Source: Ascidia mentula (lineage: Eukaryota > Chordata > Ascidiacea > Phlebobranchia > Ascidiidae). Taken from it: 64,000 bases of DNA. A program made the translations under genes and the position numbers. The stretch is taken from positions 8,003,001-8,067,000 of the forward strand of contig OX387199.1 of NCBI GenBank assembly GCA_947561715.1. The letters run 5' to 3'. Shown here piece after piece: positions 1-64,000 of this stretch (its first letter is position 1; every line of letters begins with the position of its first letter). The notes beneath the pieces are model-generated. The model saw only the letters and a program-made list of their open reading frames with translations, was not told where the DNA came from and ran no database searches.

Positions 1-2404
1 TTGGTGGAGTCCCAATAAACGCAAGCAGCAACGTGAGTATCGTTTTCACACTGAAATACCACAGTATTTCTGGTTGCGATATTTATGAGATAGTAAGCAT
101 GTAAAAAATAACTTTCGATCTTTTGCATAAAAGATAGCTTAAGTATCTATTTTTATTATTAAAATGAATAAGAACGTATTAACGACTGTTTTAGTATTTC
201 AAAAAGTGAGTATGGAGATTAATTCTTTTGACATTTTGTTTCTTGCTTCTTGTCGCAGTCAACTTACCGATTTGATGGCAAAACGCAGAGTTGCTTCCAC
301 AATACTACGGGGATCAGTTTGTCGCGTCACATTATCGAACACCGTTGCCGACAAAATAAAGTCCGAGACAATTTCACTGTTGCTCCCTTGAAACTTGTCG
401 CTGTTGTATGCAGCGAAAGATATCCGCGGTGCTAGAGAGTGTGAAGATTTGGGACATTTCAATCGCTGGTAACAGTTGAAAATGTATACCTTTGTTTGGC
501 GGTATTGCGTCACGCGTAACTGATATGTACGACGGGACGGAATTGTTCGGCTTTGCACGAGTTGTTGCCGTCGAATTTAGGTTTTCCAATGAGAAAGTAA
601 AATAGAGGTTAACTGCATTGAAAACAAATTAATAAAACTCCTAGCTCGAATTAACCTCGATGAAAGCGAAACAAATTACCTGCGTTTGAGGTGGAAATGA
701 CAGCAACGGCAATGTCATCACCGTTAAACGTATATAGTCCTGCTGATAGGTTAACTTTGGCTCCCAAACTATCTACGACGTTAAAAATGCTAAAAGTAAA
801 GTAATTCGTATGAAATAAGCCCGTTCATCATAGCGATTTGTTTATCATCACCTCTCTGTCTCAATTTCGTCAAGTTGAGTGGTTTCATTCAGTACCATAT
901 CAACCTCGTTGACAAGTTCGTCCGTTTCCTAAAACAGATTATAGGAAATAAATGGAAGGTTACATTTTTAATCGAATTTTACTGTCATGGAGAGAGTGCT
1001 GCTGTTATCGATGATGTCCTGGATGTTTTGGAGTGCGACCAACGTCATTGAGGCCCCTAAAATCAGTGATCACTGTCAAAACGCCTTTTACTGCTGCCTG
1101 CTTTGGACTATCTTATTGCCGAAAGTATTATTTCATATGTTGCAAAAAATTGAAACCACAGAAATATTCAAATTAGGACTGACAGCATATTTGTAAAAAA
1201 CTGATATAGCAAGGCCCATATTGCTATTAACACTGTCATGTTAAAGACGTTTCGACAAAAACTTTTGTCATCATCAGTTTGACTGATATAGCAATATTTA
1301 ACAAAATTTATGTTTAAATAATTTTACCACAAGCAACAAAAGTCTTACCGTTAATTGATTTGCACAGCCATACAAATGACTCATGATCGCTGGGCTTTAT
1401 GGAAATGTATACAACCATGGCGTTTGTGAAGTAGGCAATCACGTCGCAGTCTTGTCTGCACACTCCTAAATCACTTCCTTCCACATGGGTTAAAATGTTA
1501 TTGTTTAAAGTCCAATTAGAGTACGTTAAAGTGCTTTCTTGAACATGCAAGCCGGTAAAAAACTGGATATATCCAGTGTTGTTGTTTCCTATTGGTTGTG
1601 AGGACGATACTGCGTAAGTTTGTACAAGTTGGGAGACCTCGTTCAGAACGGTTTCATCAAGGGTGCCCAGGGCGCTATTGCACAAGCTGCATGGGGTTTC
1701 TTGCAAATGCGGACAATATAAAGCATCTTCTTCAACTTCTAAAAATACACGTTTTTAACTAAATGCGTGTAAAATTTAACTCCAAGTTACCATAGCCACA
1801 TTCACAGATTGCCATAGGGGAACACCTGGGGTAACTTGAAACTATTGTAACAGAAGCAGTGTTTTCGCGACAGTCAAGATTGTTTATCCATTCAACACGT
1901 AGTGCGCAATATCCGTTGCACTCTGTCCTCCTGCAGATGCCATCAACCGCTAATGTATTGTTGCTCACGGTCCACGACGAACACTTTAACTCGTTAATAC
2001 CGAACCAGTAATACTGAACTGAAGCTTCGCAATATCCGCGAAAATCGATGATCTTGTTAAGTGCCAGATCCAAGGTGGTGACGTTTGTTATGTTTGCAAG
2101 GTTGCAAAGTCCATCAAGTGAATGATAACTCCCGATAGCAGTCGAAAAAGACAAATCACTATTCGGAACATCTATGCAGCTTGAGTCTCGGCCTACGAAC
2201 ATTACGTCGTAGATGATACAAAACCGCTAATATTTTTCGGAGAAACATACTTGACAGCAGTTTTTTTAATCCAAAAAGCAACAGTGGTAATGTTATTTAC
2301 ACCGGAAAATCTCATATTTTAAACTTACCCGAGTGAAAACTTCCAATCGACCAACATGCGCAAATAACTAGCAAGCAGAAAAAACAACGAAGTCTGAAAA
2401 CCAT
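1..2404 (-). CDS. Adhesion GPCR paralogue A (5' part; runs off the window start)
   Basis: Nine exons read on the minus strand: 2404-2329, 2192-1791, 1738-1349, 1056-983, 928-852, 789-680, 612-490, 431-268 and 50-1. All junctions are GT-AG and the phases agree. The first exon encodes a signal peptide (start MVFRLRCFFCLLVI). Two Cys-rich exons follow with many N-glycosylation sites; I recognise no named domain there. Short exons then build an alpha-helical stalk and a GAIN domain (PRISFAAYNSDKF...SEIVSDFI). The last exon opens the GPS (ENDTHVAACVYWDSTK) and is cut by the window edge, so the GPS cleavage site and the seven helices lie outside. By family, adhesion GPCRs are surface receptors that self-cleave in the GPS. 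It lacks the mucin exon found in B and C. Ligand unknown; a member of a three-gene tandem array. Confidence 0.85.
1218..1297 (-). ncRNA. Hammerhead ribozyme-like motif in a sense intron of gene A
   Basis: Read on the minus strand, the core CTGATGA (1277-1271) is followed by one extra T, a 7-bp stem II (GACAAAA/TTTTGTC, 1269-1254), then GAAAC and GTC. Stem I is closed by GTCAAA/TTTAAC with one mismatch, and further out by a perfect 10-bp helix, ATATTGCTAT (1297-1288) with ATAGCAATAT (1227-1218). Stem III would be the minimal palindrome ACGT, as in the short type I hammerheads known from Penelope-like elements. It lies in the intron 1348-1057 of gene A, on the same strand as the gene. The extra T after CTGATGA departs from the consensus, so activity is uncertain. 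Confidence 0.55.
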
Positions 2405-5227
2405 TCTGAAATTTCGGATCAAGTTGTCTGTCTTTTGTATCAGCTTGCAGTGCAAACTTGTTGCAAACAACACTTTTCAGCATTGCTATCTTAAATCCTT
2501 TTTCCTTTGCTGGTAATACAACAAAGAAAAAAAGGTTTGAAAACAGCAGTCAGCTGTAACCTTTTGTGATGTAACAGCGACGTTTAGCGGTGGTGGATAA
2601 CCTACGTTAACAGTATTTAAATATTTCAATATTTCAATATTGCACTAAAGCGATAAATGCGATGCCCTGATATTTTAGTAGACAATATCAGGTAGAAACC
2701 AACTTTGTAAGCGAATGTCTTGAATTTCTACAACGGCAGAACCTGCAAAGTTGTTGTATGTGACCTATATTGTGTCATTTGTTCAAACTTCGAGCAAATT
2801 CCTTAATGACGTCATAATGGACATATTAACAATGTGTGGGATTGCAAATCTAAACGTTTTCTACGGAAGCGGTTCCCAAGCATCAGATATAGACCAAACA
2901 TTCCTGTTTAATGTGAATCTGATTAGTGTGTTGCAGTGTTGCGTTCGCCTGCTGTTATTGAGCGTCTATAGCCTACAGTAATATTCTATTTTAAATTACC
3001 TTTCTTAATTGTTTTATATACTTTTTATTCCATTTAAAGCAATTCTGTCAGTCATAAGAAATATACAACCACTCCTAAACCAATGCAGAATTCCTTCTTT
3101 TCAACAAACTGCTATTTTGTGCATGGTCAGTAATGCGTATCCAGCGTGCCGCACAAAACGAATTATTGAACAAGAATGTTGGAAACACCCTATCGGAGGG
3201 GGACTAACAAAGAATGCTCCTGAAAATTGCACTATGCGGTCTCAGATTTCAATGCGGTGAGCACCGTCTTTGTGTTTTTGAAAACTCTACACGCAGCACT
3301 TTCCCGAACAAAAATTTTTACTGTGTGGTTTGTACGCCTTCAAACCTACAGTGCAGTAAGGGATCAAGATATCTCCCACTTTGACCAATATATAAAATGA
3401 CGCTGCATAAACACGCGTCAACAATGAATACATTTCCTTTCCAATCTGTTGTAAATTTAATGTGCTGCTTCAAGGAATATTGCAAGTTTGACGTATGGAA
3501 GGCGAAACGTCAGTCAATTAAAATTCATGTAATTTTTTGCACTGCACGGATTGTTGAACAAAAATTTTGAAAGTCCAGCAAATCTACAGGTATGCTGTGC
3601 TCTGACAACAACTCTACGCCGTTGCAAATTACTGGTCAGTGAATACATGCTTTGGTAAAATATTTGTTGTCGGGTGGGCATTCTGATATAAGTATCCAAA
3701 TGGCTGGTATGTCGCAAATAGTTACAACAAACTGGAATCTATAAACTTATTGAAGCAATTTCACCTTGACGGTGCGTAGCTGCGCATTTCAACTTTGTCC
3801 GAAATATAGACCAATAGTTTTGTTCGCGACATAGTTTAATTTCAAGAATAAACAATTTGATATCGTATATGTATGTATACTGTGCACTGTTCTTCAAAAA
3901 GTTTTCCTGGAGCGTGAATATTTGCTATACATTCTTTGTTAGGTACCATGACCGGACTCATTTTTGTTTGACTGCATTTAAGAAATCTTTTACATTTCGA
4001 TACATTAGTTTTTTAGCACGATTTCGTCCACTGAATTCGGATCCTCTAAATTTGGTTGGATGGAAATTAGGGATATTTTTTCCATATTCTCCTAAAATCA
4101 TTACTTTCAAACTTGTGTTTACCAGCTACAGTTTTAACGTGGCCTACAGTGCTGTGTGTCTTGGGGAGCAGTTCTCGGATCATCAACCAAGAATGTTGAA
4201 AAAACCCTCGATGGGGGTCAAGAACGGCAAAAGGAATGTTGTTCGAAAACGTCGTTGCAATATGCCAAGGCGAACCAGTGGTTACGTGACATCGTGAACG
4301 ACGCGATAATATATCCACGTTTGCATCGGGTGGCATGTAAATGTAGAAGGTGTTGTGGCAGAAAGATCCGAGTCTGCAGAAGAAAGGGATTGTCGGCAGA
4401 CACAACAATCACTTTTTCCCCACAATGCTGTTTGTTCGTGGTCAGTGATGCGTATCTCGTTCTGCAGTGCTCTACCCGTCGAACAAGAATGTTGGAAACA
4501 ACCTTTCGGGACGAGCTAAGCAAACGAATGCTTAAAACATTGCTTTATTTGCATTAGAAAATTGATCAACACTTTTTTAGATGCAAAAGCAAAGCAACTT
4601 CTTCGTTTACTAACACGTGACACGAAAAAATCTTACAAAATTTATACAATGAGCAAGTTAACTGCAAATCCTGCACAAAGTTTTGTTAAAGAGTGTTTAC
4701 AAAGCTGTAGTTTTTAAGCGGCATCAGGCATGCGTATCTAAGGAAGCAGTCTTGCGTATCTTGGGACTCAGTCAGTGGAAGAACATCGAGCAAGAATTTT
4801 GGAAACACCGATTAGGGACGACTAAAGAAATGGAATATGCTGTGATAACTTTGTTGTTATTTATCAAGTCGAATATTACATTTTTGGTACCACTTTGAAA
4901 GTTGCAAAAGTATGCGTGGTCAGTCGTGGTTGAAAAGTACTTGAAGTTGAAAGCACACGATACTTCATAGAGGCCAAGATATATATTTAAATTTTTCGTG
5001 TTCCGCTATGCACTACCTTGATGTTGTTTAATTGCGAATCATTGGATAATGTTTTACGGTCCCAGGACAACGGTAAAAATGCACATTTCGGATAAAAGTA
5101 GCATATATGGGACACACAACATATGGGTTAATTTTCGTGTTACTCGTTTGGAAAGATTATTTCTTCTGTTAATTGCGCAAGCGTGACAATGATCATCTGT
5201 TAGTTGTTTTGTGCGTGGATCAACTTT
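2405..5227. other. Intergenic gap between genes A and B
   Basis: This stretch separates the start of gene A from the last exon of gene B. I find no exon set or long conserved reading frame. It holds the degenerate interspersed repeats listed separately, and the 3' UTR of gene B must lie at its right end. Confidence 0.6.
3121..4835 (+). repeat. Degenerate repeat family, at least four copies between genes A and B
   Basis: Related blocks occur at about 3125-3215, 4150-4235, 4441-4535 and 4728-4830. Shared words are CAGTNATGCGTATC, then GAACAAGAATGTTGGAAAC followed by a G/A-rich run. The copies differ from one another by many substitutions and small indels, so the family looks old. No terminal inverted repeat or coding capacity is visible. 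Confidence 0.5.
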
Positions 5228-8200
5228 TCAAATCTGCGACGGTGTCTTCGAAAATTCTTTCTTTGACTTTGTTTCATGACTTGTCGGGATTCTCGAAGAT
5301 GCCGTAGGGTCAACGTGAATTTGATGAATTCCACCCTTTTTCCCTTTTCTAGAAATGGCGCAAATAAACATTGATTTTTGTTGCGTCAAACTGATGAAAA
5401 CGGGCTGATCACACGCAGTACAAACTATATCGACTATCAAGGCAAGATAGTCACCATCTGCAGCTTACCGATCATTATACCCCATTTGAGCCTATGTGAT
5501 GAAAACGACATTACGCCATTGATGTACGCTTACCTACTAAACGAAGGCAAACTGTCCGATATCGAAATCTTTTTCATGGCGCCGACAATCTCAGCTCTCG
5601 TCTCTTTGTGTCGTATGACGAAAACGATAAACAAGAAAACACCTACGAAAAAGGTTATTGTTTTATATTCAAGTCCACCCATTCTGGTTTCCAATCCGTG
5701 GTTGGTGAATGTTCAAAGTGGCCGTATGATTGAATGGTAAGCTTATTTGCTTTGTCGCGTATGTCCCATTATATACTAGTAAAACTCAAGCAAGATGATC
5801 AGTCTTTTGCCAAACTATTTAAAAATTTTATATTTATTGTAATTTTGGCACAAAATAAAGCTGATTTGTTCGGATTGGATTGTTTCTATTGTTTACGTCA
5901 TGCAAGTAAATGTTTTGTTTCAACAATCTATACGATTACTAATAAAAGAAAGCTTTATGATACCTTGAAGGGAGATGGCTATTGTGAAAATGTATGCCAG
6001 AAATGAAGTGTCGTCGTTGATTCCAGTCAGAATGAAGCCAAAAATCCAGGCGACGCCAAGAGCCACAAACAGACCGAGGGAAAAAATCAAGTTTTTTGCA
6101 GAAGTTTCTTTCTGAAGAAAATGTGGAAACAGTTGACTTTCGTTGACTCGTTCAAGCAGGAAAATGTGTTGCTTACTTTTCCCGCCACTTTGCGACAGAA
6201 TACGGTTTTGATGACAATCGCAATATAAGCCGTCACATTCACTGCCATGGCCAGTGCTGTCGGAATGATGACCCACAATTTAATGGCATCCGGTTTCAAC
6301 CAACACCTGAAGTGCAGTGAATTTTTTGCAATATCTAGGACAGAATCACGTTTTGTCACCATGTTACCGACTGCATTGGGCGTTCTTGTTAACAAGTCTG
6401 TTAAATTTTATCGTTACCAAAACACAAGTATTTACACAGACATTCAAAAATTGCAACAGGGCAATTACGATTTTAACATTTTTTTATTCAGTTTTCTGAC
6501 GTTGGTGAAGAAATCAAAACTTACTCATTGTCCGAACGATTGTATCGTTCTTTATCAGACCCGTACGATCCACCAACGATAACTGCCGGACAAATCCAAC
6601 CCACAATCATCCACAATGGAAACAAGATTTTGTTCTCCAAATTGTTGTGCGTGTATATAGGCTACGAATTTATTAGAAAATACAGATGTTACAGTGAATA
6701 TTTACAACAACAAATCAATTTTGGAGCAAACTTTTTCTTAAATTCTGTTTTAGGCGAGACACCACTAACATTTGTTAGCTATTCTTAAGCTAGTGCTGTG
6801 TCGGAAAGAAGAACCTTTCCTATTGTGTTACCCATTTGGAAGCTTCAGCAAAGAATTGGAACACAAGTGCTTTGTGTCATCTTAATTTCAACGTACGTGA
6901 TTGAAGCAATTATCAGCAAAATTTTGTTTCGCAGTTCGTCAGTTGAGCTTGTCTAAGCACTGTATCAAAAACCTTTTTGTGGGAAACTATACTCACAAAA
7001 TAGACCGCCATAAAAAAGACTGCTCCTTCCACAAGCATCCAACCGAAAGTAGCAAGCAATGAGAAGTGTATGACAACTCCGATTGCCGCGCAGATATGCT
7101 GAAAAATCTCCACAACATTCAAATGACTCACAATCAGAAACAGGTTGAGCAACAAGAGAGCGAACGCGTAGTTGATCAGCAAAACTGCTCCTCGAAGCTT
7201 TCTGCCAGCGCGCACTCGCCTAAAGACCAAATATCTTTTAAGTCTTTTCTTCGGGATTTATATTCAGTTAGTCAATGAGTACTGGTAAAGTACTTTAATT
7301 TGAGCGTCTTAAGTTTTAACATAAAATGAAGTAACTCCTTGTCCTTCCAATCAGAAACGTAGAGCATTATTTTACATTGGCTTTAGAAACGCTAGCGGCA
7401 GACAAATTCGGTTGGACGTTGAAAATAACTAGCCGCACAAACGGTACAAGGTAAAAAACTTTATAATTTGCAGGGTTCGATCGAGTATATGCTATATGGT
7501 ACAGTTAAAAGTAGTATGCATTTTATTCTTGTAGGATCTGAAGTATTTTTTGAAACAAAGTAAAGTATGGGTTAAAAATGTCCGTCAACCCACTATTATT
7601 ATAGACTACAATTTTAAGATTGCGGGTTGGTTTAATTAACTATTTTATCAAACAACAACAAAACAAAATTTTTTTTCCCGGATAACATCTTACCAAGCTC
7701 ATAGAAAATCCATTGATCAGTGGCTAATGTACAAAAATATCAATTACTTACGGCAGAAAAGTAAAAACGGCAATAGTGACAAGAAGTGCTGCAATTGAAA
7801 TACTGCTGCCAACAATCGATACATAATCCGTTCCGGTTGTGTGGTTCGTTTCCAGTTCCTTTAAAATCTATTTAGAACAGATTTGTTGGTTTTTTTGAAA
7901 AAAGGGAGTCGAATAGAAAGTTACATCCACTTACAAATAGCGTGGCGAAGTTTGTAAGATGTGTCGTCATGCATTCGATTGATGAGTTTGTTAAACTTGT
8001 TGTCTCTAAACCGTTTAGGGACCATTCAAGTTTGGTGGAGTCCCAATAAACGCAAGCAGCAATGTGAGTTTCGTTTTCTCCCAAAAAATGATACAGTGTT
8101 TCATCTACCATACCTTACGATACTTAAGCTTACATAACATATAGTAATAAGGTATTTTTGCAATAATAAACCAACACCATCTGTCGTATATATTCGTTGT

Positions 8201-10709
8201 CACATGCAGCGAAAGTACCGATTTGATGGCAAAACGCAGAGTTGCTTCCACAATACTACGGGGATCAGTTTGTCGCGTCACATTATCGAACACCGTTGCC
8301 GACAAAATAAAGTCCGAGACAATTTCACTGTTGCTCCCTTGAAACTTGTCGCTGTTGTATGCAGCGAAAGATATCCGCGGTGCTGGAGAGTGTATAGATT
8401 TGAGACATTTGTGTATTAAAATGAACATGCCAAAGTACCCTTGTTTGGCGGTATTGCGCCACGCGAAACAGATATGAAAGATGGAACGGTAACGGTATCA
8501 CCGGGATTCGTACCAGTGACCTCCGTCGAATTAAGGTTTTCCAGTGAGAAAGTAAAAAAAGGGTTATCTGCATAAAACAAATGTGCGAATGTGCGAATTG
8601 GTCCAGAGAAAAACGTAACTTACTTGTGTTTGTGGTGGAAATGACAGCAACGGCAATGTCATTACCGTTAAATGTGTACAGTCCTCCTGAAAGGTTGACT
8701 CTAGCCCCCAAACTGTCTATTGCGTTAAAAATGCTAAAAACAAAATTTATTTTTTAGGTTAAATCGTTTTCCACGATGTATTCATCTTTACATGTTTGTT
8801 TCGTTTTCGTTAAATTGATTGGTTTCATTCAGTATCACACCAACTTCGTTGACAAATTCGTCCGTTTCCTATAAACAAATAAAGGATGAAAAGAAATGAA
8901 CTTTCCCAAATGCTCTAAAGTGAATTTTACTATGGTTGTGAGAGAGCTGCTTTGATCGATGGAGTCCTGGATGTTCTCAAGTGTGATCAACGTATCTGAG
9001 ACCAAATGCAAAATGGGATATATCAAAACGTGTTTTATTGTCTTGCACGCGTGATGAAGATAACACGGCACTTAAACCAATGGTTCTCAACCTTTTAGTA
9101 CTTTCGGACCAGTAAAGTAACAAAAAAACTTTTACGGTCCGGTTATTTTCTGAAATGTAAACAAAAATTTTTTCATTGGGGTCTTAACGAAAACTGCACC
9201 TCCAAAACTACACAGTTATATCGTGATGAAAAGTTTTTTGAGTTTAACACCTTGTGGTCATTGCTCAAGTTCAAATGCAAAAGTACCTTTAGTTGGCGGA
9301 ATCGTTGTGCCAATCGATACTCCAGCGGATGATGGAATAACATTGCTAGTTGCCGTCGAGCCGATGCTTTTGTATGAGGAAGTAGGGTTGGGCGTTGAAG
9401 CATCTGCGTTGCAGACAAGTTAATAAACTCGTGAAAACAATACAATTTGAACGTCAAAAATAATTTCCCACTTAGACAGGCAGTCCTGCCTCCCACGCCC
9501 ACTCTAACCAGAGGAAAATAAACCAACACTTTCTGTCGTATGGATTATATATTTGTTGTCGCCTGCAGTGAACGTACGAACTTTGAAAATACGCAAAAAA
9601 AAATTTTAAAATATGTTAATTCACGTATTATTATTAATATGCAAGGTACACAACAAGTTTTAAAAACGCCTTACCGGTGGTTGAGGTGCAAAGCCATGCA
9701 ACCAAATTATCGTTATCTTTGGGCAATATGAAAATGTGTATAAACGTGACGTTTGCGAAGTAGGCAATCACGTCGCAGTCTTGTCTGCATACTCCAAAAT
9801 CACTTCCTACCACAGGGGTTAAAGTGTTGTTGCTAAAAGTCCAATTTGAGTACATTAAAGTGCTTTCAGGAGCCGAAAAATGTGTGCAACCCGAGGTTTG
9901 GCAGGTAGGTAATGTGTTGTTAACTCCTGTATCTTTTAGAATAATTTGTATCCATTGGTAAACCTCGTTCAGAACGGTTTCATCAAGGGTACCCAGGGTG
10001 CCATTGCACAAACTGCACGGAGTTTCTTGCAAATGCGGACAATACAAAGCAGGTGCCTCAACAACGGCAAAGCCTAAAGATAAATGCGGGCTTTTAACCA
10101 ATTGCACATAAAGTTTAACCCAAAGTTACCATAGCCACAGATTGCCAAAGGGGTACATTCATGGTAACTTGGAACTATTGTAACAGAAGCGGTGTTTTCG
10201 CGACAGTCAAGATTGTTTGTCCATTCAACACGTAGTGCGCAATATCCGTTGCACTTCGTCCTACTGCAGATGCCATCAACAGCTAATGTATTGTTGCTCA
10301 CCGTCCACGACGAACAGTTCATCTCGTTAATGCCGAACCAGTAATATTGAATTGACGCGTTGCAACCCTTGTGTAAAACGATGTTGTGGAGCGCCAGACT
10401 TAAGGTGGTGTAATTTGTTATGTTTACAAGGTTACAAAGTCCATCAAGTGAATGATTACTGTCAGTAGCAGACGAAAAAGACACATCGCTATTTGGAACA
10501 TCTATGCAGCTTGAGCTTCGGTCTATAAACACAAGGTTAGTGCATATGACATTGTTATTTTTTGCCGCATTTTTATCAAGTTACCAAATTGTCTCAAATG
10601 CGTAATCATCCTAGATATAAAAAAACTTACTCGGGTGGAAGCAACTTCCGATCGACCAATTTGCGAAAACAACCCATAGACAGAGAAAATAATGAAGCCT
10701 GGAAGCCAT
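5228..10709 (-). CDS. Adhesion GPCR paralogue B
   Basis: Seventeen exons: 10709-10631, 10522-10130, 10073-9675, 9403-9287, 8995-8931, 8868-8792, 8733-8624, 8567-8439, 8382-8219, about 8077-7935, 7858-7752, 7219-6997, 6661-6525, 6306-6177, 6111-5964, 5642-5534 and 5348-5228. They encode a signal peptide (MASRLHYFLCLWVVF), two Cys-rich exons, a 39-residue Ser/Thr-rich exon, a GAIN domain, a GPS with HLT, then a secretin-type (7tm_2) bundle with landmarks LLATFGWMLVEG (TM3) and VAWIFGF (TM6). The tail ends SKKEFSKTPSQI. Phases agree throughout except at the GPS exon: the homologous acceptor AG is missing and the nearest AG shifts the frame. B may therefore be damaged, differently spliced or misassembled there. 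It is closest to A; one GAIN exon is identical to that of A. Confidence 0.8.
8165..8219. repeat. Short dispersed repeat abutting the GAIN exon donor of gene B
   Basis: The segment beginning AATAAACCAACAC, with CTGTCGTAT and ending near GAAAGTAC, resembles 9517-9577 in another intron of the same gene. It ends exactly at the donor of the GAIN exon, whose splice site here reads gtactt rather than the gtaagt of gene A. The repeat has probably replaced the original intron start. Confidence 0.45.
9078..9180. mobile_element. Possible hAT-type transposon terminus in an intron of gene B
   Basis: The stretch around CAATGGTTCTCAACC, followed by a GGACC-containing, AT-rich run, resembles the terminal sequence of many hAT (Charlie-like) elements, which start CAGTGGTTCTCAA. 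I see no transposase, no opposite terminus and no target duplication, so this would be a solo fragment at most. Confidence 0.3.
9517..9577. repeat. Second copy of the short dispersed repeat in gene B
   Basis: This is the partner of 8165-8219. Both read AATAAACCAACAC, then a TCTGTCGTAT block, TTGTTGTC or TCGTTGTC, TGCAG and a GTAC end. It sits between the mucin exon (9403-9287) and the second Cys-rich exon of gene B and has no coding role that I can see. Confidence 0.45.
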
Positions 10710-11950
10710 TCTAAACTTCAGATCAAAATTCAGCTATTGCGAACTCCCAGCATTGATCGTAAATGCAAACTTGTTGCTGAAACCCCTTGTTTTTAACGTG
10801 GTGATGTTAAACCTTTTTCCTTTGTATGCAACGCCCCGAGAAAAAAATTCGATTTTCCATTGTTTCAACGTCATATTTGGAGAAGGAATTTACCCACCTT
10901 TGTGACGTAATAGCGAGTTTTAGTGACTTTGGTTCATTTTACGCCTCACTGACTTTATTATTTTTTAAACCAGTGAATGCACAACTGTGTTTGTTACAAA
11001 CATATTTTCAAGAAAAACCTCGCACATTGCTGCTGTCAACAGCTGCACTGATGAGACCTTACAGGTCGAAACAGTGGGTATACCCGGTTTGCAGCTCTCA
11101 GTAATTATTCTGGCTTTTTTCCATATCTAAAGAAAAACTACTCGGATGTTGCAGTGTTTTTTTGGATGTGGTGCCGTGCTTTTGTTCAATTAATGCCAGG
11201 TTTTCGATAAATCCACTAACTAGCTATTTTAAGGCCAATACAAACCAAGTCAAATCCGGAATAACGATATTTTATTACACCAAGGTCTTGAAAAAGACAG
11301 GAACGTTATTGTGCATTAATTAAACGGTCTGTTGCACGCAGCGTCGCGTAAGTTGCTGAAAAGAATCCTAAACCTATACGGTTACCTTTCATTTTGGTGC
11401 TCGCTCTCTGTAGGGCAACTACTTATGCTGTGCGGGTAATTCATTGGGGTCTTAGATTTTGAAAAACTGCATTTCCACTTAATTACTTTAGGTACATCAA
11501 AACTTTTCAGCGGTTACTAATTACCGACGTATAACAAGTAAAGAAACAACAACACCAGTCACCATCTTGACTGTGATGAACATATAAACGTTAATACATG
11601 CAAAATTTTACAAACAGTATTTCCTCTCTAAAAACTTTCATTGTGTGGCTATCTCTTATATCGCTGCACTTATGACACAGGTAAACACCAATTGCGATTA
11701 TGGTATGAATCACCTACTTTGCTTGATACAGATTCTTTTAATTTGCGGCAAATGTTCATGACTTTATAACCTCGTGACAACAAAACATACAGGAACAGGA
11801 GACATATTTCCACGCATTGTAAGCCTGGTTGACGAAACTGTTACCGCAGTTAGCTTTAAAATTCTAATCTTCTTACTCAATTTACAACGATCACAAACAC
11901 TATTTCATATGCACAACAACATGTTGTGATTTTCCAACAGGTGATGCGTA
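10710..11950. other. Intergenic gap between genes B and C
   Basis: No exon with a recognisable product is seen. It should contain the 3' UTR of gene C on the right and the promoter of gene B on the left. A minus-strand AATAAA lies at 11276-11271, about 675 bases beyond the stop of gene C, and is a candidate polyadenylation signal. Confidence 0.5.
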
Positions 11951-14900
11951 TCAGGCTGTGGTGGTGTTCCTTGATGAGACTGTGGTCACGTAATATTGGG
12001 AACGTGTTGCTCCATCGTCCTGTGTAGCATGACTGCCAAACTTTGCTGAGGTTGATGACGCACTCGCCACTTTGTAAGTTCCGGTGTGGTTTACTCTGGG
12101 AACAATTTAACAGGATTTACTATTGATACACCTCTTTCTCAATGACAAAAAGTTTATAGTTAGACAACCTTTGATCTGTACCGTTCACACTTACTTGAAA
12201 GCAGTTGGCAGTTTTATTCCTGATGAGATGTTGCTAACTTCACGGGACACTTGCGATCTTGTCTCTTTGTTTCGAACGACGAACACGATAAACAGAAATA
12301 TACCTTCGGCAATGATTAGTTTGGTTTATATTTATGTTCGCAAACTGTTTTGTAACATCTGTGAAGGGAGTTACCTTGTAGAGAATTGGCTACAGCGAAT
12401 ACGTAGGCCAAGACTGAGGTTGATCCTAGATTAGCGCCGCTAAGAATAAACCCAAAAATCCAGGTAATGCCAAGAGTTACGAACAAGCAGACGGAAAATG
12501 CCAAATTTTTGTTGGAAGTCTGTTTCTAATTGAACAACAAAACAATCAAAACTTCAAGGGTAATGAGGTTACACAATATTTCTATCTTCTTACCCGCCCC
12601 TCAACAGCTTGAAAAAACGTCCTTTTTATCACTACAGCAACGTAGACAGCCAGGTTTAGTATCATTGCAATCGATGTAGGTGCTATGACAAGCGAAGGCA
12701 CGAACAACGATTTAATCCAGCATCTGCAAAACAAATGATATGATCGTTTATTGTTTAGTTTTAATGGGATATTATGGCAATCCTAATCACTAAATCCATC
12801 CTAAAGCATTAAAACTTGCCACTTTTAGATTTTATCATTCTCTGCAATAATGTATTTACGTTCGAAATGCCCAACTCATCTCTATGAAAACAGGTTTTTA
12901 CCAGTGAACAATATTTAATTTTTAAACAAATGACTCTTCAGATATGGTTAAACACGCAGTGGACTTCACCGATTTTTACAAACTTAATGTTAGCCAAATA
13001 CTATAAAGTCTGTTTAAGTAGCCTTTATGTGTACTTACAGGTTGTCTGATCGTCTGTAACGATCCACATTCGACCCCACTGATCCAGCCACAATTATTGC
13101 AGGGCAGAACCATCCAACCACCACCGACACAGGAAAAAGAATTTTATTTTCCAAATTGTTGTGAGTGAAAATCGGCTGCAAACACAACAGTAAGGTAAAG
13201 TGTTGGCTCTAAAAGCTCCAACACGACATCGAGTGACAAAATATATCAAAGCAGATTTTTTTATATTTTTGAAAATATGGTGGTTGTCACTTTTACAAGC
13301 AGGTTTGCTCTTTCTTTTGTTATCTTAGTGTGGTACTTGTAATCATGTATGTTTGGCGGGTTTTTCTAAGGCAGAAATCAACAAACTTATCCCAGACAGG
13401 GGGTCAACAAATCAAGTTTGTAACGAACACAGAACACTTATAAATGTATACACGCTGTTTCTTATATACTCACAAACATCACGGCAAGAAAGAAAACGAG
13501 GCCTTCCACAAGCATCCACCCGAACGTTGCGAGCAACGAGAAATGTGTAACCACTCCCAAACCAATGCAGAATTTCTTGGAATCTTTCACTGCCGTCAGT
13601 TGGCTCACGATAAGAAAAATGTTAAGTAAAGATAGAGCTACAGCGTAGTTGACCAATAGGACCGCACCACGTAGTTTCCCGCCTGTGCGCGTTGTCCTGG
13701 AATTATGGAAACATTTCGCGATATTGCAAAATGTACAATATGTTGATTTGAAACGTTTTGAAGTGTAGTTACTTTCCGCATTTAAGCTGGATTATAGCCG
13801 CAATGCCAGTAAACCTTATAATCAAACTACGGGAGCTGCGATCGCTATGTATAAAGGTCCTGCGCAGTAAGATGCCTTGTCATGAGATTGTATTATCCTT
13901 GGTTTTACGAGGGGGACGATATTTGTTCCCCCCAAACCGTTTCAGGGGCTCCCAAACCGTTTTCCACCGTTATTCACTTTAATGTCGGCATTTTTATTTC
14001 ATGAACCGGCTTTCAAGTTGTGACAAATAAACAACAGCAAGTCTAAAACCTGTGTTCGATGCTGCGTACATAAGTCAACCTCGGGTCAAAATTTGTTCTA
14101 TATTTACTGAATGGTCGGACCGGCACCGACATGCGGACCGGTGGTTGTGGACCCAGTGGTTGTGGCAATGTTGATGTGGAAACTTACGGTAGAAAAGTAA
14201 AAACGGAGATGGTGAGAAGAAGAGCTACGAGGGAAATACTGCAACCAATTATTGTCACATAATCTGTTCCGCTAAGAAAGCGTTGAGTTTCTTCTTGTCG
14301 CCTTAACTGTTAACATAAAAAAAATTTTGGTTAACGATTTTTGAAATGATTGTTACACGGTGTGATGAGAACAACATGTACACGCCACAATTCGTAATTT
14401 TGGGGGGAATTGATTGCCAGATAAACCTATATATTTGCTTACAAAGAGTGTAGCGAAATTGGTTAGATGTTTTGAGGTGCAGGTAATTGAAGAATTAGTT
14501 CTGTTTGTTGCTTTTACTCCCTCTTGCGACCACTCCAGTTTCGTTGAGCTCCAGAAAGCACATGCCGCAACATGGGTGGCATTTTCACTCTAAAACATAC
14601 AAAACAAAGTTTTACGTGAACGTATAGTTACAAAATAAATACAGTATTGAAAACACTGTTGAAAACTTCAGTTATTCGCCCATACTGTGTTCCTCTGTAG
14701 TTCGCTTGGCACATAGTTATTGGTACCCAACGAAAGTAGTAGGCTAGCTCAAAGTAAAAAATAGTACTGATTGGTTTATCAGCTAGTTAAGCGCCGCGGT
14801 AACCAGCTGCTCTTATGTGACCTTACATACGAAGTGTACACTATAGTCGGCAACTTAAGTACAGCATTATACACCGCTCTGCATGTATATACCTTGCGCT

Positions 14901-17900
14901 GTGTCTAATTTACACTTACCCGATTGAGCGAAAATAACAGTATAGCAGATAAGTTACGGGAATTGTCTATTGTTCCGTTGGAAGCAAGAGTTGCCGAAAG
15001 GATGAAGTCTGAAATAATTTCAGTTGTTCCAATCAAGAAATTTTGACTGGTGTAGGCAGCAAATGATATTCTCGTTGCTACAAAACATAAAAAGTTGTTA
15101 ATCCCGTCACTATCAATGATAATACTTGTAAATCTTTGCTTACCAGTTGTTTGTGTCAACTCATTGGAAGGTATGAAGATGTACGAAGTTGCTGTGGCTG
15201 AAAGATCAGATTGGGAAGAAGAAGAAAGGGATGCAGATGTCAACATGTTGTTTCTTCCGATAACAAAAGCCAAGTTGTCTATGTGAAAAAGGTTGGTGTG
15301 AATGCGACCTACCATCGCTTTTCTGTTTTTTCAGGTTTTGTCATAATGTACCTTTGGTTTTGGAAACGACAGTGACAGCAACGTCATCACCAGTATAGCT
15401 GTATGATCCACCCGAAATGTTGACTTTTGTTGCTAAGCTATCAACAACGCCAAAAAACCTATACAACATGCATAATATGAAAACTGTGCACAAACTGCTG
15501 TTGGGTTTGAGGGTTTTACTCTTCTGTCTCCATTGCGTTGATTTTTTCGGTATCCTTATTAAGTAGGTCGTCGATCTTACTCGCAATTTCGTTCGATTCC
15601 TAAAACGTATTACGTTTCAATCTTTAACGTGCAAACTACGCTTGTAATGAAATAAAATTTGTGTTACTGTGACAGAAATGCTGCGACTTCCGTTGATACT
15701 GTCTTTTATGGATTGCAATTTAGTTGGAAGCTCTGCAGTCGAAGTAGTTGGAAGTTTTGCAGTCGAAGTAGTGGGAAGTTTTGCAGTCAAATTAGTTGGA
15801 AGTTTTGCAGTCGAAGTAGTAGGAAGTTTTGCAGTCGAATTAGTTGGAAGTTTTGCAGTCGAAGTAGTAGGAAGTTTTGCAGTCGAATTAGTTGGGAGTT
15901 TTGCAGTCGAAGTAGTTGGGAGTTTTGCAGTCGAATTAGTTGGGAGTTTTGCAGTCGAAGTAGTTGGGAGTTTTGCAGTCGAAGTAGTTGGGAGTTTTGC
16001 AGTCGAAGTAGTAGGGAGTTTTGCAGTCGAATTAGTTGGGAGTTTTGCAGTCGAAGTAGTTGGGAGTTTTGCAGTCGAAGTAGTTGGAAGTTTTGCAGTC
16101 GAAGTAGTAGGAAGTTTTGCAGTCGAAGCAGTGGGAAGTTTTGCAGTCGAATTAGTTGGGAGTTTTGCATTCGAATTAGTTGGGAGCTTTGCAGTCGAAG
16201 TAGTTGGGATTTTTGCAGTCGAAGTAGTAGGAAGTTTTGCAGTCGAATTAGTTGGAAGTTTTGCAGTCGAAGTAGTTGGAAGTTTTGCAGTCGAAGTAGT
16301 TGGGAGTTTTGCAGTCGAAGTAGTAGGAAGTTTTGCAGTCAAATTAGTTGGAAGTTCTGCAGTCGAAGTAGTTGGAAGATTTGTAGTCGAATTAGTTGGG
16401 AGTTCTGCAGTCGAAGTAGTTGGAAGTCTTGCAGTCGAATTAGTTGGGAGTTCTGCAGTCGAAGTAGTTGGAAGTTTTGCAGTCAAATTAGTTGGAAGTT
16501 CTGCAATCGAAGTAGTTGGAAGTTTTGCAGTCAAATTAGTTGGAAGTTTTGCAGTCGAAGTAGTTGGAAGTTTTGCAGTCGAAGTAGTTGGGAGTTTTGC
16601 AGTCGAATTAGTTGGAAGTTTTGCAGTCGAAGTAGTTGGAAGTTTTGCAGTCGAAGTAGTTGGGAGTTTTGCAGTCGAAGTAGTAGGAAGTTTTGCAGTC
16701 CAATTAGTTGAAAGTTCTGCAGTCGAAGTAGTTGGAAGATTTGTAGTCGAATTAGTTGGGAGTTCTGCAGTCGAAGTAGTTGGAAGTCTTGCAGTCGAAT
16801 TAGTTGGGAGTTCTGCAGTCGAAGTAGTTGGAAGTTTTGCAGTCAAATTAGTTGGAAGTTCTGCAATCGAAGTAGTTGGAAGTTTTGCAGTCAAATTAGT
16901 TGGAAGTTTTGCAGTCGAAGTAGTTGGAAGTTTTGCAGTCGAAGTAGTTGGGAGTTTTGCAGTCGAATTAGTTGGAAGTTTTGCAGTCGAAGTAGTTGGA
17001 AGTTTTGCAGTCGAAGTAGTTGGGAGTTTTGCAGTCGAAGTAGTAGGAAGTTTTGCAGTCAAATTAGTTGGAAGTTCTGCAGTCGAAGTAGTTGGAAGAT
17101 TTGTAGTCGAATTAGTTGGGAGTTCTGCAGTCGAAGTAGTTGGAAGTCTTGCAGTCGAATTAGTTGGGAGTTTTGCAGTCGAAGTAGTTGGAAGTTTTGC
17201 AGTCGAAGTAGTTGGAAGTTTTGCAGTCGAATTAGTTGGGAGTTTTGCAGTCGAAGTAGTTGGAAGTTTTGCAGTCAAATTAGTTGGAAGTTTTGCAGTC
17301 GAATTAGTTGGAAGTTCTGCAGTCGAAGTAGTTGGAAGTTTTGCAGTCGAATTAGTTGGGAGTTTTGCAGTCGAATTAGTTGGAAGTTCTGCAGTCGAAG
17401 TAGTTGGAAGTTTTGCAGTCGAATTAGTTGGGAGTTTTGCAGTCGAAGTAGTTGGAAGTTTTGCAGTCAAATTAGTTGGAAGTTCTGCAGTCGAAGTAGT
17501 TGGAAGTTTTGCAGTCGAAGTAGTAGGAAGTTTTGCAGTCGAAGTAGTTGGAAGTTTTGCAGTCGAATTAGTTGGGAGTTTTGCAGTCGAAGTAGAATTA
17601 AGTTTTGCAGTCGAAGTAGTAGGAAGTTTTGCAGTCGAAGTAGTTGGGAGTTTTGCAGTCGAAGTAGTATGAAGTTTTGCAGTCGAATTAGTTGGGAGTT
17701 TTGCAGTCGAAGTAGTAGGAAGTTTTGCAGTCGAAGTAGTAGGAAGTTTTGCAGTCGAAGTACTAGGAAGTTTTACAGTCGAAGTAGTAGGAAGTTTTGC
17801 AGTCGAATTAGTTGGGAGTTTTGCAGTCGAAGTAGTAGGAAGTTTTGCAGTCGAATTAGTTGGAAGTTTTGCAGTCGAAGTAGTAGGAAGTTTTGCTGTC

Positions 17901-19264
17901 GAATTAGTTGGGAGTTTTGCAGTCGAAGTAGTTGGCAGTTTTGCAGTCGAAGTAGTTGGAAGTTTTGCAGTCGAAGTAGTAGGAAGTTTTGCAGTCGAAT
18001 TAGTTGGAAGTTCTACATGTAAACAACAAAATATTACGGCGAACATGTAGAGAAGATGGACCAATTACTTCATGCCCCTATACCTTGGTTTTGGGCGCAA
18101 AGTACCGGTAATGCAGTTCCGTGAGGTCCAACAGACGTTAAAAATATTTTCGTCACGTTAATTTGATCACAACATGGGTCAATCGTCACCGCGCAGTCGC
18201 GCCTACAGTCAGACCCTTCCACCGGGTTCAACTGATTGTCGCTCCACGTCCAATTGGAATAAGTTAGGTTGGATTCCTTCACTAGGAAAAATGTGCATCT
18301 GTAAAAGGGCCACAGGCAACCGAGGGTTTGATTTTGCGCGAACCGCACGAGTTCGTTTTTCAAACTTTCGTCTAGAATGGCCAAACTCCCGTTGCAGACG
18401 CTACACTGCGTTTCACCCAAGTGTGGACAGTATAAGGCATATTTCTCGGTGTAAAAACCATCTAAAAATCAAAGGACAAATAAAAGAAATTGTTTTCACA
18501 TTGAAAGTAAATCTCAGTTTTCACACTATTTTTCAAACTATCACTGAGTCACATACCCACATGTCACAGGCCTCATATAAAAAGGGTCTAGGGTGTCTTG
18601 AATGTCAAAAGGGGTTCATAAATATTATTGTTTGAGGGATTTCAAAAAAAGAGGTGCTCGCATGTACACATTCGTCCTCTAAGAATCCTGACTTACCATT
18701 GCTATTTTGGATTATTAAATCAGAGCAATGACGATAGTCTTGAACTACTTCAACCGAAGCGGTGAAGCTGCAATAATACCCAATGTAGTAATCATAATAT
18801 TCAATTATTTGAACTTTCAAGGCGCAGTATTGTGAGCATTTGACTTGAACGCAACTTCCATTGACAGATAATTCGTTGTTACTCCATGTCCAAGAGGAAC
18901 AATTTAAGCCACTGTTCCTAAACCAAAAATGCCGCGCTGTTGTAAGCCAATTCATATCATATTGTCCTAAGATATGACCCAAAACGCTTTCCAAATCTGG
19001 GATGTTGGATATGTTTGATACGTTTGGGATATTGTCCAAAGATTCTGCATAAGCAGCAATGCTCAAGCTTGTTTCCGGAATATGCCGACAGCCAAAACTG
19101 TAGCGAAAACCTACAAGCAATTTAAGTTGACTGCATTTAAAACAAAATATTCTGACACAAAAATCTACCTTACCTGGGTACAGAAAAGCACGGGCGGGAA
19201 ATAGGACGAGTAGCGACAACAAAGCAAGCACCACACAATGTGCAATAACATTTTTTGCCTTCAT
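11951..19264 (-). CDS. Adhesion GPCR paralogue C with giant mucin-like stalk
   Basis: Sixteen exons: 19264-19174, 19110-18697, 18461-18084, 18012-15668, 15599-15520, 15458-15352, 15278-15144, 15077-14920, 14589-14443, 14306-14188, 13696-13474, 13175-13039, 12723-12594, 12525-12375, 12303-12195 and 12095-11951. Phases agree and give about 1622 residues. Order: signal peptide (MKAKNVIAHCVVLALLSLL), two Cys-rich exons, a 781-residue Thr/Ser/Pro repeat region from residue about 295, a helical stalk, GAIN (ATRISFAAYTSQNF), GPS (KHLTNFATLF, with the usual HL/T cleavage site), a 7tm_2 bundle (LLATFGWMLVEG, ITWIFGF) and a Ser/Thr-rich tail. By family, an autoproteolytic cell-surface receptor. The long O-glycosylatable stalk would hold the N-terminal domain far from the membrane. 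Ligand unknown. Confidence 0.87.
15719..18012 (-). repeat. 24-bp coding minisatellite, about 95 copies
   Basis: A 24-bp unit, on the plus strand close to TTGGAAGTTTTGCAGTCGAA plus GTAG, is repeated without a frame break from 15719 to the exon edge at 18012. On the minus strand each unit encodes LPTTSTAK or LPTNSTAK, with rarer LPTTSTAE, LPTNSTAR and LPTNSTTN. The NST form creates an N-glycosylation sequon. Because the unit is a multiple of three, several frames stay open on both strands; only the minus frame joins neighbouring exons in phase. Confidence 0.97.
16321..17166 (-). repeat. 360-bp higher-order repeat inside the minisatellite
   Basis: Variant units (GATTTGTAGTCG, GTCTTGCAG, CTGCAATCG) recur at a spacing of exactly 360 bp, that is 15 units. 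Sequence 16381-16680 equals 16741-17040 base for base by eye, and a third partial copy starts at 17041. This shows recent unequal exchange of 15-unit blocks. Confidence 0.9.
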
Positions 19265-20396
19265 TCCTAATTCAGTTCTACAGCTTGTCTTGAACAACTG
19301 CAAGTCGAGGCTCACCATAGACCGTGGTTTTCTTATCTGAAGGTCTGTTTTCTTGAAGGCACGTAAACTCCCGTGGAGAATACCCGTTCGCATTTTTTTA
19401 CCGCAGGTTTGTCAAAGCGTTATTGAAATTGTCCTGTCTTTTTCAAGTTCAAAATGTATTTTTATGTTTAGCTGACAATGACAACATTCAGAATAAAAGG
19501 ATTTTTTGATGCGATGGCTTAAACAACAATATAATAATATTCATGTGCAAGGATGTAACGAGTGCCTTATAACCTTATTCTTGGTTGACTGTCTTGCAAA
19601 CTATACCCATGCAACTACAAAATGAAAATATTGCCATATCAGTTATACCTGCAATAAAGCGAAACTAAAATGGGCATTGAAGTCTTAACTTTGCTCAATG
19701 CGTTAAGAGGCTTCTGGATATGATTCTGCAGCAGGCACGCATGATAAACATAACAGGACTCCTGGCATAACAAGCCACAGCCCACAGGTATCTGACAGCA
19801 CCGACCTTCATGACACTAACCATTTTTGGGGATTTTTTGTCTGTGGTAAAGTATTTAGAGCTTTAGCTTTGTGACCAATCGTTTATTTGGATTTGAAAAC
19901 ATATGGAGTTTTATTTATGATTTATATTTGCATGGTAACCGATTAGAAGGATGTAATAATGCACAACAGACAATAGATTTAAGCTTGATAATTTATACAA
20001 ATCACAGGCATTGTAGAAGTTGATGTATAACATGTTGCATAAGTCATACCACAACCACGTGTCTTCGTGTTAGTTGAAATTAAGTCCGAGTGGGCGTCAT
20101 TTTGAGAAAATTGTGACGTTAAACAAATGAAATTAACAGTTGATATTCAATAGACGAATACAAGTCATAATACAAAAAGACACGGCAAGTAAACAATGTG
20201 CTTAATGATGCGTTTCCAAGACTTGTGTGTTGTTTTACGAAGAGGATTATACTTACAGTTTAACAAATTATATCACAGCTGTAACAATTAATATGCCCGG
20301 TAAAATTACATGGTATAAAAGCGAAAAAATGTGAATATACAATCAGATGAGGGATATTTAATTTGTCATCTTCATGGAAAGGGTATCTCAGATATA
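19265..20396. other. Gap between gene C start and the small membrane protein gene
   Basis: It should hold the promoter and 5' UTR of gene C and the 3' UTR of the next minus-strand gene. I see no further exon, RNA gene or clear repeat. Confidence 0.5.
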
Positions 20397-22614
20397 TCAC
20401 TTGGGAGTGTGTGGAGAGGAAGGTGGCGTGTCGATTGTTGCGCTTACAATAACTGGAGTGCCACCGTAGCCTGCGAATTCCTTGTACTGGGCATTGATGC
20501 CTTGAGTTTCAACTTGCTGGTAAGTGGGTGGCACATCCGGGACCATTACAGGTTGTGGCATAGGCTGAAAAACGAAGATTTCTTCGGTTACAAAAGGTTG
20601 TTTGGCAATTTTAACTTCTGGTACATGTTGGCGTTAGGTACTACCGTAACCATATCTTTCATACGAAAGTAAGTTGTTCATTTATGTAGTTATGGAATTC
20701 GCTGTCACTTGTAAGAATTTGCTTTTCATTTTGGCGTTGTGGTACAAATAAACTTACATACGATCGGATTAGGGTATGGAAGCCACTGCGTTGGATTTTT
20801 TTTATTTACATCCCTCGTTCTGAGATAAATTAACTTGGTTTTAATGATTTGTCAAACAACGACAAAACGGTGAAAACAACAAACCCGAATAATAATCAAT
20901 GTTAACTACCACAGTCGCAATAAAGCAAAGGTTGCATTTACAACTGATATTATGTGCTGTCCAGCCAGTAGTTCATTTGGTGTTTGCTCACTTTGTTAAA
21001 TATAGGACTACCATGTGACTTGGGCGTTTAGGTGAACGACCGAGAAGAATGACGTATGCTGCGTGATTCAATGTTTGACAAGTTGCGCCGACCCGATATT
21101 GCCTTGCGCAAGTCAACACACACTTTCGTTTCCTATTTGCTAGCCGCACAGTGTAACCAAGCCTATATGTTACATCTTATGGTATCTGGTTTAAAGATTA
21201 ACTACATCATGCGACATGAAAACTTTGCTATGTGCTTGGTGTGCTGAAATTTCAGGAAATGCAGATACTTAAGGCCCGAGTTAAAACTTTACCATTTTAA
21301 GTGTGTTGCGAATCAATAAATGCTATAACCCAATATTTGGTGTTGTGGGCTTAATGTTTTTTATTGCATCACTACCTGAGTTACTGGCATCACCACGTTG
21401 GTGCCAGTCACTTGTCCCATCGTCACATCTAAGCTGCTGGTCGACTTGTTTCGTCCATTCTTCTGGTCCATGCACCGCTTGCAACATCCGACCACAACAG
21501 CGCAACACAATAAAAACATCACGATTCCGAACCAAAAGTCTAAAGCACAAACGGCAAAATTACAAGATTTAGTCACAATTCTTTTAAGTAAGGTTTTGTC
21601 CGTAAATGTAAAAGCAAAAATTCTCAAAAAAGTTTTAGTTGTATTTGGGATTATAAAAGCGCGTAATGGTCATGTGCGATTCAGAGTTATACGTGCTGGT
21701 AATGTAGTAAAAAATCAAATATAGTCGCTGGAACAAATGTGTGCTTAAATATATCAAGGCACATCTTGGTGTTCAAGCGGCTTTGTGTATATGTATTTCA
21801 CATACAGGAAAGTTTGCCAGAAACTTCACTAAACCCAGGACTGATATTTAGTTGGGGTGTAAGCTTCAAGATTTTTCTACATTTTTTGGGCGCTGGTTGT
21901 GAAAAGTATTAACAAAGCAAAAAGCTGTATTTTTGTATCTTGCACTATATAGACGCTAATGGTGTTAAGATGCTAAAAACTAAAAAATTTTAAAATCATT
22001 TCAGAAAAGTTTGAAAAGAAACACTTACACCATAAGGCCCAAACTTGCAGATAACTACAGCAGCTGTGGTAATAACCATTAAAGAAGTTGCAACAGTAGC
22101 CGATTGTGTTGTATGTATCTGTGTAAAACAACGTGTGAGTTAAAGAAATAAAATTTTAATTTTATGCCGGAGACTGCTTTATCAATCAAAACGGGTGGTT
22201 GTCCAGGCCATTGAAAAGCCTGTGAACAATTTTAAGTCGTCACTTTTCCAAGATAAATTGTGACGAGCCACTGTTGTTGATACAAAAACAAAATAATGTC
22301 ACTTCCTCTGTTAACTTATTTGATCTGCTGTTTCTTTATCACCTGTGATGAGCCGTTAAATTTTACATTTTATGTTAAAGTCCTATACTGCGGTGATACA
22401 TACTGTAACAATATAACGGGGTATTGTTCTCCGGATCCAGACAAATTTCGTATGCCTGTAACATAATGTAGAATGGCGTTACACAAAGTTTAAAATAGGT
22501 TTTTACATATTTTCAGGTTATTCAAAAAGCACTTGATGTCAAACATCTAAAACTTACTTGTGTCTGGACAAACAAAACGAGCAACAACATCATGGTCGCC
22601 AAACAACACTTCAT
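20397..22614 (-). CDS. Small type I membrane protein with PPTY tail
   Basis: Four exons in consistent phase: 22614-22558, 22118-22031, 21539-21376 and 20564-20397, giving 158 residues. Exon 1 is a clean signal peptide (MKCCLATMMLLLVLFVQTQ). A short, Thr-rich and rather hydrophobic stretch follows, then a transmembrane segment (FWFGIVMFLLCCAVVV) flanked inside by GCCKRC. The tail is Pro-rich with PDVPPTYQQ, a WW-domain-type PPxY motif, and ends SPHTPK. The layout, a signal peptide, one helix with membrane-proximal cysteines and a PPxY tail, recalls Shisa or CYYR1-type adaptors. However, the ectodomain lacks their dense cysteines, so I give no family. The donor of exon 2 (gtgtaag) is slightly unusual. 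Confidence 0.6.
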
Positions 22615-23832
22615 CTTTGTATCAAGTATGCCGTACTAAACTTCAAATATATTTGTCGTAAAAATCAACCTGTATTTAAATTATAGCTGTGTTTTATTCC
22701 TCTTGCTCGCTCACATAAAGCTCATATATCATTTAAAAGGTGTCTGAATCTATCCGTCAGTAATATTTTTAAAATGTTTTGTAATAATATCATCAGGTTT
22801 GGCCGCAGTCTTGAAGTGGTAAACACGAAACAACGTAAAAAAACATCACAGACTTTTACCATCTGCTATCAGTTCGTTTTTGTATGCGCCTATACCGCTC
22901 AGACATTTTAACGGTCTTGAGTAATCATCTGCCCATAACCCATATCATATTTGAGCGACTGTCCGCGTGTTTGCCCACGGAGAGATATTAGCTTGAACAC
23001 AACGTTCTCTCCACTAAAGTGAAACATTAATCGGGTGAATATCGATTAACGCATGTTTCCCCATACAGGTTTGTCTTTAAAAATTTTTAGTTTTTCAGAA
23101 CGCTACTACACTAATTACAATTCAAGATGATTTGCTGTTTTTTTTGAAAAAAATCATTGCAATTTCCTCAAGAAATACTGTGCTAAAATGTCACATATAA
23201 AAGCCAATATTTTTCCCCACCTTATCGTTTTCATGTTACAAAGAAATGACGACCGAAATAACCTTTGAATATAACCTTTTTTTGCTGATGTTAATGCCAT
23301 CAATCATAGCAATTTATATTTGTCCAAATGGTGGTAACCCACAACGCATGTACCAATGACCTTCCTGTTAAAACGCCAACAATTTATTATCTCTGCGACA
23401 TAGCGGCATTTAGTGTCGACCTGTCATTTAAACGGTTGTGGTATGTGATTGGTTGCTTCATAGTGACGTAAAGTTTTTTTCCGATTCTTATTGGTTGTTC
23501 AACTTAGCGGCTTTGTATGAACAAAAAATGCTCGTCCTTTTATACATTTACATTCAAGTGCGTTTGTGGTACTCTTGTGTTCGTGGTTGTTTTGGGTTTA
23601 GTACTGTTTACTGTTCGTGTATAAATGTGACGCCATAGTTTGAATTTTGTTGTAGATATTAGTTTAAAAATACAGTTTTAGAGTAAGTTACTGTACTTTG
23701 TCATTGAGGGCGAATCTCATTTGGATGAAATACGTTTGCACTTCTAATACATATTGCATTCTATTTTTAAGCTAGAGCTCCATTTTTGCACAGATTCACA
23801 AGATAGGGTTTACAAGACATCATTGTGCAAAA
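22615..23832. promoter_or_regulatory. Divergent promoter region upstream of CDK1
   Basis: Two ATTGG (inverted CCAAT) boxes on the plus strand, at 23448 and 23490, flank a TGACGTAA CRE-like site at 23464. An AGCGG element and a TTTGAA word (23639-23644) lie nearer the gene. CCAAT boxes with a CHR (TTTGAA) are the known signature of G2/M genes including vertebrate CDK1. The transcription start is not identifiable, so the layout is suggestive only. Confidence 0.45.
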
Positions 23833-26078
23833 ATGTCACTCCACGATGACTATGTGAAGATTGAAAAAATTGGAGAAGGTAATGTAATGTTGTCCAGATG
23901 TAAAGTCAGGTTGCTATCTTTGTTTGTTATAACTTTATTGTCTGTTAGGTACATATGGTGTTGTGTATAAGGGCCGGAACAAGAAAACCAACCAGGTTGT
24001 TGCCCTGAAAAAGATTAGGCTTGAAAGTGAGGAAGAGGGTGTTCCCAGTACAGCCATAAGGGAAATTTCAATTCTGAAGGAGTTGCAACATCCCAACATT
24101 GTCTCGTATGTGTTTTGAATCTGACAGATTTTAAACACTTTTTTCATATGTGCTTTTGTCATCTTGTAGCTCACTATTGTAGGCCAATTGGTAAAACTGT
24201 TCATATTTGTGAAAGTTTACTGAGAATCCATGCAGAAACAATTAACTTGTGCTTTAACATATGGAAAACGTATTGATAATCCAGGAAATTAATGTTCGAT
24301 GAAAAAACCTTCGCCCAAATTACAAACTTAACAATCTGGATTGTACATCTGTCAAATACACAAAAAATGTTAAAATGCAAGCATATTTTGATGAACTAAT
24401 TTTAAAAGTTAATGAGCATTCTTCTGTTTATAATGGTTATATAAGTAGCTATATACAGATCTCCACTAATTCCAGTGGGTAGTGTGACAAAGTTCACAAT
24501 TACACCAATATAGTTTACCATTTTGTTTCAGGCTTCAGGATGTTGTTCTACAGGAAAACAACCTCTTTCTTGTGTTTGAGTTCCTGCAAATGGACCTTAA
24601 AAAGTACATGGACACCATTCCTTCCGGAAAGTACATGGACAAGGAGCTTGTTCGAGTTAGTAAATTGGGCTTTAAGATCAAAATAATTTTTGAATAGGTT
24701 TAAACACTGACTGCTGTTATTACAGAGCTACACATATCAAATACTTCAAGGAATTACTTATTGTCATTCCCGGCGTGTGCTACACCGAGACATGAAACCC
24801 CAAAATTTGTTGATTGATAGAAATGGTATCATTAAACTCGCTGATTTTGGCTTAGCAAGAGCTTTTGGTATTCCCGTCAGAGTTTACACACATGAGGTAA
24901 CACTATGTTTGTATTGGCATTCATAAAATTTATGTCATGAATGTTGGACTCATCCAGAATTACATTTTTAAATCCTGAATTTAAGTGGAAAAACTGATTT
25001 AACTTTTTCGGAAGTGAAATGTCATGAAAGAATTTATCCACTGACTTGTTGCACAAGAGCACTTTTAATAGATAACACATAAGCAAGGTTCACCAACTTT
25101 GTTTCCCAAGTGCTATGATGTTTGTCATAAACTAAAGATTTGCATGTGCAGGTTGTTACACTGTGGTACAGAGCTCCTGAGGTTCTGCTTGGTTCATCAA
25201 GATACTCCACACCAGTTGATGTGTGGAGTATTGGAACCATCTTCGCCGAAATGGCAACCAAACGCCCACTGTTCCATGGTGACTCTGAAATTGATCAGCT
25301 ATTCAGAATATTCAGGTTAAGACAAGTGTTATATTATTCATTTTGATTAGTATATTAAATGTTAGTCTTTGTAATGCAGCTTTTCAAATTCCATATTATG
25401 CCATGCCCTTGTTGTGTGTTTTGTAATGAAATTAATCAAAGAAAGGTTTCGCCAGAAGAAAACAAGTGATTCGTTTTACCTACATTGTATATTGTCTTAA
25501 TCATAGGTACGCAAAAATGTCTTAACCAAGAGTTAATTTTGAACCAAAATTTTAAGCTATAAGTTATGATATTTAGGTTTTAGAATAACCACGTACTTAA
25601 TTGAATGTTTAATTACAGAGTGTTGGGGACTCCTACTGACGATGTGTGGCCCGGTGTATGTCAACTTAAAGATTACAAACAAACATTTCCCAAGTGGAAA
25701 AGTGGCAGCTTGATGGACTCTGTCAAAAACCTTAATGAGGAAGGCCTGGACTTGCTTGCTGTGAGTAATTGGTTTGTTTTTTAACGTCTTAATGTTTAGG
25801 CTTTGAGACACAAATGTACTTGTATCATTAAGTCGACCTGGAGCTCTATTTAAGGTTTGGCAGATGTCGTTTTTACCAGTTACTAACCAAAGGCACGTCT
25901 TTAGTACCTTTAACCTAATGTTACAAATTATGTGTTTGTTCGACAGAAATGCCTCATTTACAATCCGGCGAAACGCATATCGGCCAAAGTCGCCCTGTCC
26001 CATCCATACTTTGACGGTCTGGACAAAAAGGCTTTGCCTGGAACGCACGTTCCTCTGGTGCCACGGATTGCGGCCTAA
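23833..26078 (+). CDS. CDK1: Cyclin-dependent kinase 1 (cdc2)
   Basis: Seven exons: 23833-23878, 23949-24105, 24532-24655, 24726-24896, 25152-25315, 25619-25760 and 25947-26078, giving 311 residues. The protein kinase drives entry into mitosis with B-type cyclins. Visible landmarks are the Gly loop IGEGTYGVV with the inhibitory Thr-Tyr pair, catalytic VVALKKIRL, the diagnostic PSTAIRE helix, [16 protein letters not shown], the T-loop [16 protein letters not shown] and the Cks-contact region. [15 protein letters not shown] and the [12 protein letters not shown] segment favour CDK1 over CDK2. The start ATG is preceded by AAAA and gives MSLHDDY before the conserved core. The C-terminus is a little longer than usual ([12 protein letters not shown]). 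All catalytic residues are present, so it looks functional. Confidence 0.97.
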
Positions 26079-26217
26079 CACAAAACTTTCCTTGACGCCA
26101 CAGCATGCAGCAATTTTGAAACTCGTTTCGTTTCAGTTGTGTCGCCCTGGTATCGTTACTGCCGCTATCTCATACACACAGTGACGTCATAAGGGGCGTA
26201 ACCGGCTACGTTTCGTC

Positions 26218-26234
26218 GCCGTCTCGGAGACGGC
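26218..26234 (+). other. Palindromic hairpin in the CDK1 3' UTR
   Basis: GCCGTCTC and GAGACGGC face each other around a single G, 140 bases after the stop codon and before the AATAAA. Folded with a 5-base loop it would make a 6-bp GC-rich stem. It is not the histone stem-loop. Confidence 0.6.
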
Positions 26235-26339
26235 AGTTTTCCTCATTGGCCAAAATTTTCTTTTTTCAACTGTTTGTTTTTCTCTTTATTCAACTGAAAT
26301 TTGCGATTTCTGTCCGCCGTTTGTATGTACCCGTGTAGT

Positions 26340-26345
26340 AATAAA
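26340..26345 (+). terminator. Polyadenylation signal of CDK1
   Basis: AATAAA about 260 bases after the CDK1 stop, followed by TTTCTTTCAG and later T/G-rich sequence. It is the first such hexamer downstream of the stop. Confidence 0.6.
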
Positions 26346-29300
26346 TTTCTTTCAGGCAGATACAGAACACTGTCGTGCCGTTGCTGCCAGACGTTGCGTT
26401 CTGTTATGTTGAGAAATACAAATCGACTTTCCCACGCCTAAGACGTCACCGTGACGCTGATTATGTTACTTTGGCTAAACACGATTATCGTCATTTTGTT
26501 GGATTGTAGCGAAGTTGCCGAGCTGCTACAATTCTACAACCACAGTAAATGTTGAACAATTATACATGGAGATTCTGCGAACACGCTAGAGGGCGCCAAG
26601 GTATCATACACTAAATCGAGCCTTGGTCTTGTTGAGTCTGTAAATGTTGCGATGCAACGCGTAGTAAACCATTAGTGGTTATGTTGTGTGTTACGCGGTT
26701 ACCACAGCAGTGTCGAGCATTCGGTTTCAAAACTGCTGCGATTAACAACAAATTCGGTGCGGTTGCCCCTCCAATTGTCCTTGTAACATTGAGATGTTCA
26801 GATTTCACTGCTGCGTTCTGTATCTACAATCAGAAGCTAACAACAAATTGCAGATTACCATCAGACTCCATACTATAAAAAAATACAGAATCGTGATACT
26901 CACATATCTTTCAGCAAACGAAATAGTTTGGAAAACCCCCAATATTGCTTTGCGTTCCATAGTTCCGCGTAATAACGTGTCAACAGAAAGCATCGACGAA
27001 CATTCGCCTCAGTGTATAATGTAGATGAAGATTGGAGTATTTATTATTTGCATCTCATCGGCGTTGTCACGAAAAGGTTGTTTCAACGAAATACAGCGAA
27101 AAAAACAAGGCAACGGACGAAAACGAAATACGGACCTAAAAATACGCTGTATGGAAAATGAACACGGTCCACCATAACTCTTGCCTGTGCCCAAAATAGT
27201 TTTGACAAATATACAAGGGAAGAGGTCCCCTCTTTAGGCAAAGGTCGATATCGACTGAGCTCAGTTATCGACATGTCGGCGCCTTAAACCAACAAGCACA
27301 AATCCCTGGAATATCACAACGGACATTCCCATATGGATGAAAGCATCGGCGATCCTGCATAGATTTGTGGTCGTCGTGTATGTGAAGGCAGAGGCTGTGG
27401 TGGAAAACGCATGGCTCGGTGTGGCGATAGCACAAGCGGGAGGCCGTATATCCCCGTTTTCTTGGGGAGGCGCCGAGAGATGAGAAGCAAAACTTTATTA
27501 GGCCAGAAAGCGGCCGGCAGTTTTGCGACATAGAGCAGACATCTTTCCCGAGTCTGTTAGCAAACGTTTTGGTTGTCGACCGGCACACAAACTGCATAAC
27601 AAAGACTTTACCAGGCGCTTAAATTGCCCTGTTTTTGAAAAAGAATTGCGATTTTATGTCTCGGGCCTTTGTTTCTGCTTGATTAAAACTTCACTATACA
27701 AAAACAAACATGCTACAACTTGCTTCCTTGGGAACTCTCCCAACAACCGTATTGAAGTGGACACGTTTTATGTAAGTTTCCTACCAACAATAGCGTTTGG
27801 AAAAGTATTCTTTTGCGGTTTTCTGGTCTGCATGTTACAGCGAGCCAGGGCCCCAACTGTCCGCCCAGCCACCTGCAAACATTTTTGGAACACGAGCCAA
27901 GTATAATGCTCGACAGCAAGATAAGATTTGTATCTTGGTTCTCCCTTTTAGGGCCTGGGCCAGGGCGTTTTCTCGTGTCCGCAGCAAGCGAGAGAATTCG
28001 CGAAAAAAGGTGGTCACAAACTTTCGCCAGAGAAAAATTGCCACTGGATCACAACGAATGCGACTTTCAATCCGCGCCTCGGATTTGGATTTGCTTGATT
28101 AGCCTGCCGTGCTGCTTACTCAAGCGTGATAATTTCTCAAGCGCCACAATAAATTTATGCAGGGAAAGTCCCTACTTATAAAGGAAGTTGAAACGCTGTA
28201 ACTGTGTCGAAGATACGATATTGTAGCAGTAAGCAGTCAATGTAATGTGGAGAGTCCGACAAAGCAGAAGAAAAGTGCGTATACAGCCGATTACAACTAC
28301 CGTTGAGTAAAGATGCTTTTTGACGTTCGCATGAACAGCCAGTTGCCTTTTCCCAGTTCTACATGTTTAGAATTACAGATAACTGGCAATATAGATTGCT
28401 AGAACAGGTGCAACCGCATCCGACAGTTGGGTATACGGTTTGGGTGACAACAACTACTTGGTGTGGTCATCTCCGTGTGACCCAGCCAGGCAACCTGGGT
28501 CACGTCGGTATTTCGCAGTGCTGAACTGGGAACTCATTCCTCGCGTTCCTCAGGTTTCACCTGCTGATGCACGCTCTTGTGCACGTCCAGTCGGGCGTTT
28601 CAATGACAGCCGACGAACCTTTGGTTCATATTTTGTGCAGCCGCCAGGAAAGACTTGACGAGAAAGACGTTTTATGAGTTGGTGCGAAGGCATTATTTTA
28701 CACAAGTTTACACCGACTGGCAATTTATGAATTAAGTTTTTGTGATATGGTTGGATACATTTAAAGCAGTCAGAACGCATTTGTATTGGGAAACCGCATT
28801 GATGCAATGTCAGGCATAGGACAATTCGACGAATGTCAACAAAATATACCGTTTGTATAGGACTCGGTGACATTTTATTAACTTCAGCTGAGAGACGACT
28901 CGTTTTTTCAATTGATGTCAATGTCAATACCTACCTGACTGGAATTTGTATTTACCTAAGTGTGGGGCACAGGATATGCCTTGTCTGTCGCTCGAATCTC
29001 CGTCAGACACCCCAGCTTCTGTTTTGCCTGTCTGTGGGGTTGTAACATAGCTGTTCATTTAACTACTGCTCTAGTCATAAAAACAAAAGCACGGTTTGGT
29101 AAATCCCAATTGACAAATATTTTCTCAGAAGGCAGACAAATTTCGGCTTGACAGATCACCTGTATTATTCCATGCTTCATTGGTTGGAATTCCAAGTCTG
29201 ATTGTGTCCTATATCTATTGCGGTGTTGATATTTTGACTGGTTGCGCTACGTCTGCTATGAATAGGGTTTTTCACCAAATCCCAGTAGTCTCGCTCGTGA

Positions 29301-31124
29301 CGCAGACAATGCAAGACTATGATGTAATAGAGAGAATGAATCAAATGTTTTCATAACGAGTGTTTTCTACGGGTAGAGGATTTTCTTTTGTTGACAGCAC
29401 AGCTCGACAATTGGTATATCGCCTGTTTTCGTTTAGATCTACATTACAATTTGATTCCATTACTGTATCGCTTTGACAAGCTCTTTTCAAATTGTTCGTT
29501 TTAACTTCAGGCACCTTTTTGAATTTTGTGTACTTTTGATAGCTAGTAGTTCGCGTTTTTTGACATGCCAGGATCCAACTGCAAAATGTGCTGTAATGAT
29601 AAAAACTTTACTGCTATGAATTGTTAGTGCTTATGCCAAGGCTGTTTAACGGAGTCCTGTCAGCAAGCTAACGTTTTCCGTGGCCGTTCTCACCGTTCGC
29701 CGCTCCGGGCGCTGCTATCAAATTCTAGAACCTTGGCACAAAAGCGATTTCGCAAGAATTATTGCCCAAACACGACACGATTTGGCGCATTACGTATCTG
29801 TCAAATATTCGTGAGCCTTCAAAAAAGTTTTGCTTCGGTGTTTATTTTTGCTTGAATTCATTTCTCGTGTTACAAATTAAGTTATTTGCGCTGTGAAAGC
29901 TTGACTTTATTCACGAAGTAAAAGTTATGCTTTTACATACCCGCATTTTCGATCGCAACGTTTACCGCGCAGACCCCAATCTTATCTATTCAGGGCGGCT
30001 AGCATTGTCTTTTATTCCTCAACGCCAGGCCCGAAACGTCACACAATTGTGTAATGGGGGTCAAGAGGAGACACCAAGTCGTGACAATGGCAATATTATG
30101 ACAAGAACCCGTAATCTATTAAATGCGACTAATTTCACTCCTGTTAAGTGGAAAATGCACTAAAACAGTCGTAGCCAATACACAGGTATTATGTTGTGAG
30201 GGTAGTTTTAAAAATGTCGCGGTCATATCTTTGCAGTTATCCGTCATAGGGGCCACACGAAGAAGGGTGTGTTTGCACAAGTATTTAGATCCGCTTCTAG
30301 TCTTGCGTTTGAGGGCCTGGCTTTCGGCGATGACAAATGGGTTGGTCAGGCGCGGGTTCCTAATCCGCGACGTCGAACGAACCAAAATTGTACGCCGCGG
30401 CTACGACTGGCGAACACTGTCTTGTGTACGTAATACTTGCTCGCGTAAACGCCTTGTATTGTGTTCGCGTGACGAAAAATGGGTTTTCGGGAATTGTGTA
30501 CGTGTTAGCGTGGCAATTTAAGCAACCCACCAAGATGACCTTGTCCCTTATATATGGGTTAAGTATAATATCTGGGTAAATATTGGACAAAAGTTTGCGT
30601 TTATGATTAAGTGCTGAAATATGACGCTGTGAAAAACATTACTGTTGTCATAACTGAATGCTGGGATTATTCAAGCAGTGTACCTCGCATTGCTACACTG
30701 AACGTTGGCATAAGGCCATACGTTTTTATTTAGTTGACAGCAGTGCGTTCACCGAAAAAGGTGTGCCATAAAATTTTTGACAAACCATGCCTTATAAATA
30801 TGCGCTAGTCAAATATTACACCAGACTCTATGTTTCCACAAAACCGTGGGCGGTGTATACGTAAAGGGAATGTCAAAATCACGGTTCACTTCTTCGTGTA
30901 ATGAAACCACTTAAGCAGGCAAAGGTAAGTTTTTTGTGCAACTGGTCTTCAGTGTTCCCCAACTTACAAACATCCACACCATCGTCTTTACACAAAATCA
31001 ATTTGCCATGCAGGCGAATTTAGAAACATGGTTACATTAACGCGCCCGAAATATGTTTAAACATTTTATCGGTTACAGATGTAAGTTTTTACCTTTTCCT
31101 TCATATCCACTGCACTGCCACAAC
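26346..31124. other. Gene-free stretch between CDK1 and the next plus-strand gene
   Basis: I see only short unsupported reading frames on both strands. A 9-bp inverted repeat (GTGACCCAG / CTGGGTCAC, 28477-28503, 9-base loop) is the clearest local structure. The right end should hold the promoter of the following gene. Confidence 0.5.
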
Positions 31125-32530
31125 ATGATCGCGTCATCCGCAGCACCCATGACGTCACCAGTGATTATGTCATCATATTCTATTGGAGCAACCGTTTCGC
31201 CGACAGGCTCTTCCCACTCATCTTTGTCACCACCGCAGCCGGAGTCATCCAACGATCTTCGTCACAGTTCCAGCAACCACGCAGGATTGGCCAGTCCACC
31301 TGTTGCCATGGATATCGACGGCGACGGGTTGAAAAATAAACTTAAGGTAATCTACCATGTAACAATCACAAAAAATAACTACTTTTTACATCTTTTTTTC
31401 ACTTCAGAAAACGTCCGAACAACAGAACAGCATAGATGTGACAAACCATAGCGAATTAGTTCCAGGCGGTTCATTGATGTTCCAAAGCGCTACCTACCCA
31501 GCTTCTTCACTACAGCAACAGTACCACGACGACCTGATGCGCGAAGAACTCGTTAGTGACGTCATTCGCCATCAGCAGAACGTCCAAGTTCATCATGGGG
31601 TAGCGTACGAATCTTTGCAGGCGGTTACCACCATTTCCGGGTTCGATCACCATGGCAACAACCAGCAGGGAATCGAACAAGAGCGGCGTCATGCCCTCTC
31701 GCAGCTTTCAACGGTGACGCAACCAAACGGTGACGTCATAATGCCCTATATGACTGACGGCGTCCACCAACTGCACAACTCTATTGCCAGCAGTGGTGAC
31801 GGCCCTCAATTGAATGGACTAGGGATGTATTCGTCGGCAAACAGCGACGGAATACAACAAGCCATGGCTCCGATCTACGTTCAAATGCAGAATGGCACAA
31901 TACAGGTAAATGGCATTGTTTGATTTTATGCCGATAGAAAGTATGACAAAACTCACACAATTGTACATATTGTTCAGGGAAAATTTACACTGCAGAGTCC
32001 CGTTTGTACTTTTTTGTGTCAAGTTTCATCCCAATATTTTTCGATAGGCGCTGCCCCTTCTGTCGAGCAACGGAATGTCAAACAATGCAGCGATGGCCGC
32101 GCAACTGGCCAACCTCACCAGTTTGACACAAGTATGCTTCCAGCTTTTTGATTTACTTGTTTCCATATAAGCTTTTTACGTGAAACAAACATATCGTTAC
32201 TGTGTGCCAAAGGGACCACAGAAATATTAGTATTTATTTATGCAAAGCATTTTAATTAAAAACTTCTGCCTCACCGAAAATTGCCAATATCAATATTTGA
32301 CCAAACAAAGACCAAACAACGTTCACAATGCAAAACAAAACATTTTCGCGGAATTATTTTCCAGCAAAATGGCGTCTTCCAGGCGGTGACTGGAGAGTCC
32401 GCGAGCCACGTATCGACCAACAATCTAAACCCGCTTGCTGGAACACAACTAAGTGGAGAAATTCCGTCTCCAAACGAGCCCAAAAAAGAACAGCTGATGA
32501 GAAGTCGGAGCGGCGGGCCCCATAGATCCA
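31125..32530 (+). CDS. Low-complexity transcription-factor-like protein, 3' end unresolved
   Basis: Four exons join in phase: 31125-31346, 31408-31905, 32048-32131 and 32365-32530, about 325 residues, followed by a donor (gtacgt) and no stop. The sequence is rich in Ser, Gln, Asn, His and Met, with APIYVQMQNGTIQ, LPLLSSNGMSNNAAM and AAQLANLTSLTQ. It looks like a disordered activation region and shows no DNA-binding domain. I chose the ATG at 31125 (CAACATGATC) over the in-frame ATG at 31053. The last exon ends in phase 1, which fits the first paired-domain exon of the Pax gene at 38625. It may therefore be an alternative 5' part of that gene, or a separate gene whose end I cannot see. Confidence 0.55.
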
Positions 32531-35500
32531 GTACGTATGGTGATTGTGTTACTTTATAATTTGGCCTCGTGCTGGAATTTGAGGCTGGAAATTGTTTGTT
32601 GCTGCTTTGTCAGTGAAGATTTTTGCCAAAGGCTTTTGCATTGAGAAAACAAACGGAACAAAATGCAGGCGTGTATGGCTGCGTCACAGACAACAGAAAT
32701 CTTGAATTTGTGTTTTCCGAAGAGGGCCCAGATCCCTGGCCAAAAAAGAAATTTCTATGGGAAGCGATTTTTCGCTTCATTTCCCCATACAGGAAACATT
32801 TTACAGAAACGCTACAAGCGCGGCGTAAGGTTTAAATGAGTCTCCCCTGGTTGGGCTGCTCCTATTTCCAGTCAATGGTGATAACGCTACATTGGTCTTC
32901 CGTATCGGAGCCTTTATTCGGCACAATGCTCCACAGTTATGTCATAGGAGGCTGCCAGAGCGGATCGGGAATTCACCTTCCCACGGCTTTAGGTGTGTGA
33001 TTTAAGCAGATGTTTGCACCAAAACGTTACATTTTTGATGCCTCTGAAATTTTGTCACTTGCCAAGCAAAAATGTGGTTCGTACAATAAGATATGAACTC
33101 TCGGATCGAAAATTCATAAAAGCGTTCCAGGCCGACTTTCTTTAAATATCGTAGTGTCAATTCATACCGTTTTTCGAAAAATATTTTTTCAAGTTAGGTG
33201 TTAAATGAGCTGCAGGCTGTCCCGCTGTTCCCACCTATTAGGTCTCAATAATGCTTGTATGTATGTTATAAATATTCTTTTTAAATTAAATCTAATGGCC
33301 AGTACCAAATTAACAACTAGTTTAAATTCCTAGACAATTCAACTCAGCAGCAATAGAATTCTTCCAAATAAACGGGGTTACAATTTATTTCTTTTTATGT
33401 AAAAATATAATCCTCTGTACATCCAAAACGTGAGCAAACACAGTGTATGGCAATGACGGCTACGCAGTACAAAACCTATCATCGATGCTATTTGTTAAAA
33501 TAAACTTCCCAAAAAAGCCCATATATTTAAAGTGTTGAAAAGAAAACCCACTGACATCAATAGACAACGAAATATTCACTTGTTTACCGCGTCTCTGGCG
33601 AAAGATACCCATGGGGCCGGAGGCAACGAGGCACGACCCAGACAGTAAATTGACCCCACAAACACATCTTGGAGCCACTTGGGTGGAAAAGCGCTGCGCT
33701 CAGTTTCAGATTACGCGTCACGGAACGTTGCCAAGCACCAACAAACCCCCCATCCCTGCTTTGCGCCCCATTGCACACCCTAAGAGCCTGTGGGGCAAAA
33801 ATATTTTGGGTTTCGCGGTGAATTTTTCGGGTCGACGAGCACCGATACCGTTGGGGAGGTAGCGGCATAGCGTGATAAATCGACGCCGCTTTTTGCATGG
33901 GCGTTTTAGAACAAAACAACTCGCTTATGCGCCCGAGGAATGGTTTCTAGACTCGTTGATTATAAAGTTTTCGTTTCCACAAGCCTTGCTATTTACTCAT
34001 TCTCTTACACGTACTCTCTCAACCCAAAGTATTTTCTGCCTGCTTGGCAACGAAAACCTCCCTGGTTTACCAATTCGTCGTTTATGCCGATTGTCATGGT
34101 GAATTTCACTGTAAGAAAACATCCTTTGATTAAGTTTCATAAAAATCATTTTCTGGTAAAGCGTTGAAGCCAAACGGTTTACGGAATCATTTAATGAGTG
34201 TATAAGTTTGCGGTTTCCATACATTCTCAATTTTATCATTTCTTCAAAAGGTTATCAATTCCATAAACGATAAACTTGAACACTATGTAAAAGGGAGACC
34301 AATGTAATTTCGGCCAACGAATAACTTTTTAATCACTTCTAGGCTAAGATTCACGCTTGAGTGCAAACAATAATTTAAAAGATTGCACGCCTGACAATAT
34401 CACCTGGAATGAGGTGCATATCTTTTTTCGGCGCCAAGACTTTGAATCGGTTGTTGGTGACGTACTTCACCACCTTTCAACAACCTGAGGTTCAAAACAG
34501 GTCCCATGGGTTGGCGTGACAGCCACGGTTCACGCTTGAGCTCACCCGTCGAGTGCCTGTACACAGAGGCGTCTCGGGTTACCCAGGTACCAAAATGCTG
34601 CACTCCAAGCGTACCGATGCCCTTGGTCGAACAATGCACGATTGTGATGCAACATTCCAGCTGCACCTTTGCCAAAAATGGCCCGCAAACGCAGCAGTTC
34701 TTAGTTGGTGATGGTACCTGTACCAAAAAAACATTTCTTTCAATGTTGGATTGCTTTCGGAAAGCAGCAGAATTCTGTGCAATTTCAGGCTTTGTTTCAC
34801 ATGACACTGGCTTTCACCTGTTCGCGTCAGCGCATATCCCATGGTCTTACCCATGACGCTTCAGGGTATGCTGATTTCCTGGGCATTGGGATACCCACGC
34901 TCGCATGCCTGCATGCCGATCTCAAGTCAAGCCGAGAAGCAATTTCCTGGCGTACGTGTGTTCAACCAAAACAATCATCAGAGTGGAAAATATTGCGTTG
35001 AGCAATTTGTTACGTGGGGGCTTCGGGGCCGTTGTTTACCGTTTTGGCCGGTTGTGCATTTATAGCGGTTTCTTCAACAACTAACTGCTGAATTTGGTTT
35101 GAAAAGCTGTTTTGGTATTTTTTTTTAACACAGTTAGGTGTGTGCACTTCTTTGTCATAAAAGTTCAATATTAAATTAGCGCAATCCAACAAAAGTGCTT
35201 TGCAGGTTGTAATGTTAATACAACCCTGTTTTAATTACCTCAAGTTAAATTTCCAAAGTCACACGATCTTTTACTGGGGCAAAAATAATATTTTGCAATT
35301 TTTACAATTCAAAACACAGTCGGTGATAACTTCTATGGGTGCTCACTGATGCCACCTGACGGAAGGTTTAATATAATTCTGTAAACGCGTGTGGGACAAA
35401 AGAGCTGCAAACAAATCGATGAAATTGATAGTTTCAGCATCAGAGTCTGTTGGAACAAAAGTACAAGCATTGCAGCAAGATTTTTACCAAAATTTTGTTT

Positions 35501-37408
35501 CTTTGTCTTATAAGGAAATAGTAAATGTTACATGTGTTAATATTGAAAGGGTGGAAAACGTGCCCGATTTATAGAGCCCAAAGTCAGGAAAATTTGTGCA
35601 TGACTGGAAAATGTCTTTGATTGAAACAAGAGTTTTAGTGACCTTATTGATTAGGCTTACGCAAAACCAGTTGTTTGGTTCCCGTATCGTAGTAATATGT
35701 TGAGCATATGGAAACAGTGCGGCAGAGAAAACTTGGAGTCCGCATCGTAAACCCCTTTACGGTTGACTTGAAACTTTACGCTCAACCAAGCATGGTAAAA
35801 ATACCTTTCAAAATTGAGTAATTCAAGTCCAGCTCACTATTCAGAGAACAAACTCCAGTGTGTGAGATTGAGTTTACCTAAACGTAATATAATTCACAAG
35901 AGATCCATAGGATTTATCGTTATGCCGTATACACATAAGCTATTTTTCATTAGCCTTACGGTACGATGAGCGAGGGCTCTTCTATTCAGTGAAGCGAGCA
36001 GGCGGTTTTCACGCTTTGTTGCCGTTTGATGTGAAAAGGTTTAAAATTGAGGCCCCTCTGGCACTGCATTTGTTCCTGGCAGTCGCGCTGCGCTCTTTGT
36101 GTTTGTTTCTTTCTTTGCTCTTGCGCTCCTTTTCTTTTCCGCATGAGCGGTTTCCGGGTATGGGTGCGTGGCTCGTCGCGCTCTTTTGATTTGTCCGCTT
36201 CGTTGCGCAGCGCGTGTGTGCATTCAGACGGCACCCGTCTGTCTACTAACCGTGATGGTGTTGTGTGTGCCGTGACGCGTAAAATCCTGCTTGTCGCGCG
36301 GCAGTGAGGGCCCCGACGCCTAGAAAAAGCGCATTCCGCTTGAGCGAACATAACGATTGTGTCAAGTGGAACGGTTCGCTGTTCCACGATAATAGAATGT
36401 GAGCTCAGCTACAGGGAAAAGCGCGCCGTTTGTTTCGGATATCTTTCCTCAAAAGGCAATTACACTGAATTATGTTTATGCACGTGTAGGAACAGAAAAA
36501 GGTCAAAAATTGGTTCCTGGAATGAATGTAGCCAAAACGCAGCCAAAAAGCTGCCAGTAAGCGATACAGCCATTTCTACGTTTTTGCAAAAAGAAATTTG
36601 TTCTGTTAATCTGTTCAGGTGTTTTATCATACTACTTCTACATAAATTGTAATTTGTCTCAGTTTCACCAGAATCACTTTTACGCTGCTTTCCTAGCAAC
36701 CAGGCGAAAGAAGCAAGGCAAGTACGCGTGATCATTCGGATTCCGAGTAAATCCGAATGGCGTTCGCGCCGTAGTCTCAAAGCAGTCGAGAAGAAAGGTG
36801 TGCCGTTCACTGTAATGGCGGACAAAATGGCTTCCAGTTCTCACAATAAGCGTGTGGCTGTTCGGGGCTCAACCTTATTACGACCGGTAACTCGCTGTGC
36901 AAAGTGATCACAGTACTTTTGGCAGGAGGAGGTTGTTAGGAAGTTTGTCCATCGTTGACTGCGTTTTTACTGCGCTTGATTAGCTTCCAGTGGTTTGCGC
37001 TTGACTGCACAGTAATCGCCCAAGCAAAGTGAAACGCTTTGTTGCACGCGGTAATAATCAACTTGCTGTTTAGCGCGAGTATATGAACTTTTAGTGGTCG
37101 GTTTATATTGTTTCGGTAATTTATTCAGAAATAGCAGCCATTGTTAATAAATTTTGGTTTGGAATCAAGTTTGGTAAAAAATCACAAAAAAAGAACATTT
37201 ACACAAGACGTCTTTGAGGAAATTGTGCTATGTTTAGCGTTTTTCTACCTTTATGGTTATTGGTTACTATGAGCTTGATACTCTATGGTAGATTTTGTTA
37301 AAAAAATTCATCACATTTCCGACTTATCCCATAGTTTAGTTATCTAAGTTAAGAAATGGTATTAAGCTTGCAGATTGGGTGTTGTCATAAAATGAAAATA
37401 AAGTTAGA
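32531..37408. other. Gene-poor stretch before the Pax gene
   Basis: No supported exon is visible. A locally GC- and CpG-rich patch at about 36000-36350 and an 8-bp inverted repeat (ATTCGGAT / ATCCGAAT, about 36736-36760) lie in the last 1.5 kb and may belong to the promoter. If the upstream exons splice into the Pax gene, this is largely intron. Confidence 0.45.
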
Positions 37409-40400
37409 ATGGTGTTGAAATCTAAAAAGACAGTTGACACAAATAATAACAAAACTAATACCAGAAAAACTGCCAATTCAAGAAAAACCGAGACTGCTTC
37501 TGTCTCCAAACAAACACAACAGTTAACTGAAAAGACAATATCATCAGATATGACTGACAAACAGGGAAACACAAAGACTGCAAGCAAAAGTTCAGATGAG
37601 AAGCAACAAGTTATTATTGTTACCAACCAAGAGGAGCAATCTGAAAAAAGTGATGCCAAGGGCGTAAAAAGAAACCTAACAGATTGTGATGAAAATTTGG
37701 ATGCAAAAGTGATCAAAGTTGATGAAGACTTTGAAGCCCAAAACATCAGCGGACACGAGGAGTTTATTGTTTGCGTGGAGGAAGGTCAGGAACTAGAGGG
37801 TGTGCAGGATGAAGAAAGAGAGATGCTTGCTTTGGCAGATGCAGCTGCAACTGGCAATCCATTCTCACAGGAAGTTGTTGTACAAGCTGAACCCTCGATG
37901 TCTATCTCACAACCAGTCAGCACCAATACCCTGCTTGAAAACCTCTCCAATCTTTCCAACCCCTCAGAGCAAGTACAAATTGTAGTAGAACAGGATCCAA
38001 CATCTGACCAGCAAGTGAAACAGGAACTGGGAGATCAAGGTCAGGGAAATGATGATGGCCAGCAAACGAGCACTGCCACAGTAGCTGCACCACATGGTGT
38101 CAATCCATCTATGATGAGCAATCTTCTTCATACTGCAGCCGCCGTAGCTGCATCTCAAAATGCTGCGGCAGCTACAGTCCAAGTTGTTCCAGGACAAACA
38201 GCTGGAACCATTCAACTTGTACAGGAGCAAGATGTACAAAAAACTCAAGCAATGATGGCAGCTGGAATTGCTCCTCAAAGTGTGAATCAGTCATCAGAGG
38301 AGGCAAGCAAATCTCAGACACAGACCACTTTTACATACCTGGTGACAAGTCAGGGCACTTTGATTGCTGCACATTCAAGTGATGGCACTGAGCTAATTTC
38401 AAATAATAGTGCATCAGGGAAGCCTAAAAGGACTCCCAATAAAAGAAGACAGAGCAAGGGTTCTAAGGCAGTTAAGGAGGAATTGACCGAGAATGGTGAT
38501 GATGGTAAGTTAGCAGGTCTCGGTTTATGGCATTGCAAATATCAACAGTTTACTGACTTCTGCAATCAAAATACCGGCACACACTTTGTGCTTTACCATT
38601 AATAAGTTTCTATTTTATTTTCAGGTCATGGAAGTGGGGTCAACCAACTTGGAGGGATGTATGTCAATGGCCGTCCTCTTCCTGAGCCAATCAGGCAAAG
38701 GATTGTAAACTTGTCTCACCAAGGAGTGAGGCCGTGTGATATTTCCAGACAACTTCGAGTTTCACATGGCTGCGTTAGCAAAATCTTGGCAAGGTGACAA
38801 TGAATTTCATTGTAATAAGACATGTAAATAAGGAAGATGTTTTTATTACCTGTACCAATGCCAGAAGTGAGAACTGCATAATTATAATATATTATGTACT
38901 TTGTAGATATTATGAAACTGGAAGTATTCGGCCTGGTGTGATTGGTGGCAGCAAGCCCAAGGTGGCAACTCAAGATGTGGTTTTGAGGATAACAGAATAC
39001 AAGCGTGACAACCCCACTATGTTTGCCTGGGAGATTCGTGATAGGCTGTTGGCTGATGGGATATGCAACCAGGAAAGTGTGCCCAGCGTTTCTTCAATCA
39101 ATAGGTATTTTTTTTTATTTTACACATGGAAAGAGACATATAAGTTTAAAAGTAAAGTATTACCATGAAACACCTTTTATTGCAGAATTGTACGAAGTAA
39201 AACTTCTGAGTTTATGAAAGATAATCAGAGGTTGAATGAACAGGCAAACATTCCATCTCCCATTGTGCAAATGCATGTCAAAGGTATAAACAGGCAAAAT
39301 GCATGTGGTCGATGTTAATTGTTATGTGGGCATTTATAAGCCACTAATAAGTTGTATATATATAGTTACCAGTGGCTTAAGGATTAGATTTCTTTTTAGG
39401 CATTCGTCATAAAGTCAGTCATGTAAATCTCATGAAGTTTTTTAACGCAAACAAGAGTATATAACTCATTATTTTGTTTGTATATTAGGTGAGAGGAAGA
39501 GGTCAATGACGGGACCTGTTGTATTGTCGTCCCAACAACAAGCGAATGGAAATGCAGTTCAAAGTGTTGATTTGTCATCAATGCAGATTATTTCAAGTGG
39601 ACCAGAAAGTTCCTCACTATCACAATTTGTCACTGTCGATGGATCAAGTAAGATAATACATCAGGTGTAGTTATTTAAATTGGACCAGCCATGTGTTACG
39701 ATTTAAAAGGCAGCTTCTGTGGTCCAAAAACTAAATTGCTCTTTATCCCCAATTGTTTATCCTGGATTTTGTTGCAATGCATCTCGCATATCACTTTTGC
39801 AGATGGACAAATCCTGAAAACAGAGAATGTTCCCAACACTGCAACCAGTACAGAGCAAAGTAGGATCTACAGCCTCAGCAACCTCCTAGGAATCACACCA
39901 AGCCAGGCGGCCATATTGGCCAGCAATCCAGCAGGTATATGCTGTGTACCAATTCACAGTCTGGATTTAATTAATAACATGTATCTTCTTCTTTAAGCAT
40001 TCACCCAGGCTGCGACTGTTGTCGGAACTACTGCTGCACCAACTACATCTGTGGAGGCGCCCAAGTCCTCCAGCAGTGTGCCTTCTCTGCCTGCAGTGCT
40101 GGCGAGTTTGCCCCTTGGACAACAGTATGAGCTTCTCAAAACTGTCAGTGGTGAACTTGTAGCCATTCCACCACCTAATGATAAAACTCAAGAGGTAATC
40201 CAAGTTTGTCACATGTGTACGTTTTTCTTTAACCTAACCTTGGTTCCATATCTAACAGGCAGCCAACAGAGTCCAGTTGGCCAACAGTAAGTCAAGCACA
40301 ACCACAAGTGATACAGTCGGTCAACAGTTAATCATAAATGCCCAAGGACAGATTGTTCCCCAAGCCGGAGTTGTCATGGCAGCAAATCAGGTGCATATCC

Positions 40401-43400
40401 ACAAGCATTTTGCAAATGTGATATTTTCCTTGACAATATCAACCCCAGGGAAAGGGCATAAAGTGCAACGGCACAAAGCAATGTAAATGAGTAGTTCTTA
40501 ATTCTGTAAGCTTCATACCTTGCGGTTGGAACTATAAACAATGTTTGGCATGGGGATGTTCATCTTGTGGCTTTTGTCTGCTCAAGTCAGCAATATCTAC
40601 CTGTGGTCCAATGCAATACTCAATATGCAAGTTGCATGATGTATCAGCCATTGTATTCAAATGGGAACACCTCATGTTAGTCAATACAAAAAGACTGTAG
40701 CTGTAGGGGCCTAGGGATAGACAAATAATTTATGTCACCAAAACATTATCATGCTTCGTTTGTTATACTCTTGTCATACTCAGTAGTAAAGGCCCATGTT
40801 GTAAAACCATTCCTTTGTCAGGCCCAAGTCGTATCACCTACTCTTCAACAATCTGGCTTGCTAATGACATCTGGTGGTCAAGTCATTGCCTCACCAGCTG
40901 CTCAAAACTTGCTGCTTCAGGGTTCCATTCAATCTTCAGATCAACAACAGGTAATTGTTTTTGCAGTATTTTGAGAAATGGATTATTTAAAACAATTTTT
41001 AATCCTATTTTATTGTGTGGAAAAAAAACGTTTGGTGTCATTTATATTTTGTACTGTGAAGTAAATATAGTCAAAGTTAACATTCTTCTCTCCGATTAAT
41101 AAAAGTTTGAGCAAACTCGTGCTTATAATGCGTAAAATTAACCAATATGTTCGAAACAGCATAAAAATTACGGTTTTTATATTGCTGTATATATTACCAG
41201 GGAATTTTTTGCTAAATTTTCAGAACACTTCTGCTGCTACATTGAGTTCCGAGTCAGTCATGACTACTTCTGCTGTCAGTACTACTGGAACAAAACTCTC
41301 CAAACCAGAAACCATCACAGCAGTAACCAGTAAGTCACCATTTCTGTCTTATTGTCCAAATGTTCAAGAACAACCTTTGTTTTTATCAAGCATAGCTATT
41401 ATCAATGGCTCAGGGACAAAGAAAATTTCAAACAGGGCCTGTCAACTTTTCTTAAATCTTCAGAAACACTTGATAAAGATATGCATAATATGTAAGATGG
41501 GATTAAATATGTGAGAACTTTTCATGGTGTATTACATAGATAAAAATTCCAAATGAGACCAATTGCAGAAAGCAAAATAAAAAAATAAGGAATCCACATG
41601 ATTTACGTCAAATCCATCAATACGTTTTATATTGACAAATAGTACAGTCTGTTACATGAAATCATTTCATTTTATGCGGTTGAAACAAACAAATATACAA
41701 GAAGTAAACGAATGATGGGCACCAAGTTACCACAGCTCTAGGATTTGTTTATCAGCATTTTAAAAGTGGTTTTGAAACCTGACACAGGCAGTACTTATCT
41801 AAAAACCAAACTGTAAAACACCATTTACCATTTGAATTTAGATCTTCCTATAAAAAGTATCACAGTTTCCTTGTCTTATTCATCATTACCATTTTTTCAC
41901 ATCAGATCAACAAGGGTTGGTAACATTGACCCAGCAGCAAATTCAACAGTTGGCCGCGCAGGGAATCATCATCCAAACCACTCCCAACCCTGCGCAATTT
42001 CAGTCAACTTTTACAGAACAACCTGCTGCAGAGGTATGAGTCTAAGCATTGTACAGTGCACTGTAGCAGTAGCATGTCCTGTAGCAGCAACTGACAATTA
42101 ACCTGCATGAATGCTGATTACTTAGATATTTCCATACACTGGAGTTAATACAATGTCCTCTGTATGGATAACTAAATCGCAAACTGATTTCACAAAGTGG
42201 TGTGACTTTTTCTTAAAACAGAAAGTTGCTTAGCGAGACGCATTTAAAAAAAAAGTACATAATAAAATTGATACAATGGTTTGAAAATTGCAAGCCAATG
42301 CTGGATTTTTCTTTTCTTGCACCTAAAGTTTGTAAACTGCATGGAAAAAATGACTCACAAACTAATCACAGGCATCAGAGGAAACACCACAGCCTGAATC
42401 CCAAGAAACTGACAAACCTTCCGAATCAGAGACTGATCCCAAACCTGCTGAAGAGAATTCAGAGGAGGTATAGGGTTTGGGCTCACCGCATGATTGTTGG
42501 ACACGAAAATGTCAAAGAGCATGTAGAATCTTAACACAACTGTTAAGCACACAAGCTTGACTGTTAACCCCTTGGCATGCCATCCAACAAACATTTGTAA
42601 ATTGTGCTTTTTGCATGTAAATAAACATGTGTTTCTTGGAAAGTGTTGTGATCATGTTCACTCAAGTTTTTCATGTGTTCCATCGCATAGGATTGGCGAA
42701 AGCATTTTTACAGGCAGTTCTTATGCAGATTTGTGTTGTTTAGGCCAAACAAACTACTGAAGCACAACTTTCTGCTCAAAACGCAGACCAACAACAACAG
42801 CAGCTCATAAAGATGATTCAAAACGGTGAGTTGGTCCTAAAAATATCACAGTCTGGTTTTGCATTTGATATTAAAATTTTCATAAATGTTCAGATAAATT
42901 GACTTTTTCTTTATTTGCACATTTATTGCTCTTGAACTGTAAGTTTTAGGTGTGTTTAATTGGATTGCTGGCTCTAGTTAAATTTGAATGGATTAACAGT
43001 TGTAATAATGTTTTTAATAATAATTTACAACCAATCTTGTTTAAAGTGGCAGCCCAACAACAGCAGCAGCAACCAGGAACTGCGCAACTTCTGTCTGCAG
43101 CGGCTGCGCTCAGTTCAGTTCCAACGACAAGCTTTGCCACAACCACTGCAGGTAAATGCAAGGCATAACAATCTTCCCTGATTACATCCTTGATAGATTT
43201 TCACGAAAGAAAATGTGCTAGCAAATAAATTTGTTAATTGCAACAACCACACTTCCAATTTTTTTTAACCAAGTGTTTGCTTAGAACCAGTGAATCTTGC
43301 CCTTTTTTGTTGTCAGCACCCCTTTAAAATTCTTGGCCCACTTTCTGATATAGGTGTAATAAAGTATTAAATTGACCAACCTTTATGTGAAACTTCACAT

Positions 43401-45142
43401 CCCTATATGGGTTTACAAACCACTGCCTGCAGTAACTTATCATTCTTATTTACAGAAACCAACACAAATGCAAACAACAGCAACCAGACCCAGCAGTTCC
43501 TTTCCACCCAACCCCAGGTTCTCACAGCTGCACAACTACAACAACTTACAAACAACCTACAACAACAACAACAAACTCAACAACCTGGAATTGTACAAGT
43601 GAGTCTCTATAAGTTAATGCCATTTATCACTTTGAATTACCCATGCATTGGTACAGATTTTGTCCGCTGCTGCACAGCTGCAGAACCAGCAGAACTCGAA
43701 CAGTAACAACAATAATAGCAACAACCAGCTTCAACAACTCGCTGTTGCCCAAATGCTTTCCGCTGCTGGGAACAACAATGTGGGCACTGTGGGAAGGTAG
43801 GGAATCTTGCTTCATTGTGAATGTGTTTGCATAATATGTGTATATTGAGTGTATAAATAAGGCATAGTATCCATTTGTACTTGTGTATGAGGCAGACCAC
43901 ACAGTAGCAATATAATTTCATACATATATGTATTTTTTATCTATATTAATTTCACAAACAGACAAACTACCCAACTCCAGTTGAATGCTGGCACGTTGAC
44001 TGAACTTCAGCCTGTAAGCTCCTTGCTCAGAGATTTGCGACCTCAAGCCCAGCAAACTGTTGCCTACTCTGTCGCTACCACTGGTAAGTATTTCAATGCT
44101 TACTTTCATCAAGAGTTTCAGCTTCAAACATCATATATATTCATATACTGTATGGATTTCTGCGATTTCCCAACAAACTTGGCCACCAGAAGGGGGTACT
44201 GGGGAGTAATAATTTGTCCTTCTGTCATATTTCTTGCCATACATTAATCCCAAGAAACCTGTATGGATCCACTAACTTCAAAATACACAAACAAAAGTTT
44301 AGTGCCAAAATCCTTGTAATTTCAAATAAATTTAGTTGGCACTGATGATGAACACAGCATAGTGTTTTAAACGTTTGTCATTTTCTTGCTTACCAGCACT
44401 TCTAGCTTAGACTTTTTCTTTCAGAAAAATTTAGTGTTTTTGCATATCCAAAGGATGTGTTAACCACAAAGCTTTTCTTTGTAATTTAATAGCATATTTT
44501 TTGACAAGGTGCTGGACTATTACCAGGTCAGTCTGCAACAGCGACAGCCCTGCCATCCCTGATGTTGCCTCCCGCAGCTGTTACAGGAGCAACCACCACT
44601 GCCAGCATTGCTCAAGAGTCGACCAACACAATGCAGCCATTCACCTCAATATATAATGAAGCTTGGAAGCTAGCCACGAATGGTCAAACAAACAGAGGTA
44701 TTATATATTTTTAATTTGAAAATTTGTTTTCAGTGTTATTTTTGCAACAAGATAGTGACCTGAAACCTGCTTCAAAACTTGACATTAATTTTGCATTTGT
44801 TTTCTATCCCTTTCTTAGATTGCTTTTCACTGGTGTAAATCCCCTTGCAGCCTTGACAAACACCTGTAAATATTTGTCAATAAATTCATTCTGGCTTATC
44901 ATTAACTTTATGCCTGGGAATCAAACTGATGAGTTTGGCATGCATGTGGGTGCTGCTATATTACAGCTGTTACTTAATTTATTGCGTAATTTTTTCTGTC
45001 CTATATCAATGCTGGAGAAACCTTAAAACATAAACCAAATGCATCTCTTTGATATTTTTCAGGAGCATCTTCTGCCAGCCAATCAGGTGGTGACACAACA
45101 TCTCCATCAAATGTCATTGACATGGCAACCAAAAAAAGTTAG
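37409..45142 (+). CDS. Pax family transcription factor, Pax2/5/8 (PaxB)-like, with long N- and C-terminal extensions
   Basis: Nineteen in-phase exons: 37409-38504, 38625-38793, 38907-39104, 39186-39283, 39489-39647, 39803-39934, 39998-40194, 40259-40390, 40822-40950, 41224-41329, 41906-42033, 42372-42467, 42744-42825, 43047-43151, 43456-43598, 43657-43796, 43962-44083, 44509-44697 and 45063-45142, giving about 1166 residues. The paired domain (about 367-490) has [66 protein letters not shown] and [10 protein letters not shown]. An octapeptide-like [11 protein letters not shown] follows, as in Pax2/5/8, PaxB and Pax1/9. It is preceded by 366 residues of acidic, Lys/Ser/Gln-rich sequence. The C-terminal half is Gln/Asn/Ala-rich. 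No homeodomain is visible. Expected to be a nuclear DNA-binding regulator. Confidence 0.9.
44181..44200 (+). promoter_or_regulatory. CTCF-like site in the Pax 3' region, copy 1
   Basis: GGCCACCAGAAGGGGG resembles the CTCF core (CCACCAGGGGG type). The paralogous position in the duplicated unit (57202-57223) reads GGCCGCCAGATGGGGGCGCT. Whether this species uses CTCF is not known from the window. Confidence 0.25.
44342..44373 (+). ncRNA. Degenerate hammerhead-like motif in Pax intron 17
   Basis: CTGATGA, one T, a short stem (GAACAC / GTGTTT around AGCATA), then AAACGTTT. It matches the layout of the 1218-1297 motif but GAAAC is replaced by TAAAC and no long stem I is seen. It is a sequence relative, unlikely to be active. 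Confidence 0.3.
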
Positions 45143-45411
45143 GTTGCCACAAAAGTAGTCTGAATAACTTTTGAGTGCCTTGTACATATATGTATGTAGC
45201 AGAGCAATCACAGGAAACGGATATACACAAGCTTGCTTGTGCCCCATAATAGATTACCCAATCTTTAGTGTCATAACGGATGACTTGTACATAGTAATTA
45301 AATGTTGTTACAAAGCAATTGTGCCATGGTATAATTACATCAAGCAAATGACAAAAACATGCATAAAATTATGGGATATTGGCACAGTTCGTAAAAGTTT
45401 TCATAAACTTA

Positions 45412-45417
45412 AATAAA
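45412..45417 (+). terminator. Polyadenylation signal of the Pax gene
   Basis: AATAAA 270 bases after the Pax stop, followed by a T-rich tract. A second AATAAA occurs near 45772. Confidence 0.55.
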
Positions 45418-45867
45418 ATTTTATTTTGACATATTGTTGCCAAGTAATGTCCCATCATTCTTGTATTATGAATTGAAAGCATGCTGCAGACCTTTGTTTA
45501 TTTTCCAAAATTTGAAAACACTGATCTGCATAGGATAAAAATCAACCAAAAAAAGTTTAATGTGAATATTGAAAGTGAACTCCATTGTTACAATGTCGAA
45601 TTGTTTTTGTAACGAATGGGAGGTGTGTGTGTTTTTTGCACTGCTATTCTTCAGATTGCTTTTTTTGCCATGCTGTTGTGTTGCGCAGTTTTTTTTGGGT
45701 ACACCCTTGTACATTTTCCTGCCATTTTGACTTGTGTGTTCATTTATTTACTTTTGTACCTTGAAAACTGTAAAATAAACTCGTTAACAAAACATGCTTG
45801 TTTTTAGTTTACTCCAAGTATACCCAAAAAGTACCTGTAACTTACAGCAAAATTGCGGCATCAATAC

Positions 45868-45899
45868 CTGATGAAGTCTTGCCGCATGGCAGATGAAAC
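45868..45899 (+). ncRNA. Degenerate hammerhead-like motif between Pax and cadherin
   Basis: CTGATGA, a stem with TGCC / GGCA around GCAT, then GAAACGTT. Core words are intact but stem II is weak and no stem I pairing is obvious. The matching part of the second duplication unit lacks it. Confidence 0.3.
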
Positions 45900-46171
45900 G
45901 TTGAATAAATACAGCATGTATGATTTATGCCAGAAGAGCAGTACATTTTAAATTGCAATATGCCTGGCAGCAACAGAAATTTCAAAAGTCATGTCATGTT
46001 TTCTTTGTTGTGGTGAAGTAGGTAGTTTCTGTGGATCGTTAGATTTGCTGCAGTTTAATCATTGACACCTTTCATTTTTAAAATCATTGCTGATGGTGTA
46101 ATGTCAACTTTTCTTGCTGCAAGAGTTGAGAGTATTTGAAAACTGGAAGTTGTGAACAAATGTGTAGTTGG

Positions 46172-49100
46172 ATGGCATTCTATCAACACCTGTGTGTTTT
46201 TCTTTTATTTGTATCCAGTGTAACAGGTACGTGTTGCAACAACCACAAAAATTTATGTTGGCTTACATAACTAAACCAACTCCAGTGGATTAGATTAACT
46301 CTCTACTTGTTTCTTATAAATTTACATTTTTGAAGGAAAAAATTACCCAGATGTGCCTTTTCCTAGTGTATGAATCTATGCAAACCATTGGCACATAAAA
46401 TACACTCTTTACATCTATTTTTTGCAGGAGTAAAACGCCCAACACAAGAACCTTTCTTTATAATTATCTTTTTCAGGAATAAAATTTGACCCAGATGAAG
46501 CTTTTAAAAAAGAAACAATCTGTGAAAACAAAGCAGTGGGAAACACAATGTTCACAGTGAAATTACAAGATGCCACTAATCCAACACTGAGTGTTCTAAC
46601 ACACCATTATGCTGATTATTTTACTATTTTAGAAACCAATAACTTGGAGTTTGATTTGCTGACAAACCTACCATTGGACAGAGAGGTATGTTCATACTGT
46701 GTATTAAACTATATGCACTAGAATAGAAGTAATAATATGCCAATTTGCAGACCTTGTCAAATATGGATGTTGTTTTTGAAGCATCTGAATCAAATACAGT
46801 CAGTTATGTGGGTTTAAAGACTTCATAGTTGTGACAATTCCATTTACACCAAAGGCGAAGTTCTACTTGTTTTGCAGAAAACCTACACAATATTTGTGGA
46901 TGATCAAAATGATAACCACCCAATATTTGATGCACCAATTTATGTGGCAGATGTGTATGAGGTCAGTACTCAAAATGTATGTGTACACTGTTCTCAAGTC
47001 TTTTTGTTCCTTACAGTACCCATGGACACCTGAATATTTTCTTAATGTGTCTGCAACAGATGCAGATACTGGAAAAGCAGGTTCTATAAGCAGTATTGCA
47101 ATGGTCAAGAAATTCATTATTGTGCATCTTATAGGATGTGATAAACCATTTTACTTTGTATTGCAGGATCAACTGAACAGCATGTTAAAAGTGACTTTTG
47201 TGGATCAAATAGGTTCTGTATCGACAAATACAAATAGCAAGCTTGACTTTGAACAAGTCCCCGTGCTTTATGAAACTGTTGTAGCAACAGTAAGAGGCAT
47301 ACTTAATGATTTGATTTATTCAGTTTAAGTTTAACTTTTATAACACAGGATAAAGGTGACAGCAGTTGCAGCATCACCAACATAGTACTATCGTCAACAG
47401 CATCTATCATAATAAATATTTTAGATGGACCTGATGAGCCTCCATATTTTACATCTGTTAGATACGAAAAGGAGATAATTGAAAATACTCATGTATGTTC
47501 TATTATTCTGCACGCTTAAAATCATCTGTCATTATTTTTTTCAGTTACAACTTGCCCCACAAAATGTGGCATGCTCTTTCAAATATTTTCTAGGGTGAAA
47601 TTGGTCTTCAAGTAGAAGCTAAAGATGGTGACACTGAACTTCAGTGGGAGGTTGAGTATAGTATTGTTCCTAAAGCGGGTATTGATGAAATGTTTCAAAT
47701 TGATAAAATGTCAGGACAAGTTTCCACAATTATCAAAGTTGATCATGAATCTTCTACAAGTCTTGCATATGGAGGAATATTTATGTTTCAAGTGATGGTA
47801 TGACTAAAACATTTGTCCCATTTGCCTGATTTGACAAAGGTGTTTTTGTTTTGCATACAAAATAGGCAACTGAAGTTGAGCCACCGGATCATGGTTTTCC
47901 AAAGGATGTCATAAAGTTTCCACTTAATACTGTGATCAACATAGCTGTAACTGTCATAGATGTTGATGATAATGTACCCACATTTTATCTGTAATTATAT
48001 AAAATATTGCATTCATGCGAGTGATCATTCAAATTAGATTATAGCAACATCCATGCTTGAAAATTACTACAATTTGAGAATTTTGGTAACAACCTCAGTG
48101 ATAATTTGTATAAAAGTCGCGATGTTTAACCTGTGGACCACATGCAGGCCAATTTAAAAATAAGGGGCTCTACACTAATTTTACAAATGTCAATTTAAGT
48201 CTAATGTTTCAAAAAAAGAAGCAAAAGTTGCATGCAAGCTCATCAGTCAAAAATTTAGCAAGCATGCTTGTAATCCATCACTGATTACTGATGCCAAATG
48301 TATTTGTTATGTCATTGTACAATTTTGATGTGATAGTTTAAGAGGATAATGAAAAACCTTTGTGTTTCAAATAAAAAAAAAGTTAAATTTAACATTTTTT
48401 ATGTCATGGACCTTCTCTGCAAATTAAAGTAAATTTTGTATTTCTGTTGGACATAACTGAATTGAACTACAAACTGTTGAATAATTTTTAGATTTTTTAT
48501 AATTGATAAAATAATGAAATACCATTTTGTCTTCAAACTATTTTTTTTTAATCTTCTTCGTGATTTAACTTTGTTTTTTAGAAAAAAAAAATTTATAAAA
48601 AATATCTTTCATTGCAGTTTGGAAAGTTCAAGTGATATTACAATGAAAAGTCCCCGAAGAAATTTTACTGCAGAAATTAATGAGGATTCCTCTAATGGCA
48701 TTTTTGTCCCCAATCTTAATATTTATGTAGAAGACAGTGATGGTGTACTTTTCTAGTGTAGGCATTGAATCATTTTGTTTCTCACATGCAATTTCATCAT
48801 TCATAGGTAAATAATGCCCATTTTACACTGTCTTTGGCTTCTGGAATGGAAGCATTTATTGTTTATCCAACTACAGTTCATGGTTCTGCATCAGTAACAT
48901 TAGCTGTAAAGGACAAAACATTTCTCAACTACATTGAAAGGAAATTTATACTTGTGGAGGTGAGCAGAAAACAAAATAGAAACAAGATTGTTTATTATTA
49001 TATGCATTGATTCACAATTGATTCTTGGTTGATGTTTCTTGGGGCTATTGTATGCTACAATTGTAAGGAAAACACAAATAACTAGTTACTTAACAGATTA

Positions 49101-52100
49101 ACGCTACACCACTAAATAGTTCCGAGAGTATCCAGGCAACTGTCAATGTTACTATTTTGGATGTCAATAATCATTCCCCAGTTTTTGAAAGAACCTATTT
49201 CAATGCTAGTGTACCTGAAAATTCTGAAATTGGGACATATATTCTTACAATTCAGGTAATGATTTATGCAACATTTACAAAATCATAATGGTGAAATATC
49301 AGTTCGTTTAATACTCATAAAATGTTAAAATTAAAAATATTTGTTTAAGGCAACAGATGATGACAGTGGAATCAACGCTGAGCTATCGTACTCACTAGAT
49401 GAAACTTATTTGTGCGTACAATATTTTTAAAAAAATTTAAAAAATTCTAATCATTTTGTTTACCTTCAGCTTTGCTGTTAATGCAACAACAGGTCAAGTA
49501 ACAGTAAATGGAAATTTTGACAGAGAAACAAATTCCCTTTATTATGTTGCTGGTACTGTAACTGATAACCCTGGAAGACAAGATGTTGCTACAATAGACA
49601 TTACCATCACTGATGTAAATGATGAAACACCAGTGTAAGGACATACTCCAATAGCTTTGTTTGTTCTCTCCATTGGAAGAAACACCATGCAACCTTTATG
49701 TCATATGTTATAAATTACAAAAATGTCACTATTTGATCCAATTGGTTACATTATAAAAATATGTATTTCATTTTATTCATAGGTTTAAAAAAACATCATA
49801 TGCTGCAAGTGTTTTTGAAAATTCAACAAAATTCATGACAAGAGTGTTTATTGATGTAAGTACCACATAAAACTAAAACAATTTAAATTTTCAAAGCCAA
49901 TCTTTCGAAATCAGGTGATTGACAATGACCAGACAGACACAAATAACAGCCAAATCAGTTATTTCGTCACTGGAGGGGATTTGTTTGACAATTTTGAAAT
50001 TATACAGCCTTCAGAAGCACATATGCCCGGTAAGACATTGTGCAACAACACACAGTTAAACATATGCACCAACTAAGCTAGTTGTGAATACTTAACTTGT
50101 AGTTGGACATTTTTCAGTGTAATTAGTTACTATTCACTTAAAATTTAGTACAAGAAAATGTATATTTCTGTTGCATAAGTAAATCTGAAATTCATGTCTT
50201 ACAGGAGAGCTTGTGGTAAAAACACCAGTGGATCTTGAAATTCTGGATAAAAATACAATAGTATGTGGGCGTGGAACTGGAACTATTGTTTTGGAAGTAA
50301 TGGTATCTGACCATGGAACACCTGTTCTGAGTAGTACAGTAAACGTTACAGTTTCTGTTGAGGTATGTATTATACTAGAAATGTTTGTATTTTAGTTTTA
50401 CAGTCATAGCATAACTATATTTTTTCCATTCGCCGAAAGAGTGCTACACTTACTTTACAGATAAATATATATCAGCAGGTTATGATATTTTTACAGGACA
50501 TAAATGATCATCAACCAAAGTTTACACAAGATGTGTATGAATCTGCAATTCCTGAAAAATCTGCTGCACAATATATAGTTACTACGGTTGGTTATTTATT
50601 TTGCCCATTCCACAACATATGTTTGAACATTTCAATTTTGGCTTCGAAAATAGTTTAAATTTGCCCTGCATCGGTTTTTATTAGGTACATGCAAATGACA
50701 GTGATGCTTGCGAACCAAACAACAAGGTGAATTACCAAATCGGCCAAGGTGGAAACACAACTTCTTCAAATGCTTTCTCTATTGATGCTGATGAGGGCAT
50801 TATGAAGGTAAACAAATATTTTACACATGTTATTTTTTCGTTTGGAGTTAATTTTTCGTCTGGAGTGAAAAAATAATTTTTAGTTACAACATTAATCTGC
50901 CATACCATTATTTAGGTTATAGATTCACAGCTAGATCGGGATGTAATGGATAAATATTGGATAGAAGTCATAGCTGTAGACAGTGGGACAAATAGGCTTA
51001 GTGCAACTGCTATGGTAGTTATTTCTCTTTTGGATATTAATGACAAAGCTCCCATCATGAGAAGTGATTCCTTGACAACTGCCAATGTTGCAGAAGATGT
51101 TGCAAATGGAACAGGTTTACTTTTAAAAATTCCTAACTTCTGTGAACAAAAGAAAGTATTGGTTTTACAATTGCCAATATAGAAAGTTATAATAATATTT
51201 TTTTTGTCTTTGGTTTGTTGTTTTTGATGGCAAAAAAAAATAAAAATTAATTTTTAATATAAAAATCAATGTTGTTGATTGTGCAAATTTCTTTGTCACT
51301 CATGGACTAATAAAAAATGGATTGTCCATCTGTTAGAGAAAGAAGCACAAAACCGACCCTAAACTGACAGTAACTACTGTACCTGTACTTAGTTATTCGC
51401 CTGATTAAAGCAACTGACCCAGATGAAAATCCTTATTTGACATTTAGCATCAAAAATATTAAGTGTTTTGATTTGGATGGAAAAAATCAACCTGGAGCCT
51501 GTGGTAATCCATTCATCATTCAAACTAACTCAACAGCTCAGGTACATTAAGATCATGAATATTCTGCTTTACAGTGTAGATATGTACACTTTTCTGAAAG
51601 TAATTCTGTGGTTGATTAATATGTAATTTTAACTGGTACTCTTGCACTAACCAAAATATTTTTTTTTAGTTTGGTTTATTGAAAGTCAATGGAAAATTGG
51701 ACAGAGAGTTTCAACCAAGGTTTGAAATTACTGTTGAAGTGCAAGATTTGAATTCTAACATTACATCACAAGTGCAGACAGACACTGGTAAGTTGCAAAA
51801 ACAGGACAAAGTAACACTGAAAAAATGTATTTTGCTTAGGTATCATTGAAGTAGTTGTTGATGATATAAATGACAACCATCCTCAGTTTAATCCTCTTCC
51901 AATATTTAGTGTTAATGAGGAAGAGAAAGGGTCTTTTGTTGGACAAGTAAATAGTTTGTTTATGGTTTGTTATTGTTTTGCAGAGTTGTTTCAACGTTAC
52001 TGTTTTTTGTTTATGTTAACCAGCTGGTAGTTTCTCAATATATCACCAAAACTTCACCTTAATATCTACCTTTTTATCAACTGAAATCAGGTGTCATGCA

Positions 52101-55100
52101 TTGATCATGATGTTGGGAAAAATGCAGAAATTGTCTATTCTGTAGGAGAAAGTTCAGAATTTTGGATAAAAATTGACCCGACGTCTGGTAAAATTTTAAA
52201 GACTGCAAAACACATACATTGCACATTCCTCAAAAACAAGTGTTTGTCATATAATTGTTAAATTATTTTTGTCATCAAATTTTCATTAGGGATTATATTT
52301 TAAATATTTAAAAATATAAGAAATAGAAGATGACAAGTATAAAGTTGCTCTGTGTGTCACATTTTTACAGGCATAATTACAACAAACAATGTGTTTGATC
52401 GTGAAAGCCAAGGAAATTCCGTCAATGCCACAATTATTGCTTCAGATAGAGGAGAACCATCATTAAATACAACCCAACAAATTACCATTGAAATCATTGA
52501 CATTAACGACAACAATCCACAATTTGTTACAGTAAGACAATGCTCGTGTATTGCTGCAAAACTGATAGTGATGGTTTTTATTTATGTTTAAGAATGCATC
52601 CACTGCAGAATTAGCGGTAGAAGAGGTAAGAAATATGAAAGTTGTGCCTGGTTTTGCTATGCTAATGAAGTCATTTCCTTTTTTACTAATTTGCTGTATG
52701 TTTATAGAATCGAAGTAATGGAACTTATCTGTTTCAAGTTAATGCAACTGACGATGACATTGGCGCTAATGCCAATTTAAGTTATATTCTGCGTGAGGGA
52801 TATACTGAATTCTCTATTGAAGAAATTAGTGGAAAAATTTACACAAGAAAAAAATTTGATGCAGAAATATCCCAAAACTACCAAGTAAAGTTGTATAATA
52901 GTCTCTAACCAACTTAATATTTTTATGTTTTGCATAGTTAAAAGTTGAAGTCCTGGATAGCGGACCTTCACCACGCTCCAGTGAGATTATTTTGCCTGTC
53001 AGTATTCTTGATGTAGATGATGAAGATCCTTATTATCCAAAGGTAATCATGTTTTTTGTAATATTCTATTCCTAGGAAACCATTTGTTTCAGGATGAAAA
53101 TAACAGTGAAGAAAACGTAGAAGAGGAACGAGATCCTGGCTATGTTTTTACTTTACCGCTGGCTTCTGATGATGATGTTTGGCCACAAAACCAAGTTAAT
53201 TATTACTTCATTGTGGGTATGTTGCACAAAAATAAAGTATGCAATTGCTCAATAAAAACAGTATTATGTTAAAGGGGTGTTTTTTTTACTTAGGAAACCT
53301 TAAAACCTCATCTAACCAACTGGTGTTAAAAAATTATACACATTCTTTAACACAACAAACATTATATAAAATAAAAAACATTCAAAACAAACTGTACTGC
53401 ATTTAAGGTGGCACTGGAAGCAGTTCTTTCACATTAATTCATCTAGTGCAGAAGTATCAACAACTCAAAGACTGGACCGTGAAACAAATGACACATATGA
53501 CTTCGTGGTATATGTAAGTAGTTTTTTCCGAAAATTTTTTTTACAATTAATATTTTTGTTTCTATTGAGATTCATGCTTTGGCTTCTGTTGTGTTTAATT
53601 TTGTTGTATAAAGAGTGCCATAATTACTGAATCATTCACTTTATTTATGAAAGTGTTCAAATTTTTGTAAAGGTAACTTCAGAAAACTCAACCAGTTTAG
53701 CCAATGTTCAATGGGAAAATCTCAATGCATCATTTTTTCATGTCGTCATCACTGTGATGGATATTAATGATAACTCTCCAACATTTAATCAAAAATCTTT
53801 CGAGACTGGTGAAAAACTTCTAGGATTTTTATCAACTGTATATGCTTGGTTAATTGTACACCAAGAGAATAGTAATTAGTACTAATAATAGTGTAGATAA
53901 TTGAACTTTTGCCTCTTTTTATTCCAATTGCTGAACTAATTTACAACTTTTAGATATTGCCTATGATACAGAACCAAGTACAGAAACTCTATTTGAGGTT
54001 GTGGCCAATGACCTTGATCTCAATTCTGAAATTTTTTACACAATCACTTCAACCATTTACATAGTAATGGGTCTTCGACAGAGAGCATGGTAATAGTGTG
54101 TTGTAACAATGCAAAACATGTGTATTGAGTTGCAGAGAATTTGTTTTAGGAAATTTTTGGAATCCTGCAGTTAAAAAACAAAGGCAATATTATTATAAGT
54201 TCAGCAATCCCAAGTGATGCCACTGGTGCAGGATACTATGAGCTGGGTCTTAAGGTCACCGATGGGTGGGTTTACACTTTGCCAGAAATGTACAAGCACA
54301 AAGACAAATAAAAAAAAACCTTTACATGCAGGGTGGAAGGACACACTGATAGTGCTACTGCAGTTGTTCGTATTGTGCTTGCCACTGAAACAGTCATGCT
54401 GTATTCTGGCTTTGCACCAACTGATTTTGCAGATATGCAGATAGATTTCATAAAGTAATTTTTCATTCACGCCATTTCACCCTACAGCACATAAATTTAT
54501 ACTAAACCATATTTGTTATATTTTAGCGATTTGTCAGCAATACTGAATGCACAGGTGATTGTGGACAAAGTTATTTCATACATTGGGATAGAAAATGGCA
54601 ACTTTTATAAGTAATGAATGATTTTATTCATATGAATAGGCTTGTGTAGTGACGCAACTAGATAACTTAAACTTACCGTTAAATGTTCCAACCGAAAAAA
54701 ATAATAACAGTTGTATTAAACCAACATATAAAAAAGTTATTTCACTTTATTTCTAATTAATGCTTTTATTTTTCATGCAATCAACCAATTGTTTATTATT
54801 TGCCAAAAGTTCTGCAATATACTTACATGCTGTTGAATATGAAACAAAAAAACTAATTCCAAAAAACAACATTGAGTTGTAAGTACACTGTTTAAATGCC
54901 TTGTACATTGCTATGCTAAAAAAATAAATTTCTATTTATTATGGATAAGGAAACTGAATGAGCCTGGAAATGACCCTTTTAGAACTACATATATCATACA
55001 AGTGGCTGGAAATGCAACAAATGAAACTGCAGAACAAGACTTTAAAATTGCCATTCTTGCTGTAACTGTAGTTCTTGCTGTAACCGTCATTGTCTGCATT

Positions 55101-55819
55101 TCAAGCTTTATTTTCATTCACAGAAGGTAAGAAAATTAAAATTGAATTTCAATTGGGGTAACTTCCTTCACATATTGAGAGACTTTCATTCGACTGTCAC
55201 CTCTCGCATTTGTATACTTTAACAAGCATTTTGTTTTCAAGGTTAAAACGCAGGTTTCAAATGAATAAGGCCATAGAAGATAGTCATTCTGCTGTTATGA
55301 GTGCTGGACATTTCGAAAGTGATTCATATGAAATACCTTACAAGTAGGCTACAATACTCGAATTTGCCTAACTATTTAATTAACTTGAAATAAATAAAAT
55401 GAAGTCAACATTCTTATATTAATTTTTTTTGATAGTGAAGACCCAGCATATGATCACCCTTACGAACATACATATATGACAATTGAAGATAATGCAGATC
55501 AAGCAGGTTATGCCAATACAATCAGCAGGGCAAATGTGGCAGATAACCAGGTAAACACTTTTTGTCAAAACAAACACCAGAGGAAAAGTAAAAAATCATT
55601 AGAAGAAAAAAGTTATTTCTTTTCCCCCATAGTAAAATTTTAAAAATGTCAACTTTTGTAATCGTTTTGTTTTAGGATTCTGAATATGATACACCTGATC
55701 TGGATTTGGACAGTGTAAATAAGGCGGGCCTTTTGGCGGCTTTTAATGCTGCTATCCAAGCTTTTGGGGAAGACATCCTAGCTTCTGTTTTCAATGATTT
55801 ATATGACACTTCATTTTAA
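46172..55819 (+). CDS. Multi-repeat cadherin, copy 1
   Basis: Thirty-nine exons from 46172-46226 (signal peptide MAFYQHLCVFLLFVSSVTG) to 55676-55819, about 1650 residues. Calcium-binding linker motifs of about ten cadherin (EC) repeats are seen in order: DDQNDNHPIF, DVDDNVPTF, DVNNHSPVF, DVNDETPVF, DINDHQPKF, DINDKAPIM, DDINDNHPQF, DINDNNPQF, DVDDEDPYY and DINDNSPTF. A transmembrane helix lies in exon 54950-55126 (KIAILAVTVVLAVTVIVC), then a short tail with Tyr-rich ESDSYEIPY and DPAYDHPYEHTYM. No catenin-binding region is recognised, so it is protocadherin-like rather than classical. Exons 53093-53216 and 53408-53513 join out of frame by one base although both translate well. The 63-base piece 47086-47148 may be a small intron; it stays open if retained. 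Confidence 0.92.
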
Positions 55820-55975
55820 GCATATTTCTGTTCAGATATGAATTGGTCTCTTGTTTGTATTTTAGCTTTAATAGTTGCGTGTTAAATTTTGCCTCACAGC
55901 ATTGTTTATTATCTTTTGTTTTTTTAAATGCTTAAGTCTTTCTTGGGCTATTAACTTTTTTAATTCGAAATATTT

Positions 55976-55981
55976 AATAAA
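55976..55981 (+). terminator. Polyadenylation signal of cadherin copy 1
   Basis: AATAAA 157 bases after the stop codon, within an AT-rich tract. Confidence 0.6.
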
Positions 55982-56344
55982 AGACATGGCAACCAACAGG
56001 TTTCAACAAGTGAGTTTGATGACTAAAATGTAATTGTACAAAAAGCATTCATACAAAGAAACGTGCACTTGTACATATAAGAGTTAAATATAAATACATG
56101 TGGGCCTAGATTTAATTTCTAATAAATTTTTCAAGGACTCATATTAGTATTTCTATGAAAATAAGTTTCGGTGGTGGGAAATGCCCACCGTGTAGACTTT
56201 TGTCACAATGGAAATGCACGTCACACAGACTAGCGATGCATTGGGGTCAATTTTTTGGTCCAATGAGCACACAAGCGTGTGCTGTTGTCATGGCGAATTT
56301 TAGGGTATTTGGGGCAGTTTTAGTGAAGTTTTGGGCTATTTTAA

Positions 56345-56917
56345 TTAGCTAGTTACTTTCTGGTGGGGGTGCTGCTGAAAATTAAGGTGAAAAAGGAGCA
56401 CAAAATTCAGGCTGTATTTGTGGAAAAATGAATCGTTAAAGTGGCCGATCATTTGTGATTTTATGAAAGATCCATCCCAGATCAACAAATTTTGATCAAA
56501 GATAGTCTCTAGAAAGAGCCATTTGCATTTTTGTATAAGTTCCAACTCTTCTTTATGCAATGGCATAAAATTTGGTTGCAGAAAAATAGTGGCCATCTGT
56601 CTGCAGCTTACACACAATAGGAACCTCGTTTTCCAAATGTAAAGGGAAAGTTTGTTGTGCCTTAACCAGTTGTCAACATTTGTGAGTTGTTCGTTAACAT
56701 GGGATTGTAAGTCATTAAGTGATGGGGAGGTCATTGAATAAACCATGTCGTCAACAAACCATTTAGTTGTAAAAAGTGGATACTTGCGGAAGGTCATTGA
56801 CATACCATGAAAAAAAGTATAGAAGCTAATGGTAAACCCTGTGGACAACTGCAGGGAATTTTTTTGTTCAGGCAAAGCAAAAATTGTCGAAGAACATAAG
56901 TGCATGAGGCATTCCAC
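56345..56917 (-). mobile_element. LINE (non-LTR retrotransposon) reverse-transcriptase fragment
   Basis: A 190-codon open frame matches the middle of a non-LTR reverse transcriptase. The catalytic YADD-type box appears as FVDD, followed by SLNDLQSHVNEQLTNVDNWL and HNKLSL, the usual thumb-side pattern of CR1/Jockey-like LINEs. Conserved upstream palm motifs and the endonuclease are missing, and the second box residues differ from active enzymes. It is a truncated, dead copy oriented against the cadherins and lying just before the duplication junction. Confidence 0.75.
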
Positions 56918-56983
56918 GCAATAGCATTATAATTTCATGTGTCTGTTTATGTGTTTTTTTATCTATTTCAATTTCACAAACAG

Positions 56984-57573
56984 ACAAACTACCCAACTCC
57001 AGTTGAATGCTGGCACGTTGACTGAAGCCTGTAAGCTCCTTGCTCAGAGATTTGGACCTCAAGCCCAACAAACTGTTGCCTACTCTGTCACCACCACCAG
57101 TAAGTGTTTCAATGCATATTTTCATTCAAGTTTTAGCGTCCTATACTTTGTTTTTAGGGCTAATATTATTTTGTATGGTTCGCTGCAATTTCCCAACAAA
57201 CTTGGCCGCCAGATGGGGGCGCTGGGGAGTTATAAGTCGTCCCTCTGTCATATTTTTTGTTATGTATTAATCCAAATTAGGTTGAAACTTGTATGGGTCC
57301 ATCAATTTCTAATGTACACAAGAAATGTTTAGACTTTTTTAAAGAAATATTTAGTGTTTTGACATTCTCAAAATAAGTGTTAACTACATATCTCTTCTTT
57401 GTAATTGAACAGTCTATTTTTATGACAAGGTGCTGCAACGGCCACAGCCCTGCCATTTGATGCAGCAACTACCACTGCCAGCATTGCTCAAGAGTCGGCC
57501 AACACAATACAGCCATTCAACTTGATATATAATGAAGCATGGAAGCTTGCTACAAATGGTCAAACAAACAGAG
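56984..57573 (+). pseudogene. Duplicated Pax exons 17 and 18
   Basis: Exon 17 copy (56984-57099) and exon 18 copy (57430-57573) keep AG acceptors, GT donors and open frames in the original phase. In exon 17 a 5-base and a 1-base deletion compensate each other, replacing a dozen residues without a stop. Exon 18 is shortened in frame. The paired domain is absent here and the terminal exon is deleted, so this is a stranded gene end rather than a gene. It could only be used if Pax transcripts read through the first cadherin. Confidence 0.8.
57202..57225 (+). promoter_or_regulatory. CTCF-like site, copy 2
   Basis: GGCCGCCAGATGGGGGCGCT resembles CTCF binding cores and is the paralogue of 44181-44200. 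The GGCC and CCAG words persist while the flanks have diverged. Confidence 0.25.
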
Positions 57574-58890
57574 GTATTATATATTTTTAATTTGAAAAGT
57601 TGTTTTCAGTGTTATTTTTGCGACAACATAGTGACCTAAAACTGGCCTTGAAAATTGACTCTAATTTTGTGTTTGTTTTCTATTCCTATCCTAGATTGCC
57701 ATTCACTGGTGTAAATCCCCTTGCAGCCTTGACAAACACCTGTAAATATTTGTCTTTACATTCATTCTGGCTAATTTTTAACTTAATACCTGTGAATCAA
57801 ACTGACGAAGGTTAAGTTTGGCATGCATGTGGGTGCTGAAATATTACAGCTGTTACTTAATTAATTGCATATTTGTTTCTGTCCTATATCAATGCTAGAT
57901 AACCTTAAATCATAAACCAAATGTATGTTATTGATATTGTACGGGCATCTTCTTTAGATTACCCAATGTTTAGTGTCATAATGGATGACTTTTCATAGTA
58001 ATTCAAATTCAATGTTGTTAACAAAGCAATCGTGTCATGGTATAATTACATTAAGCAAATAACAAAAACATGCATAAAATTATGGGATATTGGCACAGTT
58101 CGTAAAAGTTTGTTTTTTCATGAGCATGAACAAAATTTTATTTTGACATATTGTTGCCAAGTAATGCCCCATCATTCTTGTATTATGGATTGAAAACATG
58201 CTGCAGACCTTTGTTTATTTTCCAAAATTTGAAAACACTGATCTACATAAGGATAAAAATCAATCAAAAAAAGTTGAATGTGAATATTGAAAGTGAACTT
58301 CATCGTTACAATGTTGAATTGTTTTTGTAACAAATGGGAGGTGTGTGTGTTTTTTGCACTACTATTCTTCAGATTGCTTTTTTGCCATGCTGTTGTGTTG
58401 CGCAGTTTTTTTTGGGTACACCCTTGTACATTTTCCTGCCACTTTGACTTATGTGTTCATTTATTTACCTTTGTATCTTGAAAACTGTAAAATAAACTTG
58501 TTAACAAAACGTGCTTGTTTTGAAGTACAGTTATACACACACCTACAAAAGTACTATAACCTTTGTGTTGTGGGAAAAAAAGTCTAAGGTTATGGTGGAT
58601 AGAAAGTTATACAGCAGCTTAATCATTGACACATTTTCCCGTTTTCGCAATAATTGCTAGACAAACAATGAACCTGTTCACCCATTGATGTTTGCTCAGA
58701 CTTTGCTAAAGCGTTTGCCTGAGTCAAAGTGATGCCAGGATTTTAGAAGATATTTATTTAAATTTGGTAATGGTAAATATTTTTACCATTCTCTAGGTAT
58801 TTTGTGTTTCTTTGGTGTGACTCAGACTTTTCATGTTGCAAGAGTTCCCAGTATTTAAAGACACAAGGTTGTGACAAAATGTATGGTTTA
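57574..58890. other. Duplicated intergenic gap before cadherin copy 2
   Basis: It corresponds to 44698-46171 minus the deleted last Pax exon. It would contain the promoter of cadherin copy 2. No independent gene is visible. Confidence 0.6.
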
Positions 58891-61800
58891 ATGGCATTCT
58901 TCCAACACTTGTGTGTATTTCTTGTATTTGTTTCCAGTATAACAGGTATGTTTTTTTGTTGTGTCTACTGCAAAACTAAAATATTAAATGTGTTTTGGTT
59001 GAGAAAAATAAACCATTGGCAGCTCAACGCCCAACACAAGTACATTTTTTTATAATTATCTTTTTCAGGAATAAAATTTGACCCAGATGCAGCTACTAAA
59101 AGAGAAACAGTCTGTGAAAACAAATCAAATGGAAGCCCAATGTTCACAGTGAAATTACAAGATGCCACTAATCCAACACTGAGTGTTATAACATCCCAAT
59201 ATGTAGCATATTTTACTACTGCAAAAACTAGTAACTTGGAGTTTAATGTGAATACAAACCAACCATTAGATAGAGAAGTATGTATATACTGTGCATTAAA
59301 CTATATACAATAGAATGTTATGTCATGCCAACTTGCAGACCTTGTCAAATTTCGATGTGGTTTTTGAGGCATTTGATTTAGGAGATGTCAGTTATGTGAG
59401 TTTAAGGACTTTCATGCACTTTATAAATAAACATTTACACAATTCAGCAAAACCTTAATTTTCAGAAAACCTATACAATAAGTGTGGATGATCAAAATGA
59501 TAACAACCCCGTATTTGATGCACCTATTTATGTGGCAGATGTGTATGAGGTAGAAAAAATGTATGTGTACACTATTCTTGTATCTTACGCCAGGATGTTC
59601 CTTACAGTACCCATGGACACCTGACTATTTTCTTAATGTGTCTGCAACAGATGCAGATACTGGAAAAGCAGGTTCTATAAGCAGTATTGCAATGGTCAAG
59701 AAATTCATTATTGTGCATCTTATAGGATGTGATAAACCATTTTACTTTGCATTGCAGGATCAACTGACCAGCATGTTAAAAGTGACTTATGCAGATCAAA
59801 TAGGTTCTGTATCGACAAATACAAATAGCAAGCTTGACTTTGAACAAGTCCCCGTGCTTTATGAGACTGTTGTAGCAACAGTAAGAGGCATACTTAATAG
59901 TTTGATTTATTCAGTTTAAGTTTAACGTTTATAACACAGGATACCAGTGACAGCAGTTGCAGCACCACCAACAAAATACTATCGTCAACAGCATCTGTCA
60001 TAATAAATATTTTAGATGGACCTGATGAGCCTCCTTTTTTTACATCTGCAAGATATGAAAAGGAGATACTTGAAAATACCCCTGTATGCTTTATTGTTCT
60101 TTATGTGTTTTGTTCCTTGTGTTGTTTTTGCTGCTTGCAAATTGAACCACTTAACAGGGTGAAATTGGTATTCAAGTAGAAGCTAAAGATGGTGACACTG
60201 AACTTCAGTGGGAGGTTGAGTATAACATTGTACCTAAAGAGGGTATTGAAGGCGTGTTTGAAGTTAACAAAACATCAGGACAAATATCCGCTATCGGAAA
60301 AATTGATCGTGAATCACCTGTAAGCCTTGCAAATGGGGGAATATTTATGTTTCAAGTGGTGGTATGCACTAAACTGTTTTTCCTTTTTGCTTCATTTAAC
60401 GTATTTCTGTAACAATTATGTTATTTGTATTAGGCTACTGAAGTTGAGCCACCAGGTCACCCTTTCTCGAAAGATGTCATAAACTTTCCACTGAATGCCA
60501 CAATTGATGTTACAATAACAGTTACAGATATTGAGGATAACAAGCCTACATTTTATCTGTAAATAAAAACTATTGGTTTACTCCATGATAATAATTCAAC
60601 AATTCAAATACAAGCAACAATGTGCTGTAAATTACTGGATTGTAACCATTTTTGTATTAACTGCTGAAATATTATAATATCTATCTGAGTCACAATCAGT
60701 CAAACTTTTTAGAATGTGTAAATAATTGAACCACTGGCAGAGTGCTGTATTGTGAGCAGAATTTATCAAAAATTTATAGATTTTTTATTTTTCTCCTAGT
60801 AGCGATGAAAACGTATTTTCCATTAATTTACAGTTTGGAAAGTTCAAGTGATACTTCAACAAAAGTTCCCCAAACAAATTTTACTGCGGAAATTGAGGAA
60901 GAATCTTCTAAGAACATAGCTCTCCCCAATCTTAACATTTATGTAGAAGATAGTGATGATGTAATCAGTTTCTAGTTGTGGTCATATGATTATATCCTTA
61001 CTTAATTGCTTTTGAATTTGAAGATAAAAAATGCCTATTTTGATTTGTCTCTGGCTTCTGGAGGAGATGTGTTTACGGTTTCTCCAACAGCAGTTTATGG
61101 TTCTGCATCAGTAACATTAGCTGTAAAGGACTCAAAATTTCTCAACTACAATGAGGAAAAAAATATTCTTGTGAAGGTGAGCATTTAAATAGAAACACTT
61201 TTAATTATTATTATTCATTATCAGTTGTATTGTTGGTTTACAATTTTAAAATCTACTAACCATTTGCTTCATGTTGAAGAAAACCCCATCTCCCATGCCA
61301 TTGTTAAATGATTTTTAACAGATTATTGCTACACCACTAAATGGTACCGAAAGTATCCAGGCAACTGTCAATGTTACGATTTTGGATGTTAACAACCATT
61401 CTCCAGTTTTTGAACGCTCAAACTTTAATGTTAGTATTCCTGAAAATTCTGAAATTGGGACAGATATTCTGACAATACAGGTAATGGTTTACATAATATT
61501 ATCTACATAGCTCATATGTTGGTATGTTTAAAGCTTTAATTAAATGTATGATGTATGTTTAAGGCAACAGATGATGACAGTGGAATCAACGCTGAACTAT
61601 CTTACTCATTGGATGATACTAGTTTGTGTGTACAATAAACGCAGTATTATAACCATGTCTAAAAACAATAAACAACTCTTTTTACTTTAGTTTTGCTGTT
61701 AATGCAGTAACAGGTCAAGTAACAGTAAATGGGAGTTTGGACAGAGAAACAAGTTCCATTTATTATGTTGCTGCTACTGTAACTGATATCCCTGGAAGGC

Positions 61801-64000
61801 GAGATGTTGCAACAATAGCCATTACCATCACCGACCTAAATGATGAAACACCAATGTAAGAACGTTTTGCTAAAGCTATGTTTTTATCTCCATTGGAATC
61901 TAAAATATACTGTTTGTTTTGTTTATTATTGTCATCAAGTTGATCTAGTTAAACTGCTTATGTTATAATATTATTTATTTATTTAGATTTCAAAGAACAT
62001 CATATGTTGCAACGGTTGCTGAAAATTCCTCAGATTTTTCTCCAGCAGTTTTCCTTGATGTAGGCATAAAATATAACTTTTCAGAAAATTATGCTTTAAA
62101 TTAAAAAAAAAATTCAAAATGATTAGGCTATAGATAATGACCAGACAGGCACAAATAACAGCAAAATCAGTTATTCCATTATTGGAGGAGATTTGTTCGA
62201 CAATTTTGAAATTATTCAACCATCTGAAGGAAATACACAAGGCAAGAAAACTTTGAGTTTACCTAATGCACTAAACCTAACATGTATTTATTGCCCCTTA
62301 ATGCTTTATATTTTACTTTGTTTTCCGCAAAACTAAACATATTTTTTTCGGCCATTGAAAGAAAAATTCTGCCTATTTCAGGAGAGCTTGTGGTAAAAAC
62401 ACCAGTGGATCTTGAAAGCCTGGATAAAAGTACAGTGGTATGTAGTGGCCGTGGAACTGGAACTATTGTTTTGGAATTAATGGTATCTGACTATGGAACA
62501 CCTGACCTGAATAGTACAGTAAACGTTACAGTTTCTGTGGAGGTGTGTATTTTAATAGTAATGTTTGGCCTTTGAATTATCCAGGTAAATCATGAATATA
62601 TTTGGTATAGAATTAGTTTTTCGTCAGTTCACTTCAGGCAAAGATAAATGTATATCAGCAGGTTATGATATTTTTACAGGACATAAATGATCACCAACCA
62701 AAGTTTACACAAGATGTGTATGAATCTGAAATTCCAGAAAAATCTGCTGCACAATATATTGTGACTACGGTTGGTCATTTCTTTTTGCTCTTTTCACAAC
62801 ATGTGCTTGTACATTCCAATTTTGGCATCGAAAATAGTTTAAATTTGCCCTGCATCTTTTTTTGTTAGGTACATGCAAATGACAGTGATGCATGTGAACC
62901 AAACAACAAGGTGAATTACCAAATCGGCCAAGGTGGAAACACAACTTCTTCAACTGCTTTCTCTATTGATGCTGATGAGGGCATTATAAAGGTTAACAAA
63001 TATTGTAGTTATGTTAATTTTTTGTCTGAAGTTATATAAGTTAACACATTTTTTTAATACAAAATTTCTGAGTTACAACATTAATCTGCCATACCTTCAT
63101 TTAGGTTATAGATTCGCAGCTAGATCGGGATGTAATGGATAAATATTGGATAGAAGTCATAGCTGTAGACAGTGGGACAAATAGGCTTAGTGCAACTGCT
63201 ATGGTTGTTGTTACCCTGTTAGATATTAATGACAAAGCCCCCACACTAATGTGTGATTCCTTAACACCTGCCAATGTTACAGAAGATGTTGCAAATGGAA
63301 CAGGTTTACTTTTTAAGTTCTTAACTTTTGTAAATGAAACAAATCATGCTGTAATTGCCAGATTTACTTCATACATTTTTGAATTATGCATGGAAAATTA
63401 CACATGTTTAATCAAAACCACTTTGTTAGTGCAAGAAACGTAAAATCTACCAAAAATGACGCCAACACTTTTTTACAGTTGTTCGTATAATTGAAGCAAC
63501 TGACCCCGATGGAAATCCTGATTTGACATTTAGCATAAAAAATGTTAAATGTTTTGATTTGGATGGAAAAGACCAACCCGGATCATGTGGTAGTCCATTT
63601 ATCATTGAAAACAACTCCACAGCTCAGGTAAATTTATTCAATGCATACATGCATACACCTTTTTTTGTTATTTGCAATTTTGCTCACTGGCACTTAAAAA
63701 ATTTTATTGTCAAGGTTGGCTTATTAAAAGTTGTGGGAAAATTGGACAGAGAGTCTCTACCGCTGTTTGAAATTACTGTTGAAGTGCAAGATTTGAATTC
63801 TAACATTACATCACAAGTGCAGACAGACACTGGTAATTAACAAAAACTGGGTAAGTAAATATGCAAAGTTGCACTAAAAAATGTATCTTGCTTGTAGGTA
63901 TCATTGAAGTAGTTGTTGATGATATAAATGACAACCATCCTCAGTTTAATCCTCTTCCAACATTTAGTGTTAATGAGGAAGAGAAAGGGTCTTTTGTTGG
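58891..64000 (+). CDS. Multi-repeat cadherin, copy 2 (3' end outside the window)
   Basis: A tandem paralogue of the upstream cadherin. First exons: 58891-58945 (signal peptide MAFFQHLCVFLVFVSSITG), 59069-59277, 59339-59395, 59466-59549 and 59608-59880; it then follows the same plan to the window end, inside the exon beginning at 63899. The EC linkers DDQNDNNPVF, DVNNHSPVF, DLNDETPM, DINDHQPKF, DINDKAPTL and DDINDNHPQF are visible. No frame break is seen in this part. The region 59608-59938 is almost identical to copy 1, including a flanking intron, unlike the rest. A membrane-bound calcium-dependent adhesion protein is expected; the transmembrane part is not in the window. Confidence 0.92.

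Follow-up and report, generated by a model that had tools for sequence, protein, structure and literature searches.

A minimal hammerhead motif in an intron of Ascidia mentula is most likely a fragment of a Penelope-like retroelement

We report a minimal type I hammerhead motif in a short insertion within an intron of the ascidian Ascidia mentula. It lies in a 64,000-nt stretch of DNA that was analysed as a whole (hereafter the window; assembly GCA_947561715.1, contig OX387199.1, positions 8,003,001 to 8,067,000). With a probability of roughly 0.9, the 70-nt insertion is a severely 5′-truncated copy of a Penelope-like retroelement (PLE) whose parent encodes a reverse transcriptase (RT) and a GIY-YIG domain, and it most likely has no effect on the gene that hosts it.

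The minus-strand sequence of the motif and its flanks is TTGCTATATCAG-TCAAA-CTGATGA-T-GACAAAAGTTTTTGTC-GAAAC-GTC-TTTAACATGACAGTGTTAATAGCAATATGGGCC-TTGCTATATCAG. Positions 1277-1246 of this stretch comprise CTGATGA, a single T, stem II, GAAAC and GTC, with helix I flanking them on both sides, so that the order of elements given in an earlier note on this DNA was found as claimed. The hammerhead box CTGATGA (C3 to A9, 1271..1277) was recognized in the sequence, by a descriptor and by a covariance model, and an extra U at 1270 separates A9 from helix II. Helix II, formed by GACAAA and TTTGTC around the loop AGTT (1254..1269), is likewise seen in the sequence, in the predicted fold and by the covariance model. 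The segment 1246..1253 carries GAAA and CGTC, which provide the GAA box, the ACGU that replaces helix III and the GUC cleavage triplet; from the known hammerhead rule the cut is predicted between 1246 and 1245. In a hand-written structure, the 5′ side of helix I (GTC AAA, 1278..1283) is partnered by 1245-1243 and 1237-1235 of its 3′ side (TTT AACAT GAC, 1235..1245), yielding three A-U pairs, then an internal loop and then three more pairs. The window copy thereby shows the type I order CUGANGA ... GAAA ... UH together with helices I and II. The helix III site consists of ACGU alone, a length at which a hairpin is impossible, and the ACGU of two copies could pair with each other. This layout supports the earlier assignment to the minimal Penelope-type hammerheads with ACGT instead of helix III. 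An AUG is present at 1271-1269, with 26 nt from there to the predicted cut.

The host intron occupies 1057..1348 of the minus strand (GTAAGA...TTTTAG, 292 nt, phase 1). Its splice sites were read from the sequence, and the reading frame continues across 1348-1057. The 7tm_2 exon of the gene lies a short way beyond the left edge of the window (L076 4468-4151, E=3.3e-7), and the suggested location of the motif in sense within an intron is supported. The putative adhesion-GPCR label of the gene rests on this 7tm_2 match and on the length of the extracellular part. A scan of 12 ORFs matched neither a GAIN nor a GPS model. Two tandem adhesion-GPCR-like gene copies with about 78% DNA identity are located at 265-2201 and 8216-10531 on the minus strand, and the 7tm_2 exon of the neighbouring copy lies at 7257-6913 (E=6.1e-6). 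The neighbour (10531-8216) is 78% identical on either side of the intron, the introns themselves do not align, and the paralogous intron was set aside as a candidate for the empty insertion site as it is unalignable.

A descriptor of the minimal form (CTGANGA, 0-1 extra nt, stem II of at least 4 bp, GAAACGT plus A/C/T) matched twice in the window and not once in 200 first-order Markov copies of it, which served as the control in place of exact shuffles. The motif in the window exceeds chance. A covariance model, R1, trained on eight other cores with the window copy at 1277 left out, found window 1282-1240 (-) at 22.8 bits (E=5.7e-4, both strands of the 64 kb; E-values of the tool used are rough). 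Its other matches in the window were 45863-45908 (+) at 64.9 bits, which is a training sequence, and one at 10.3 bits and E=2.3, that is at chance level. The first of these is a second PLE-type minimal hammerhead, CTGATGA-A-GTCT..AGAT-GAAACGTT, with at least 46 other matches of 81-93% identity among the candidates scored.

The Rfam covariance-model check proposed in the earlier note went against a hammerhead: no hammerhead match was found in the whole window at the gathering threshold or, up to E=10, in the 801 bases around the motif, where three snoRNA matches stayed far under their cut-offs. This silence is weak evidence here, since Rfam gave equally no hammerhead match on five descriptor-positive PLE loci (L041, L050, L057, L058 and L059). 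A genome search with RF00163 returned no match, but 14 controls were also unrecovered, making it uninformative. The lack of an Rfam match, together with a best predicted fold that is not a hammerhead, would fit a chance look-alike, in which CTGATGA happens to lie near GAAAC in AT-rich intron DNA. This explanation is hardly credible in view of a repeat family with ribozyme-shaped covariation and of the pattern CTGATGAN{12,24}CGAAACGT, which yields 1,482 genome matches against 1 for the reversed-pattern control.

The covariation was assessed among relatives of the parent element. The RT has 62 matches in the same genome, and 20 end regions were taken, five from the 3′ side (46-52% identity) and 15 from the 5′ side (31-36%). 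Fifteen of the 20 were descriptor-positive, against none in 200 Markov copies of those regions; no descriptor core was present in L043 and L046-L049, where looser strings appeared unconvincing by eye. Among the 15 positive regions the core lies on the same strand as the RT match in 10 and on the opposite strand in four (L053-L056), and in L052 it sits between RT matches of both strands; these five exceptions may be read as inverted copies. Helix I differs by family (AGTA/TACT, TTCT/AGAA, AACC/GGTT, TAC/GTA, CTC/GAG and AAA/TTT), and is weak in some copies, with 1 bp at window 45868 and 2 bp in L058. In an alignment of eight cores 88.6% of the cells pair, versus 22-47% with the partners slid, and in eight of 11 pairs both partners vary. 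A 24-match alignment (16 distinct), fitted to the covariance model, gave 87.0% of cells paired and again eight of 11 such pairs. The both-side changes are split between helix I (4/4 pairs) and helix II (4/7 pairs). The 8-core alignment omits the T-type families (L041, L042, L044, L045 and the window copy), all of which except L045 were regained by the model search for the 24-match alignment. Neither the covariation score nor the number of cells paired was reached in any of 500 shuffles of either alignment. Two of the five measures were not clearly above shuffles: further pair types were reached by 94 of 500 (eight cores) and 50 of 500 (24 matches), and the corresponding figures for pairs with both-side change are 11 and 29. 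The consensus structure was drawn with a hammerhead in mind, a bias in favour that the slid controls address only in part. Across the relatives, helices I and II covary.

The canonical rule that helix II directly follows CUGANGA does not hold for the window copy, and the earlier note regarded its extra T as the main departure from a hammerhead. That judgement was wrong, as the residue is a family trait. Among the first 100 cores listed (all from contig C1, 59 distinct), helix II forms at three or more of four pairs with one extra residue in 97, with none in 0 and with two in 4, for a search pattern that leaves the register of helix II free. The extra residue is A or U in 99 of these first 100 PLE-type cores (T 51, A 48, C 1). 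Canonical spacing is present but rare, since of 23 genome matches to CTGATGAG plus the same downstream part, seven fit at three of four pairs without an extra residue and 19 with one, four of the seven fitting both. We treat the residue as a variant trait because in the retrozyme-like cores of this genome helix II follows the box directly. A literature search, whose coverage excludes the primary consensus papers, gave no mention of an extra A/U in PLE hammerheads in the parts of the sources it reached. As a separate observation, among the 47 matches to the family at 45868, 18 lie at about 19.5-21.0 Mb on contig C70, along with nine of the 23 CTGATGAG variants, which looks like the spread of one variant by a local burst or duplication.

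The borders of the insertion were set by its target-site duplication. The PLE-derived 70 nt, TCAAACTG...ATATGGGCC (1213..1282, minus strand), contain the hammerhead and little else, and are flanked by a perfect 12-bp duplication with one copy of TTGCTATATCAG at 1283..1294 and the other at 1201..1212, both on the minus strand. The genome-wide match shared with the window copy covers 74 bp (1286-1213), and the additional four nucleotides TCAG (1286-1283) are common to the target duplication and the element, a microhomology. Of the other 29 loci checked, 12 match the window copy at every one of the 70 bases (1282-1213), which makes 13 identical loci among the 30 extracted when the window is included. 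From this identity the insertion is judged to be recent.

These borders bear directly on a two-part stem I with a perfect 10-bp helix, by which the earlier note had extended the ribozyme. The complementarity between 1297-1288 and 1227-1218 exists and is perfect, but it is not part of the ribozyme. Its arm ATAGCAATAT (1218..1227, minus strand) is derived from the element, and the arm ATATTGCTAT (1288..1297, minus strand) is most likely host target DNA; with the perfect 12-bp duplication around the window copy, it is best read as the target site plus three bases. The sequence directly before the shared part differs between the window and all 29 other loci, and ATATTGCTAT is missing at the corresponding place in 29 of 29; L012, L013 and L014 do contain this word, but 43-82 nt upstream and within an inverted element copy. 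A 10-nt complement to the element was reached in 51 of 20,000 random 30-mer draws from the window, a total that includes skipped draws from excluded stretches. The flanks of 12 other copies reach just 5-7 nt, for which reason the 10-nt complement is taken as an accident and the idea that the element chooses self-complementary targets was rejected.

The putative parent was found on contig C72, where cores adjoin long ORFs on the same strand: three in L031 at 9279-9206, 6579-6506 and 3896-3823 (-), spaced about 2.7 kb apart with ORFs in between, and one more in L032 at 4142-4215 (+). The 806-aa ORF of L032 matched RVT_1 with E=1e-12, and its C-terminus is GIY-YIG-like (E=0.001, 19.8 bits, just below the cut-off of 22.6). 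In a solved-structure search the sole match was a bacterial group II intron-type RT (E=0.0034), and a distant-mode search of a phage collection gave no match. Three features by which PLEs are recognized are found here, namely an RT and a C-terminal GIY-YIG in one ORF, tandem copies with pseudo-LTRs, and target duplications of variable length.

In the 195.8-Mb genome, a 161-base query recognized 52 places including the window. At least 51 matches lie elsewhere, 42 of them of 70-75 bases at 97-100% identity and nine of 31-61 bases; since scoring covered 40 of the 334 first-look candidates, these counts are lower bounds. The 5′ upstream extents vary from 9 to over 1,200 nt across most of the 30 loci. 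At the 3′ side, 16 of the 30 stop 51-58 nt and 10 stop 80-91 nt past a 30-nt anchor, giving two preferred ends about 33 nt apart; L006, L007 and L010 extend past both, and the window copy ends earlier than either, after GGGCC. These 3′ boundaries are automatic and approximate, the automatic value for the window copy extends into its duplication, and L019/L020 as well as L017/L029 have flanks in common and hence do not count as independent. Target duplications measure 12 bp in L004, 13 bp in L009 and 9 bp in L030 and in L019/L020 (one event), with 12 bp in L003 as judged by eye; at most of the 30 loci boundary inspection recognized no clear duplication. A TIR/MITE reading of the inverted pairs was dropped, as 5′ ends and duplication lengths varied and RT ORFs are present. 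More generally, the motif might be a short mobile unit of the retrozyme or MITE kind, a non-autonomous ribozyme of about 70 nt that moves on its own. The insertion does correspond almost exactly to the hammerhead, short copies and inverted pairs are numerous, and the window copy and L014 share the same TCAG start. Most of the 30 loci start elsewhere, however, as expected for 5′-truncated PLEs, and the retrozyme-like family of this genome has a different sequence and canonical spacing, leaving such a unit very improbable.

Could the motif cut the pre-mRNA of its host gene, as the earlier note had suggested? An active cis-acting ribozyme that tunes expression in the manner of the human intronic hammerheads would agree with the intact core, its sense orientation inside the intron and the additional 10-bp clamp enclosing helix I. 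We consider this very unlikely. The best predicted fold of 1297-1218 has -21.6 kcal/mol and hides CUGAUGA in the pairing ATCAGT/ACTGAT, compared to -10.4 kcal/mol for the predicted hammerhead fold with the 10-bp clamp. The hammerhead fold lies 6.4-11.2 kcal/mol above the best fold in the window copy (6.4-7.9 in shorter contexts), energies that leave out tertiary contacts. The core is thus trapped in the best fold, though this misfolding is not peculiar to the window copy, given that the parent copy L010 shows a similar gap (6.3-6.4; 0.5-9.6 in other family members). Furthermore, there is one copy only and helix III is absent, and the insertion is recent, hence there is no signal of selection at this site. 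A PLE hammerhead of Anolis was reported to be inactive without protein and to cut only with it (PMC11167929, as far as the accessible text goes). As a lone copy without a partner, in a young insertion, the motif may possibly cleave within the intron, which is unlikely, and a function for the gene is less likely still; the claim of pre-mRNA cutting remains unsupported for a lone copy without helix III and with an unfavourable predicted fold. Transposon debris that brings a ribozyme into an intron is easily mistaken for a regulator of the gene, and here the persuasive clamp helix itself is most likely host target DNA.

According to the preferred interpretation as a truncated PLE copy, the minimal type I hammerhead belongs to the pseudo-LTR of the element, where it directly precedes the ORF and, in the tandem arrays, also follows it. 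In the parent arrays it would cleave tandem transcripts, probably by dimerizing, with the palindromic ACGU segments of two copies forming a common helix III, or else with help from the element protein. Reverse transcription may have begun inside the element RNA and ended early, leaving the 70-nt copy and the 12-bp duplication. This copy would now be removed with the intron by splicing, the gene most likely being unaffected. We further note a testable regularity: there are over a thousand PLE-type cores, nearly all of those inspected carry the extra A/U, and the helices covary. The contrast with retrozyme-like hammerheads of the same genome, which lack the extra residue, could reveal its role. 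A more speculative extension, which we deem unlikely, is that the PLE hammerheads of this genome form a structural variant of their own, with the near-obligatory unpaired A/U between A9 and helix II coupled to the palindromic ACGU in place of helix III and with catalysis dependent on a dimer or the element protein, and that intron insertions are dormant cut sites awaiting the element protein.

Two further repeats were noticed in the window. At 11038-11097 (+) there is a retrozyme-like repeat copy, a full type I hammerhead with an apparently decayed cleavage triplet. The core of its family is CTGATGA-GACC TTACA GGTC-GAAAC with canonical spacing, and a 29-nt core with at most two mismatches has 2,299 genome matches versus none for the reversed control. 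These repeats are tandem in places, with a period of about 287-294 bp; among 11 loci examined, 10 together contain 11 motifs and L067 is without any. Rfam gave sub-threshold matches only, at two of the loci (RAGATH-1 and type III hammerhead). The other is a tandem repeat with a unit of 24 bp, starting at window position 15577 and extrapolated to end at about 18100, where the GC skew is strong; 95 copies were registered, 30 of them listed.

Minimal type I hammerheads in the pseudo-LTRs of PLEs were reportedly described by Cervera and de la Pena in 2014 and by Luense, Weinberg and Breaker in 2017. In the accessible portions of two further accounts such hammerheads are minimal, without helix III, perhaps active as dimers, and dispersed in thousands of copies in animal genomes (PMC6155905, PMC7761336). 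The Ascidia family resembles them in the type I order, the lack of helix III and the location in tandem pseudo-LTRs, and the window copy differs from them as a lone 70-nt fragment in an intron. Compared by description, the Poseidon/Penelope element PAc of Anolis carolinensis shares the tandem array and GIY-YIG, and its hammerhead overlaps the ORF start (PMC11167929, available part). It has two internal start sites of reverse transcription, of which the two common 3′ ends of the Ascidia copies are reminiscent. Hammerhead activity was measured for PAc and required protein, whereas the Ascidia motif is a predicted ribozyme. Metazoan retrozymes are similar in carrying type I hammerheads in dispersed retroelements, and most of those in invertebrates are said to have helix III (PMC7229834, available part). 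The family at window 11048 has both helix III and canonical spacing, in contrast to the motif at 1218-1297, which has neither. It also corresponds better to the definition of retrozymes as tandem repeats of 170-400 nt with a type I hammerhead than does this motif in a 70-nt PLE fragment. Finally, the human C10orf118 and RECK hammerheads are likewise located in spliceosomal introns (PMC3088659, available part). They are conserved throughout mammals, RECK also in birds, and are described as active, whereas the window copy is a recent insertion.
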